A stretch of 64,000 bases of DNA. Source: Anthostomella pinea (lineage: Eukaryota; Ascomycota; Sordariomycetes; Xylariales; Xylariaceae). Below are positions 1 through 64,000 of this stretch, in pieces (position 1 is the stretch's first letter; every line of letters begins with the position of its first letter). The notes beneath the pieces are model-generated. The model ran no database searches. It was given only the letters and a program-made list of their open reading frames with translations, and was not told where the DNA came from. Location: contig CAUWAG010000012.1 of assembly GCA_963556695.1 (NCBI GenBank), forward strand, positions 682,001 to 746,000, given 5' to 3'. Both the position numbers and the translations under genes were made by a program.

Positions 1-18
1 CTCGCCCTCTTTCTCAGC

Positions 19-2815
19 ATGGCCATTCCAACTTCACGTACCTGTACAGACCAAAGTGCGGGTTTCCTCGAGCGCTTCTCCTTATTCGAAAACAACAAAA
101 AGCCGCAGCCAAAGTCTCTGTCGCCTGAGGAACACGCTGAGTTTCGCAAGCATGCTAAGTCTGTACAGTACGTCAGACCAAAGCTATCGGAGGGGACACA
201 GAACAACCTTGGCGTGATACTGACCAAGTGGAAATGGTATGCCCTACTGAACCCCTCACTTTTCGTTCTTAGCTAATCCGCCTTTCAGTTTTTGTAAAGA
301 GCTTCTAGATACAAAAGACTGGGAGACGGTCATCAAAACGATAGAGGTCCCGACTATGATAGATTTCCTCCTATACATATGCGAATCCGACAGTGTAAAG
401 GCTCAAGCGTTACTGACGCAGTATTTCCGGCGATTCCAACAGTTATACAGAATACAAACCGGAAACCACGTGGACCGCAATGATTCTGAGTTGGTCTACA
501 AGGTTAGCAATCATATCAAACCAGAGCATGCTCTTATGACTAACTAATTAATAGTATATGCATGCCATTCTTATTCCAACGTTTAACCTTTGTCCTCCTA
601 ACACCAATAAACCAGTGCTAGAAATGGAGGCACTACATTGTATCCTGACTTTCCACCTCGCCTACGACTATGCCATTCAGCCTCTGGAAAGGCAACGCGT
701 CCAACTATCAGCCTGCTACCAAGTCTTTTGCTACCCAGGCGTGCGTCCGGCTGAGCTCGACTGCAATGAGCCGAAAAAATCCAAAGACGGCACAGTGGAG
801 GAAATCTTTGGTGTTAACGGCGTTTCGTCCATTTGCACTGATTCTCGCCCCATGGACAGCGCTAGGCACGAGGGAGTTGACGAGAGCAGAGGAGACCAGC
901 AAGGTGAGGATCAAGAGTCATTGGTCCTTTCCCGGCTGCTGTTGCAGGAAACAGTTGCACGTGGAAGACCAAAGGCCCTTTGCTACGAAGACATTCTACT
1001 GATGATAGTGCATGACCCGGAGTCTGGTCAACTGATCCCGGCGATGGCTATTAAATTCGTCCATCACAAAGGGTGCGACAATAAACCAAGACCGTAAGTA
1101 AAGCTATAGGCTTCTCATCCTAGCAATATTAACTGGCATTCGGTACTAATAAGTCTCTAATACCATCTTCTACTTTATTCCAACAAAAAGATTGATCTTT
1201 TGTCCGGTGAGCCTGATGATTGGTATAGCTCTTGATGATTGCGCTTTTGACGCTCCAAGCTTGGTTGATGCCTCGAGTGTATTGAATGTAAAACCATGTG
1301 GCGGCATGCAATGCATTCAACTGCGATGGAAAGAGTCAATGCTGAAGAAACCCGTGTTCCGACGTGTCAAAAGTGCGGAACTTTCAGATGACGAGCGCAT
1401 GGCTTATGCTAAGCTCCGTGATGATATGGGTGAGCAGAGCCTCAATGCCGGGTTCAAAGAGCGATGGACTCCCAAGTTCTGCCGGAGAAGGGCAGGCAAT
1501 GCGGTGAATGGTACGTGCTGTCTGCCTTCGATTATGACAAAAACTCTAACTACACATCACCTAGGTGACACGCTGGATTCGATCCGGGATCAGATGATAC
1601 GTCATGATCCCAGGTTTGCTACCTCTCGCGGAGCCTACCAGAATTAAAACCTTCAGTATGACTGCCAGAGCGCATTCCTGGAGAAGGAGAAGCAGGACCA
1701 GCTATTCAAACTCTTCACCAAAGTCAGTATCTCGCGGGATCCCCGCGCATCAAGAGACATGGTCCCCGAGGATCTATAAAATAAACTCCAACCAGACCCC
1801 GAAATCAGCAACCTCGAAGAGATACATGCCAAACTCAAGGACGGCCAGCATCAACTTGTCGGTAACAAGCATGAAAACAAGATCCGCAAGCTTACCACCG
1901 CCATTGCCTTAAAGCGTACGCAACGCAAAAAAGACGTGGTTCAAAGATTGTCACGGCGAGCATACTGAAGAGCTGGGACATGGCCTGCAGCAAGCAGCTA
2001 TTACTCTATTGACGAGAATATCAAGACTAGGGAGGAAAGGAAGAGAGAGAGAGAGAGAGATAGGTATAGTGGGAGGTTGCCCCTTTAAGGGGATCCTCTG
2101 GTCAGATCCTTCTCCTATTGGGAAGTATCCGCTTGTCATGTGGGAAGGTCTGTGCAGGCCGTCACAAAGATATCACAAAGACTACTTCTACAATCGTCCT
2201 ACCCGGGACATTGAGCGGCAAGCCAGGGGGGAAGAAGAAGATGACTACGAAGAGCTGAAGATAGATCTGGACATCCCCAAACGCGCTCAACTGGCTCGGC
2301 TCCTATGCCATCAACCAGCGAATTGGAGCGACGAACAGATCTCGGAAGCTCGAGTTAAGGTTATTAACCTATACGCAGCTCTTTATCCAAAAAGAGAGAC
2401 AATCAAAGGAAAAAACATCCGTGCAAAAGAGGGTGATACAATAGCTCAGCCTAAGCCTGCATCACCACAAATTCCTTTAGTTCTAAAGTGGACTCAGTAT
2501 CCGGACTGCATATGGGATGAGAGAATCTCTTACGAGGAGCGTTCTTACAAATATTGCCGCAGTACTATTAGGAATGACCATTTTGATGATCAGCACCTGC
2601 CAGTTCGTGAGCGTGCGGCTTTGCGTGGAGAGCTTCAGGTTTGTAGACATCCAGATTACATCAAGGCCGGGGTCAAACTGGATAGTTTAAATAAGTTCAG
2701 AAACCATGTACAGAAGGTTCACAATGTGCCTCTTCGATCTGCTGATCAGGCACAGGCCCGGTGGATGCAAAAAGCACGGGCTAAAAATCAGGCACGTCAA
2801 AGGGTTTCTAGCTAG
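19..2815 (+). pseudogene. DUF3435 (FluG-type) tyrosine recombinase, decayed
   Basis: DUF3435 proteins are fungal tyrosine-recombinase-like proteins; one branch supplies the 'captain' recombinases of Starship elements. Exons fit 19-236, 289-502 and 555-1093, with the frame continuing to about 1510 and, after an intron at 1511-1564, to the stop at 2815. Family landmarks include RPAEL near 750, GRGRPKALCYEDIL-like residues near 970 and the RHDP...AYQN box near 1600. Two in-frame TAA codons (1645 and 1777) and a 218-bp LTR insertion break it. The intron after 1093 lacks a good acceptor: AA stands where AG would restore the frame, near 1160. The last 650 bases (YFYNRPT...DIERQ onward) are still open. 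Family assignment is firm; activity is unlikely. Confidence 0.85.
1949..2166 (+). mobile_element. Solo LTR, family A (218 bp), inside the DUF3435 gene
   Basis: The segment starts TGTCACGG and ends GTCACA, and is flanked by the 5-bp direct repeat AAGAT (1944-1948 and 2167-2171), as expected of an LTR-retrotransposon LTR. A second copy lies inverted at 56749-56960. It contains a GA-rich microsatellite around 2040. It separates two parts of the DUF3435 gene that are normally contiguous. Confidence 0.75.
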
Positions 2816-3054
2816 ATGAACTATATGAGCATATATTATTTCAAATCGCCCGACAGGCTGGCACCAAATCCTTGTGGTATACCTATAGCTTTCTTTATGA
2901 ACGATTTGGCTTATAGAACTTTGTTTGAGCATTCATTACAGACGATTTAGAGCATGTCGCTAAAGGAGGCAAGTATTTGCAAAAACAGAATTAACAGGAC
3001 ATATTGCCATTCTGATGACTTGTGGTACGCGCGTCGTATCTGGTGTAGGGGAGG

Positions 3055-3275
3055 CAGAAACGCTCGGCTGGCAGAAATAGCTTAGCGCTGGCAGAATCAC
3101 CTCGGCTGACACAAAGAGCTTAGCGCTGGCAGAATCGCTCAGCTGGCAGAAACGCCCAGCTGGCAAAAAGAGCTTAGCGCTGGCAGAAACGCTCGGCTGG
3201 CAGAAAAGGCTTAGCGCTGGCAGAATCACCTCGGCTGACACAAAGCGCTTAGCGTTGGCAGAAACGCTCGGCCGG
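3055..3275. repeat. Imperfect minisatellite built on a GCTGGCAGAA core
   Basis: Units such as CGCTGGCAGAA and CGGCTGGCAGAA recur at 17-40 bp spacing, mixed with an ACCTCGGCTGACACAAAG variant. All frames across it read as repeats. No gene is supported. Confidence 0.7.
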
Positions 3276-3428
3276 CATGTCCCAGGACCACTTCTGTCCC
3301 AGGACCACCACTTCTGTCCCAGGACAACCACTTCTGTCCCAGGACAACCACTTCTGTCCCAGGACAACCACTTCTGTCCCAGGACAACCACTTCTGTCCC
3401 AGGACCACTTCTGTCCCAGGACAACCAT
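3276..3428. repeat. 20-bp minisatellite, about 7 units
   Basis: The unit CCACTTCTGTCCCAGGACAA is repeated with almost no divergence. Short ORFs on both strands here are by-products of the repeat. It directly abuts the GCTGGCAGAA minisatellite. Confidence 0.85.
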
Positions 3429-4451
3429 TTGGTGTATGTACTGTGCAACGCCTCAACGCGTAGCAGGAGTGGCAGGGAGGAGTTGTCTGCCCCGCCCGTT
3501 CCGTGAATACGGCCGATACAGCCTAGACTCGGAGTACATAGGGACCATCACGGTGGCTGTCGACCCATCCTGGTCTTGCGGCGACTTACAGCCGGGGTTG
3601 GTGTCTATTGGGGGCCAATCGTTCTCAGGGGCATGGGTGTGTCTGAGTCTTAGTGAGGCGGCGCCGTGCAGGCCTGTTCTGTGAGTCATGTATTTGGGAC
3701 TTGCGGCGCCTCTCGGAGTTCGTTTGTGAGTCATCTTGATTGTTGTGTTGTATGAAGCAATGACGCTACAAACCAAGCTCCGGCACGTTGACATCCACTC
3801 CAACTGGTTGCGGCTGGAAGTCCAATGAGGGACCATTCAGTCCTTGCAAGCACTGGGATGCAACCGATGAAATAACAACCTAGCCCTGCAAGTTAGCGCT
3901 GGTGTAGGGTGGCATATCAACACCCTGCAGAGATCTATCACGATGGCGGCACGGGCGGCACTGCCGTGCTGGCGGACCATTGCTTGCTTGCTCTTGTGCG
4001 GAAGCGAGCTCCTAGCAGCCAGGTGTCTCCCGACAGGACGGTTCTGACGCCGACCACATCACCTTCGTCGGTCCTCTTCTGGCGCACCTCGCGCCTACTT
4101 TGGGTATCGCCACCCCGGCACCCACACCTTCCATGCCACGAGGGTCTAGAGGTAGGGGTACGAGCAAGTAGCTACGTATTCTACGTACCCTTTCTGCAGA
4201 CATGGGTAGCACGACGGACTCGACGTACTCGGCATCTGGATGCGAGAGTACCCATATGCACCCGATTGCCATTTCAGTGCAACGTTGGGCCCAGTGCGCG
4301 GTCGACAGCGCCTCAAAGCGATCAACGAGGGGGGCAAGTGGCAGCCTGGGAGGGGTGTAGGAGTAGCGGGCGATCGCATCCCCGGCTCGGGCTTTGGCAA
4401 CCAACCACTGCAGTCGAGCCAGTTGTGGATCTGGTCTTTGCCTAAATAGAT
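3429..4451. other. Intergenic, no recognisable gene
   Basis: Several open frames overlap on both strands (for example 3909-4445 and 4012-4404), but none shows a recognisable domain, a start context or splice sites. I see no transposon termini. Confidence 0.5.
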
Positions 4452-4833
4452 AGATACCTACTGTGTGTGTGCTTTGGACCCTGCCTTGCTAGAGGGGGTG
4501 AACTCTCTCCTGCAAGATATTTCCTTGCCAAGGGTGCACATACCACTATGCTAAGGGTTTTGCAGTGCTTCCGCCTGTTCCCCTGGATACGACCAGATAT
4601 CGCAATGACGATGGGCGCTGACCCATCGAGATCCTTGAGTTCAAGGTAGTTGGGCCAGACCTGTAGCGCAGCCTTGATAGCCTTGCAAACTAACCAAAGC
4701 CTTCAATGGTTTGAGCTTAGTACGAACGAACCTATGTATATAGTAACAAGTCAGCCCCCTGTCGAAAAGAAAATACCTGAAGCCTGCCAGTTCCCGCTCC
4801 TTCTCATCGAGCCTGGGTCGTTTCCTCGCTTCC
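4452..4833 (-). repeat. Dispersed repeat, inverted copy of 52120-52500
   Basis: About 380 bp match 52120-52500 in reverse complement with only scattered differences, including the TGGATACGACCAGATATCGC stretch. The other copy sits directly upstream of a pogo-type transposase end, so this is probably part of a DNA transposon or of an element inserted in one. Next to it, 4834-4872 resembles (inverted) the start of the dispersed repeat at 42598. Confidence 0.7.
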
Positions 4834-4872
4834 GATATGCGTGTAAATGAGTGGTCGCAAGTGACTCATAAT

Positions 4873-5244
4873 CAGCTTCTTTTTATCCCATTCATAGCCG
4901 CTCGATAGCATCGAAAGTGCGCCATCGGACGCGTCACCGCTAGTTTCTATACAGTCTGAAGGAGAGTTGATTGATATTTTACTGACTCATCGGATGCACT
5001 GCCAACCTTCACGCGTCACAAGAGCAGGGTTTTCCAGACCTAGGGGTTCGGCATCACCGGGGGCTTTGCGTCTTCTGGCATGAGCAGGAGGAGACATTGA
5101 TCCTGTGAGAGTAATGCCTAATGCGCAGTATGTATCTCTTAAGAGATTGTCCTTTATCCCCATTTCATAGCTTTCATATAAACCCGAACATTTCCAGACT
5201 TCAAGTACGTCTCAGTGGTTTATATCTTTCATTAAACATTACAG
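4873..5244. other. Upstream region of the C2H2 gene
   Basis: No gene. Parts of it (4945-4975 and 5135-5244) match the region upstream of the second copy at 46826-46957, so the duplication includes the promoter side. The two copies differ by roughly 160 bp of extra sequence here. Confidence 0.6.
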
Positions 5245-6624
5245 ATGACTCTCATCTCCCTGCCTCTCCCACGAGGATGTTCTTATTCTACATATCACCT
5301 ATCCCTCAATAGCAACAGCAGCATTTCTTTCACTATCTCTGTACCACACTACAACTCCAACATGCCTAGTAGCAATCTCAACGTCCTTTCAACAGTGGCC
5401 ACTTCTCTTGCAGATATTCCTGCTCACGACGTCGCCGCAATGAACAGAGTCTTTCGGCATCACATTGGTCCTTTCCCAGATAATCATATTGAACAAAGCC
5501 CACCCACTTCCGATACGACACAGCCAAACACCCCAGACCGATATGAGGCCCTCATCTGTAATACTGACACACTATCAGTTACAGGATCCCCTAACAGCAA
5601 TGAGTTAGGACAGGCAGCACGTAGCATCAGCGAGGCGTCTCCTGCAGCACAGCACCAGGCCGCTTGTCACGAGGGACAGTGAGCTAATAGCGGCTTTTCA
5701 ACAATCCCAACGTTTCCTGCTCACAATCGACCTGCGTCTCCTCAATCCGTATTGAATACACTCCAACCTCAGAATAACATGAGCCAATGCCCACCCTCTA
5801 ACACAGGTATCGGCTGCTACTCGTATGGCATGATGTCAAATCAATACCTGAATACCCAGCAAGGCTCTCTCAATCCCTCTTTCATGACGCCGCAGCCTTG
5901 CATCGCAGCTTCCCGTTCGCAGCCAACTGCAGCTAATCCGGCTGGAAGCGTTATGGCTCAGACCCAGACCCGCCGGCTTTCTGCTTATGGCGGACGCTCC
6001 ATGATACCTTACCAGCAATTGCTAGTCCAGGACGCCCAACAGGCCACCCACATCGTTAAGCCCCAAGGCCGTCGCGGTATCCTTCCCAATGCTGCCGGGA
6101 GAGCCGCCACCCCAACAGGTACCGGCACGTCCGAGAACACAGTGACTCCTCAAAAAGACGCGGATGGAAAGTTCCCTTGCCCTCACTGTACCAAGACTTA
6201 CCTTCACGCCAAGCATTTAAAGCGTCATCTCCTACGCCGTAAGTCTTGAAGCAAATTAAGACGTCTTGTTAATATGCTGACATTGTCATACCAGACACTG
6301 GCGATCGCCCTTACATGTGCGTGTTGTGCCGTAACACGTTTTCGCGAAGTGACATCCTCAAACGGCACTTTCAAAAGTGCTCCATCCGTCGAGGAAACCC
6401 GACTGGGGCGAGCCATCTCCCTCATCCCCAGGGCCGCAATAAGGAAAATCAGCAGAATATTCACAATCGAGGGAGTGACATGAGCAGCATGTCGAGGCAC
6501 CCGCACGGGCCAATTATGGACATCCTGCAGAACCAGCTATGGTAGGCTTTTTGCATTTCCTCAAAGTTGTCGACGAACCCCATGCCGTACGTCCGGTATC
6601 GACTTGCAGGCCCCAATATGAATG
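5245..6624 (+). pseudogene. C2H2 zinc-finger transcription factor, copy 1 (one nonsense codon)
   Basis: The frame runs from ATG 5245 (alternative ATG 5361) to 6238, then an intron at 6239-6294, then 6295 onward; a second likely intron is 6542-6609. Two adjacent C2H2 fingers are read: FPCPHCTKTYLHAKHLKRHL up to the intron, then, after it, TGDRPYMCVLC with FSRSDILKRHFQKC. The first 300 residues are Ser/Gln/Pro-rich, as in fungal regulators. A single in-frame TGA (5680-5682) interrupts the N-terminal half; the second copy at 46958 has TGG there, so the nonsense change is specific to this copy. It is probably a nuclear DNA-binding protein with unknown targets. It may instead be a sequencing error, or function from a downstream ATG. 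Confidence 0.75.
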
Positions 6625-6701
6625 AGAGCGGCAGTGACGCGCGGTGTTCCACGTCGGAGTGTCTGGCTCTATAGGTGTCGGATGCTGCGCGTCATGTGTT
6701 T

Positions 6702-7439
6702 CACCATAATATGTATAATATGGCTGATTCTTTTTTTTATTAACAGTATGGTCAGCAACAGATCTACTCCTTTGTGCCTTCTCCCGGAGCGCAGCGACAC
6801 AGGAGGCCTTGACGTCGCTACCAAGAGATCGAGCGCTTGTATAAGTGCTGCTGGGATGGCTGTCAGAAGGCTTATGGCACTCTGAACCATTTGAATATCC
6901 ACGTCAAGATGCAGAGTCATGGTCAGAAGCGAACACCTTACGGTATGTCAATTGGCTCTTTATCTCAGAAGCGGGATCTCGTCCCAAATCTAAAAATGCC
7001 TGACAGTAGCTTGCCAAATGGCCTGCCCGTGATCTGCACTAGAGGCTCGCGTGGTCGTCCTTGGTCAGGGACCAGACCAGCAATCAATCAAGCGTCGCTA
7101 GGTTGAGCTGTACTAGTGTCTGAAGGATATATCATAGCATAGTGTTGAAACGGTCGTATTTGCAATTACTAACCTAATCAATCGATAGAGTTCAACGAGA
7201 TTCGGGAGGCATGGAAGGCGCACAAGAAGGAGGAAGATCAGCAGCGAGAAGCCGCAGAGGAAGCAGGCTGGCAGCTTCATGCCCAAGCCGTGGCGTCTTC
7301 CCGTACCCATGTTCAGAACGGGGGACCTGACGGAGGCGACGCCGGGCAACCGCTGTCATCAGTACAGGGGCTGCCTATTGGGTGCCAGGCCGCTACGGAC
7401 CCATCAACACCATCTGTGGTGTTCTATACCCCCCTTTAA
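6702..7439 (+). pseudogene. CON7-like C2H2 transcription factor, C-terminal part
   Basis: Translation gives a proline/glutamine stretch (YGQQQIYSFVPSPGAQ), then EIERLYKCCWDGCQKAYGTL and LNHLNIHVKMQSHGQK. This is the hallmark single C2H2 finger of CON7, a conidiation and morphogenesis regulator of filamentous ascomycetes. An intron at 6943-7188 with a TACTAAC branch point joins to FNEIREAWKAHKKEE, also a CON7 landmark, and the frame stops at 7437-7439. Two in-frame stops break it: TAA at 6741-6743 (CAA expected in the glutamine run) and TGA at 6810-6812 (CGA expected). Both are C-to-T changes. The N-terminal half is not recognisable. It is best read as a RIP-affected extra copy. Confidence 0.7.
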
Positions 7440-8068
7440 CTGTAACGATAATCTAGTGTCTGCTGAACAGACTGGATGGCACGTAGGCTACCGTGGGGCT
7501 AGGGAGGTGCGCTGTCGCAGGGGCCACTAGGGCAGATGACTTTCAACAAAAAAAGTAACGTCATGCCACATGAACCATCACGACGCTGTTTGACAGCTAC
7601 AGGCTCAGTACCATCCTTATTGAACGAAATCCACCCAAGTCAATCCACGACAGCTCGAAATTGAATTGACTATTAATCCAACTCTAGCCCCGTGGAATTC
7701 CATTGGATTGACGTTAATCAACGATATTGATCAACGGGTGGATTAGGTGGAGTTGGTCCCAGCCCTGGGGCTCGCGGATCCCGAGATCGTCAGCGTCGTC
7801 TAGCGCATCACGTCAGGACGATCATCGAAACCTATTCAGATGGATGTTGCCTCCGCGCTCCCATACGATCCAACGTCTGAGCTATAATTCGAAAGCGGAT
7901 CATTAACGGCTGCCAGAAATTCCTTTCGAAGATGGACCGAATCATGAGCAGGCATTGGATCGCGAACAGAGCTGAATCAAGGGTTAGAGCTGGACTATCA
8001 AGTAGGAACTGTCTGGGAAACGAGTTGTTTTCGGCTGTGTGCCTTCGCTCCATCCCCATCCAATCGAT
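7440..8068. other. Intergenic, no recognisable gene
   Basis: No domain or transposon end was seen. Base composition is unremarkable and short ORFs are random in character. Confidence 0.4.
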
Positions 8069-8192
8069 GAGCTGATCCATTCCTGGGGAGGAGCTACACG
8101 GTTTCTAAGTGATGAGAAGAAGCTTGGGACGATCCATCTTCTCATATGAGTCAGACTACATACTATCGCAGGAAGTAGTGGCGGGCGCGTAC
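8069..8192 (-). repeat. Fragment of a Ty3/gypsy terminal region
   Basis: About 124 bp match, in reverse complement, the sequence immediately 3' of the Ty3/gypsy chromodomain at 30849-30972. It is probably a remnant of the element's 3' end or LTR. No target duplication was seen. Confidence 0.55.
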
Positions 8193-8424
8193 ATAGAATT
8201 TGCATTTCCTATGTTTTTATTTTCTTCTAGCTTATGGACTTTTAGATGCAAGGCACTACCATGTCAAAGCGAGAGGAGCTCCTCGACGCTATTTGGACCA
8301 CCGACTAGGAGCCAGATATCACGGATCACGAGTCTAAATGGCGGGGCCAACGGAAACTGACGGAATAACATGTGCGGCCTCGAGGTTTGATTTGCAGGTC
8401 ATCTTGGGAAACAGGGAGTCATGC

Positions 8425-8790
8425 CCCTCTTCCCTTACAGTAAGGCTTGCCCTCGCGCAACCACTCCGTGAGTTCATCCCGACGCTGCTGGACCTGCTCC
8501 CGCGTCGCAGTAGATGACAATACAGAGTTCGGCCCGCCACGGCACGGCGGCACGTCCGACACCGAGTATGCCTGAAGCTCAGAGTCATCGGCGGCTGCAG
8601 CTGTCGTTGTAGGAGTAGCGGTCGGTGTGTCGCCGCCCGCCCCTGTGTCGTCGGCCGCCGCTGGCGGTGGTGCATACGGGTCTGTTGCTGCATTGTTACC
8701 ACTGTGACCGTATCGTTGAAGCCACAGGTTGTGTACCCGCAGAGCCGCCCTCAGGTGATCCAGCTGCGTGTACGTTAACATCCTGTCTTT
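8425..8790 (-). CDS. Possible hypothetical coding fragment
   Basis: A minus-strand frame reads as plausible protein (LRAALRVHNLWLQRYG, then a Pro/Ala/Thr-rich linker, then REQVQQRRDELTEWLREG) and ends in a stop near 8419. No family is recognised and the 5' part is in doubt, since the open frame extends to 8970 with less protein-like composition. Overlapping plus-strand frames are equally long, so coding status is uncertain. Confidence 0.25.
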
Positions 8791-9756
8791 ACACCCGCAC
8801 GGCAATTTTCTGGATGAAGAAGGGCATCGACGACTCGGAGGCTCTAATTGCGTTTTTACAAGGAGGGGACCATGACCAGGCGGTCGAAACCTGTCTCGCC
8901 TCGCCATCCTTCCGTGACCTGAAGTGGAAGCAGCATGTAGTATCGATGGCAAGCCGCATGCTCCAGGCATCAGGGCCCCTTAGCCCCCAAGAAACAACGC
9001 TTGTGCCAACGGCAGCTGTGGCAAACGGGACATTATAAACTCCTACTCGTACCATGGTCGACACCGTCCGTCGATGCGCAGCCTGGGTGGGGCCTTGTGC
9101 TCCATGCACCCTGGCTAGGCCACACTCACTGGCTGCGGATGACCCCTATGCCGCATTCACTGGCTGGATGTGATACACTGGCTTTCTTGGTTCGTGAAGC
9201 AGGGGTGGGAGGGCGGCTGGCTGGAAGGTTCGTGTGCCGCTCGGGACCCTAAAGTACCTTACATCCACCGCGGGCTCGGGATATTGCTAGGGGTTTCCAG
9301 CTGCATCTTGGCTACACAGGTGCAGTCTCGCAACCATCACGCTCTTCTTATTCTGTCAACATGTAGCCCACCACCTCCGTAACGTGAGGCAGCCGTTGGT
9401 AATCCAACTCGATCATAGCACGGAGGCAACAACCGTATGGTAGAATGGGTGGCTGGACAGATAGCTGGACAATCTATTGATAGCTTTGACCAGGGGCTGA
9501 GAATGGCACGCTCACTTGTTGGTGCCCACAGACTTGGGAGGATGCTGCTACGACAAGACACGCGGTCCGTGCCCGTACCAACCATTCCTAGCCGCCTCTT
9601 AATTTGCCTCACAGCCTGTGTCATGCATGCAGGAGCATACATAACGCCGCCAAGCCTGATATTCGGCCAAGAATCCTGCCTGCACATTTAATCATTTCTT
9701 CTGTCGTGGTGATTCATTCTGATAGTCGGATGTATGGTGCCAACAAATGAAGACCT
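8791..9756. other. No recognisable gene; short shared repeat at 9590-9660
   Basis: A stretch around 9590-9660 resembles 18664-18725, the sequence that cuts off the second DUF3435 gene. A short imperfect repeat (CACTCACTGGCTG / CATTCACTGGCTG) occurs at 9120-9170. Nothing else is supported. Confidence 0.4.
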
Positions 9757-9881
9757 TCGAGCATCGCTACGCCGGGGCTTTCGTAAACCGCAGAGGAGGT
9801 ATTGGATAAAATCGGCGTTTAGCGAATGATTGGATACTAGGCACACTGGGTTGGTTAATGACTCATTCGTTCACCCCAACG
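9757..9881 (+). repeat. Left arm of a long inverted repeat pair
   Basis: About 125 bp from CGAGCATCGCTACGCC to CACCCCAAC pair, at roughly 90% identity by eye, with the reverse complement of 13124-13249. The two arms bound a 3.5-kb segment and face outward like terminal inverted repeats. Confidence 0.7.
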
Positions 9882-9914
9882 GCTGCTGCAAGGTCGAAGG
9901 TCGAGCTGCAACAA

Positions 9915-10080
9915 GGGATTGGTCAGGAAGCAGTGACGTGGTGTACATGAGATAAGAGCGAGGCTGGCAATAAGTCACTCCCGACCACTCATTTACGCGC
10001 GTGTCGGAAGCAAGGAAGCAAGGAAGCATCAAGCTGGGTCGCCAAGCACATTTTCCGCCCCCCTCACGATCCAGTTGCTG
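9915..10080 (+). repeat. Dispersed repeat, copy 1
   Basis: It is similar to 42598-42760: both carry GCAGTGACGTGGTGT, then GACCACTCATTTAC and GAAGC(A/G)AGGAA in the same order. A short inverted piece lies at 4834-4872. No ORF is present; probably a retroelement or SINE fragment. Confidence 0.5.
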
Positions 10081-10346
10081 CTTTCACCTACAATGTCGCA
10101 AAACAGGCCCATGGGTAGATGATGGCACTCCTGTACGAAACAGTGCCAGCATTCGAGGATACTTGGATAGAGTGCATGGGAGATCTGGCTAGATACAGGT
10201 CCGTTGGTGCGACTCTTGAGTGGTGTGCAGAAAGCTGACTAGATTCAGAATGGCTATCGAAGATGACGATATTCGAGACAGGGAGGTGTGGACGTCAGTC
10301 TCACGCCACTGGTACTCCAAGGCGTCCGACAAGGCGCCTACCACCG

Positions 10347-10709
10347 TTAGGTTGTATCATCACCTGGCGATCCTCGCTCGCCCCAACGCACTGCAACAAC
10401 TATTCTATTACACGAAGTCGTGATTGTCGTACTGAATCTCTCGCATAGCTCTTGGGTAGAGGTTAAAGTCTTGTCGAGGTCAATCAATCGCAGAACAGAG
10501 CCAAACCTGGCCTGCAAGTCTTGATTTGTCGACAGCGTTCCTGTGAGGGTGTCCAATGACTTCTGTGTCCCTGCGACAAGGGTCTTCGAGTTGGCGATAG
10601 CTTGCGGTGCCTCGGCTAAGCCATTGATCACCTTGTAAACGGCTTGAGCGCTCTGCGTGGCAAGACCAGCAACGGCAATTACGCTCGCTGTGACGCTTAG
10701 CGGATCCAT
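10347..10709 (-). CDS. HeLo-like / STAND N-terminal domain fragment
   Basis: The N-terminus (MDPLSVTASVIAVAGLATQS, then a helical region with EAPQAIANSKTLVAGTQKSL) is typical of the fungal STAND N-terminal or HeLo-like helical domain found on NLRs and cell-death effectors. Only about 105 residues read as this domain; the last 20 residues look out of frame, and no NACHT/NB-ARC or amyloid motif follows. It is therefore probably a truncated gene. It lies inside the 9.76-13.25 kb inverted-repeat segment. It resembles the complete HeLo-like gene at 25091 in domain class but not closely in sequence. Confidence 0.6.
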   Translation of the reverse strand: MDPLSVTASVIAVAGLATQSAQAVYKVINGLAEAPQAIANSKTLVAGTQKSLDTLTGTLSTNQDLQARFGSVLRLIDLDKTLTSTQELCERFSTTITTSCNRIVVAVRWGERGSPGDDTT

Positions 10710-11493
10710 GGATTTGATGATTATGCGCTGTGGTAAGCGCGGGCGAGGAGGGTGTCTTCGTATGTCTGTCGACCGTGAGAATTAATATTCAGCCGCAAAA
10801 CCTGGTGGCATTCTGATTCGCTGGTACTAAGGACACGTGATTTTTTCCGCACATGGTCATTGTCAGCAGAAGACTGCCGAGAATCTACTATATCCCATAA
10901 GACCATTCTATCTTTAAAGGCGCTGCTCTACAGACTTTACAAACTCTATATGATAATTGCGACAGTCGAAATTGTCTCCTAGTCGAACCCAGATACAAAC
11001 CGGCCCACTTATTAGATGTCTACTAGGTCCACCATGTCGGAAGCGGTGCGGGAGCGATCGGCAATAAGCCAACAGTTCGGCAGCGCTACAGCGAGCGACG
11101 GAAGCCGCATATTTCAATATCCAAGCAAAATCGTCTGAGCTCGGGTTCAGGATGTGTTGCACAGCAAGAAGGCTATAAGGATGCAAGTCTGCTGCATTGG
11201 TGCTGTTTTTATTGATGTCAGGAAGGTGTGCGCAGCTGCAGTGGATAAGAAATATTATGTAGGTCAGGCAACTGTTGTGATGGGTAAACGGCGGGCTCTA
11301 AGACTGCCTCAACAGGCGGCTATGTCGTATTATCATGTGCCACGGCTCGCCGGAACCGCAACATCGTAAATGCGGAAATGCGTGGCATACAAGACAGCAA
11401 AAATGTCCGCCTTGAGAGTACAGTCTTCTTTTCCATTTCCTCACCTTCGACACTTCTTGTATCGACCATCCGTGCACATTTGCACGGCCTACG
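10710..11493. other. Intergenic, no recognisable gene
   Basis: Short frames only. This is the upstream region shared, divergently, by the HeLo-like fragment and the cysteine-rich gene. Confidence 0.4.
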
Positions 11494-12186
11494 ATGGCTT
11501 CATCTCCAACATGGACGCATAAAACCCTTACCTCATGTCACAACGAGGTCACATATCTCTATACCAAGCGCCTATGCATTGACCTGACAGGCGATGATCA
11601 ATACTGCTGTCAATTTTGCGGTGTAGTAACGGACCAAGGCTTCATTCTGGAATCCTGCGGTTGCGTATGTCCTCTTCTTCCCGGCAGCCGCATGTCGTTA
11701 ACTTTATAAGCTTTACTGCAGCAACTGTTCTGGTAATTACCAACAACCATCGCACGCAAAGTCCTTGGAAGCTGCAATAACTTGGTCCGAGGACTTGCGT
11801 TTCTGCATTCATCCATATCATGCACAATACGGACCCCAGGGCAGATTTCGAGTGTTTGGGGTCGGAACCAACTGCGCTAATTGCTATCTCAAATCTTCTG
11901 AATGGCGGATAAGTCCTTGCGGTACGTTATGTGGTGTCCGCTTCTTTAAAACAAGCTAACTTCTATAGGACATATGTTCTGTCCAGAATGCGCGGCGAGA
12001 TGTAAAGAGACATGTGCAATGTGTAGGAGCCACTGGTGCGACAGAGAGACTGAGAGGCTTTGCCGGTGCGGCCTCATGAACTGCAGATATCAGTACGATG
12101 GCAAGAAGGGATGCTTACGAGTGCGGAGGCCGGCCAACCTGCTTCCCAAAACAAACGTACGCCCGGACACTTGGACTAAGATATAA
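11494..12186 (+). CDS. Cysteine-rich, RING/zinc-ribbon-like protein (199 aa, 3 exons)
   Basis: Exons 11494-11664, 11711-11921 and 11969-12186 join in frame to 199 residues plus stop; the introns (46 and 47 bp) have GTATGT/GTACGT donors, TAAC-type branch points and AG acceptors. Cysteines come in paired knuckles: CCQFC, SCGCLYCSNC, NCANC, then PCGHMFCPECAARCKETCAMC and HWC/RLCRC. The CGHMFCPEC...C..C spacing is like the second half of a RING or related cross-brace finger, so a ubiquitin-ligase-like or zinc-binding role is possible. No other domain is seen. Three exons joining without a break argue for a real gene. I do not recognise the family. Confidence 0.6.
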
Positions 12187-13123
12187 TTATAGAATGGCAA
12201 TATCATCAGCACAGAAATAGGGGACAATGACCATTCGTTGAAGTTTTTGCCTCATGGCGCAACGGGTGCCCTATACGTGCCGTGAGACCAGCTAGCTGGG
12301 CAGCTGTGTGTATTTGTATAGTATGAGACCTAGCCTAGCCTAGCTCGCCCGTTATTCAATCATTCTCGAGACGACTTGGCCCATGGCTCATGTCCGCGCA
12401 ACCCACGAACGGGCCGGCAACGGCATGATCCTTCCCGGGCAGCGGGCCGATGTTGCATTAGAAACCCGGCATGGACAGGCACCATTCCGGGCTATCTTAT
12501 TTCAGGTGATAGCTAAAGCCTGGAAGCTATCTTCCAAACCGACCTCAGGGACGTCGTCGGGTGCTCTGGTGGAAGTCTCTGTCGCGCAGGGGATTAGGAG
12601 TAGGTCTTTGGTGTTTTCGTAGCCCTGCTGGAAGGCTTTCGCTTGTACCTCGCCTGGGTTCAATGCGAGATGCTTCGCTGCTGCTGGATTCAATAAAACT
12701 GAACAAGGCCGTAACGCGTGAAGCTTGGCAGTGCATCCGGAATGGTTCGATGCCAGGCACGTTGGGTTGCTTCATGACTGGAAGGGGAGTACAAGGTTTC
12801 GATGGAAAAGGTTCACAAACGGGTTTAATCAGCGTGCTCGTCAGAGCATCTAATTCTAGAGACGGAAAGACAACAAGGGTGTTTGTAGATCATGAAATGG
12901 ACATGTACGCCACACACACACCAGTCACACGACAGATCTAACGTGGGACGTTAACAGGGCTAAGCGAAAGTCCAAAAACGCTGCTTATATGCTGGGTGGA
13001 CTGTGGGCACCGGTGATGTGATCTCCAGGGCCGTAACAGGCGCCGCTGGTTATTAGAAGGACCCCGGGGTGGCAGTATCAACGATCCAAACCTGGAACGC
13101 AAAAGTCGTTTCTAGATTTTGTC
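12187..13123. other. Intergenic, no recognisable gene
   Basis: An open frame at 12561-12941 and its opposite-strand partners show no domain. The motif GTTGGGTTGCTTCATGACTG near 12765 recurs in variant form near 9848 and 44675, suggesting degenerate dispersed repeats. Confidence 0.4.
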
Positions 13124-13249
13124 GTTGGGTTGAATGAATGAGTCTTTAACCAAACCAGTGTGCCTGGTATCCAATAATTGACTAACCGCCGATTTTATCC
13201 AATACCTCCTCTGCGATTTACGAAAGTCCCGGCGTAGCGATGCTCGTCA
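13124..13249 (-). repeat. Right arm of the long inverted repeat pair
   Basis: It is the reverse complement of 9757-9881 with scattered substitutions, ending GGCGTAGCGATGCTC. A weaker match to its GGATAAAATC(G/A)GCG core occurs near 19340. Confidence 0.7.
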
Positions 13250-13436
13250 CCTCAAAAACTTAAGAATTATTAGACTCCCACTTCTCTACCCGTGCTTGAT
13301 CCTGCGAAGCGCTTGAACAAAGTAAGCGCTCTCAACAGCCATGTGAATCGTGCCGCTCTTCACATGAACATATATGTTTTCTCAACGTCCTGATTTCCTT
13401 CCTATACCTCGTGCTCCCTTAGACTCCCTTCGACCT

Positions 13437-13643
13437 CTGCGTCGCATTGAAAACCGTCCTTGGAAGTTATCTGATCCTGTTTTTGTCCCCGCCCCCTCGG
13501 TGGTGTCCTCGCTGTCTAGACGATCCAGCAACGGGCGTAGCAGTTGGGCTCCACCCGCTCTTCCACCTCAGGTATTCCTGGTTGGCACCGTACTATTTGG
13601 AGAGGAGTCGCTTGATTCCTTCTGCTGATGCTTCTTCCGGCGC
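13437..13643 (-). repeat. Inverted duplication of 15186-15394
   Basis: About 205 bp match the reverse complement of 15186-15394, including the 3' coding end of the MADS-like gene and its downstream flank. The pair brackets 1.5 kb containing the SINE-like insertion. Confidence 0.7.
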
Positions 13644-13829
13644 AGGGGGGACGGGTTCAACATTACATCCAAACACACCTGACCCGGTCCTGGGTAGATT
13701 CCCTACTAAGAGGTACGTGACCCCTTGCTCTTCATTGGCCATAGAGACCGTGACATCGCTGAACCTAATGTCACCTGTGATATAAGCCCCGTACAGCTCC
13801 ACCGGCATACAGCCTCACATCTCATGTTG

Positions 13830-14113
13830 ATGCTAGCTGAAGGGGTGGCATTGTCTCCGCCGTTCGCAGGAGCGGCCGAGGTCGTGTTGTCAGCCGAGCC
13901 GTCATTCTTCTTGCCCTTATTCTTCGTTTTGACCTCGTTCCAAAAACCCTCCTGTCGAAGTAACTCCATCTGCTCCTCCTCGGAAGGCATGCCAAACCAG
14001 TTGTCGGAAGCCGGCCCCTTATCCGCCGCAGGAGTCGGAGTGCTAGCCTTGACGGGCACCTGATGGGGCATTTGGCTTCTTCGGCTTCGCCGCCTTTTCG
14101 AGATCAAAATCAT
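13830..14113 (-). CDS. Possible hypothetical coding fragment
   Basis: The minus-strand frame reads TPTPAADKGPASDNWFGMPS, then EEEQMELLRQEGFWNEVK and a Lys/Asn/Gly-rich tail. Its composition is protein-like, but there is no recognised domain and the open frame continues with less convincing sequence to 13706. It may be the remnant of a gene end. Confidence 0.3.
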
Positions 14114-14582
14114 GATAGATCAAAATCATGTTTTAATCCGCCACCTTAAATGCAAGAGTAGAATTACACATTGTAGAGTCTATATCTGCGGTACAGTCTA
14201 TTAGGCGTTAAGACGCTTTCGTGCTCTTAAATGGGATCGTTACAAACGAGGGTGTCGCCAGATGCCGGTGCGGGATTAGCCAATGAGGTTGTGGGCTGTA
14301 CGAAAGGATGCGAAATCACACCCAACCGATCGGAAGGGCGCAGAACGAGAGACAGAAGTAGAGAAAATCTCAAGAAGAGATGGAAGACTTTAATCCGGAC
14401 TGGATCGCAGCTCCGCCTCGACCACGACGCATCCGTCTACTTTTCGATATCGGTGCCTCATAAAGGCAAACACTACGTGTTTCGGACAGACCCCAAAACC
14501 TTACCGCTATTAAACGAGGACATGGTATGTATCAAAGACTTGGTGTAGTGTACTAACTAACAATTCGGTAGGATAAATACTA

Positions 14583-14598
14583 CCCGCCTCCCGTTGTA
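14583..14598 (+). repeat. Target-site duplication (left) of the SINE-like element
   Basis: CCCGCCTCCCGTTGTA is repeated exactly at 15152-15167, at the other end of the insertion. Confidence 0.85.
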
Positions 14599-15151
14599 TT
14601 GATTGATTGATTGTATTTAACGTGGGTGCAGTCCCTCAATAGGGCAAACCACGCCTCCCAGAGGCACTGCATCGCAAGGTTGTAGAGGTGTCAGTCTAGA
14701 TACATTCAGATCCGCGCACGAGCCCATCCTCGCTGTAGCGGTACTAACCTGGAGTGGCCAGATGGTTTTAGTCGATACACAAGCACGATTCCGTCAGAAA
14801 AACCTCCTGTCCAGTGACAAAGCGATCCAGTGGACCTCAGTCCCCTGGTGTACGCATCGCTCCAGTAGCCGTTTGATATATGTCGCATTGGTGGATGAAA
14901 TAGGTGTTTGTTATCTACTGGCGAGGGAAACCACAAGGGGGAAAACCTCCCAGGAGTGGGTGTTGTGGAGAAAAGCTGCTTGGCTATCAGGTTCTGCGAT
15001 AATGGGGCCTTTCCACTGTCGTGTGCTGGTTGTCGACTCGCACAAGCCGGGTCAGAAAGGGGGCCGTAACAGGATTCGAACCCACTTGTTCTCGTCGCCC
15101 ACCGCATAAACGAGAACACAGCCAGGCGCATTTGACCATTGCGCCATACGG
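14599..15151 (-). mobile_element. tRNA-headed SINE-like retroposon with LINE-A 3' tail
   Basis: Read on the minus strand, the element begins with a tRNA-like head, continues through about 300 bp of unmatched body, and ends with about 150 bp homologous to the 3' UTR of LINE-A (60335-60523). It terminates in (CAAT)n at 14599-14620. Perfect 16-bp target duplications flank it. The shared landmark of the tail is TCTGGGAGGCGTGGTTTGC, then ACGTTAAATACAA. This layout (pol III head, body, LINE-borrowed tail, long target duplications) is that of a SINE moved by a partner LINE. At 553 bp it is long for a SINE. Confidence 0.8.
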
Positions 15152-15154
15152 CCC
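15061..15154 (-). ncRNA. tRNA-like SINE head (possible tRNA pseudogene)
   Basis: On the minus strand the acceptor ends GGGCCGT and ACGGCCC pair, a D-arm GGCGC/GCGCC is perfect, and a T-loop TTCGAAT is present; box A (TGGCGCAATGG) and box B (GGTTCGAATCC) match pol III internal promoters. The anticodon arm is aberrant: an 8-bp stem GTTCTCGT/ACGAGAAC closes a 14-nt loop. The T-stem relies on G-U pairs. It is probably not a functional tRNA; no isotype is assigned. Confidence 0.6.
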
Positions 15155-15185
15155 GCCTCCCGTTGTAGTGACTGATATAGAGGGA

Positions 15186-15394
15186 ATAGCGAGAAGGAAG
15201 AAGCATCAGCAGGAGGGATCAAGCGACTCCTCGCCAAATATTACGGTGCCAACCAGGAATACCTGAGTAGGAAGAGCGGGTGGAGCCCAACTGCTACGCC
15301 CGTTGCTGGATCATCTAGACAGCGACAACACCACCGAGCGGGCGGGGACAAAAGCAGGATCAGATAACTTCTAAGGACGGTTTTCAATGCGACG
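15186..15394 (+). repeat. Inverted duplication of 13437-13643
   Basis: It matches the reverse complement of 13437-13643 and covers the last codons of the MADS-like gene plus about 130 bp downstream. Confidence 0.7.
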
Positions 15395-15829
15395 CAGATG
15401 TTGCAGATTCCTGATTGTATATATAGCGAGATAATAGCCCTGTGGCGGTCTAGCATTTTAACGATGGGGGCATCGCAGATCTTTTTCAGGAGGGGCACCC
15501 TCTCACGTGGTCCCAGCCCTCGTTGCCTAGATCCCCCCTTCTCCCTCGAGCAGCATCTTGACAACCCACTCGTTATCATTCGGTACGATCAACATGCGAT
15601 TTAGAAGCGACCAGGTATGATACTAAAATTAACATCTGCAAGCACCAAGTATCATCATCCCATCCTCGGCATATCCGCGATCTGTCTGACCTCCATGGGA
15701 CATGGGTTGCATCGTTCTACCGGGAGCGCCAGACCACTCCAGCTCGCTCCAGGCCCACCTCGCGCCATTTCGTGGCTATTTCTTACCTTCCATTACTTCC
15801 TAAACCGGTATCTTCCACTCCACTGGGTT
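15395..15829. other. Intergenic, no recognisable gene
   Basis: Downstream of both the MADS-like gene and the NRPS fragment; no domain or repeat was identified. Confidence 0.4.
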
Positions 15830-17300
15830 GCACTCTCGACTGTACACTTACCCCAACGAGTAAGCATCTTGTCCGGCTTTGCTAACGCCACCTGTTGCTG
15901 CTGTTTGGCGATTGCCAGTTCGTACTGTTGTATCATAGTCGGATGGCTGATGATCTCTTCCCTTGTGAAGACGCTCTTCTCTAGGCCAGGGATTCCTGAC
16001 AAGTGATCGGTGTAACACCTAGCCAATACTGCTGCCGCCACCCGATCCCCCCAGATCTTGTAGTACGGCCGAAGCTCGGGGAGCTGGAGACCCTGGAGGA
16101 GGACTGCTCTCCAAGCTTCAGAGACAGTATTGTGGATAGCACGTGCATGCTCCGGATCCACATTTGGTTCGTCGCTGGCGCCGGTAGATGGATTCTCGGC
16201 ACCGACAGGTTGTCGCACATGTCTTTGACTGTAGAGCACAACCTGTCCAACACCTGATCTGCATTTATCTTCTTGCAGCACGTCAGAGATATATTAACGA
16301 CGCCGGGCTCCTGGATGGCGGAGCGAATCATGACGTCGGAATCCTGGTGTTGGGTTTCTTCGCATTGAAGCTCGCAGCTTGCGTCGCCTAAGGTGAATTT
16401 GGTTGGCGTCTCGGCAATGGTGTTCTCATGATAGACCACCGTACTAAAGCGTGTCCAGTCTGGCCAAGATGTACAGTCGCGCACGATAGCAGCAGTCGGC
16501 ATATGCGCGTGTGGCCTGCTGGCTATATGCTGACGATGGACCGAACCCAGGTATTCGGATGGCGGGACTGGACACGCAGGCAAAACTGTACGCACGGGAA
16601 TGATATTAACCAATGGCCCGATCACATCCGACATGGATTGGCCACCGGCTAGTTTCAGGTGCCTGCAGTCAGTGACCTGACCGAAGACTACGTCCTTTGT
16701 CCCGGACAGATTTGACAAGACCATGGACCATGCGCCATTTAGCACGGTCTGAAATGGTACGGTTACATGCAACAGCGATTCTGTTGCGATTAATTTTCGA
16801 CTCGAACTGGCGCTCGCAGGTGACGGCTGGGCAATGACTTGCGTCGGTGCTGCACCATCAAGTAAACCACGCCAGTAGTCTCTAACACGGGGGTCGACCA
16901 TCTTCTGAAAAGCTCTGCTTACTCTGCATAAGCCAGGGCGACGGGGTATTTTCTCGCTGGAATGATAGAGGTACGCAAGGTCTCTGACCAGGGCCGGCAG
17001 CGAACCGCGGTCGTACTGAGCATTGGATAAACGTATCACGAGGGTGGAGTGTTTTCTGGCATAGAAATACCAGAATTTGGTAACGGGCTGGCGGAAATTG
17101 AATGGGCGTAGTCGATCGGTTTGGACGGAGTTCTTAGCCGAAGCATCAAGCCGCCAGCTTGAGTGTTGGTGTTGGATGAACTCCGGGCGGAATGATCAGA
17201 GCACTGTCTGATAGAGGTGACGGTCATGAGCTACAAATGCAGTTCGCAGGATGGGATGCGCCTCGACCAAGCTAAGGCACGCTGTCTCCAGTCTATATCA
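15830..17300 (-). pseudogene. NRPS fragment: condensation domain and degenerate carrier domain
   Basis: The condensation-domain part reads SLVEAHPILRTAFVAHDRHL, then STLVIRLSNAQYDRGSLPAL (the active-site region, with HAQYDG-type usual in this class), DYWRGLLDGA, GTKDVVFGQVT and GPLVNIIPVRT. After a frame change around 16130-16280, a carrier-like stretch reads VSEAWRAVLL...YYKIWGDRVAAAVLA and ends before 15830. The usual carrier serine position reads Arg, so a phosphopantetheine site is not evident. An in-frame TGA at 17198-17196 stands where CGA is expected. No adenylation domain or tailoring genes lie nearby, so this is an orphan terminal NRPS module remnant. Confidence 0.75.
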
Positions 17301-17549
17301 GTGCAGAGTACCAGAGATCGTGATCAGTAGATAGACAGCATTACCGGACCCGATGTGCATCGTTTGCATGGACGAGGCTTCGGCGATGTCTTTAACCAGA
17401 CTTACATCCGAGCCCAATGGCGGCATTGCAGCATTGTCTCCAAGGAGATGCAGATATGTCCTCTCTGATGATTTGTTGCCCGCCTGAGCTTCTGGCGATA
17501 GCATTAGTCGTGAGCGGACAGGTAATTCTGCGGGCCGCTGGTGAGCATG

Positions 17550-18662
17550 TCGAAAGTCCTGGATCCATTGGCGCAGCAGCCTTTCGGAGCTGCCGGACCT
17601 CGTGGACCTGAACCGCAAACAATCTTTCGAGAAGAAGGAGATGGCGCCCGAAGACATCATGGTGCTGCTCGGCACATTCTGGACGCAGGCGAGGCATATC
17701 CCTTGCCTCCCACAGACACGAGTAGCCTTCCACTGTGCCATTCTCATCGCAGGGATTGGTGGATTCCGACCCGGCGAGGTCATGAATCTAAAGTACCGCC
17801 AGGTCGCGTTCGAGCTTGTGCGGGATCCGCGGGACCCTCTGAAGCAAAGGTTAGTCGCGACTATCACTATTCGGCACAATAAGCAGTTAAAGACGACCAT
17901 CGAGCGAAGCCAGCATAAGGTGTAAGTTTTGCTGTCATGGGCGCGTCCTAATTCCGCAGCTAACCTCTACAGGCTTTCGTTCTGCGTTACTACCATCCCT
18001 TGCAAGCCGATCTGCCTGGTCAGCTACTGGCTCGGGCGATCGCTGATCAGGCCTTCAAAGCAGATTTCAAATCTCTCGCTGATATCCTGGAACGGCCTAA
18101 CCTTGGCCAGGTAGATTCCCTACCTTTATCCTGGGCCGCTGGTATGGAAGACAAGGGAATTGTACCCATCCATTATCCTACCTATCTGGACCTCTGGCAT
18201 CGCACGCTACTTGTTGCTGGGCTGCGCGACGATACACAACGTCCCTACTCGCTCCGTGTTGGCGCTGGAGGTCGATTATCTGGTAAGCCATCCCCGTTCT
18301 TGCCGCTGGCCCAGCTAACCCGGGCACCGCAGGTAGTCTCGAGGAGCGGGTACGGAACTACGTGATGGGCAACACGAAAGACGTATTCCTCAAAAGCTAC
18401 CAGCCACGGCGCGTCACCCGCGACTTGGTCGCGACAGCTTTTGGCAGAGGCATGGCCGTAGATGTCGCCGACCTCTTCAAGTCTCTGCGGCGCTCATTTC
18501 TACAGCGCGACCCCGATGCTCCCCTTTACCCTACGGAAGCAGATATCAAAGCGCTTAAGAGCCGCCAGGATCTTACCGATCTCCGTGCCGCGTATCGCGA
18601 TGCCGTGGCACGCACTTCGTCCGATGACAAGGATGCTAAGTGCATAGCGGGCAAGATTGGAT
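17550..18662 (+). pseudogene. Second DUF3435 tyrosine recombinase, 3'-truncated
   Basis: The frame contains GGFRPGEVMNLKYRQVAF (box I arginine), an intron near 17922-17972, PNLGQVDSLPLSW, LLVAGLRDDTQRPYSLRVGA (box II arginine), a short intron near 18282-18333, then RNYVMGNTKDVFLKSYQPRR with the candidate nucleophilic tyrosine. These are DUF3435 landmarks and differ from the FluG-type copy at 19-2815. The N-terminus is not recognisable upstream of about 17550. The C-terminus breaks at about 18662, where sequence shared with 9590 begins. The core recombinase boxes are open, but ends are missing, so it is probably inactive. Starship membership would need element boundaries, which are not visible here. 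Confidence 0.75.
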
Positions 18663-19659
18663 GGAGCCGTCTCTTGATTTGCCTCACAACCTATGTCATG
18701 CGTCCAGGTGCACACATAACAAGGTGGCTGGGATGGCATGGGTCATAACATATCCAGGGTGCCTCGTATCCAATCGTTCCCCACACGCCGATTGGACCCT
18801 GGATCTAAGGTCGGTTCTTGAAAGCTCACATAAGTTGACACCTGTTGTATGACAGCTGTATGGATGACCACGTCGGCTAACCACGCCAGTGGAAGACGTT
18901 TACCCTGGAATACGTATGAGTCATCCCGAAGGCGCCCTTGCAGGCAGCTCCTCATGGAGACATATCCGCCTACGCGAATCTTCATGCATGATGACGCATG
19001 CATATGTGAGGGATGAGAGCCGGTTGGCTACGATGGTCCGACAACACATGGCATACGAAATGGCGTTGAAGTCGGTTGAGTCAAGTGATTCAGCTGGTTT
19101 TCAGTAGCTGCTGTCGCCATATTCTCCAGTGCCTAGTGTCGGGCCTCAAGTTCATCCAGTCCCAATATCAGTATGCAGAATCCTGGCTTCCGTTCTTCCT
19201 AGTTCTTGCAAGCAAAGGCAACATGTTTGCAGATGCTTACCTTTATACCTGACCATGATCATTGTATGTAAAGTACTTACGTTGGTAGAAAAGTGGCAGT
19301 CCAATATTGAATCTGTTTTTGAGGTGACATAGGTGGGTACTGGATAAAATCAGCGCTTCCGACCTTAAACTGCCATCTTCTGTCTGCATTCTCGATACAT
19401 GCGACGACGACCATGTCGACTGCAATTCCTGGGCATTCCTCCCGACAACACCTCCGTGGTACTCAACGGCTGGCCCACGCTACCTGCCTACACTGCTCTT
19501 TCGAGCGACTTGTTTCACTTTAATCCTGATGGGCGCTTTTGGGCGAATTTATTCTAGACATCCGATGAGACTGCCGTCCCACCAGATGGGAGTATCGTCA
19601 GTAATGGGCGACTGGAAGACAAGCTTCAAAATGGGGCACAAGAAGTAAATTGACGCCGG
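18663..19659. other. Degenerate repeat zone, no gene
   Basis: 18664-18725 resembles 9590-9660. Fragments near 18755 and 19340 recall the inverted-repeat arms at 9757 and 13124. No coding sequence is supported. Confidence 0.45.
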
Positions 19660-19960
19660 CTCTACCAGCTACATAGAGATGGCAGGGCTTCTGCGAAAAT
19701 ATGCCAAAGACCATCACAAGCCTCGTGTGTATCAGTTTCTCACCATGACCAAGAAGATGAAGGTGGAACCCTCCGCGCCTAACACACAGGACCAGAATGG
19801 AGGCGCCGAGCGCTCGGGGGGTGTGATCAAGGACAAGGCCCGTTCGATGCGAAATGGGAGGCGATTACTGTGCTGTGAGGATCTCACCATCCCGTGTTGG
19901 CGAATTTGGGTCTCTCCAACACCGAAGCCATGGAGGTGTGAGGCGTATACAAGAAGCTGA
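19660..19960 (+). pseudogene. Ty1/copia integrase fragment
   Basis: The frame reads KVEPSAPNTQDQNGGAERSG then GVIKDKARSMR, the catalytic-core region of fungal copia integrases (the Q-NG-AER motif holds the glutamate). Sequence then degenerates, and no reverse transcriptase, protease or LTR was found nearby. Confidence 0.6.
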
Positions 19961-21087
19961 TCTCACGCCCGCTCTCGGGGTGGATGAGCGGCGGTAAGAA
20001 TGTGGCATCTGTGTGCGGGAAGGTGCTAGCAAGGCCATGTATCTATCTGCAGTTGAGATGTACTCACTGCGCCTCCGTTTTTCCGCGATATTTGCAGCGA
20101 CCAATGGCCACCAGTAGTCGTCGTCATCTGCCAGGCTTTGAGCGGTAGCCCGGGATCAGATCCTCATCTCCATGCCATCTTGCCTGTTTCTGCTGGTCGA
20201 TGGGGCACTCGAAGTCGCCGAGGTGATCATATGGCATCACTGGCCTTCAGAGGATGCCATTGTCAGCTTGCTCTCATGCATCCTGGTTTTTGGCATGGAG
20301 CTTGATGTCCTCACAGGCGCTTCCAATGTCATATGGTATCGATTTTACGGCTCATGGGTGATTGCTCTTCTTTGCGATCTTGTAAACATCGTACTGCTAC
20401 TCGCTCGGATCCAAAACCCCTCCCCGAATTACGACAGGTGTCTGGGTTGGATGAATGCCCCAAATAGGGCTAGGATTCGAACAAACGATGTCCGGCGGAG
20501 TTAGGACATCCATAAATAGGAGATGTTTAAGATCATATCGTGATAATCCAGGGTTCTCTTCCGGGGCTTGCTTATGTTGTTTCTTGAAAGAATCGTGCGC
20601 CCTGAAGATATCTTTGCGGTTGGTGGCTACCATTCCAGCGGTTAAGGATCTTGTATATAAGAAGGGCAGTACAAGCAGGGTCTCAATGACGATAATTAGT
20701 CGTCCATTTGTACCGGCAGCAGGGATAGTTAGAGCCTTACTAACCTACATATAGTTCTTTTAAATAAAGTCGCCCAGCCTTCCTTTAGCATAATGGCCCA
20801 ATGCTATGAGACAGCCCGCTTGCTTCGGCTCAACCTGTGCGCAATCCATGGCCATCCCTTCTCTGCTGTTATCCAGCCCCGTACTTGGCGTTCTTCAAGT
20901 TCTGTCCACCGACTTTGTTTAACCACAGTGTTGTCCTCTTTTACCGGACCTCAGCATCTTAAACGATAAGTTGAGACATGTTGTCACCTCAGAACTCGAA
21001 TAATCAAGTAAATTAATGAGAAAGCCAATTGCTAGATGGCTAAGTCCTTTCCAAATATCCTGTAGTTTAAACACACTTATCTAGCTA
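19961..21087. other. Intergenic, 3' flank of the large NLR
   Basis: Short frames only. A box-B-like TTCGAATCC occurs (minus strand, about 20475), but no tRNA fold could be built around it. Confidence 0.4.
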
Positions 21088-24000
21088 TTAACTGGCACTG
21101 ACGCCAGTATGCGCCAGCTCCCAAGTATGCAAGGTTTCTAAGAGAGCTAGATAACATGGATGTTGAGCGCCCAAGACAGTTCGCCCAACCCGTACACATT
21201 CCCGTATCAAACCAAGAGCTTCTGGTAGTCGGCCTTGATTCCAGTACGTCGACGCCAGGTTGCCCATGCTGGTCAGCGTGGAAGGATGATCCGGCCCGAG
21301 TTTCTGTTTGTTCGTCTCCATCACTTCCACCTCCAGCTTTTCCGCCTCCTCCCATCGGCCTTGATTCCTGTATGTCGACGCCAGGTTGGCCATGCCGGTC
21401 AGCGTGTCTGGATGATCCGGCCCGAGTTTCTGCTTGCTCATCTCCATCACTTCCACGTCCAGCTTCTCTGCCTCCTCCCATCGGCCTTGATTCCAGTACG
21501 TCGACGCCAGGTTGCCCATGCTGGTCAGCGTGGAAGGATGATCCGGCCCGAGTTTCTGTTTGCTCGTCTCCATTACTTCCACCTCCAGCTTCTCCGCCTC
21601 CTCCCATCGGCCTTGATTCCTGTACGTCGACGCCAGGTTGGCCATGCTGGTCAGCGTGGAAGGATGATCCGGCCCGAGTTTCTGCTTGCGAGTCTCCATC
21701 ACTTCCACAAACAGCTTCTCCGCCTCCTCCCATCGGCCTTGATTCCAGTACGTCGACGCCAGGCTGGCCATGCTGGTGAGCGTGGAAGGATGATCCGGCC
21801 CGAGTTTCTGCTTGCTCATCCCCATCACTTCCACAAACAGTTTCTCCGCCTCCTCCCATCGGCCTTGATTCCTGTACGTCGACGCCAGGTTGGCCATGCT
21901 GGTCAGCGTGTCTGGATGATCCGGCCCGAGTTTCTGCTTGCGAGTCTCCATCACTTCCACCTCCAGCTTCTCCGCCTCCTCCCATCGGCCTTGATTCCAG
22001 TACGTCGACGCCAGGCTGGCCATGCTGGTCAGCGTGGAAGGATGATCCGGCCCGAGTTTCTGCTTGCTCATCCCCATCACTTCCACCTCCAGCTTCTCCG
22101 CCTCCTCCCATCGGCCTTGATTCCAGTACGTCGACGCCAGGTTGGCCATGCTGGTCAGCGTGGAAGGATGATCCGGCCCGAGTTTCTGCTTGCGAGTCTC
22201 CATCACTTCCACCTCCAGCTTCTCCGCCTCCTCCCATCGGCCTTGATTACTGTACGTCGACGCCAGGTTGGCCATGCTGGTCAGCGTGGAAGGATGATCC
22301 GGCCCGAGTTTCTGCTTGCGAGTCTCCATCACTTCCACCTCCAGCTTCTCCGCCTCCTCCCATCGGCCTTGATTCCAGTACGTCGACGCCAGGCTGGCCA
22401 TGCTGGTGAGCGTGTCTGGATGATCCGGCCCGAGTTTCTGCTTGCTCATCCCCATCACTTCCACCTCCAGCTTCTCCGCCTCCTCCCATCGGCCTTGATT
22501 CCTGTACGTCGACGCCAGGTTGGCCATGCTGGTCAGCGTGGAAGGATGATCCGGCCCGAGTTTCTGCTTGCGAGTCTCCATCACTTCCACCTCCAGCTTC
22601 TCCGCCTCCTCCCATCGGCCTTGATTCCAGTACGTCGACGCCAGGTTGGCCATGCTGGTGAGCGTGGAAGGATGATCCGGCCCGAGTTTCTGCTTGTGAG
22701 TCTCCATCACTTCCACGTCCAGCTTCTCCGCCTCCTCCCATCGGCCTTGATTCCTGTACGTCGACGCCAGGTTGGCCATGCTGGTGAGCGTGGAAGGATG
22801 ATCCGGCCCGAGTTTCTGCTTGTGAGTCTCCATCACTTCCACAAACAGCTTCTCCGCCTCCTCCCATCGGCCTTGATTCCAGTACGTCGACGCCAGGTTG
22901 GCCATGCTGGTTAGCGTGTCTGGATGATCCGGCCCGAGTTTCTGCTTGCTCGTCTCCATCACTTCCACAAACAGCTTCTCCGCTGGGCTCCATTGACCTC
23001 TTAGGTTACACACTTGGCCTACCATCTCGATGGCAGCAAGACTTTCCTCGTGCGTCCTCCCAAGTATCTTTGTTCTGTACTTCATCGCATCCTCCGCCAT
23101 GCTTTGCGCCTCAGGCCCCTGGCCCATTTGCTGAAGATACCACGCAGCTTTATAAAGGATCGAAGTCCATGCCTCCAATGAGACTCTGTCTTTCGGCCGC
23201 TGCGCTCCTGCCGATACGGCGTGCGGCAGAAGCGCCCGGCATATTGCCCAGTTCTCATATGCTCCGGTCGGGAGCTGGGCGTCGAGGCGACGGATAAACT
23301 GAGACTTCCATTGCTCTTGCCGTCCCGCGGCTTCAAGCCATTGTCTCGTAGCCAGCTGGACCAAGCTGTGCATTTCAAATGTCCTTCCGTCCTCAACTGT
23401 AGAGATGAACGAGTAGTCGCGCAATGTTGAGACATCCATTTCGAACTGATTATCCATGCTAGAATCCGATTCGACGTCTTCTTCGCTTGATTCTTGGTCG
23501 CTGGCCGAACCGTGCAAAGCAGGGCTCCGTTGGTGTCGGTTTGGTGTACTCGTGGGGCGTTCCTTCTCGTCCGGACTCTGTAGGAGGCTCTCAGGAATAC
23601 CTTGGCGATCATAGAAGCTCATGAGCGAAAGCAGGTCGGCTGCAGATGGTCTGGTTCGACGGATGTGGTCGAATGAGATTTGCCACGTGATGATGATCGA
23701 GTTTCTGGCCTCTCTATCTCGCCGTAACTTACCGGCGTCATAATCGAGGAGACTCGCTTTTTTCTGATCACTCTGCTCAAACTTTTCGAGGTATTGTCGC
23801 ACAGAACAACGAGGAGCTTTCTTGGAGATGTAGGCTGTCGCTTGGACAATAGCTAGCGGCATACGTTCGAGTGCGGCGGCGAGCGCCGTGGTGTTCTTGC
23901 TGTCCTGCTCCGGTCTGAGCTTTTTCTCGACAAGTGCTATCGCTTCGGCCTCGCTCATAGGTTCGACCTGAATGATACTGTATGGCTCCACAAGATCTTC

Positions 24001-24810
24001 GGCCGCGCTCATGCTTCGGCTCGTGACCAGTACGGATCCGTTCTCGCAATTCGGGAGATAATCGACAAGCCGTCCATCCGCATGTCCAGTTTGGCCATCC
24101 TCGTTACGGCTTGGAGGCTCGAGAAGGAAGCCGGCATCATCGACATTATCGAGAATGAGTCTCCACCTTCTGTCCCTCCCACCACGTAGCCAGCCGCACA
24201 CAAGCTGGAAGATATTGCTCTGCGGTTCGTCTCGCCCGGGTATCTTGACATGATCGGCGATCTCCCGGAAACTTTGTTTGTATCGCGTTGCGTTACTTGC
24301 GTGGACCCAGAAAACCCAGGTATCCGGTGATCGCTGTCGGACTTGGTACGCGTATTCGATGGCTAGCTGCGATTTTCTTCCACGAGTTAGCTTCTCGCCC
24401 TATGCCTATGCTAGTTATGCCTATGGCTTGTGTAGGTGTAGGTCGCGCATACCCAACGCCGCCCAGGCCTACGAGCGCGATACGTGTACCGGGGGTGGCA
24501 GATGCTTGGTGGATACGATCGAGTGTGTTGCCTCGCTGGATGAAGTCGTTGTCCTGGCCAAAGGGAATGATGGACGATGGATTTGGTGGAGTTTCTGGCC
24601 GTTCTGAGTCGGGGCCTCGTTAGCGCGTTGACGGTCGGCGTGGATCCAAGTGAACTGATCCAATGGAACTGATCCAAGGGAACTGATCCTAGTAGTATTA
24701 TCCTACTTACCTGGCGGGACATGGTGATGAAATTCGGTATTGGCCGAACCGTTGATTACTCCGGCCTGAAAGCCAGAGTTGCCTGGCCCGAAATGTACCG
24801 CGGAAGCCAT
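21088..24810 (-). CDS. NB-ARC/TPR NLR with N-terminal amyloid-type motif (1179 aa)
   Basis: Three exons join in frame: 24810-24711, 24603-24453 and 24376-21088. Residues 6-21 read HFGPGNSGFQAGVING, a G-F-Q-x-G amyloid-signalling-type motif. The NB-ARC domain has Walker A GLGGVGKS (79-86, split by intron 2), Walker B LILDNVDD (157-164), LVTSRS and MPLAIVQA. A winged-helix/EMHSLVQLATRQW region follows, then fifteen 42-residue TPR units (about residue 545 to the end; consensus NQGRWEEAEKL...KQKLGPDHP). No stop or frameshift is seen, which is unusual in this window. In such STAND receptors, ligand sensing by the repeats drives oligomerisation and templating of an effector's amyloid motif. The neighbouring divergent gene encodes that type of effector. 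Confidence 0.9.
21130..23010 (-). repeat. 126-bp coding tandem repeat (TPR array)
   Basis: Fifteen units: thirteen near-identical, with a degenerate unit at each end. Variation concentrates at a few codons (for example ETRKQ, GMSKQ, ETSKQ, ETHKQ, ETNKQ, and EVEV/FVEV/DVEV), the pattern expected of NLR repeats under concerted evolution and diversifying selection. Long antisense frames over it are by-products. Confidence 0.9.
24643..24690. repeat. 14-bp tandem repeat within NLR intron 1
   Basis: AACTGATCCAATGG / AACTGATCCAAGGG / AACTGATCC lies inside the first intron (24710-24604), which makes that intron (107 bp) longer than most in the window. Confidence 0.6.
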
Positions 24811-25090
24811 GGCATGATAGGATTCAGTTGCAACAATTGAGGTTGACTGTTGACGGGTGATTACAGGGCCATCTATGATCTAGGGAAGAGCAGGCTATTT
24901 GGTGGGAGGTGGGACATAGGAGTCGAGATAGGACTCGAGCACCATACGACCCACCAGCATCGTTACCATACGATACGACCCCCGTCAGCTCGGCGGCTAA
25001 AACCCCGCACATCGTCGGCCGGGCTTCCCCGCACATTGTCGGCCGGGGCTTCGTTGCCTTAGATGTCCTTCTCTACGACACGAGAACACC
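24811..25090. promoter_or_regulatory. Shared divergent promoter of NLR and effector
   Basis: The 280 bp between the two start codons must contain both promoters. It holds an imperfect 24-bp tandem repeat (25003-25026 and 25027-25051) and a repeated ACCATACGA near 24946 and 24964. Co-regulation is inferred from the arrangement; no specific factor site is claimed. Confidence 0.5.
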
Positions 25091-25951
25091 ATGGCAGACC
25101 CGCTTAATGTCGCGGCCAGCGTGGTTGGCATTACGGTTCCAGCCCTGCACGCTACGAGACTCCTTCTTACTGATTTGCAAGAGCTCAAGGATGCTCCTAG
25201 TACCGTGCGGCATTTGCAGGAAGACCTGCGTGCTCTCGACGCTGCCATCAAATCCCTTCAAGAAATCGACGACACGAAATGGGCAGTTTTAGGCCAAGAC
25301 GTGGCTGAAAACACCAAGACGACGGTTGGCACATGCCAGACGGCATGTACATTCTTCCGAGCCGACATCCAGCATTGGACTCGAAATTCTACCGCGGGAA
25401 AGCTGAGCTTGCGGGACCGAGCGAGTGTAGGCTTTTTCAAGCGAGACCGGATCAAGTCATTGACAGAGCAGCTTCAAAGCTGTAAATTGTCCATTGCCTC
25501 TGTTGTAAATGTGGCCGTCTTGTAAGCTGTTTGTCTCACGAAGACACAAGTACAAACACGGCTGACTGTAGTTTACAGGTACGCCTCTCTTCGGAACGGC
25601 CACGTTGCTGAAGAGATCAGGACTGTGGTATCTTCGCGACAGACAGAAATCACAGACGCCATTAGGACGACAAAGGATCGTCTTCAAGCTGTCGAAGACA
25701 GCATAACAACGCTGGACCTTGGTTCCCGCGAGCGAGATCAGCAAACGCTGGGACAAGAACATGAAACCTTTGCCGCTTCGCTCGAACTGTTGCAGGAACT
25801 GCTGGCCAAGTTACAGGCAGAGACGGTGGCGAAGGCTACTGCACAAAGCCAGGGTTCTGTTGGTACAGTCACGTTTGGCAGTCAAAACTCGGGCTTCCAA
25901 GCTGGACAGATCTATGGTGGGGTGACCGGGATCAGCTTTGGTAATAAGTAA
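25091..25951 (+). CDS. HeLo-like cell-death effector with C-terminal amyloid-type motif (267 aa)
   Basis: Exons 25091-25521 and 25579-25951 join in frame across a 57-bp intron. The N-terminus (MADPLNVAASVVGITVPALH, then ELKDAPSTVRHLQEDLRALD) is a HeLo-like/SesA-type helical domain, followed by long amphipathic helices to about residue 230. The last 30 residues are Gly-rich and read FGSQNSGFQAGQIYGG near residue 241, matching the NLR's N-terminal motif at F-G-x-x-N-S-G-F-Q-A-G. In HET-S-like and HELLP-like proteins this architecture (membrane-active helical bundle plus C-terminal prion-like motif) executes regulated cell death when seeded by an NLR. That role here is inference. No signal peptide is seen. 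Confidence 0.85.
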
Positions 25952-26173
25952 AGCCAGCAGGTTGGAAGAGAGGCAAGAGAGCTGAGGGACAACGAGTATG
26001 AGAATCGCGTGGACCCCGAACCATAGCATTTGTTCAAGGGGCAAATGTGCAGCGTCAGCAGCAAGCAAACGGAAGTTGACTGCTCGCTTTATAGATTTTG
26101 GTGTATCTAGGGACGCGTCAGCTTTGGATCTTTCATGTCCATGCGTGGGTGTTCAACGTGAAGCCCGCAACTC

Positions 26174-26575
26174 TTACTTCATGTCTGTATTTGACGGATG
26201 GCCCTCGTCGAGCTTGGTGTTTTTGATCTGGACTATCTTCTCTTGTAACCGCGCTGCATCTTTTGTCATCCCAAGATTATATTGGTTTGCGGACCACATA
26301 TCGTAAAGAAATGCAAGGCTCTCTGTTGGTTCGTCTGAGTCGTTCTGTATCTGGTTAAAGATATACCGGAGATGCTCTCCAAGTGCTTGACCCTCTCGAC
26401 TCATTTGTAATGAGTGATCTCTTTGGTCCTATCCTGACGGAGATTCATCCAGCTGTGGGTAAGCGAGTGCATGGCCGTTGCGTGATACCCATTGATACTA
26501 CTCCTTTTAATCAGAGCGTATGATTCTAGTTGCTTCAAAGCTTCAAACATGCGAAACGGATCCCAGGAGTGGTTG
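26174..26575 (-). pseudogene. NLR remnant: winged-helix and TPR-like fragment
   Basis: Minus-strand frames read FEALKQLESYALIKRSSING, then AMHSLTHSWMNLRQDR (the MHxLxHxW region after NB-ARC), then, after a frame change at about 26402, LAFLYDMWSANQYNLGMTKD and ARLQEKIVQIKNTKLDEGHP, a TPR-like repeat as in NLR C-termini. Upstream it is cut at about 26575 by LINE sequence. It lies immediately beyond the effector gene, so the locus once held more than one NLR. Confidence 0.65.
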
Positions 26576-26649
26576 TCGGATTGGATGAACGGTGGAAGTT
26601 TAGAGATGTACATATGCCTCGTCGGATGGCGCGTGTTCGATGCCGTCGA

Positions 26650-27081
26650 GCAACTATGAAACATTGGGCGTGCCCGGGGCACTGCGCCTTTGAGGGCAAT
26701 GAACTGGGAGAGAAGCTGGCTAAGGCCGGCTCTAAGCTCTCCAACGTCGACTCCGACTGCACGCCGACGGCGTACGGCATCAAAGCAGAGGCGGGACTCA
26801 AGCTCAAAGTCTCGCGCGACATGTGGTAGACCAAGGCCCAGACCAAGCTGTCGGCCCGCTACAAGTACTGGGACCTGAAGTACAAACTGCGCTGTCACGA
26901 AGTGCTGCAGGTACTTAAAAGGCCTTCACTACACCGCTTCCTCGCTGTCCGCTCAGGGCACGGCGACTTCTCTTGGTATCATGTCAAGTTCAAACATCAG
27001 GACGCCGTCCTCAACTGCTCGTGCGGCCGGAGCAAGACTCCGACGCACTTCATCCACCGCCGGAAGACTCTGGCACGGTAG
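26650..27081 (+). pseudogene. LINE-B fragment (RNase H and 3' zinc knuckle)
   Basis: The frame reads WACPGHCAFEGNELGEKLAK (RNase H end), then after one stop LKRPSLHRFLAVRSGHGDFS, then CSCGRSKTPTHFIHRRKTLA, the C-terminal CCHC-like region of Tad-type LINEs. The same module recurs at 51130, 46440, 43279 and 56260. Only the 3' part is present. Confidence 0.75.
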
Positions 27082-27186
27082 ACTGATCCGGGGCGCGGTC
27101 GGCTGACGCCCTGTAATTATTTAAACCCCCCGCTCGCCTCCTGTCCACCTATTCCTCAGATTCCAGTTGGTCTTGGTCACGCCACT

Positions 27187-27666
27187 ATGTCTAAAACTGC
27201 GATACTCTGGAGACTCTACAAGGATCAAGAGAATAGGGCTTTCCAGACCCTCCATCCAAATCATGATTGTCGACGTTGGTCATTAAGGATCTTCCAGGAG
27301 AGATCCCTGGCGGCCGCGAGCGCCCTCAGGAACGAACAAAGATCCGACATACTAAAGCACCTTAGTTCTGCTGTCGACTATCGAAACCAGATTGCAGCGT
27401 ATTATGAGCCCGACAGCTCACTTGGACATGCTCACTTTATATCGACTCTTACGACAGTCATTAATAAACTCCAATCCATGCAAACCACCAACAAACCCCC
27501 AGTTCCGGACTCGGTATCCCAATCTGATTCTAATAATCGCTACAGCGCTCTCGTCGTTCACGACACTCTGTCACCTGGCGATGACATTCGACATACAAGA
27601 GCTGCTCAAAAGGCGGAGCTTGATGAACCGAGTCTTGACGACGAAGATTACTCGTTCTTCATCTAA
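27187..27666 (+). CDS. Hypothetical protein, possible DUF6604-like N-terminus
   Basis: A 159-codon open frame starts with ATG 27187 and ends at 27664-27666. It is helical and charged (SAVDYRNQIAAYYEPDSSLG, HFISTLTTVINKLQ, SNNRYSALVVHD). The order of these pieces recalls DUF6604 N-terminal domains, but the match is weak. Later in-frame pieces at 27800-28130 and 28348-28881 may belong to the same gene, now broken. Confidence 0.4.
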   Translation: MSKTAILWRLYKDQENRAFQTLHPNHDCRRWSLRIFQERSLAAASALRNEQRSDILKHLSSAVDYRNQIAAYYEPDSSLGHAHFISTLTTVINKLQSMQTTNKPPVPDSVSQSDSNNRYSALVVHDTLSPGDDIRHTRAAQKAELDEPSLDDEDYSFFI

Positions 27667-28347
27667 CACATCGAGGCTGCAATTGGGGGGATAGTAAGCA
27701 CCTGGCAAGACTACACAGAGGGCAGCCTCTCTATGACTGGTGCATTTCTAGGCTAGTTCCATCTTGGCAGTAAACCTTCTCGAATTACTAACCGCTTGGT
27801 AGTGTCTAGCATCATGTGTCGAGAACTCTCTGCAAGCATACATGCTGCCAAGCTCTGCTTCGAGAATTGGTTCGCAGACAAGGGGTATTCTGACCGCTTC
27901 AGTGCTCTGCATCGTGTGAGCGTTGAAGATATGGAGTATATCAAAAGGTCAGTGTCTGTCTATAATCGTTCATGAAGTGTACTGTTGACAGTTTGGAAGT
28001 CTATTCAAGCCGGGTTCATTTCCGGTTCCGTACCCGTTGAGCCGATTGCAAGAAGAAAAGCCAGACCCTCACGAATGCGAAGTGATGGTTGGCGTCCTTC
28101 TACGTTTAAGGCAGTATCAGGCCGAATAAGGACACGCCATTGGCACAATTGAACGTCTGGAGCATGATTTGTTTTTACCCTAATATAAATGCCTTTTCCC
28201 TCCAGGACAACTCGACGCTATGAAGCCGGTACTACGCGCTGCCAAAACAGCTGCCAAGACCCATGTCGATATTTGGTCTATCGCATCAATCCAGGCTTGG
28301 GCTATGGATAACACACAATAGAGCTCAATAGGCACGTTCTAGACCTA

Positions 28348-28881
28348 CCTTTGGTTCCAACGTTTGCCCATCGCTACGACCGTTATATCCTTGGCTTGGA
28401 AGTCAGCCAGCGTTCTGAGAAGTTGGAGGAGTTCTGTAACAGCCATCAGACACGCCTCTACTGGGGTGGGAAACGCCCACGCAATAAATCGGCCATCGAC
28501 GAGTCTGTTGAGAAATGGATTCTTATTACAGACCAAGGAAGCATAAGCCTTGCAAAACAGATTGGTCAAAACAGGCATCAACAGGAATCGATAATACGGC
28601 TGTTGATAGACGACAAGTTCAGCTACGGGGAGTTGACTAAACAGATCAAAGAAGCGAAGAAGCCCGTCGACTGGGGAAACCTGCGACGATTTATCGAGCA
28701 CAGTTTGAAAACGACAGACATATGTGCCATTCGAGCAGCACTTTGCGGTAGCTTGGATGTTTCTATTCGCGATAAGTACACGGAAACTCGAGCAGCGTTA
28801 TCTCTCGCACAAAAAGACGACACTGAATTTCCCAAGCTCCTCGAGCTTGTACAGGGTAAAATCCCAGACATTTGCTCGTAA
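28348..28881 (+). CDS. Hypothetical protein fragment, downstream part
   Basis: An open frame of about 178 codons reads PTFAHRYDRYILGLEVSQRS, then TRLYWGGKRPRNKSAI, a helical middle and a stop at 28881. No family is recognised. It follows, at 27800-28130, further protein-like pieces with a probable intron (27948-28000), so 27187-28881 is best seen as one decayed gene. Confidence 0.4.
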   Translation, partial: PLVPTFAHRYDRYILGLEVSQRSEKLEEFCNSHQTRLYWGGKRPRNKSAIDESVEKWILITDQGSISLAKQIGQNRHQQESIIRLLIDDKFSYGELTKQIKEAKKPVDWGNLRRFIEHSLKTTDICAIRAALCGSLDVSIRDKYTETRAALSLAQKDDTEFPKLLELVQGKIPDICS

Positions 28882-29292
28882 AAGGGGAAGTAGGAGCACT
28901 CGATATTTGAGTCTTGAGGGGCTATTTCGTCATCATGTGTAGTAATATTGCTGCTTTCCTTCTCTTGTTCGGCTAGGATAACATCCACGATTCTCCAGAT
29001 GTTCGTGTGTGGAAATGCCGATTTTGCCGTGACGAAGGAACGTTTATCCCACATTGGGAGGTCTTCAGCGGTGGTCAGACGGGCTAGATGGAGGGCGGCA
29101 CTACTTGGAAGACCGCATCATCAACCGGACTATCTACACCGCTCCGGAGAGGCTTAAGCCTCCGTACCGTTACACCCACCCGGCTCCCGCCTATGGCCTT
29201 GGCGCAATAGCCCTGCGGGTGCTGACCCCGTATGACTCGATGATGGAGAACTACGAAGAAGGACCTCCGATCGATGCCAGAAGCTACGGTCA
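28882..29292. other. Junction region before the Ty3/gypsy remnant
   Basis: A plus-strand stretch (VRVWKCRFCRDEGTFIPHWE, 28990-29060) looks protein-like but is very short. 29080-29290 is open without a recognised domain and may belong to the retroelement. Confidence 0.35.
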
Positions 29293-30800
29293 ATGGATCG
29301 CACGGCGTTGGTACAACCACCCGGACGACACGTTTTCACTAGCCCTGAGCTCCAACATCTTTGGAACAAGGCTATCAGCGCTGACAAGACGTATTGCAAT
29401 ATCTATGCTAGTGTTGGAAGAGGAGACAGAGCCTTACCTCCTAGCCTAGGGATTGACGTACAGGCTATCGACTGCGAAATTGAAGGCAGAGGAGTCCTCT
29501 TGTATAGAGGATCAATCTGGGTGCCTGACTACGAGCCCCTTAGGACGGCATTGGTACAACAGACGCACGACTCCCACATCACAGGACACCCGGGAAGGAA
29601 TATCACAGGATGGATCTTACAACAAAACTACTTCTGGCCCCAGCAGTACAAGACAGTACGCCGCTTCTATAGAAATTGCAGTGTTTGTGGCAGGTCCAAG
29701 GTCTGGTGTCAAGCGAAGCAGGGACTTTTACGCCCGCTGTCTATACCAGACCGCTTTTTTAGCGAGCTTTCTATCGACTTTATGACCGAGCTTCCCGGAG
29801 ACGGGGACGCCCCATGAAACATGATGGTTACGGTTGCCAGAGTGTTGGGAACACTTACGCTCGAGCCACAAGATTCTATGGAAGCTGAAGCCTGTACCGA
29901 AAAGTTTATTTGGAGCCACTTTCGCTTTCATGGCTTCCAAACTTCATCACGTCTGACCGAGGGAGCAACTGGGTGGGGAAGTTCTGGACTAGATTATGCC
30001 AGCTAGTTCGAGTCGAGCAGCGCCTATCGACAGCCTATCACCCTCAGACAGACGGCCAAACAGAACGCATGAATCAGGAAGTCATTGCCTACCTACGCGC
30101 TTTTGTGGCCTATGCACAGGATGACTGGGCCAAACTCTTACCCACAGCCCAGCTAGCCATCAACAACAGACCGAATTCGAAGACAGGCCTCAGCCCCTTT
30201 TTCGTGCTGTATGGTTACCACGCCGACCCCATCCAACAACAACCTTCGCGCCGCCCCAACACATCAAAAGACCCCAAAGCAAGGACAGAGGAGTTCGTCA
30301 CGCGCCTCCACGAAGCCCAGGAGATAGCTCAGGCCGCCATGGCCACAGCACAGCAGATAATGGAGCACCAGGCGAATCGAAGCCGCCGCCCAGCAGAGAG
30401 ATTCCAGACTGGCGACAAGGTGTGGCTCAACCTCAAAAATGTCTCGACTCCACAGTTGAAGAAGAAGCTTGCTTGGACACACGCCAAATACGAGATTACC
30501 AAGATGATTTCCCCTGATGTGTACGAGCTGAACGTCCCAAGCAATATTAGGAAACGCTTTTTCGTGGACCTATTACGACGTGCTACAGAGGATCCCTTCC
30601 CATCTCAAAAGATCGATGACACACAACCCCCACCACTTCTCGACGCCCAGACCCCTTATGGTCAGTTGAGAGGATTCTTAAGGCTGATAAATTTGGGAAC
30701 AAATGAAAGGTCTTGGTAAAGTGGACAGAATATGTCGAACCAACTTGGGAACCGGGAAACAGTCTGCTTGAGATAACGCTTCTTCAGACTTCGCCAGGAA
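29293..30800 (+). pseudogene. Ty3/gypsy pol 3' half: integrase and chromodomain
   Basis: The H2C2 zinc-binding part reads THDSHITGHPGRNITG and NCSVCGRSKVWC. The core begins LSIDFMTELP, with a stop at 29815; ITSDRGSNWVGKFW and YHPQTDGQTERMNQEVIAYL give the later catalytic residues in another frame. A chromodomain-like VLVKWTEYVEPTWEPGN lies near 30705-30760 after another frame change. Reverse transcriptase, RNase H and gag are missing upstream, so the element is 5'-truncated and dead. Confidence 0.85.
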
Positions 30801-30848
30801 CCTCGCGTTCTGCACCATATCATCAGCAGTTATTCTCTGCAACCTCCA

Positions 30849-30972
30849 CGTACGTGCCCGCCAATACTTCCTGCGATGGTACCTGTAGTCTGACTCACAT
30901 GAGAAAATGGATCGGTCCAAGCTTCTTCACATCACGCGTCAACCATGTAGCTCCCCAAGAATGGATCAGCTC
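30849..30972 (+). repeat. Ty3/gypsy 3' terminal sequence, also at 8069-8192
   Basis: It begins about 80 bp after the chromodomain and is matched in reverse complement by 8069-8192. Probably LTR or 3' UTR of the element. Confidence 0.5.
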
Positions 30973-31656
30973 GGACCTGTCCGTACCTACCCATCACGAC
31001 AGTCAGGGTGCTGTGACAACCACAGCAGCGAGATGGTCTGTCTTCTGGGTGGGTTTATGCCCTGTGCGTCTCTGCCCCACTGGAGATCTTCCGGTATCTA
31101 TTTCCGGCTCCCATCAAACAAGTATCAGCAACGTTTCTCCGCCAGTGTAGGCCGCGTCACAGGGGTCCGCCGCTATATATTACTAAAGTAGCTATTAAGC
31201 GAGGCTTAGTGGCGGCTTGGCATCTACCCCGCTACTCTGCACTTTTCCGTATGTGGAAATGGATCAATAATGAAGACCCCAGGCGGCTACGAAAGTAAAC
31301 AACGATAATATCCGACCTTTCGTCCTTATTAATCCCTTTGTCCCTTCTTACTGTGGATTGTCGTCATGTCAGCAACGTTGAGCACGAACGTCGTCAGTAC
31401 CAGGTCTGCATCATTGCCACTCCGTCCTTACCGCCAGGGCAGAAGGAAGATGACCCGAAGCTGCGTCATGCTCGACGGGATATACACACGTCATTGAGAC
31501 TCACTCAGTACATGAAATTGATTTAAACGCCATTTTTAAAATCTTCTTTTATGATAGAAACGACCTGAGTGTACCCTGTCTGGTTCAAGTGTTGGCTCAA
31601 ACGAAGACAAGTCGTGTGTCTCGCAGCATATGGTATTGAAGGGGCATAGATTACGC
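30973..31656. other. Intergenic, no recognisable gene
   Basis: Nothing recognisable. A Ty3/gypsy LTR may extend here, but no terminus was identified. Confidence 0.35.
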
Positions 31657-32043
31657 TTATAGCGCGGCTACGACTATTAAGCACAAGATAGTCGTAATAA
31701 TGGCAAAACATAGGCTGCCAATCAAATACCCCACGCTTTCACCCTGGACGGAGTGAATCCAGTTTGCAACGTCTCCGGCGCTCGACACAAACTTCCGGAC
31801 AACTATGACAGGAATTGCGTAAAGAACACATGAAGCCAACCCCAGTACGATGGGTATGGTGAATCTTAACCAGATGGAATCCATGAACAGATCTCCAAGA
31901 GCTGTGATAATCGCAAGCCCTGTTAGGCATGTGAGGAGAAGACTGCCCACAATCCACGGGTCGCGGATGGGGTCAGCCTTGAACCCTCTAAGGGTTTTCT
32001 TCAACGCATTAAGCTGGCTGATATCAATACCCAGGTTGTTCTG
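31657..32043 (-). CDS. Multi-pass membrane protein, 5'-truncated
   Basis: The minus-strand frame is open from about 32043 to the stop at 31657. It reads ISQLNALKKTLRGFKADPIR, then three to four hydrophobic segments (IVGSLLLTCLTGLAIITALG, FTIPIVLGLASCVLYAIPVI, YLIGSLCFAIITTILCLIVV). The 5' part is lost where LINE-A copy 2 begins at about 32060, which suggests disruption by that insertion. The family is not recognised. Confidence 0.5.
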   Translation of the reverse strand, partial: QNNLGIDISQLNALKKTLRGFKADPIRDPWIVGSLLLTCLTGLAIITALGDLFMDSIWLRFTIPIVLGLASCVLYAIPVIVVRKFVSSAGDVANWIHSVQGESVGYLIGSLCFAIITTILCLIVVAAL

Positions 32044-32059
32044 AACACACTCTTGCCAA

Positions 32060-34285
32060 AAACAACTATTTTTCTTGGCGCCCCGCTGTTAGGGCGCAAC
32101 CTTGATATTTGCACTAAAGCAGGCACTTCTCTCAGTAATTGACTATCTCTGCCAAGGCATAAGAGAATTTTTCTCACAAGCCGGATGGCACCCTTCCACG
32201 ACGGGCCCCCAAACACGCCCGTGGCCGTCCCAAAGGCGACCACCGGCGGCGTGCTCAAATCCCCGGCCCCTAGAAAGACATACAGCCCGGCAACTCCGAG
32301 CAGGCTCCGCCAGGCACTGCTTGACGACATCAGCAGCAGCCCGTCACAGGTCTCTGAGGCTGACTTCACCGTTATTTCCCCTCTAAAAGGAAAATCCCGA
32401 AATATCAATGACAGCAGCACCACTGGAATGAAACAACCTCAATTGAACGAAATCTCGACAGACCAAGTCATTATATGCGATATAGGGAATAAAACCTCCT
32501 CCTCAGAGTGCCAGGACCAAGTTGCCAGAATACTGGCTAAAGACAAGCACCTTTATGAAGCCAGAATAACAATATTTTAAGAGTGTGCTACAGCGGTTGA
32601 TAAGACACTTGAGAAAGCTGGAACCGAACTATACTCTTATGTCAAGGAGTTCAGCGCTTTCTTCTCTAAATGTCTGAGCGAGTGGCTAGAAACCCGAGAT
32701 CTGCCCAAAAGGAAGACCATCCCTGGGGGGATAGGGATGGTAAAGCCCACCATGACCTTTGCCCAAGCTGTCTCCTCTAGCCAACGACAGCATCCACGGA
32801 CAGTCAACACTATTATAAAGAAAACACAGCCTGGCGCCTGTATCACTGCCAACCAACTGAAGAAGAAGCAGGATGATCTCCGGGTCTTTATCTGCATGGA
32901 TAATAGCCACTTAAAGCCTTACGGAATAAAGTCTGCACTGAACAAAAGACTTAAGCTCCACCATTAAGAGCTTAGAGAAGTGACCCGGTGCCCCTCCGGA
33001 TTTACCTTATACCCAAGGGACAAGCCAATTCAGGCTAAGCTCCTGGCCTTCCAAGAAGAAATCACCGATATTCTCAAGGCAGAAAAGATCGAGACCCACA
33101 CAGTCTGGTATCACTATAAGGTCGATGGATGCCCAAGAAAGGTCATCAGTGCGGAAGGATTGACAATCGATATTACCGACATTGCTGTTGCTGATGAAGT
33201 TGAAGCCCAAACAGGTGACAGACCTTTAAGGTGCATACTCTCAAGGAACACAGTTGATTCTGATCTGGAGACCACATGGGTGATCTCTCTGTCCCGTGCA
33301 GCAAAGAAACCATTCACGCTTTTTGCTCACTTAATGACCTCAAGGCATATTCAATTACTTCCCCAAGGTTCACTAATGTGCGAGCTGCTTCAGATACCAT
33401 GGTAGGAACTACTGATGTGAAAAGCAAGTATGTGCACGTTGCGCCAGTACAGTACACCAGGGGGAGTGCAAAAAACCAATCCCAAAGTGTGTCAACTGCA
33501 AATGACCTGCACGCCCCAAGGTTGTGAAAGGCATCATCTATAAGCACACATGGGAGCAAATCCAAGAAATAAGGCTGGCTGGAGAAAGAGCCAGATCCAA
33601 GGCCTTCAATGAAGCAGGCAGAAACCAAGCTATGTCAACACCCAGCAATAATAGCGAAGACATCACAATACAAATCGACACAACAGATACAACTCATCCC
33701 AGAGATGCCGATACCATTGTTGTCAATCAATGTTAGGTATATCAAACGAAACACATCGACACAGGCATCTAGTCATCCATTCTGTGAATATAGCAGGGGG
33801 ACAAAAGAGTGCAGGCCCTATAGAGTTAGCTATTAACCTGGCTGATTATAAAGGAGAACAAGTAGACATCATTCTGATGCAAGAGCCCTGGATTGGCATA
33901 CCACCAGACAGGAGAATGGGAGTAAAGACACACCCCAATTACGACATATACTCCCCAGTGGATTCCTGGGACAGCGACAGTATACGGCCCAGATCTCTCA
34001 TCTATGTGAGAAAATACCTTCAAGCGGATCAACTTCGGCCCTATGCTACACGAGACATCACCTGGGTCAAGGTACAAGGCATTACATTTGCCAGTGTCTA
34101 TCGGCCATGTGACAACCCACTGGAAGTGGATGACATTCTGGAAGTATGGACTCCACTTTTTGGCTGCGTTATAGCTGGAGATTTCAATGCTGGCGACACA
34201 TCCTGGGACTCAAGCAATCCAGGATATCATGGTGGTGCTATACTTGCACAGACTATGGCAGACCATGGACTGGATCTGAACCTAC
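32060..34285 (+). mobile_element. LINE-A copy 2, 3'-truncated
   Basis: It has a 5' UTR (32060-32184), a broken ORF1 (32185-33736) and the start of ORF2 (from 33730). The ORF2 part is almost identical in translation to LINE-A copy 1 (63985 downward) and stops matching after MADHGLDL at about 34280. The loss of the 3' end is not the usual 5' truncation of LINEs, so a later rearrangement is likely; the mariner element starts 140 bp further on. Confidence 0.8.
32185..33736 (+). pseudogene. LINE-A ORF1 (gag-like), with stops
   Basis: The start is MAPFHDGPPNTPVAVPKATT; stops occur at 32578-32580 and 32965-32967, with further frame changes after 33300. A degenerate CCHC zinc-knuckle region lies near 33430-33520 (CARC then GECKK-like spacing, CVNCK). 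ORF1 proteins bind LINE RNA; this one cannot be translated whole. It overlaps the ORF2 start by a few bases. Confidence 0.7.
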
Positions 34286-34344
34286 ATGCAGGACAGGGTG
34301 CCAGCTATGACGAAAATGAGATGAACCCAGTGAGGTCCATGTAG
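33730..34344 (+). pseudogene. LINE-A ORF2 endonuclease domain, truncated
   Basis: The frame reads VDIILMQEPWIGIPPDRRMG, SLIYVRKYLQADQLRPYATR and CVIAGDFNAGDTSWDSSNPG, an APE-type endonuclease domain. After about residue 184 the sequence diverges and stops at 34342-34344. The reverse transcriptase is absent. Confidence 0.8.
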
Positions 34345-34422
34345 CGGATGAGCGATATGTACATAGTTTGACTTACTCACAATATACCATGGCCCACCCA
34401 CAACTCGGCTGTTGGCACCATA

Positions 34423-35776
34423 CAGTGGGGTGACAAAAATACCGAACACCCCACCCGCCCGATATATAGGTCCCGATTGACCACCCTACTTCCAGAGGTC
34501 ACAACTTTCTCAATTATGCGTCACATCCTTAGCAAATTGGTATGTAGGTACATAAACATATAGTTTATTTTTTAAGATCCTTTAATATTTCGTATACCAT
34601 CCCTTCGCTTCGATAATGGCCGCGATCCGGTCTGGCATCGAATCTATCAGCCTATTAATCATATCAACTTCAACCGCCTCCCAACACCTCTCCGCGGCAT
34701 CTATCAGCTGATCCATGACGTCCTCGTTAGCCGGCAGGTCTGCAAGGTCGGGATAGTCTCTGCAGATTCTCTGTTTAAGCCATGACCAGAGATTCTCCAT
34801 GGGGTTGAGGTCGGGGGAGTAAGGAGGCCACCCCAGAACCGGGAACCCGAAGTTTGCTAGCCACTCCTTCATCAACTTTGAGGTGTGAATAGGAGCATTA
34901 TCTTGCATGAAGATGTTCCCTGGCTCTATCACCTTAGGGAGCTCTTCCTCGAGGATTTCCTTGTGAATCCGAGCCGTTATACCCCCCCTCTTGGCCTCGG
35001 GGTCCCCGTTGCAGATGGCCAACTCGCTCTTTGTGCCGTAGCGAATACCACCCCAAAACATCTTGGAATGACGCGATCTCTTGTGACGTGCTTGAACGTA
35101 TATCCTTGCTATCGCAGATGAGCCTGGTTCGAAGAGATTTGGTTAGATATTGCTCTGTTAATCGCGTGGTGAAGTAAATGGGTCCAAAATGGGCCCTAGA
35201 AGATCTCCGAAACACCCACCCCTTCCTCTGACCTTGACCACGCTCTACTATCGACTCGTCTGTGAATAAAACACGTCGCTAAAACGAAAGCGGCTTATCC
35301 TAATGCTCCTTAGCCCATTTTAGTCGCTTGTCTGCGTGTTCCTGGGTCAAATACGGGCGTGTTGCGGCTTCGTGATGCCCGATGCCCTCCCGGAGCAGAT
35401 GGCGACCGATAGTACGCGTTGACTGTTAACTACCCTTAGTATGGCCCTCTTTTCGATTCTAGTTAGGGATTGTGGTCGACCACGGCCTTTGGGAGAGACG
35501 CCCCAGTCCTGAGAGGTGAAGCGCTTTTTGATCCCGCGACAGGTGCTTGCTGACACTCCCTCAGCAAGCTCCACCTTCCTGCTCGATTCGCCTGCGGATA
35601 GCCTTCCCCAAATGCGATTGCGCTGACGAGGTGTTGTATGAATTCCTGTTTTTTTCCGAGTTTTTTTGTGTACACGAGGCATCGTGGAAGTTGTGGTGTT
35701 AGTCATGGCAGAAAAGAGGAAACGCGAAAAATCGCGGGGTTGGGGCGGGGTGTTTGGTTTTTTTGTCACCCCACTG
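34423..35776 (-). mobile_element. Tc1/mariner element with TIRs and TA target duplication
   Basis: The ends are near-perfect inverted repeats of about 35 bp (CAGTGGGGTGACAAAAA ... TTTTTGTCACCCCACTG) flanked by TA at 34421-34422 and 35777-35778. The 1354-bp length and the encoded transposase fit the Tc1/mariner superfamily. Confidence 0.9.
34582..35707 (-). pseudogene. Tc1/mariner transposase, decayed
   Basis: An N-terminal helix-turn-helix part (RQRNRIWGRLSAGESSRKVE, then GRGRPQSLTRIEKRAILRVV) leads, after a frame change near 35415, to the first catalytic aspartate in LFTDESIVERG and the second in IFMQDNAPIHTS. WPPYSPDLNPMENLWSWLK follows, giving the third acidic residue 34 residues later. 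Two stops near 35280-35300 and frame changes near 35215 and 35070 prevent translation. The termini are intact, so the element could still be moved in trans. Confidence 0.85.
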
Positions 35777-35778
35777 TA

Positions 35779-36158
35779 CCTCGAATCCCGACCCACCCCC
35801 GGTACCACGAGTCGCCTTGCCCCGCGCCAACCAAGGCTAACCTAATCATCAACACCCGCGGCCATCAGCCACACATCAGTCGCGCATCAGCCGCGCATCA
35901 GCCATCCGTGCTTGTGTGCTTGCCTCTCCAGATTGAAATAAAAGCCTTCCATACTCGTGAACGGCTGCACTACACCATCGACAAGCACAGTTCTGCTGCA
36001 ACGACCATAGCACCACCACCACCACCACCATTGCTGACAGCCAGACGTGAGTTACCCGTGTTCATACAAGTCGCAAGCGGCACGTAGTCACGGCCAGTGC
36101 ATCGCCACCACTACTACCGGGACACGAGCAACGCTATATCCACGAGCAGGAAAGCCAT
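35779..36158. other. Intergenic with CATCAGC repeats
   Basis: Short tandem CGCATCAGC units at 35867-35908 resemble, inverted, units at 40355-40400. A (CAC)n run lies near 36010. This is the upstream region of the JmjC gene. Confidence 0.4.
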
Positions 36159-37468
36159 CATGGGAGACCTACCACCAGAGCAGCCCCAGCTGCCCAACCG
36201 AGTCCGAAAGCCGCGCCAGTCGCCCAACCGAGCCAGAAAGCAGCGCCAGCAGGCAGGTACGAACAAGAGGTATTGCGAGTACTGCGAGGAGGACATAACC
36301 GAGTACAGCTGGCTCAGGCACACATAACGAAACAGGCACATAAACAACAAGGAGCGAAAGGAACAAAAGGAACAAGAAGCGAAACCACTAGACAAGGAGG
36401 AGATACTGCGTGAGTTCCTCGCTATCTCAGACCAGGGACTGTCGCCGCTGTCGCCGCTGTCTTCGGCTTTCCGTGTGGAGATCGCGCGCGCAGGTGGCAC
36501 AGCCAACATGAGCAAGCCTAGGGAGTCGGATGACATGGGCCTAAACGCCCCATTTTTCGTGTCTTCGGGACAGTGCTGGGAGAGGAAGCCGCCGTTGACA
36601 GATGAGTTCCTGGATGACCTTTTGGATGGTTTCAGCAAACAGAAGACCCAAATCTATAAGCGCGGAACTGGCCACTTCCCATGCGACAGCACGCCCATTA
36701 CCCAAGTGGTGAAGCAACTTTGGTTCCCCGACCCGGAAAGCACGTTTTACGCAGTAAACATGGAAGCGAAGTCGGCAGTGATGCGCATTCCTGAGTGCTT
36801 ATATGGAATATACAACCTGGACCCTGAAGACATAAAGACCACCACGAACATCACCCCATAATTCTCCTTTGTGGACATACACGTCGGTAAGTGGACAGGT
36901 GGCGAACTATGCACAGGATGAGAGCTGACAACACCGCACAGACCACGGGAGACACGGGCTGACAGCGCTTTCTGAAGACTGCGTCAAGCTATGGGCGCTA
37001 TATCCCTTATCAGACCACAACAAGGCCGAACTGTCCGAGGTATATGACAAGAACTCCTTATTTATTGCGCTGCAGGGACGGCTAGAAAAAGGAGAGTTCT
37101 GTATCCAGACGGCGGCGGAAGCACTCTACCTCCCACCCGGGTACATCCACGCAACCGTAACGCTGAGAGGCGGGCTCACCCCCGGGATACAATTCACAAC
37201 ACCCCACTGCATCACGCTGTCAGAAAAGATGTTGATCCTTGATAACGAGAAAAGAGAGATAACAAATGAGCATTGCATGCCGCTACTGGAGAGCATCCTC
37301 CTCGGCCTACGTTCCCACGAGGGAAAGCATGTGAAGGAGGCCAAAGCGGCGCTCTGCCGGTGCTACATGATATGTGCAAGGTGGAAAACAAAGGTACTAG
37401 GAGAGGTCACAAAACAGGCTGGGAAGCTGTGCCCGAAATGCAACAGGTCGTGGAAAAGCCACGGCTAG
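36159..37468 (+). pseudogene. JmjC-domain protein with N-terminal zinc-knuckle-like motif
   Basis: The frame begins MGDLPPEQPQLPNRVRKPRQ and includes a knuckle (RYCEYCEEDITEYSWLRHT) followed by a TAA at 36325-36327. It reopens in the same frame to TAA 36859-36861, and continues after an intron (36887-36941). The JmjC-like core holds DIHVDHGRHGLTAL (H-x-D iron ligands), CVKLWALYPLSDHN, EALYLPPGYIHATVTLRGGL (distal His) and a closing CPKCNRSW. JmjC proteins are Fe(II)/2-oxoglutarate oxygenases; targets are unknown here. Both stops fit C-to-T or G-to-A change. Otherwise the frame is complete, so the inactivation looks recent. Confidence 0.7.
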
Positions 37469-38159
37469 ATGTCTCAAAAAGGTCATAGCACTGAAGCGTA
37501 TTGCTGTCCCCTTATTGCTTCGTAGAGCAGTGATCTTTCACCTTGCCTTTGCCCTGACAGTAATCCAAGCTCAGGTAGTTGCCCCGGGGGCCTGCGGCTG
37601 ACCCGCTCCTTTTTGTATATTTTGTATCGCTTTCTCTGATGTTGAGGTGGTGTTCGCGTAGCTGTGTCCTCGAGCTTCCCGGCCATGTCGGGCACTTCTC
37701 GGGATGAACTCGGCCCACAGTCAACCGTAAAATCTAAGACATGCGGCTGTGCTAATATATCGCTACAGTTTGACATCTTTGGGTATGTTGCTGCGCCTGG
37801 CGAACTTTCTGTAGCTGCCGTATTGGCCTTACTCCTTTGTCTCATGCCTGGTTTACGTCGTTTTGCAGGACGCAATAGGTGCTGGCCGACTTGATCTGCG
37901 TTGAACAACTGACTATTCCTGGTACATACGTAATCGGTACATATATGTTGAGTGGCCATCGGAGAGGCCACTTGCATGGCGGACGATACAGGCCTGATTG
38001 GGTCCAATACATTCAAAGTTGGCCTGCACTTATGATATTATAAAACCTATAATGATGTATATTGACGCGTCCAGCCGGGCTTGTCCTCCCGAATAGCGGG
38101 AATGACTTTCTTCTACTTGTGACCACCTTCGCCACAGAGCCCGTCAAGCTTAATCCGGT
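37469..38159. other. Intergenic, uncertain minus-strand frame
   Basis: A 177-codon minus-strand frame (37483-38016) is open but has no recognisable domain or homologue; coding status is undecided. Nothing else was seen. Confidence 0.3.
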
Positions 38160-38222
38160 ACGGCTTGTTCGACATGCAGCGCCCAGGCTGCGCTCACTGA
38201 TAGTTTTCTTTTCACCCAGGAC

Positions 38223-38852
38223 CATATCCTCGCCTTGAGGCATGCGAAGCTCGACCCCCGGCCCGAGCTATACTTTGAGTACGTCCCGGGGGGCACTCTC
38301 AAAGACATTTTGTCTACGACGCGCTTCCAGAAGAAACAGGTCACTATCCAGCTGCTTGACGGCCTCAAGTACCTCCACGGACAGGCGACGCCAATCGTCC
38401 ATCGCGACGTCAAGCCGGAGAACGTGCTGGTCCAGCGCTGGGGCCCCGACGAATTCCACGTCAAGCTCGCCGACTTTGGTTTGTCAAAGCAGTCGGATGC
38501 CCTGAAAACCTTCTGTGGTACCGCACTCTACATCGCTCCAGAGGTTCTCTGCACGCAGACGCCCCTGAGCAAGAACTACACGAAGTACGATTCCATGGTC
38601 GACGTCTGGTCTCTCGGCTTGCTACTCGTCAAGCTGGTGTGCGGTCAGCTGCCCAGGTTCCTCCAGGCCTATGTGACGGCTGGGATGACCTGGGCAGCAG
38701 CAGTTCGTGTCAAGGTACCTGCTGCACACCGAGGACAAGGACTCGCTGATTTATTTCGTCAACGAATATATGCTGGTGATTGACCCGAAGAAGCGGCTGT
38801 CAGCGGAGACGTGCCACGATAAGGCACTGCAGCTGTTTAGCCCAAGCTCCTG
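38223..38852 (+). pseudogene. Serine/threonine protein kinase, truncated and frameshifted
   Basis: Catalytic landmarks are intact: [32 protein letters not shown] (HRD loop), [13 protein letters not shown] (DFG), [11 protein letters not shown] (APE) and [17 protein letters not shown] frameshift near 38705 separates the last part, [20 protein letters not shown] then PKKRLSAETCHDKAL, which ends at 38850-38852. The glycine loop and the lysine of the N-lobe are not recognisable upstream, so the fragment lacks ATP-binding residues. A Ser/Asp-rich frame follows and may be its former tail. Confidence 0.75.
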
Positions 38853-38889
38853 AGCCTTTGTCCCCCATCGCAGAGTAGAATCATTCCCA

Positions 38890-39601
38890 GAGCTCTTCAG
38901 GCAACGTCAAGGATAGCGACAAAAACAGCTATAAAGATAGCGACAAGGAGAGCGATAAAGACAGTGATAAGAAGAGCAATCCAGCTACACCCAAAGCTTG
39001 GCCGGCGAGTTTCACTACTGCTTCCGAAGACTCTCGGGCTAGCGAGGCGTCCACCATCCGTCTGAGCCCCGGGAACAGCGAAGAGGGCAGCCAGAACTGG
39101 GAGTTATCGGACTCGGGATTCTCAGTGTCGGGAAGCGTGAGCCTTATTCGTGACTTAGGCGAGAATGGCTCGGCTTTTATTGACACCTTGCTTGGCATCG
39201 AACCGCTGGACATGGCATCGTCTGAGTGCTCGGACGCTCCAACTCCAGATACCCTCCCACATATGACTCTGGTCGACGGCGAGCTATGGGCCACAGGAGC
39301 ATCCACTGGAACCCATGATTCGGTTGCAGCCTCGGAGCAGAGCAGGCAAGAGCAGTTGGTGCCTGGCCCAGTCTCTATTGGCTCGGAACTTGGCCGGGCT
39401 ACCGAGACCCGCGTCGCGGCGGCGGCGAGAGGAGAGGATGATTCGGCTGCCACATCTGCATTGTCGCCATCCCGGCGCAAGAGGTCCTGGCCACGACGGA
39501 CACAGCATATATCCAAAAAGAGCTATGCATCGACCTTTGGAACGGTCCCCCTGACAACGAATACCGCAGGAGAGCGGAAGGCAGCCCTGTACGTGCCATA
39601 G
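38890..39601 (+). CDS. Ser/Asp-rich low-complexity frame, probable kinase tail
   Basis: In frame from about 38890: DSDKNSYKDSDKESDKDSDK, then ASEDSRASEASTIRLSPGNS and an acidic, serine-rich stretch to a stop at 39599-39601. It begins 40 bp after the kinase stop and has no start codon of its own until within the repeat, so it may be the disordered C-terminus of the same decayed gene. No domain is seen. Confidence 0.35.
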
Positions 39602-39768
39602 TGAAAGAGTTCATCTCGAGCGATCCAGGCATCGACTCGCGAGCCTTAGAGAAGATGTTCAAAGGTCTTAACTGGATAAACAAGCACGGCGTCCTCGTGT
39701 GGGACGTACATGCCCGCAACTACCGGGGCGGGATCCTGGTCGACTTCAGGAAACGTAAGATTTCCTAG
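39469..39768 (+). pseudogene. FTA2-like (Sim4 kinetochore subunit family) fragment
   Basis: A frame overlapping the preceding one reads AQEVLATTDTAYIQKELCID, then EYRRRAEGSPVRAIVKEFIS and LNWINKHGVLVWDVHARNYR followed by GGILVDF. The order KEFI...GVLVWDVHARNY..G.LVDF is that of fungal FTA2-type kinase-like proteins. Only about 100 C-terminal residues remain, upstream is stopped at 39438, and the end diverges (RKRKIS). Confidence 0.55.
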
Positions 39769-39821
39769 TTATAAAAACCATCAAGTCATCCCCCTCGACT
39801 TGTATTACTGCTTAGGATGTT

Positions 39822-40025
39822 TGTTGGAACAGGCTTGAACGATCAATCATAATACTCGAGTATGGGGTCAAGGTCATGATGTTGCTGATGGTTGGATTGG
39901 GAGGTCTAGCTAGACCTGAAGGTCTGGCTAAGTGACCTCGCAATCTGGTATCTAATCACTTATCTAATCATACATGTGGGTCTTGGTATAGATGGTTTGC
40001 AGGCTGGAATCGCATGGATCCAACA
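39822..40025 (+). mobile_element. Solo LTR, family B (204 bp), copy 1
   Basis: TGTTGGAACAGG...GGATCCAACA, with inverted ends TGTTGGA/TCCAACA. The copy at 57907-58110 is inverted, equally long and highly similar. No clear target duplication here. Confidence 0.65.
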
Positions 40026-42204
40026 GGGATGGTATTTAAACGCGATATTCGAGATCCAGGTATGGACGCGGCCAGTTCAACCGTCTGTAGACATAGGGGT
40101 ACGAGACAGCAATATCCGAAGTTTCCTGAAACTGAATCTCAAGCATGGCCAAAATCAGCCCTCAGACGTCATAGACGTCGCTGAATGCTAGCCTGGCGAG
40201 AGCATTCGCGGGCGTAATGGTGACAAAGGCGTGGTCCGACATTTGACACCGGGAATAAATCTAACTCCTCCAGAAACCTATCCTTATAAATACGGTGCTG
40301 ACCGCAGACTTTGATGATAGAAGCCAGCGACGATGTTTGGGAGTACCAACAGTTTGGCTGATGCGCGGCTGATGCATGGCTGATGCATGGCTGATGTAGC
40401 ATACTGATATCTTTGGCATGCAGGTGGCTATCTCAGGGGCTAATATACAAGCCTTACTGTACGGGAAGCAGGGCATGACTCCCTATTTCCCACGATAACC
40501 TGCAAATCAAACCTCGAGGGCACACATGTTATTCTGTCAGTTTCCGTTGGCCCCGCCATTTGGGCTCGTGCTCTGTGATATCTTGATTCCGGGGCTCCGT
40601 AGAGCTGACACGAAGCTTCCAACCTCCCATCCGCCAATAGGTCACCGTCTAGCCGACCGTATCACGAGCTCCTCCCACCGTAGCGGTTCACCGGCGATTT
40701 GAACGGTCGCGTTTGTCAGCCCCTTGTATCGACGTATGTTCGGCATCGGAACTCTCTCGTATCGTGGTTCGGGGCCGTCGACATCGGGTCGTTGCTAAAG
40801 AGCGACGCGCGTCGTGATCCTCGTCGTCAGGTCCTGCGGCGACGAGCGGCACGTCTCCTTTCCCTAAGGTCTGGAGCCGTCGCGACGGCGACGACGACTT
40901 CGAGGTCGTCGTCGTCGTCACTGAGCTGTTGTCGACTGTCTCTAAGCCGGATCTCCCGTATTCTCCTTCTACAGCCAAAAACAGCTGCTGTTAGTGCACG
41001 AAAATTTTTCACACACAAATTGTATGCGTCATTTTCTGAAACACTAACAGTAGGTGCCAAGACTTGTAGTTATAGGAGGGAAGATGGCGCTGCCATAAGG
41101 TCGATAGTGTTGCCACGACTTCCAGTAAAGTGAAGCCATCATGACTATATACAGCTCCATATCATGAGCAGAAACTGAACCATGGGCAGGACCGTGGGCA
41201 GGAACTGTATCATGGCCGGGAATTGTATCATAAGCAAGAACTAGAAATTTGTCAGCAATGCGTTATAAATGACACATAAGTCACAGTGAGTGTTAGGAGG
41301 TAGCAGTGCCCTGTAACAGGGGGCCACACCCCTGTAGCGAGGGCTATTAGGACATGCAGCGTGTCTTTGAAGAGGCTGGCTAGGAACCGTGCTTGCTTTG
41401 ACCATGGTCATGAAGAAACACTACTGATGAGCGATGGGAGGATGGGCAGAGATGTCTCTGCTGCTACTCCGCTCGTTATTTGAACAGCGACGCGGCTCAC
41501 GGTCATCAGAAGTCCGTTTCATCAGTATTGTCTTTTATCCGCTAGCAAGGTGCTAAATCGATAACCGCTATGTTCAAGTGATTTGGTTATAAAGACACTT
41601 ATGATTGACTGAGACAAATAGGTAATCATAGGCACCACTGCGAACAAATGGACCCCCAAACCTCCCTCGATAGTCCCACTCTCTATCCTCGACTCGATAC
41701 GTATTATCAATAATCTCCTTACCTCAGTTGGCTCAGGTCAAAAGAAAGTTAGATCACTGCTCTGCCCAGCAATAGGGGACAGCAATGCGCTTCAGTGCTA
41801 TGACCTTTTGGAGACATTTGTGGCTGCGTTGCGATCGCCTTGGAGGCCGCCTGCCTTGACCTGTCTCGCTTGGATCCTTCAACGCAGGTATCGGATGGCG
41901 AATTCATTCTTGCCGCTTTTCCCCGTTCAAAATGAGAGCCTTGCGGCAGTGCTGACATTGTAGATCTTCTATGTGACAGACTGTCCACTGCTAGCCTCAC
42001 CCTCGCGGGATACTGTTGGGTGGTATTAGCGTTCTATTGGTTCAAATGTTTGGCCCGGATGACAAACTCTGGTTCGACTTTATTGTCATAAGGAGGGGTC
42101 CAGAATGCTACATAATACCAACTGCATAAAACTGAGGCTCTGCGGGCACCTGAGTTACAGCATGGCTTGATCATCAAGACAAGCCCGAAGCAAATTGCAA
42201 TGAA
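40026..42204. other. Gene-poor interval
   Basis: It contains CATCAGC-type units at 40355-40400, GAC/GTC-rich low complexity at 40880-40920, and the loose repeat CATG(A/G)(G/C)CAGGAACTG around 41160-41250. A 144-codon plus-strand frame at 40699-41133 has arginine-rich, low-complexity composition and is not convincing. No transposase or gene was recognised. Confidence 0.45.
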
Positions 42205-42545
42205 TGTTTCATCTTGTCGGCAGCTTCATTACCATCAATATCTCTGTGTCCAGGAATCCACTTGACGGTCACTCCAGGAGTGTGTGCTGTGGCGAGTTCT
42301 TGGAATCGCAGAAAAATGTTTTGTGATGTCTCAGGTGGAGTCCTATTGAGCCCATCCACCACTGATGTGTTGTCCAGGCAGACATATAGCTGTTTTCCGT
42401 ATCCAATTGCCCTGGCTGCTGCAAGACCTTGGAGAGCACCATGGACTTCAGCATCCACTACTTCTGCTTGTAGAAGTCTGCCCCTTCCCCGGTATATTTC
42501 TTGTGTAGTGCCACCTTTCCTGATGGTATAACCCCATCCAGAGGT
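42205..42545 (-). pseudogene. LINE-A fragment: RNase H domain
   Basis: Translation matches LINE-A ORF2 from GWGYTIRKGG through VDAEVHGALQGLAAARA, LYVCLDNTSVVDGLN and KWIPGHRDIDGNEAAD, then diverges at about 42215. It is a short internal piece of the element with both ends lost. Confidence 0.85.
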
Positions 42546-42597
42546 GGTGGCTGTGTCTTGCTTGTTGGCCCTCTTGCGGAGTCAAGCGGCTATGAAG

Positions 42598-42760
42598 GAT
42601 TGGGCCGGAGGCAGTGACGTGGTGTGATATACATGCATGGGATTAAGTGAGGCTATGTACGAGTCACTTGTGACCACTCATTTACATACATGTCAGAAGC
42701 GAGGAAATACCAGGATAGGACGCTAAGCCCATTCTCCGTCCTGGTCTTGATCCAATTCCT
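42598..42760 (+). repeat. Dispersed repeat, copy 2
   Basis: It shares with 9915-10080 the blocks GCAGTGACGTGGTGT, GACCACTCATTTAC and GAAGCGAGGAA. A shorter version of its first block starts at 46695 (GGCAGTGACATGGC). Confidence 0.5.
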
Positions 42761-42839
42761 GCTTTATAATCCGGTTCTAACCCGTGGTTCAGCTCCTGTT
42801 AGCGATCTAATCCCTGCTTATAATTCTGTTTCATCTTTC

Positions 42840-43279
42840 CTGGCTGCTGTCCAATCAATCCCATGATCCATTGCCACCTCACGTAGACATGCAGTATAAC
42901 CTCCCTGCGAACCAGCAGGCGCCTGCCGTGTTTTTATGGTGACACAATGGCCAGGGCACCACTTCGTAATAAACTCCTGGATCCTGGCTGCGGCGTCAGA
43001 CTTTCGGTATGCGCACTGGCAAGACATTGCAGCGTTGCCACGGAGTCCCCAGATCGCTCCTGTGTTGTCCACGCACACCCAGGCGCTGGCTCCTCCCAAC
43101 TTCTCTCCCAACTTCTCTCCCAACTTCTCTCCCAACTTCTCTCCCAACTTCTCTCCCAACTTCTCTCCCAACTTCTCTCCCAACTTATCCTCCCCATCCG
43201 AGCCATCTCTCAACGAAGAAGACGTCTCCGCCAGTGAATTCGTCGTCTGCAAGTTTAACGTTGAGAAGATCCTGGCCAA
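42840..43279 (-). pseudogene. LINE-B RNase H fragment carrying a coding microsatellite
   Basis: Minus-strand reading gives WVCVDNTGAIWGLRGNAAMS and FITKWCPGHCVTIKTRQAPA (RNase H). The upstream part of the frame is a run of (GEKL)n made by the 12-bp microsatellite. The motif VCVDNTGAI is shared with 56190 and marks the LINE-B family. Confidence 0.7.
43098..43181. repeat. 12-bp microsatellite, 7 perfect units
   Basis: (AACTTCTCTCCC)7 with a degenerate eighth unit. As the unit is a multiple of 3, all frames stay open, producing long but meaningless ORFs on both strands. Confidence 0.95.
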
Positions 43280-43447
43280 GCGGATACTCTTCTAGTCATT
43301 GTATGCATCTATATCTCACTGGCTTCTTTGACCCCGACGTATTGACGCCATACATACCCCCCGATCCTTGACTTCTTGATAGAATTGCTTTCCCATAATC
43401 AACTATCCCTCAAGCGTTGCTCTGCTGTCTGAAGTGAAGCACTACAA

Positions 43448-44581
43448 ATGGACAATGCTGCTTTATCGGGATACTCGGGTTCACCAGGTAGTGAGAACCA
43501 CAGTGCTGTCTTTCGCAAACGAGCACGGATTGAAGTGATACTTCAAGAACCGACGCCCGACGAGGCTCCTGCCGGCAGGCTTGAAAAACGGCGGTTTACA
43601 AACCCAGAACGCGAGAGCGAAATGAAAACTCAACGCCCGCGGAGAAGTGCTCGCCAGGCAAAGCTCCGACCTTACTCCAAACCCGGTTTAGGGCCTCCTG
43701 ACCGCCCGCTCGTTTTTGATCCCAGATTCGAACAGGATCTTGCTCAGAACAATGCCAACCCACAGCCCAGTAACCTTAAGCGCGGACCAGGCCGACCTAG
43801 GGGTCCTAAAGCAAGCAATTGCCTGCACAGAACAATCGACTCTGAGTCAAGATCTACCCGAAATATCGCCAAGGTCGGTGCTATCGACGCATTGCCTATT
43901 ACGCCCTCTAATGATACAAGTGGTGTTACTATCTCTATTAGTGCTCACTATTCTGATATCTCCACAAATACTGATGCAGCCCAATATTGCAATGCAAGCA
44001 CTCAGACCGTGCCCACCGACTATTCCCATGCAAGAACCATCTCCATTCCCACCGTTGAGCGTGCTCGAGGCAGAGTCGCGGTGGCAGCTTCCGCCGCGAA
44101 CATCGAGCTCACGAAAGGGGCCAGAAAGTCCAGACTCCCGACACTCGGGGAAAAACAAGCCAGGACAAAGGATTGTGCAACAATTCTATCGGCTATCAGG
44201 CCATTTTCAAGCGCTTATAAGTTTAAAGTATCGCTATATCACAATGGTGACGTATTATGGAAACAGTCGAGTGGAGAAGCCTGCCTAAAACTCTTTTACA
44301 ACAGAGATAAGACAACAATGGGTACAGTGGGCTCTCCGGTAAAGGCTATGATCGAGCCGGCTAATGTAGTCGGGTTTTGGAGGATGCCCCTCGCCAATTC
44401 GTACAACAATAGCATCATATCGCTCAAGTTAGGGGGCGATGTCAGCAATATTGTGGAGCTAGTGTTTGACCGTAGCGAAGGAAGCCCGCTGGAAATCGGC
44501 AAGATCCAGTCAAGGAACTTCGTCCGTTGGCTGCGTGGGGTGAACCCGATGATTAAGTACGTAGAAAGACATGATGCCTAG
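43448..44581 (+). CDS. AT-hook protein, intact (377 aa)
   Basis: A single exon runs from ATG 43448 to the TAG at 44579-44581, without interruption. The N-terminal half is basic and Pro/Arg-rich (RPRRSARQAKLRPYSKPGLG) with an AT-hook core KRGPGRPRGPK near residue 115, so DNA binding is likely. The C-terminal third (about 250-377) is compact: FKVSLYHNGDVLWKQSSGEA, NVVGFWRMPLANSYNNSII and FVRWLRGVNPMIKYVERHD. It looks like a structured domain that I do not recognise. It stands alone between LINE remnants and is one of the few unbroken genes here, so it may be under selection or recently arrived. Confidence 0.7.
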   Translation: MDNAALSGYSGSPGSENHSAVFRKRARIEVILQEPTPDEAPAGRLEKRRFTNPERESEMKTQRPRRSARQAKLRPYSKPGLGPPDRPLVFDPRFEQDLAQNNANPQPSNLKRGPGRPRGPKASNCLHRTIDSESRSTRNIAKVGAIDALPITPSNDTSGVTISISAHYSDISTNTDAAQYCNASTQTVPTDYSHARTISIPTVERARGRVAVAASAANIELTKGARKSRLPTLGEKQARTKDCATILSAIRPFSSAYKFKVSLYHNGDVLWKQSSGEACLKLFYNRDKTTMGTVGSPVKAMIEPANVVGFWRMPLANSYNNSIISLKLGGDVSNIVELVFDRSEGSPLEIGKIQSRNFVRWLRGVNPMIKYVERHDA

Positions 44582-46439
44582 GAGGCCGCAAGCCCAAGGC
44601 ATACACCCGACCAACGTTAGTCGGGACAGGCCGAGAGGCTACGCGACAACGTTTTCAGGCGGATGATGGGCATGCTGGGTTGCTTCCTGACTCATTATTA
44701 TCACAGCCACCGGCAGGCCATGAGTAAAGCAAGTTAAGAGACGACTCGGATTGGTTCGTTATGACTGATCCACAAGACCACAATGATCCAGCTGGTAGCA
44801 ATCTTGGGTCATTTTTACCTCCTTTGAGTCTAATTGTATTTATAACCCCAGGTAGTTTCTTAGGTGACGCCTGCGGCGAAGCCTTTAGGTTAGCCGTGGC
44901 AGCATAAGCTACTCAGTGTGCCATCCAACTGGGAGGCTACTGAAACGTGATGGTGTGGCAAGGGGTCGCCTGCTTCGTGAGTAGCTACCACAAGGGGTAC
45001 CGGGAAAAGAACACGCTCAAGGTGGTGTATTGTTTCGTGCCAGTGGTGTGGCACTTACGGACGGTACTGCCGTTCTGGCAGGGGATCCAGGGGCTGGTCC
45101 AACGATTACAACAGGAGAGATAAGCACAGAGGTATCTCTATCCACCCTTTAAGAACCAACCCGACTGATATACTTTAGCTGCTATATATAGGATGCTAAA
45201 CACTTGAAGGGGCTGTCTCTAAGTTCAACTGTTTGCAAAGCTCGAACAGGGGATGGCCTTAACCGCCAAGGGTGTCCCACTACAAGGAACAGAATGGGCT
45301 GAACGAGACTATGCCATAATGCAGGCATCGAATATGTATAATATTAGACTTTGAGAATACAGCTTTGCTCGACTAAAACAATCACTATTTACGAGGGCAC
45401 AGATTAGACGTAGCAGTGGAAGAGATAGCCGCCGTTGTTACTGAAACACTGGTCAATGTCGAGACAAGACAACTCGTAGCGTTGTTTGTACAGCAGGAGG
45501 CCTGGAAAGCTCCATTGGTAGCACAGAAATTGGAAATATCACAGGTTTGAAGGTGTGGGAGCTGGTGAGCGACCGCAGCCATGGGATTTGTGAGGCTGAT
45601 GGCGACGATGTTTCCACGCTTCATGCTGTCCGAGAGCGGTTTGTGCGGTAGTTCGCGAGGTGATGAATTTCTAAAAACACGTTCTGGCTGGACAAAGGTT
45701 GTAACATATGGTCTAGTCAATAGGGTTTCGGTTGGGAAGCTCGAGGATACGAGCAGTTCGGCACTTGTCCTAGATTTAATTCTTTTACTTCTCTTCTAGA
45801 CACCAACTCTGGAAATAGCCGGTAACCGATTACTAATGTAGCCAAAAATGGCTATTGGGTCCGTGTTCCTACTATTGCCGATTCGGCCTCTAGAAAGCCC
45901 TTCAAATGGCGTGTCCAAGTTTCAGCCCTTAAGAGCCAACCATTTTAAGCGTCCATTTACGGTCCGGAACAAGATGAAAGAGCTGAAAGCTAGACTTCCC
46001 CTGCATATAGCGCTGCCTGAAAGGACGGTGGTGGTACGGCCCATGCGCCCACCGTGCACTGTTGACTTCTCACACATCGCAGGCTTGCATCATTCCACCC
46101 ACTGTGACTCATAAGAGTCACCGCCTTGAAATGCGAGACTTTCCCGCCCGCCATTACACACACGGGTTGAAGCCGAGGTCCAATCAACAGCAGCGGGTAT
46201 GTTTCAGTGTATAGATCCCTTTTGACAACCGAAATGATTGGATGTACATCATTCTCGTCCAAACATCAGGTTTAGCTGCCGGGATCAGTCGCCCACCCCG
46301 GGAAAATATTAGCCAGAGGGACCTATGGATACGGACGTCCTGAGATCCACAGTTTCAGGTCATAATAGGTGATTTGTGCTATTACATAAATATGCATTCG
46401 ACCAAACCATACCGGCTTACCTCTGCTCCATTGGTGCAC
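44582..46439. other. Gene-poor interval
   Basis: No recognised gene. A minus-strand frame at 45385-45720 ends in a cysteine-rich stretch (CDISNFCATNGAFQASCC) that may be the remnant of a small secreted protein, but no signal peptide can be placed. A GGGTTGCTTCCTGACTCATT variant near 44677 recalls the repeats at 9848 and 12765. Confidence 0.4.
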
Positions 46440-46690
46440 GGAAGGTGTACCAGGGGTTGGTACAGGAGCCTAGAAAGGGCTCCAATACGTGACCAAGGCC
46501 CCTCCGGAGCTGAGCCAGCGCCGGATCTGGGTATCAATGCTATCATCCCGCTACAAAGACTGGAATCTTGAGTATCACTTACACTGTCATAAGGAGCTGC
46601 AGGTGCTTTTTAGGTCAGCACTACCTCACTATCTCGCTGTCCGTACAGGGCATAGTGGCTTTGTTTGGTATTTTGAGGGGCTATAAAGGA
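46440..46690 (+). pseudogene. LINE-B fragment
   Basis: The nucleotide block ACGTGACCAAGGCCCCTCC and flanks are shared with 56135-56180 (RNase H region). It continues to LFRSALPHYLAVRTGHSGF, the conserved LH-x-L-x-A-x-R-x-GHG-F region, then stops. Heavily decayed. Confidence 0.65.
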
Positions 46691-46957
46691 TAGGTCAGAG
46701 GGCAGTGACATGGCATAATACACATGCGCCCTGTGACATTGATGGCCAATCATTCTCTGTCATCAATCGAGCTGCCTTACGGTTCGCCCGTAAGAACCAG
46801 AGCATGTAAGTCTCGTGAGGCACCACTAGTTTATATATAGTCTGAAAAGGAGTTAACTTATTGTTTTTTATCCCTTTTAAATAGTTATTATATAAGCCAG
46901 ATACTTCCAGACTCCAAGTACGTCTCAATGGTTTATATCTTTCATTAAATTTTATAG

Positions 46958-48085
46958 ATGACTCTTATCTCTTTGCCTCTCCCACAAGAATGTTCTTATT
47001 CTATATATCACCTATCCCTCAATAGCAACAATAATATTTGTTTTATTATCTCTGTACCACACTACAACTCCAACATGCCTAATAGCAATCTTAACATCCT
47101 CTCAACAGTGGCCACTTCTCTTACAGATATTCCTGCTCACGATGTCGCCGCAATGAACGGACTCTTTCGCCATCACCTTGATCTTTTCCCAGATAATCAT
47201 ATTGAACAAAGCCCACCCACTTCCGATACGACATAGCCAAACACCCCAGACCGATATAAGGGCCTCATCTGTAATACAGACACGCTATTAGTTACAGGAT
47301 CCCCTATCAGCAATGACTTAGGACAGGCGGCACGTATCATCAGCAAGACGTCTCCTGTAGCACAGCACCAGGCCGCTTGTCACGAGGGACAGTGGGCTAA
47401 TAACGGCTTTTTAATAGTCCCAACACTTCCTGTTCACAATGGACCTTTGTCTCCTTAATCCGTATTGAATATACTCCAACCTCAGGACAACATAAGCCAG
47501 TACCTATCCCTTAACACAAGTATTGGCTGTTACTCGTATGGCATGATGTCAAATCAAAACCTGAATGCCTAACAAGGCTCTCTTACTTCCTCTTTTATGA
47601 CGCCGTAACCTTGTATCGCAGCTTCCTATTCGCAGCCAACCGTATTCACTCCCGCTGGAAGCGTTATGGCTCAGACCCGCCGACTTTCTGTTTATGGCGG
47701 ACACTCCATGATATCTCACGAGAGATTGCTAGTCCAGGACGTCCAACAGGCCACCCATATCGTTAAGCCCCAAGGCCGTCGCGGTATCCTTCCAAATGCT
47801 GCCGGGAGAGCCGCCGCCCCCACAGGTACCGGCACGTCCAAGAACACGGTGACTCCTCAAAAGGACGCGGATAGAAAGTTCCCTTGCCCTCACTGTACCA
47901 AGACTTACTTCCACGCCAAACATTTAAAACGTCATCTCCTATACCGTAAGTCTTGAAGTAAATTAGATATCTTGTTAATATGCTGACATTATCATACCAG
48001 ACACTGGCGATCGCCCTTATATGTGCGTGTTGTGCCGTGACATGTTTTCGCGAAGTGACATCCTTACACGTCACTTTCAAAAGTG
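46958..48085 (+). pseudogene. C2H2 transcription factor, copy 2 (RIP-like, truncated)
   Basis: It is collinear with copy 1 (5245-6390), including the intron and the first finger FPCPHCTKTYFHAKHLKRHL. Differences are overwhelmingly C-to-T and G-to-A in this copy, often CpA to TpA (for example CAGCAGCAT to CAATAATAT). They create a TAG at 47234-47236 and further stops. Position 47394 keeps the TGG that copy 1 lost. Homology ends abruptly after the second finger's FQKC at 48085, where the Tcp11 pseudogene begins on the other strand. Copy 2 cannot encode a protein. Confidence 0.85.
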
Positions 48086-48086
48086 C

Positions 48087-49639
48087 ATGACCTTCTGTAA
48101 GCCAGCAGCGGTGGAATTCTTGCTGCACCTCCTTGAAGACCTCTGAGCTCGGGTATCCACTCAAGTGCTTGTCGAGAAAACGTTCTAAATTCGAGAGCTC
48201 GTCGATTGGTGCATTAGTAAAACTAAAAAGCTGGAGTGCTAGAGAATCTTTCATGGCTTTCCAGTAAGAAACACCATGTAAGCCGGAATTCGAGGCCTGA
48301 AATAAAGCTACTACTGAATCGTAGAGATCTTGCGAGTTGGCTCTCTCTTTCTGATCCCTTTGTCTATTTACTGCTGGTAGAGCGAAGGAGAGGCGAGGAG
48401 ACGAATCAGCAGAACCGGCAGAGCTTATTATACTCGAGGGCCTTAAAATTAATGTGTTGATAGAGTCGAAGCCACTCGGTCTCGTCTTCGTGCTGCAAAA
48501 GCTCAAGCCATCTGAAAAATATGTTGCGACGAAGGGTACTGGGACCGTACTCGAAGTTGCATCGTAGTGTCTGTATTTCTTCTCCAACTCGTTGTATGAG
48601 CGCATACAGATTTCCAAGTTGATGGCATCAAACATATCAGTTCGGAGCTTGAACACACGCTTCTTATCAAAAAGGAAGGTGTTCGGTGGCGTCGTGTGAT
48701 GAGCCTCCGGCGACGGCAGGACTATTGCAACTAGCGCTTCAAAGAAGACGGCCATCTTTCTAAATATTTGCATTGAAATTGGACCTGGGCGATGGATTCT
48801 GCACATCGATCTGTACCAGTCTTAAGCGGGCACAGTGTCGAGTTTGCTATCTCGTATCCTTTTTAGGAAAAAACGTTGCTTAAAATGCACAGTATCCCTG
48901 ATCAAAGTCGGCCGGAGACACCTGATCTGGTTATTGGCGACGTCGAGCTTCATCGCCTCCAGCACGCTCAGCAGGTTGCGCATTCCCTGGACCAGCTCCC
49001 CCACGTCGTTTGTCCGGTTGCCGTTTGTCAAATGAGTGTACATCCGGCCACCCACTCATCTCTCATAGGTGCATAATGAGACTTGAAGACTCCCGAAAAC
49101 CAAGAGGCCAGCTTTTCCAGATCTATCATTCCCTTGCTGAACTGTTGCATAATCAGATCCACGTTGAGGCCCTCATCCAGATACATGCGATCCCTGGCAG
49201 GGATCAATGCCTGAATGATCTCTTCTACAGATCTCAGTAGCAATGGCAGGCACCACTCCTCTCCGTGGCCAAACAGTCTCATGAACTCATCTTGGTCTTC
49301 GACAAATAGCTGTAGTTGGGTGCCAAGAACGTTCCAAAACTGGATCGCCTTTTCCTGCTTCCGCTTGCCTTTTTCTCCCTCGAGGTTTGGACAGAAATGA
49401 AGCGCGGGATCAAAGTTAATGTCGTGACGCAGTTGGGGGTTGTGAATGATACGAGCCACGTCCAGTTCCCTCATTGTCGCCATCGTCACTGGCGGTTCAA
49501 AAGGTAGGGGCGCTCGTTCATATGCAGGTCCTGCACCTCCCGATGGGTTCGAATCGGCGGTAGAGAGGCGTTTGTGAGGGTTATTCTTCACCCCTCGGCT
49601 CTCGGTTCTGTCGGCTCCACTGCTGTCCATCATTCTCAT
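48087..49639 (-). pseudogene. Tcp11/SOK1-domain protein, broken
   Basis: The minus-strand frame starts MRMMDSSGADRTES and carries Tcp11-domain landmarks: LRHDINFDPALHFCPNLEGE, EEWCLPLLLRSVEEIIQALI, GMIDLEKLASWFSGVFKSHY, then APMRDEW. A one-base frameshift near 49045 leads to LLSVLEAMKLDVANNQIRCL and HFKQRFFLKRI, and a TAA at 48824-48822 (CAA expected) precedes the third section (DKKRVFKLRTDMFDAINLEI). SOK1-type proteins act in cAMP/PKA-linked signalling in yeast; the function of this copy is lost. The 3' end is cut by the duplicated transcription-factor segment. Confidence 0.8.
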
Positions 49640-51129
49640 TTATTGCTTTCTGGTTTACTAGGTACAACTTTTGTGTAGTGTCCAGCTGCGTATGTATCCT
49701 ATCACCGCCGGTATTAGGCACAGATTTGAACGAAGGAAACAATATTGCAGCCGGAAGAGATGAGACAGATCAATGATAGATAAGGTAGCAAAAGGGACTT
49801 GAGAATAAGGGCTATACGCGCTGTCTTATCCACCATTCTTTGTGATTACTGGCGTTGTGTAAGAAAAGTCGAGAGACGGCTGAGAATAAGTGGCTATCAG
49901 CGGCCATGGTTGGTGGCGGCTGCATTCAAATAGTTCATTCCCACCTATCTCTCAGCTCGTCTGACGTGGCGCTTGGGATAATGATGGTACAACATGATCA
50001 GGATGACTCATAACAGACGACCACAAGCTAAGAGGGACTAAGGTGCGAATGCATAGGACTTCACAGCGACGTACTGGCTTTTGACAGGGGGTTGAGGCCT
50101 ATCCCACCACCAGTAGTAACAATCGTTCTTAGGAGGTACCTAAGCCGCGTTGTGGCGCGGCCGAGCCTTTATACCAACTTTTACGTTGGTCTTCTTGAAT
50201 GAGGTTAACATCTCTAAAATCTCAGGTCGGGCAAAAGAACACTGCTTCAGTCCGTATCAGCTACAGTCCATATCAGCTACAATAAACAAAGGCCAAACCA
50301 TGGCAGTATGGCCTCCTGAGAACGTTCTGACGTTGGGATATCCCTTGGATGAAACGACCGTGCCGTACTGAAGCTTCTGGCATTGGCCTACGTAATAGTG
50401 ACTGACGCCCCCTACCACTGCCAGGTCCTTATGGCAAGCGGCATATAAAATATGAGACTTAACAGCGCATAGAGTATATAGAACCAACCATCAGGATGAC
50501 TTATAGACAGACTACAAGCCAGAGAAACCTTTGACCTATGGATACCGACACCCTGGAGCCATGGTTCCAGGGCAGGAAAATAAACTTGCTACCACACTGT
50601 CTGACAACAGCGCTTGGAAGCCATTTCCAGCTTGTGAGGCGGTGACTCAAAGGGTCGCCTGCGTTGTCGGGCCAGGATCAGTCACCCATTACCAGGTCGT
50701 TTTTGGCTGCCGAATCACCTCAACCTTGCCTGCTAGGAATGATAGGTTATCAATACACTCTCTGGAAAATGACATAATGTCGATATGCTGTGTCAATAAA
50801 GAAGTAGTAGCAATAATATTCCTCTCACAGCGGGCACATCCTAGCGCTCTACGCAATGCCTAATTTCTCTAAGGGATATGGAATATATGAATATATCGTA
50901 TCATCTCAATTCCGCTCTAAAAGTTCAGGTGGCACATGAGTTTACTTCCCGCGTAAAATATAGTCAACACCCTATTAGGTATGCGAGACAATAATGCCTT
51001 CATATTCACAATAATAATTAATGAATGTTAGGCTGTTTAAAGACGAATAGCTTAGAAACGGTTTCAAACGAGCATTCGAGAATCACAATATGCCTCGCGG
51101 CGCATACGACACGACTGAGGTACATAAAC
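49640..51129. other. Gene-poor interval
   Basis: No gene recognised. Related blocks CATCAGGATGACT(C/T)AT(A)... occur at about 49998 and 50490, and TCC(G/A)TATCAGCTACA is repeated in tandem at 50255-50282. Confidence 0.4.
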
Positions 51130-51402
51130 CTCCTCCGAGGCCACAACCAACCCAAGATCATCAAGTTCAAACAGCAGGACGCCGTCCTCGACTGCTCGTG
51201 CGGCCGGAGCAAGACTCCGACGCACTTCATCCACTGCCGGAAGAGTCTGGCACGGTACATGGTCTGGCCGAGGGCCCCAGCATCCCGGCCGAAGCTTGGA
51301 GCCAGGCTTGAGTATCTAGACGAACTCATGACTTCCCCACGGGAGTACATGGACCTACTCGTGGCTACCCGTTTCTACGGTAGCATCTGTCCTCCACACT
51401 GA
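51130..51402 (+). pseudogene. LINE-B 3' end fragment
   Basis: The frame reads KQQDAVLDCSCGRSKTPTHF, then IHCRKSLARYMVWPRAPASR, and ends DLLVATRFYGSICPPH before the stop at 51400-51402. It gives the natural C-terminus of the LINE-B ORF2 that other copies here lack. Confidence 0.75.
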
Positions 51403-51559
51403 GGGCACACTCACTCTTTTCTTCTGTCACGGCGTCTGGGGGCTCTATCTTTTTATCTCTCCCTTTTAACGTCCCGTCCTCGAGCACCCGCCACCGCGGG
51501 TCCCTTACCTCGCCGCGCAAGCTGCACCGCAGCCGGGCGTACCTCTGCGAGGAATCCAC

Positions 51560-51930
51560 GTTGCCGACGCCACATGTGCGACCGCCAGGGCTTGGGCTTG
51601 GGCAGGGGCAGCAGCGCACCCACTCAATCCCGGTGCGCAAGCGGCAGCCGCGCACGCCGACTTCAAAGTCTGGCGGTTTTGGGTCTATGGGAGGGGGTGG
51701 AGGAATGAGCATGGGTGTGGGCGGCAGTGGGATCGATTTTGTCAACTTCACACTGTCTGACAAGGACGTGCTGATGGCGGGCGTGGCGCCTAGCGGGTCT
51801 AGAACGACGAGGGCGCCGCGAGGAAGAGGCCATGGAGAAGCGGCGCAAAATGAGCGAGGCGGCGCTGAAGGCCGTGCGGGCTGCTGGCGGGGATATTAGT
51901 AGGCTCGTAGAGGAGGGGTTCGTAATGTGA
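51560..51930 (+). pseudogene. WetA-like C-terminal fragment
   Basis: The frame reads SIPVRKRQPRTPTSKSGGFG, a glycine-rich stretch, then FVNFTLSDKDVLMAGVAPSG. After a one-base shift near 51812 it continues EEEAMEKRRKMSEAALKAVR and AAGGDISRLVEEGFVM to a TGA at 51928-51930. The combination FVNFT-x-x-D...GVAPSGS...R-R-E-x-E-A-x-x-K-R-R-K is that of the ESC1/WetA-related C-terminus, a conidial maturation regulator. The N-terminal bulk is absent. Identification rests on this block only. Confidence 0.5.
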
Positions 51931-52119
51931 CGCCAACCTCCCCTGCCTTGACTAACGTTACCCTGACATATCTTCTCCGGACCTAGACTCCCCTGATAAC
52001 TAGTTGGAGTGTGCTGGGAAAGAGGTAACAGGGGCCAGGTACTTTCCTGTAGAAGTATAATTTAACTAGGTATTCGTTTGATTTGTTTCTTGTGATTTTC
52101 AGCCGTCGCTCGAACGTAT

Positions 52120-52500
52120 AGACTAAGACCTGGGCTTCATGAGAAGGAGCGGAAACTGGCAGGCTTCAGATAAATTTTTTTTTTTGACAGGGGGCTGACT
52201 TGTTACTATATACATAGGTTCATTCGTACTAAGCTCAAATCATTGAAGTCTTTGGTTAGTTTGCAAGGCTATCAAGGCTGTGCCACAGGTCTGGCCCAAC
52301 TACCTTGACCTCAAGAATCTCGATGGGTCAGCGCCCATCGTCATTGCGATATCTGGTCGTATCCAGGGGAACAGGCGGAAGCACTGCAAAACCCTTAGCA
52401 TAGTGGTATGTGCACCCTTGGCAAGGAAATATTTTGCGAGAGAATTCACCCCCTCTAGCAAGGCAGGGTCCAAAGAACACACACAGTAGGTATCTATCCA
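52120..52500 (+). repeat. Dispersed repeat, inverted copy of 4452-4833
   Basis: See 4452-4833. It runs directly into pogo-type transposase sequence, suggesting that it is part of that element, or an element inserted in it. Confidence 0.7.
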
Positions 52501-52504
52501 TTTT

Positions 52505-53249
52505 GCTCTGTTTCTTCCCTGCGCACACTAGTCACGGCATGCAACCCCTAGATAACGGGCCCTATAACGCCCTGAAGGCTCACTACCAGAAATTCCTTTC
52601 TCAGCTAAGTTCTCTGACGGATGCCTCGCCTGTTGACAAGATCAACTTCATTCGGTGCTATAGCCAGGCCAGAACTGCTGCTTTTACTAAGGCAAACATC
52701 CTCTCTGGATTCAGAACCACTGGATGTTATCCTATCAGCCGCAGGAAGTGCTTAGCGCACCCAGAAATCCAGGAAGAGAAGCAGAAGACCCCTGAGCCTG
52801 AGACCCCTGAAAGCTCTGAACCAGAGGACCAACGGACCCCTACTACGAGCCGCCAGATCAGGAATTTCGGCAAAAATAACTCCCCTGGCACCCGGCTGAA
52901 GTACAGGAAGATAGCTACTGCGTTCGAGGCTAAGGAGACCGACCTTGTTATCAAGGACAGGAAGATCAAGGCCCTGGAGGATGAACTGGAGCGGCTACGG
53001 CCAAAGAAGCGCCAGAAGATTCCTAATCCTAACAAGAAGTTCAAAACAGTCACAGAGGTACTAATTACTGGTGGTACCATCACACCTGGTGCCTCTGCGG
53101 ATGTACCAGAAGTTGTGGTTGATGATGACGAGGAAGAAGAAGAAGAAGACGAAGACTCGGCTGAAGAGGCCGCTTTGGAGGCCATACAGGAGCCTAGGCA
53201 GACCCGTTCGGGGCGATCTATTCGGGCGCCCACTAGATATTACAAATGA
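52505..53249 (+). pseudogene. Pogo/Fot1-type DDE transposase, C-terminal part
   Basis: The frame reads LLCFFPAHTSHGMQPLDNGP, YNALKAHYQKFLSQL and ARTAAFTKANILSGFRTTGC, the end of the DDE_1 catalytic domain of fungal pogo-like transposases. A charged tail follows, with a coiled coil (TDLVIKDRKIKALEDELERL) and an acidic run of Asp/Glu, ending at 53247-53249. The catalytic core and N-terminal DNA-binding domain upstream are missing, so it is a fragment. Confidence 0.8.
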
Positions 53250-53254
53250 GCAGC

Positions 53255-54154
53255 TTCAGCGCGCTCGAACTGATAAATGTCATGATGCCTCCCAGCCCCC
53301 TAATCATCACCGGATCTCGCGACAGCCAGTTGCGCGTGTGGCGTCTCCCGGAGACGGGATCGAGAAGATACATTCAGACCGACCCGCAAGCGAATGATGT
53401 TAACTGTCCCTACTTTATCCGCACGCTCCAAGGTCACAGTCACTCGGTACGCGCTATCGCCGCACATGCCGATACTCTGGTGAGCGGGAGCTACGACAAT
53501 ACTGTCCGCGTATGGCATATCAGTACGTATATTTTAACAGGCCACAAGCAAAAGGTGCATAGTGTCATTTTAGATGTTTCCCGTAACCGCTGCATATCGG
53601 GTAGCATGGACGGCTATGCCAAGATCTGGGATCTGGACACGGGGTCGTGTCTCTATACTCTCGAAGGGCACTCCCTGCATGTTGGCCTGTTAGATCTCCG
53701 CGATGAGCACCTGGTCTTGACCGCAGGAAACAGCACTCTGAAAATATTCAATCCCGAGAGCAGACGATGTCAATCAACACTGGCAATGCACGCTGGTGCG
53801 ATCACCTGCTTTCAGCATAATAGACATAAAGTTATCAGTAACAGCGATCGTGCTTTGCAATTATGGGACATCCACACAGGCAAGCACCTCGACGACCTGC
53901 TCACAGATCTTAGTGCTGTCTGGCAGGTTCGGTTTGACGATCGACGTTGTGTGGCTGCCGTTCAGCGTGATAACTTGACATATATCGAGGTGAGTTCAGG
54001 GAAGCTCCTCGGCTGGGTTGTGCTTCTACTAACCGGTCTCGCGTAACAGATTCTTGATTTTGGCGCCGTTCGTGATGGCAAACCGGCCGAGGAGCTGGGA
54101 AAACGCATCCTCCTCACTGCACCCGAAGATGAACAAATTTTTGAAGAGAACTGA
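53255..54154 (+). pseudogene. Cdc4-like WD40 protein, C-terminal half
   Basis: WD40 blades read LIITGSRDSQLRVWRLPETG, HSVRAIAAHADTLVSGSYDN, NRCISGSMDGYAKIWDLDTG, HAGAITCFQHNRHKVISNSD and VWQVRFDDRRCVAAVQRDNL. After an intron (53990-54049) the frame ends LDFGAVRDGKPAEELGKRI and a TGA at 54152-54154. These are landmarks of Cdc4-type F-box/WD40 substrate receptors of SCF ubiquitin ligases. The F-box and the first blades are missing: the frame starts just where the pogo transposase ends, with no gap. What remains is open and correctly spliced, so it may be expressed as a truncated propeller, but it cannot bind SKP1. Confidence 0.75.
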
Positions 54155-54639
54155 GTACGCGATGTGTGTTGGATTCTGGGTTATCCTAGCTCATCCATAG
54201 ACATCCTTCTGGATCACCAACCCCACGGACAGTTCAGGAAAGTTTTACCAAATCATCCCCGCCGAGGTGAATTGGACGGCTATCACACACAGATGCCCCG
54301 ACGCCTGCAATTGGATTTTTGGCAGTGGTGATCCTGACATAGCAGGGCCTGGGGTTTGTTCGCACCAGGTGCACATATATCTCATTGCACTGGCATTGGT
54401 TGGCAGGTAGTCACTGCATACCGGTTCCAAGTCACATTCCTGATCCTCTTCTCCTACCCATACCTACTCGCCTGCCATCTGTCCACTCGCGAGGGAGAGA
54501 AACGCCTTAATCATCAGCTTGTTCGATTCTGGAAAGCAAATGCAGTCTTTAGTGTGCCATTTAGGCTTGTTGGTACACTTATTGTCCTCCTTGAAAACTC
54601 GATGTTTTTTGACCTTGCCGTTCTCGACAACCTCATTCA
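54155..54639. other. Intergenic, no recognisable gene
   Basis: No domain or repeat identified. It may be internal to a truncated LINE-A copy, since the LINE-A 3' tail follows directly. Confidence 0.35.
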
Positions 54640-54812
54640 AGTCCAGTGCTCATACCGCCGCAACAACGGGGATGGGCCCGTGAGCGGGACTGACTGTACT
54701 TATTATCTTGAGACCTCCACAACCCTGCGATACAGAGGCTCTGGGAGGCGTGGTTTGCACTACTGAGGAGCTACCCCCCACGTTAAATACAATCAATCAA
54801 TCAATCAATCAA
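54640..54812 (+). mobile_element. LINE-A 3' end, severely 5'-truncated copy
   Basis: About 150 bp match the LINE-A 3' UTR (60345-60495, opposite strand), including CATACCGCCGCAACAACGGG, and end in ACGTTAAATACAA(TCAA)n. The tail unit is CAAT, as in the SINE, whereas LINE-A copy 1 has an AAAC-type tail. Confidence 0.8.
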
Positions 54813-54821
54813 TCATAAAGC

Positions 54822-54950
54822 TGCATGGTATCTTCAAATGATGGGCCAGGGGCCTGAGGCGCAAATCATGGCGGAGGATACGATGAAGTACAGAACAAAG
54901 ATACTTGGGAGGACGCACGAGGAAAGTCTTGCTGCCATCGAGATGGTAGT
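54822..54950 (+). pseudogene. Fragment of an NB-ARC/TPR NLR paralogue
   Basis: The frame reads MGQGPEAQIMAEDTMKYRTK then ILGRTHEESLAAIEMV, nearly identical to the NLR at 21088-24810 (pre-TPR region, 23030-23160). It lies directly behind the (CAAT)n tail of a LINE-A copy, so a LINE insertion in, or rearrangement of, an NLR paralogue is likely. It is lost after 54948. Confidence 0.8.
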
Positions 54951-55799
54951 GTATACCAGTCTAATGGTCCTCGCGGCGTCCCAGCCACCCCGTCACAAAC
55001 GCCAGGCCTTGCCCAATCAGATATCTTTGGGTGGTATTGCGCATACGTCAAATCCTTGTTATGTCCTATATTCGGTGTGTGATTGACTGCGTCAGTGGTC
55101 TCTAGCTGTACGGGCGGAAATTCATTTCTGACTAAGAGCTACGAACGGAACAAGAATGGAGCTTTCAAGAACAGAGCGGTTCAGTAGTCGGAGCATATGG
55201 TGATTTGGACCATTGGGAACATGCATTCATTTTGGCAGGGAGTAACTATGAGTTTAGAAGTTCAACCTGATTCATTAAGCAAAGTATCAGACCTTTATTA
55301 TGCAACTAGTGAACATACTTGATAGAACTGATATATAGAGCACGCACTAATGCTTCTTGTTCCGCGCTTAGCCGTGGGGTTTTCCTTCCGTAGCCCCCCC
55401 CTCGCTTTCTGGCTCGTATGTCCTTTGCAGATTCCGGGGGTTGGGATAGTATGGTGCTTGATCATGTCTGCGCTCTATGTAGAATGGTGGATGTACCTCC
55501 CAACCAGAATTCAGGTGCAGCAGACGAACCTGTTCGTTTACAAGATTCTCTATCGGCTTTCCAGCCCATGTTGCCAAGTTCTGCTTCCTGAGAATGACTT
55601 TGATCAATTGTAGATTGTTCTGGCCTGGCTTGTGGGCGTTAAGAAAGTCATAATATCCATTAAAGATATCGAAAATAATATAATTCTTCCTATCAAACAG
55701 TTGTATAGCGTACAGGCTTTGGACTGTGGACAAACTACACCCGTTCACAAAGCGAACCGTCCTACCGGCCATCGCACGAGGCCGAGGTGCGGGAGGGTA
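54951..55799. other. Interval with one possible coding fragment
   Basis: A minus-strand frame at 55368-55700 reads like protein (NNLQLIKVILRKQNLATWAG, EQVRLLHLNSGWEVHPPFYI, HDQAPYYPNPRNLQRTYEPE) but has no recognised domain. The rest shows nothing. Confidence 0.3.
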
Positions 55800-56258
55800 C
55801 CAACGATCCAAGATCAAGATACAGGCAGTAGCACGCATGCTGCCCCCGGTACAGCGGCCCCTGCTGGTGCCCCCAAGATTCACGCCAGGCTGCAGGGTTG
55901 ATCCAACGAGAGGTCAAACCAAAGAACATGCAGCAAAGTCTTTTAAGGCTTGGTTCCAAGTACTGCCTCCAGAGGATGTAATAGTGTTCTCAGACGGATC
56001 TAAGGAGGATAATACGTAGAATACGGCTACGCGGTCTACCAGGGCGGGCACTAGTCGCCTCAAAAAAGGGCCGCCTACACTCGTGCTCTATCGTATTCGA
56101 CGCAGAAGTGGTAGGAGCATGGAAACGGCTCCAGTACGTGACCAAGGCCCCTCCGGAGCTGAGTCAGCGTCCAATTTGGGTGTGCGTGGATAATACAGGA
56201 GCGATCTAGGGGCTTCGCGGCAATGCCGCGGTGTCCTGTCAGTGGGCCTACCTAAAGT
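55800..56258 (+). pseudogene. LINE-B fragment, RNase H start
   Basis: The frame has PPEDVIVFSDGSKEDN (first RNase H aspartate), then a stop at 56017-56019. Further pieces read YGYAVYQGG, APPELSQRPIWVCVDNTGAI and LRGNAAVSCQWAY. It ends at about 56258, where opposite-strand LINE sequence begins. Confidence 0.7.
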
Positions 56259-56748
56259 TCCAGTCCACTTGCAGAAGTCTCCGAATTCCTTCGGGTGCGT
56301 TATTAGCCATTTCCAATAGGCTCTCCCTTCTGGTTCGGGTTCTCCGTTGTGTCCGCGGTTCCTTCGTGGCCACCTGGACCGTTTTGCAAGGGCTCTGTTG
56401 CAGAAGGCAAAGTGGGCTCGCGTTTTAATTCTCCCGCTAGAGCAGTTGTAGTGTTCTTTGTGCTTGAACCTCCTATGGTACCAGGAAAAGTCTCCGTGGC
56501 CAGTTCTAGATGCGATAAGCCTGTGAAGCGTTGGCCTGTCAAGCTTGAGCTCTTCTGGGCACTTGAGTGTAGTTTTCTGAAGGCCGAGACTTTTATATTT
56601 CTCGGTGATGTTCTCGTCCCACCATTGCTGGTGCTCTCTTTGAATCTTTTCGTTGACAAGGCCTAGGACGCCTGCAAGCGTAGGTTTGGCCCCGGTAGGG
56701 ATTGGCAAGGTAGTACCTTCTTTTGCCTTTACGTCGGCCTCTTCGTTA
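56258..56748 (-). pseudogene. LINE-B fragment, RNase H end to C-terminus
   Basis: The minus-strand frame reads NEEADVKAKEGTTLPIPTGA, HQQWWDENITEKYKSLGLQK, LDRPTLHRLIASRTGHGDFS, CSSGRIKTRAHFAFCNRALA and WKWLITHPKEFGDFCKWTGT. It abuts the LTR-A copy on its 5' side and a plus-strand LINE-B piece on its 3' side, giving two LINE pieces tail to tail. Confidence 0.8.
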
Positions 56749-56960
56749 ACGGCCTGCACGGACCTTCCCACATGACAAGCGGATACTTCCCAATAGGGGA
56801 AGGATCTGACCAGAGGATCCCCTTAAAGGGGCAACCTCCCACTGTACCTATCTCTCTCTCTCTCTCTTCCTTTCCTCTCTAGTCTTGATATTCTCGTCAA
56901 TAGAGTAATAGCTGCTTGCTGCAGGCCATGTCCCAGCTCCCCAGTATGCTCGCCGTGACA
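56749..56960 (-). mobile_element. LTR family A, second copy (inverted)
   Basis: 212 bp match 1949-2160 in reverse complement, with a TC-run instead of the GA-run. The last bases (CACA) are missing where the LINE-B fragment begins. No target duplication. Confidence 0.7.
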
Positions 56961-57906
56961 ATAATCACATTTCTTACATAACCGTTATGTTTCCAATTTG
57001 CAGGTAGGTTTTTAGATCAGCCGGTTTTATTAATATGTTTTTATTTTAGTTACAAGTTCCTTTGCTCCTTTCCTCCTTTGATAGTATAACTATTAACTAG
57101 ATGTGCGCATAGAGACTTGGCTCCAAATATCCTTCTCTATCAAACCCGATCCACGCGACGCGTTACCTACGGACCTGCCCTCCGACACCCTTGATACTAC
57201 CGCCGTCTACGTTACATCCACAACCCCGTCACTGTTCGATATGGACACTGCTAGCTATCAAACGGCAAGAGTTAAGGTCGCCGCCTTGGCTTGCTGTTTG
57301 AGCTGTGGCAAGAAGTACGACCCAGCACGCAGCCCTTAATAGCATCATTTCCTATACGCCAACGACGATGAGACCGTCAATCCATACGACAGTACCCGCC
57401 ACGACCATATTGCCATACGCGAGACCCTGCAGAACATTTGATCGACCGCAATTGCCTTCCGCGATGGGCTTGCGGATGACGTTGTCCCTCAGCTGCTGGC
57501 CAGGCTGCTGATGGCATTCGAAGCCCAGGAGGTCGGCATGGACGAGGCAATGGCATTGGCTGCTTCATCGTTTCGGGACGAGGTAGAATGGGTCTTGCAA
57601 GAGACGGCCCGTCACCCTGACTGAACCGTATCACCTGGTGGATCATGGACAATGACAGTGGCGATCCTATAGCAGATGTCAGCATTTAGATGATGGCATG
57701 CGTGGCATGGATTGATGACAACAACGGAGTAAAATGTATTAGCAAACGCGGTGCTCTTCACATCGTCAAATACTGCGCTTATAAACCGGCCCAAAAGTTA
57801 AGAGATCGACATGTAGGAAGGGATAAAGTGCCATTATCGCCTATGCTGTTCTAAACGTTAAGCACGAACAGCCCGCAAGCCGCTCGTTATAAACACGCAC
57901 TGCAAT
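56961..57906. other. Gene-poor interval
   Basis: A 78-codon plus-strand frame (57103-57339) and a 102-codon minus-strand frame (57377-57685) show no domain. Nothing else was seen. Confidence 0.35.
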
Positions 57907-58110
57907 TGTTGGATCCATGCGATTCCAGCCTGCAAACCATCTATACCAAGACCCATATGTATGATTAGATAAGTGATTAGATACCGGATTGCGAGATCAC
58001 TTAGCCAGACCTGCAGGTCTGGCTAGACCTCCCAACCCAACCATCAGCAACATCATGACCTTGACCCCATACTCGAGTATTATGATTGATCGTTCGAGCC
58101 TGTTCCTACA
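57907..58110 (-). mobile_element. Solo LTR, family B (204 bp), copy 2 with target duplication
   Basis: Minus-strand TGTAGGAACAGG...GGATCCAACA, flanked by GCAAT at 57902-57906 and 58111-58115. This is a complete solo LTR with an intact 5-bp target duplication, matching copy 1 at 39822-40025. Confidence 0.85.
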
Positions 58111-58195
58111 GCAATACTTATATATGACGTTATGGTCGTTTTCCTTGCTTCCTGACCATCTGACACTTTTTATTAAGGAAGTCGAGTTACTAAAC

Positions 58196-60326
58196 TCAGA
58201 GACAGTCACTTCTCAAGAGTCTCAGCGATTCTGTTGTGCCCCATATGTTCTGTGTATCTGGTGGTATTCCGGTCTGGAGAAGCTTTTTCACTGTGGTTGT
58301 GGTTCCTGATGCTGCCGCGTTATACAGTCTGGCGATGGCAAAATCCTCCTCTTGAACAGTGACGATGCAGGCTTGGCAGGACAGGAAGCGAAGAATGTCG
58401 AGTTGGCTACAAGCAGCAGCAATACATAAAACAGCACTAGAGATAAACGATCTGGTCAGTAGGCTTCGGTGAAGAAGCAGCGCCATCACCTCCTTGCCAT
58501 TGCCTGTGTTCCGTGCTGCCGCCTTGACCACTTCTTCTATGACGGGGAGCTCGTCTCCTCGTCGGTCAAGAAGCAGCGCCATCACCTCCATGCCATTCCT
58601 CGAATTCCCTGCTGCGGCCTTGACCACTTCTTCTGTGATGGGGAGCTCGTCTCCTCGTCTGTCAAGAAGCAGCGCCATCACCTCCTTGCCATTGCCTGCC
58701 GCCTTAACAACTCTCTGATGGATACCTCGGCTCCTCGTCGGTCAAGAAGGAGCATCATCACCTCCTTGCCATTCCATCTGTTCCCTGCAGCCGCTATGAC
58801 CACTTCTTCTGTGATGGATACCTCGTCTCCTCGTCGGTCAAGAAGCAGCGCCATCACCTCCATACCATTCCTTCTGTTCTTTGCTGCCGCCTTGACCACT
58901 TCTTCTGTGATGGGGAGCTCGTATCCTCGTCGGTCAAGAAGCAGCGCCATCACCTCCTTGCCATTCCTTTCGTTCGTTACTGCCGCCATGACCACTTTGA
59001 TACTTATCTGTGCCTTGTACTCTAGCAATTGTGTGATTACAATCTCATGCCCACCAATGGCTGCCGCACTCAGTGGAGTTTTGTTTTGACTATCGTCGCA
59101 CTCTAATATTGCCATAATATCGGAAGCCATCTGCTGATGTGGACTGTTACACAAATAATCAAAAATGGCCGGGATGCCATAATATCCTGCGATATGTAAA
59201 ATTGAGGCTTGTCTTGGGAGTATCACGTCACCCCTGTACCGTCCAATGCCTCTATAAAGCCAAGCGTCTCTAGGTAGAGACTTGACTTCAAAAAAAAATC
59301 GCTTGCGTATGCTTGATTTTGAACTCGTCTCTTGCGAGTCGCGCATGTGAATCCCAATGATTAGATGCGTAGGAAGAAAACTCTTTCTCCCACTGTGGAC
59401 GATCCTTGATCAGCTCAAAATCGCGAATGAGCTGATCTACACACTTGTATGCCATGTCCGCATGGAAATACACTTCCTGGACCCACTGTTGCGCATTATT
59501 GCTGGCGAGGAAATCCTTTACCGACTGGTGTAACAGGAGAACCTGTTCATCTTGAATGACAACCAGAAACCGGCAGGTGGTAATATCATCTCGAGTGAAC
59601 TGAATGCGTGTCTCTTGGTCCTCGTCAAGGTAAGTTTGGCAAACTGCAGATAACTCTGAGACGCTGAGTGGCCGAAACGATACCGCGACGAGACCTAGAA
59701 TTTGATTGACTTTGGCCTTTTGCCCAGGAGCATTAAGAGCATTGTCAAGTAGTCTTTTGTACAAGGCAGTTAGCCCAGACGGCATCTTCTTTAAGTGGTC
59801 GACCGCACTTTTCGAAGGAACCTGGTCTAGCTCCCCGCATGCCAAGCCGACCCAGAGGAAAGTGTTCTCGGATTTTTCTTTCAAGATATCTGTGACCTGC
59901 TTCTTTACGCTGTCCGTGTATTGCTTTCTGGCCGCAAGCTCCATAACCTTTTCGCTAATAAAGCGATCAATATCTTTCTTTGACTCAGGGAATGAGGCTA
60001 GGTCCTTGTTGCAAAATGCCTTCAAACGTTCTTGAATTTCTATGTAAGGTCGGCTTGTGACGAGTAGCTGGATGTCGGTTGCAGAGCTCTTGTGTTGGAA
60101 ATCTTGCTGTAGTTGCTTCATGAGAATCTGCTGCGATTCTTGATCACACTCATCCAAGGCATTGATGATAAAGAATTTATGGCCGGTGGCTTCATCGGCG
60201 GCCATTTTATGCAAAACAGTCCACAAAGCATCAAATGAATCAAAGATCTTCTTTCCGCGCTCGAGGTATCTTGGCAGGAGGTAGTCGAGGAGAAGTCGCG
60301 GATGTTGTTAAATAAGCTGCAGGATG
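58196..60326 (-). pseudogene. NACHT NLR with 32-residue repeats, disrupted by LINE-A
   Basis: Minus-strand reading gives PRYLERGKKIFDSFDALWTV, then a Walker-B-like FFIINALDECDQ (Asn where Asp is usual), IQLLVTSRPY, ENTFLWVGLACGELDQVPSK and SFRPLSVSELSAVCQTYLDE, all NACHT-family landmarks. The helical/winged part ends LLHQSVKDFLASNNAQQW. The C-terminus has ankyrin-like segments and a tandem array of 32-residue units (NGKEVMALLLDRRGDELPIT, then EEVVKAAA). The 5' end with Walker A is replaced by LINE-A at 60327, an in-frame TAA lies near 60316, and a 16-bp deletion in one repeat unit shifts the frame near 58680. A role in non-self recognition is inferred from family. Confidence 0.8.
58469..59030 (-). 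repeat. 96-bp coding tandem repeat, 6 units
   Basis: The block AAGAAGCAGCGCCATCACC recurs at about 58471, 58567, 58663, 58743, 58839 and 58935. Spacing is 96 bp except for one 80-bp unit, a 16-bp deletion that breaks the reading frame. Confidence 0.85.
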
Positions 60327-63300
60327 TTTGTTTGTTTGTTTTGTATTTAACGTGGGGGTAGCTCCTCAGTAGTGCAAACCACGCCTCCCAGAGCCTCTGC
60401 ATCGCAGGGTTGTGGAGGTCTCAAGATAATAAGTACAGTCAGACCCGCTCACGGGCCCATCCCCGTTGTTGCGGCGGTATGACCTTGGGGTCATCCATCT
60501 GGTCCTTCAAGGAAGGCTATCTATCAGGGGCAAATTGTTGAAAAGAACTTGCTCTTCTCCACGAATTTTGCCCATTCTGTGCTCCTCTCCCCTAAGTATT
60601 GTAAACAAGCTGCCCTAGGCGAATGCCTAGGCAGTAGCCGATTTTTCCCCAGCCTCTTACAAAAGAAAATGTGTTGTGGTGTTTTCTTCTCACCACAGCT
60701 GCAGTGATCATTTGAATCTGTGTGCCCAAAGCGTTCATGGTATCTGGCAAAGTCGCCATGTCCAGATCTGGCCGCTAGAAGTCTGTGTAAAGTACTCCTC
60801 TTAAAAGATATAAGGTCTCTTTCAGTTACTGCATGTGAGTATACTTCTTGATACCTAGATTCTGATTGGTCTTTCCACCATTGGTTGAACTCTTTCTTGC
60901 CCTGTCTTTTGAGATCTCTCTTGACCCAAGAGATTGTAGGAAGATTTGTTGTGTCTGTTTCCAGCATGGCACCCTCTTTTGCTAGTGTGTCGGCAGCTTC
61001 GTTGCCATCAATATCTCTGTGTCCAGGAATCCATTTGACGGTCACTCCAGGAGTGTGTGCTGTGGCAAGTTCTTGAAATCGTAGAAAAATGTTTTGTGAT
61101 GTCTCGGGTGGAGTCCCATTGAGCCCATCTACCACTGACGTGTTGTCCAGGCAGACATATAGCTGTTTTCCGTGTCCAGTTGCCCTGGCTGCTGCAAGAC
61201 CTTGGAGAGCACCATGGACTTCAGCATCTACTACTTCTGCTTGTAGAAGTCTGCCCCTTCCCCGGTATACTTCTTGTGTAGTGCCGCCTTTCCTGATGGT
61301 ATAACCCCATCCAGTGCGGATTGTGCCTTGGTCATCCAACTGTGATCCATCTGAGTAGATGACAAGGTCAGTGTTCACGTTTCTCTCTTGTAACCATTGC
61401 TTGAAGAGCTCTGTTTCTTTGTCTTTGTCTTTGCGGATTGGGCGCTTCTTCCATGATGGCCTGGTAAGTATTGGTCTCTGGAAGTCAGGGACTAGCTGGA
61501 AGCTTCTTTGTAGCCTTGTTGGATCCTTGCGAGCTTGTATTTGGAGCCTGCCAACCAGAGGGTGTCTCTGATCTATTCGTCCTAGTCGGAGGCCGTGACG
61601 TCGTCTTATTGACTCTGCAAGAACTCCTGCTGGGGGAATCTGCGATTCAAAGTGTAAGATATGTCCAGGGTGTGTTTTCCAGACTGGCAAGATAGCCCTG
61701 ATCGCCGTTCGTAGTACGGCATCTATTGTTCCAAGAAGCCCCTTAATGCGACATGCTGATGTCTCACCTAAGCTCCCAGTTTTCTCGATTCCTGGGTACC
61801 AGGCCTCCAGGCCATGTGTGAGAATAGGAATAACACAAGCTTTCACAGCCCTCTTGGTTGACTTTACTGGAAGTCCTTTGACTGTGTTGCATAGTCCTCG
61901 AAGGTGATTTGCTACCCTACTAGCTTTCTTGGCCCAGTGAGAAACATGGTCTTTGAAGTTTAGTTTCCTATCCAGAAGGACACCTAGCCATCGCATGGAA
62001 TGCTTAGCTGTTTTGTTCATTGTTCCGTGGCAAACTGGGGGATTGTCTGAGTTCTTTTTCCGTGAGAAGTGCATGATCTCGGTTTTGTCGGGATCAAATT
62101 CAATAGCATTGTTATGTCCCCATTGGTTGAGCAAATGAAGGTTTTCAGAAGCCTCTGCAGCTGTTTCTTTAAGGTTCTTTCCAATACAGAGTGTTGCTAG
62201 ATCATCTGCATATCCAAAGCGTCTTCTTTTCATGCCAAGTCGGGCACAGATTGGCTCTGTATACAGCATGTAGAGGATTGGAGAGACTGGTGAGCCTTGT
62301 GGGAGCCCACAAGTGAGAGCTTTTATATCGGTCACAGTACCTTCAAACCGAACTCTTGCGGACCGCTCGGACATGAACGACTGGACCCATCTTATGAGAA
62401 AGCCTGGCCAGCCCTGTTCTCTCATGCGAACCACCAGCCGTCCCATTAGGGCAGCATCAAAGGCCCCTTTCACATCTGATGTGACTACCGTTGCAACGAG
62501 GCCTTGGTCAAGGGCCTGCTCAATATCGTGTATGAGTGCAGCTACCAGGTCAGTGGCAGAGCGCTTTGGTAGAGCTCCAAAATGTTGTGGGGCTAGAATT
62601 CCAAGTTTGACAACAAACCAGGTAATTCTTTTCGCAATGAGTCGTTCTAGGCCCTTGCCAAGACATGACAGTAGCGATATTGGTCTGTAGGCCCTGGGAT
62701 TGGAGTAGTCTTTCTTTCCTGGTTTTGGGATCATCACCACCTCAGCTACTTTGAATGGTTTAGGGTGGTGTCCAATCAGTAGGCAGGTCTGGAAAAGGGC
62801 TCTGATATGTTCACCAATGACTGGCCAGCAAGCTTTCAGAATCCGTACTGTGAGGGTATCTACTCCCGGGGAGTTGCTCTTGGTTCCTAAAGTGCACCCT
62901 TCAGCCTCTTCCAGTCCGACGTGGTATTCAAGGGGGATGTGTGGCTTGGGTTGTATGATCTGAGCGGACCAGGGGTCGATGATATCGTTGTCTGAGGTAC
63001 TTCGTTCAAGCGTGGCTGAGCGTAATGCATTTGCCTTGCTCTCTTGTGACTCGAATATTTGGTCTCCTATGATGATTGGAGGGGAACGCATTCCTGCTGA
63101 TAACTTGTGCCAAGAGACGATTCTGTATAGGTCCTTTGGCTCAGTTGCTGAATTGATTAGAGTCTGCCAGTACTCTCTCCTAGCTTTCCGAACCACGCCG
63201 CGAAATTCCCGTCGGGCTGAATTCCGTCCTTCTTGGCTTGTAGTCTGTTTGGAAAGGGCCCTGTATGTCTGAACAGCTGCTTTGCAGTCATCATTCCACC

Positions 63301-64000
63301 AAGCAGTGGGCCTAGATTGACGGGGCCTCTTGCCCACTGTCCTGATACAGCCTTGGATCATGTTGATCAGGCTTTGTGTAAAGGTGTCCACCTGGCCAGG
63401 GGATACACCCAGCCGGGGGAGTTCATGAATCCTGGTTTGGACATTATCTGCCAGCTCCTGTAGTTTATCGTCCGGTACTATCCAATGATTGGCCTTGGGT
63501 ACTCGGTCCAGATCTCCCTGGATTGGAATGACTATTCGTAATGTCTCATGATCTGAGGTGCACTGAAGTGCATCATTGACTGAGGCTTCAGCCATGGGGA
63601 CATCAGAGAACACCAGATCTAGTACATTTCCGTCATCATGTGTCGGGACATCTGGTTCAGAAATCAGATCCAGTCCGTGGTCTGCCATAGTTTGTGCAAG
63701 TATAGTACCACCATGATATCCTGGATTGCTTGAGTCCCAGGATGTGTCGCCAGCATTGAAATCTCCAGCTATAACGCAGCCAAAAGGTGGAGTCCATACT
63801 TCCAGAATGTCATCCACTTCCTGTGGGTTGTCACATGGCCGGTAGACACTGGCAAATGTAATGCCTTGTACCTTGACCCAGGTGATGTCTCGTGTAGCAT
63901 AGGGCCGAAGTTGATCCGCTTGAAGGTATTTTCTCACATAGATGAGAGATCTGGGCCGTGTACTGTCGCTGTCCCAGGAATCCACTGGGGAGTATATATC
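60327..64000 (-). mobile_element. LINE-A copy 1, 3' complete, continues past the window
   Basis: ORF2 is followed by about 185 bp of 3' UTR (60340-60523) and an (AAAC)n-type tail (60327-60342), directly abutting NACHT sequence. The 5' part lies outside. Open coding sequence and intact tail make it the youngest-looking retroelement here. Confidence 0.9.
60524..64000 (-). CDS. LINE-A ORF2: endonuclease, reverse transcriptase, RNase H (partial)
   Basis: The frame is open from the window edge to the stop at 60524 (more than 1150 codons). Order: APE endonuclease (CVIAGDFNAGDTSWDSSNPG), reverse transcriptase (KPGKKDYSNPRAYRPISLLS, TSDVKGAFDAAL, GLPQGSPVSPILYMLYTEPI, catalytic FGYADDLATLC), RNase H (VIYSDGSQLDDQG, VDAEVHGALQGL, CLDNTSVVDGLN, WIPGHRDIDGNEAAD) and a C-terminal knuckle CSCGEKKTPQHIFFCKR. 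This is the layout of Tad/I-type fungal LINEs. All catalytic motifs are intact, so it may be active. The first residues are at 33730 in copy 2. Confidence 0.92.
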   Translation of the reverse strand, partial: DIYSPVDSWDSDSTRPRSLIYVRKYLQADQLRPYATRDITWVKVQGITFASVYRPCDNPQEVDDILEVWTPPFGCVIAGDFNAGDTSWDSSNPGYHGGTILAQTMADHGLDLISEPDVPTHDDGNVLDLVFSDVPMAEASVNDALQCTSDHETLRIVIPIQGDLDRVPKANHWIVPDDKLQELADNVQTRIHELPRLGVSPGQVDTFTQSLINMIQGCIRTVGKRPRQSRPTAWWNDDCKAAVQTYRALSKQTTSQEGRNSARREFRGVVRKARREYWQTLINSATEPKDLYRIVSWHKLSAGMRSPPIIIGDQIFESQESKANALRSATLERSTSDNDIIDPWSAQIIQPKPHIPLEYHVGLEEAEGCTLGTKSNSPGVDTLTVRILKACWPVIGEHIRALFQTCLLIGHHPKPFKVAEVVMIPKPGKKDYSNPRAYRPISLLSCLGKGLERLIAKRITWFVVKLGILAPQHFGALPKRSATDLVAALIHDIEQALDQGLVATVVTSDVKGAFDAALMGRLVVRMREQGWPGFLIRWVQSFMSERSARVRFEGTVTDIKALTCGLPQGSPVSPILYMLYTEPICARLGMKRRRFGYADDLATLCIGKNLKETAAEASENLHLLNQWGHNNAIEFDPDKTEIMHFSRKKNSDNPPVCHGTMNKTAKHSMRWLGVLLDRKLNFKDHVSHWAKKASRVANHLRGLCNTVKGLPVKSTKRAVKACVIPILTHGLEAWYPGIEKTGSLGETSACRIKGLLGTIDAVLRTAIRAILPVWKTHPGHILHFESQIPPAGVLAESIRRRHGLRLGRIDQRHPLVGRLQIQARKDPTRLQRSFQLVPDFQRPILTRPSWKKRPIRKDKDKETELFKQWLQERNVNTDLVIYSDGSQLDDQGTIRTGWGYTIRKGGTTQEVYRGRGRLLQAEVVDAEVHGALQGLAAARATGHGKQLYVCLDNTSVVDGLNGTPPETSQNIFLRFQELATAHTPGVTVKWIPGHRDIDGNEAADTLAKEGAMLETDTTNLPTISWVKRDLKRQGKKEFNQWWKDQSESRYQEVYSHAVTERDLISFKRSTLHRLLAARSGHGDFARYHERFGHTDSNDHCSCGEKKTPQHIFFCKRLGKNRLLPRHSPRAACLQYLGERSTEWAKFVEKSKFFSTICP

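What the first reader, a model, noticed from the sequence alone, without database searches (positions are those of the whole stretch)
21088..25951. Head-to-head NLR and HeLo-like effector sharing a G-F-Q-A-G amyloid-type motif
The NLR's first exon encodes FGPGNSGFQAGVING and the divergent HeLo-like gene ends with FGSQNSGFQAGQIYGG; ten residues in F-G-x-x-N-S-G-F-Q-A-G align. Both genes splice to unbroken frames in a window where most genes are dead. In fungi, NLRs with an N-terminal prion-like motif activate neighbouring effectors carrying the same motif at the C-terminus (HET-S/NWD2 and PP/RHIM-like systems). The Q-x-G core recalls the PP/RHIM class, but I cannot assign it to a named class. 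This is the best candidate for a complete, undescribed cell-death signalling locus in the window.
Basis: partly seen in the sequence, partly recalled or inferred. Interest (0 to 1): 0.92.

Follow-up and report, generated by a model that had tools for sequence, protein, structure and literature searches.

The report
Fungal PP-amyloid receptor and killer pair
The fungus Anthostomella pinea carries, head to head, an immune-type receptor gene and a HeLo-like effector gene whose two ends share one short motif; by homology to the tested PNT1/HELLP pair of Podospora, the receptor is predicted to trigger cell death by passing an amyloid fold to the effector.

Summary
In Anthostomella pinea a 1179-aa NB-ARC/TPR receptor (21088-24810, minus) and a 267-aa HeLo-like effector (25091-25951, plus) start 280 bp apart. 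Receptor residues 5-21 and effector residues 241-257 match at 12 of 17 positions; 0 of 5000 shuffles scored as high.

The motif is not a new class. Both copies hit Pfam PF17046, which a recent paper calls PP, 'misnamed SesB' (below its 23.2-bit cut-off: 20.0 and 14.4). The effector aligns almost end to end with a 271-aa Podospora protein, probably a HELLP orthologue. Relatives keep the motif: 104 of 120 listed receptors; the core glycine in 42 of 42 chosen effectors. The architecture is that of PNT1/HELLP. Best reading: an intact two-gene PP signalosome; amyloid formation and killing are untested.

Beyond the finding, the pair is duplicated, with a faster-changing repeat array. Three head-to-head pairs on contig C5, their receptors decayed, end instead in the motif of HELLF (E 3e-16), yet share this receptor's C-terminal half (86-90% DNA identity). 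So receptors carrying two different amyloid motifs have exchanged sensor sequence. Swapping of signalling ends between sensors is the novel reading.

The parts
21088..24810 (-). PNT1-like NLR gene, three exons (24810-24711, 24603-24453, 24376-21088), 1179 aa
   Evidence: splicing and translation; Pfam NB-ARC, DUF7779, TPR_10
24748..24798 (-). N-terminal motif of the NLR, residues 5-21
   Evidence: 12 of 17 identical to the effector tail; PF17046 at residues 3-24
21178..22941 (-). array of 14 TPR units of 126 bp (counted from KLGPDHP; the last unit diverges)
24811..25090 (.). 280-bp intergenic stretch between the two start codons, presumed shared promoter region (inference)
   Evidence: coordinates only
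25091..25951 (+). HELLP-like effector gene, exons 25091-25521 and 25579-25951, 267 aa, HeLo-like domain at residues 2-201
   Evidence: Pfam PF17111 E 7e-23
25868..25918 (+). C-terminal motif of the effector, residues 241-257
   Evidence: PF17046 at residues 243-260
20949..23873 (-). sensor half of the NLR with 3' flank, 85-90% identical in DNA to the C5 receptors where they align (arrays of different length); a more sensitive search follows the match at lower identity to 24375
18846..31776 (.). stretch duplicated on contig C7 at 97.6-99.1% identity, the C7 array one repeat unit shorter

Best explanation
This is a two-gene pair of the PNT1/HELLP (PP-motif) kind, a receptor with the motif at its N-terminus followed by NB-ARC and 14 near-identical TPR units, head to head with a HeLo-like effector that ends in the same motif, and it is predicted to trigger cell death by passing an amyloid fold from receptor to effector. 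The supposed steps are: an unknown ligand binds the TPR array; the NB-ARC domains oligomerise; the clustered N-terminal motifs fold as a PP amyloid; this templates the effector's tail; the HeLo-like domain then attacks the membrane. Gene structure, shared motif, family relationship and intact frames are shown here. Oligomerisation, amyloid folding, templating and killing are inferred from Podospora PNT1/HELLP and were not tested. The repeat array has changed faster than its surroundings since the pair was duplicated in this genome, which would suit a recognition surface.
For: Shared motif far above shuffles; PF17046 on both sides, which is PP according to PMC12261475; effector 38% identical and 61% similar to P0246 of Podospora pseudocomata, 271 aa, motif included; motif kept in 104 of 120 listed NLR relatives and its core glycine in 42 of 42 chosen effectors; four species with consecutive locus tags for the pair; same domain architecture as PNT1/HELLP; array 55 differences in 1033 bp against 21 in 3414 bp between the C9 and C7 copies.
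Against: PF17046 scores stay below the curated cut-off (20.0 and 14.4 bits against 23.2), though the Podospora relative P0246 also misses it (23.1). The second Asn of the published NxGxQxGxN core is shifted by one in the NLR (NxGxQxGxxN) and replaced by Tyr in the effector, and one core hydrophobic is Ala. No structure search gave a HeLo or MLKL match, and neither motif matched a solved RHIM amyloid by sequence. No expression, amyloid or death assay.
Confidence: 0.86

Rival explanations
1. The G-F-Q-A-G motif is a separate, undescribed amyloid class that only resembles PP.
For: Sub-threshold PF17046 scores; only 15 of 42 aligned effectors hit PF17046 at E <= 0.1; in the listed relatives the shifted NxGxQxGxxN form outnumbers NxGxQxGxN, 74 against 19 of 175 effectors and 73 against 9 of 120 NLRs, lists that lean towards the window's spelling.
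Against: Both spellings occur at the same place in one continuous gene family that includes the Podospora protein of HELLP's length; members of both spellings hit the same profile.
Confidence: 0.06
2. The pair is conserved in sequence but no longer works here, one more decaying copy in a region with relics.
For: C5 copies of related receptors carry stops; effector and NLR relics lie nearby; the motif's tail Asn is Tyr here.
Against: Both genes are open in two genomic copies, C9 and C7; outside the eight variable codons pN/pS in the repeats is 0.09; only 6 differences in 1587 bp between the copies around the effector.
Confidence: 0.06
3. The motif belongs to another named class: sigma, PUASM or a HET-s-related motif (HRAM).
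For: Those motifs too are short, Gly/Gln/Asn-rich and shared between NLRs and effectors (PMC9815663).
Against: No NACHT_sigma or HET-s profile hit was listed; the PUASM pattern FxGxGxQxxGxGxF fails at Gln-4 and Gln+3, and no PNP_UDP domain is found; the HELLF-type motif exists in this genome in other pairs and scores 18 and 27 against the window's termini, against 54 for the window's own pair.
Confidence: 0.02

Closest known systems
PNT1/HELLP of Podospora anserina (PMC7885112)
   Same: Two adjacent genes; NLR with N-terminal PP motif, NB-ARC and TPR; HeLo-like effector with C-terminal PP motif; variable TPR number (4 to 10 among Podospora pnt1 alleles)
   Different: Motif spelled GFQAG with the second Asn shifted or lost; 14 TPR units; pair duplicated in the genome; amyloid and death not tested
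PNT1/HELLP/SBP cluster of Chaetomium globosum (PMC5485727, PMC7885112)
   Same: PP motif, NLR and HeLo-like effector
   Different: That cluster has a third gene, a putative lipase SBP with the motif; a PF17046 search of the A. pinea genome found only this pair, its C7 copy and one weak hit, and that search misses at least one PP-like relic on C9
FNT1/HELLF of Podospora (HRAM5; PMC7889193)
   Same: NLR with N-terminal motif beside a HeLo-like effector; in A. pinea the HELLF-type pairs on C5 share the window receptor's sensor half
   Different: Different motif; no cross-seeding with PP in Podospora
NWD2/HET-S of Podospora (PMC5485727)
   Same: Receptor N-terminus templates the tail of a HeLo-type effector
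   Different: NACHT and WD40 receptor; HET-s beta-solenoid motif in two repeats on the effector

Membership tests
PNT1/HELLP (PP-motif) signalosome | NLR with NB-ARC and TPR | tested here: met
   Pfam NB-ARC E 2e-8; TPR_10 E 2e-232 with 16 stretches
PNT1/HELLP (PP-motif) signalosome | adjacent gene with a HeLo-like domain | tested here: met
   PF17111 E 7e-23; 280 bp between start codons
PNT1/HELLP (PP-motif) signalosome | same motif at NLR N-terminus and effector C-terminus | tested here: met
   12 of 17 identical; 0 of 5000 shuffles as high
PNT1/HELLP (PP-motif) signalosome | PP profile (PF17046) above its curated cut-off | tested here: inconclusive
   20.0 and 14.4 bits against 23.2; the Podospora relative P0246 scores 23.1, P0258 25.1 and P0070 26.2
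PNT1/HELLP (PP-motif) signalosome | core NxGxQxGxN | tested here: inconclusive
   NxGxQxG met on both sides; the final Asn is shifted by one in the NLR and is Tyr in the effector
PNT1/HELLP (PP-motif) signalosome | sequence homology to HELLP | tested here: met
   38% identity over residues 3-267 to P0246, 271 aa, Podospora pseudocomata; that P0246 is the HELLP orthologue is inferred from genus and length
PNT1/HELLP (PP-motif) signalosome | motif forms amyloid and seeds the effector to kill | not testable with these tools
   needs bench work
PUASM signalosome | pattern FxGxGxQxxGxGxF and a PNP_UDP effector | tested here: not met
   pattern from PMC9815663 compared by eye: Gln-4 is Asn, Gln+3 is Val (NLR) or Gln (effector); effector is PF17111
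sigma-motif signalosome | NACHT_sigma profile match | tested here: not met
   no such hit listed up to E 1 or, for the N-terminal 44 aa, E 10
HRAM5 / HELLF-type signalosome | tail homologous to the HELLF amyloid (6EKA) | tested here: not met
   the profile of 42 relatives of the window's effector lists no 6EKA, while the C5 effectors match it at E 3e-16

The most novel reading that the evidence does not exclude
Head-to-head amyloid signalosomes act as exchangeable cassettes. Because the effector, the shared promoter and the receptor's motif exon lie side by side, one recombination behind the motif exon or within the NB-ARC region swaps a matched motif-effector unit onto an existing sensor. In A. 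pinea one TPR sensor has thus been wired to two amyloid channels, PP/HELLP in this window and HRAM5/HELLF on contig C5, channels that do not cross-seed in Podospora.
Probability: 0.33. Interest if true: 0.66.

Novelty: new member of a known kind. Interest (0 to 1): 0.42.

Why it matters
It adds a complete, duplicated PNT1/HELLP pair, and shows that among the relatives found here the GFQAG / NxGxQxGxxN spelling of the PP motif is more frequent than NxGxQxGxN, a spelling that Pfam's profile mostly misses (15 of 42 members hit at E <= 0.1). If the cassette reading is right, what a receptor senses and which amyloid channel it uses can evolve separately, a simple route to rewiring immune signalling that population genomes can test.
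Full report
WHAT IS THERE. The window is part of a 53.7-Mb genome, that of Anthostomella pinea, named through the identical deposited effector protein P0001. The genome paper is PMC10763133 (passages seen; the terms NLR and heterokaryon do not occur in its main text). On the minus strand, 24810 to 21088, a three-exon gene encodes 1179 aa: a short motif exon, NB-ARC with an intron in the Walker A stretch, DUF7779 and a TPR array. On the plus strand, 25091 to 25951, a two-exon gene encodes 267 aa: a HeLo-like (PF17111) domain and a C-terminal copy of the motif. The start codons are 280 bp apart.

THE MOTIF. The local score is 54, the highest of 5000 shuffles 46; the 14 effector slices tested that exclude the motif reach at most 17. 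Both copies hit PF17046 below its cut-off of 23.2 bits: effector 20.0; NLR 14.4 in a 455-aa piece and 19.3 as a 44-aa peptide. PMC12261475 (passages) calls PF17046 'PP (misnamed SesB)'. PMC9815663 (sections 19, 24, 33 and passages) gives the PP core as NxGxQxGxN and counts PP motif 07 in 296 NLRs.

RELATIVES. The effector search gave 93 hits; the core regular expression stands in the last 80 aa of 50 of them. The other 43 include exon-1 fragments, truncated models and a few full-length proteins whose core differs. In 42 effectors that I chose from the 93, G249 is kept in 42, F264 in 40, and F243, N247, Q251 and G253 in 39 each. The NLR search found 848 proteins, of which the best 120 were listed; 104 of the 120 keep the motif, most of them at residue 10 or 11. 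Four species list the pair under consecutive locus tags: Coleophoma BP6252_09458/09459, Trapelia MMC30_009216/009217, Leptodophora ACEPPN_000485/000486, Arachnomyces FQN54_008954/008955. A third search (best 120 of 225 listed) brought P0246 of Podospora pseudocomata, 271 aa. It aligns with residues 3-267 of the window's effector, 38% identical and 61% similar, motif included. In PMC7885112 (results part 1 of 4, bioinformatics methods, passages) HELLP's C-terminal construct ends at residue 271; that P0246 is its orthologue is my inference. In 11 pairs an effector's motif resembles its own partner's motif more than a shuffled partner's, P 0.017, not corrected for phylogeny; an earlier, badly anchored run gave P 0.46.

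HOW IT LIKELY WORKS. In Podospora the C-terminal PP region of HELLP and PNT1 residues 1-31 form prions that activate HELLP; HELLP then relocates to the cell membrane region and cells die (PMC7885112, as above). The same gene pair, domains and motif placement are met here, so I infer the same mechanism: ligand binding, oligomerisation, amyloid nucleation, templating, membrane attack. None of these steps was tested for this pair. The C. globosum cluster has a third PP gene, SBP; a PF17046 search of this genome showed only this pair, its C7 copy and one weak hit, and it missed a PP-like effector relic at C9:529434, so it is not exhaustive.

THE SENSOR EVOLVES FAST. The array has 14 units of 42 aa; the 13 units compared are 90.7% identical on average. 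The C7 duplicate has 13 units. Between the two copies a 1033-bp stretch of the array holds 55 differences and the next 3414 bp hold 21. Amino-acid variation concentrates in eight codons of the unit; elsewhere pN/pS is 0.09. This agrees with the concerted evolution and diversifying selection reported for fungal NLR repeats (PMC4986451, passages).

TWO MOTIFS, ONE SENSOR HALF. Contig C5 holds three head-to-head pairs. Their receptors carry in-frame stops; their effectors are open in two of three. The effector tail matches PDB chain 6EKA, from Podospora chromosome 3, at E 3e-16; that 6EKA is the HELLF(209-277) amyloid is recalled. The N-terminus of the C5 receptor scores 42 against that tail (8 of 5000 shuffles reach it), while window and C5 motifs score only 18 and 27 across. 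I therefore call the C5 pairs HELLF-type. Yet over window 22984-23873 their receptors are 90.4, 90.4 and 86.2% identical to this one in DNA, and matches go on through arrays of 12, 2 and 1 units into the 3' flank, to 20949 or 20854. A more sensitive search follows the match at lower identity up to 24375, the start of exon 3. In protein, blocks from residue 341 to 465 are 64-100% identical to C5 and 40-80% to P0095, the PP receptor of Apiospora kogelbergensis; blocks from 41 to 165 are 41-79% and 84-92%.

TREES. With 56 rows, the N-terminal half (residues 41-249) joins window, C7 and P0095 (100/98), with P0205 next (89/84), and puts the C5 rows beside P0131 (89/75). All eight form one group (100/98), so the C5 receptors are not far outside the PP-type receptors even here. 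P0205 and P0131 have PP-like N-termini. The C-terminal half (residues 285-455) joins window, C7 and the three C5 rows (100/98), with P0095 next (99/96). Forcing window, C7 and C5 together in the N-terminal half is rejected (AU p 0.027, group chosen after seeing the data); forcing window, C7 and P0095 together without C5 in the C-terminal half is not rejected at 0.05 (p 0.079). So the sensor half was shared between the two kinds of receptor after the split from Apiospora, with the change of kinship somewhere near residues 270-340. Whether the rest of the C5 NB-ARC domain is of HELLF-type or of PP-type origin cannot be told, since no HELLF-type receptor of another species was in the tree. If it is of PP-type origin, the motif exon and effector alone were swapped, which is the cassette reading in its sharpest form.

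NOVELTY. The locus is a new member of a known kind. Exchange of repeats between receptors with different N-termini is known for the Podospora nwd family (PMC4986451, passages). I found no report of exchange between PNT1- and FNT1-type pairs in two searches of the open-access library (listings) or in passages of PMC12258605 and PMC10197012; most subscription papers are not held.

Noticed in passing
window 10419-10709, minus: Fragment of a HELLF-type effector (residues 1-97, 93.8% identical to the C5 effector), without the rest of the gene; a like fragment lies at C7:256416.
   Followed up: partly
window 54805-54948, plus: 48-residue fragment of the NLR region just before the array (89.6% identical), a relic.
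   Followed up: no
L012 4641-5006 (C9:529434 region): Effector exon 2 relic, 75% identical, still ending in a PP-like tail TFGSQNTGFQRGVVYGG; no first exon matched there.
   Followed up: partly
window 26174-26925, minus, and 26530-27081, plus: By eye from the ORF list: NLR/TPR-like fragments beside RNase-H-like retroelement fragments just downstream of the effector; a similar RNase-H-like ORF lies on C10 (L041).
   Followed up: no
window 24604-24710 (intron 1 of the NLR): The intron holds about three tandem copies of a roughly 15-base unit around GGATCAGTTCC.
   Followed up: no
P0025 / P0172 (Arachnomyces): Both partners have Glu instead of the core Gln of the motif, a possible paired change worth testing.
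   Followed up: no
L013, L014, L015 (contig C5): Against the window, C5 receptor copies show 41-74 C>T-type changes against 15-20 reverse ones over 890 bp, a RIP-like excess not confined to CpA.
   Followed up: partly
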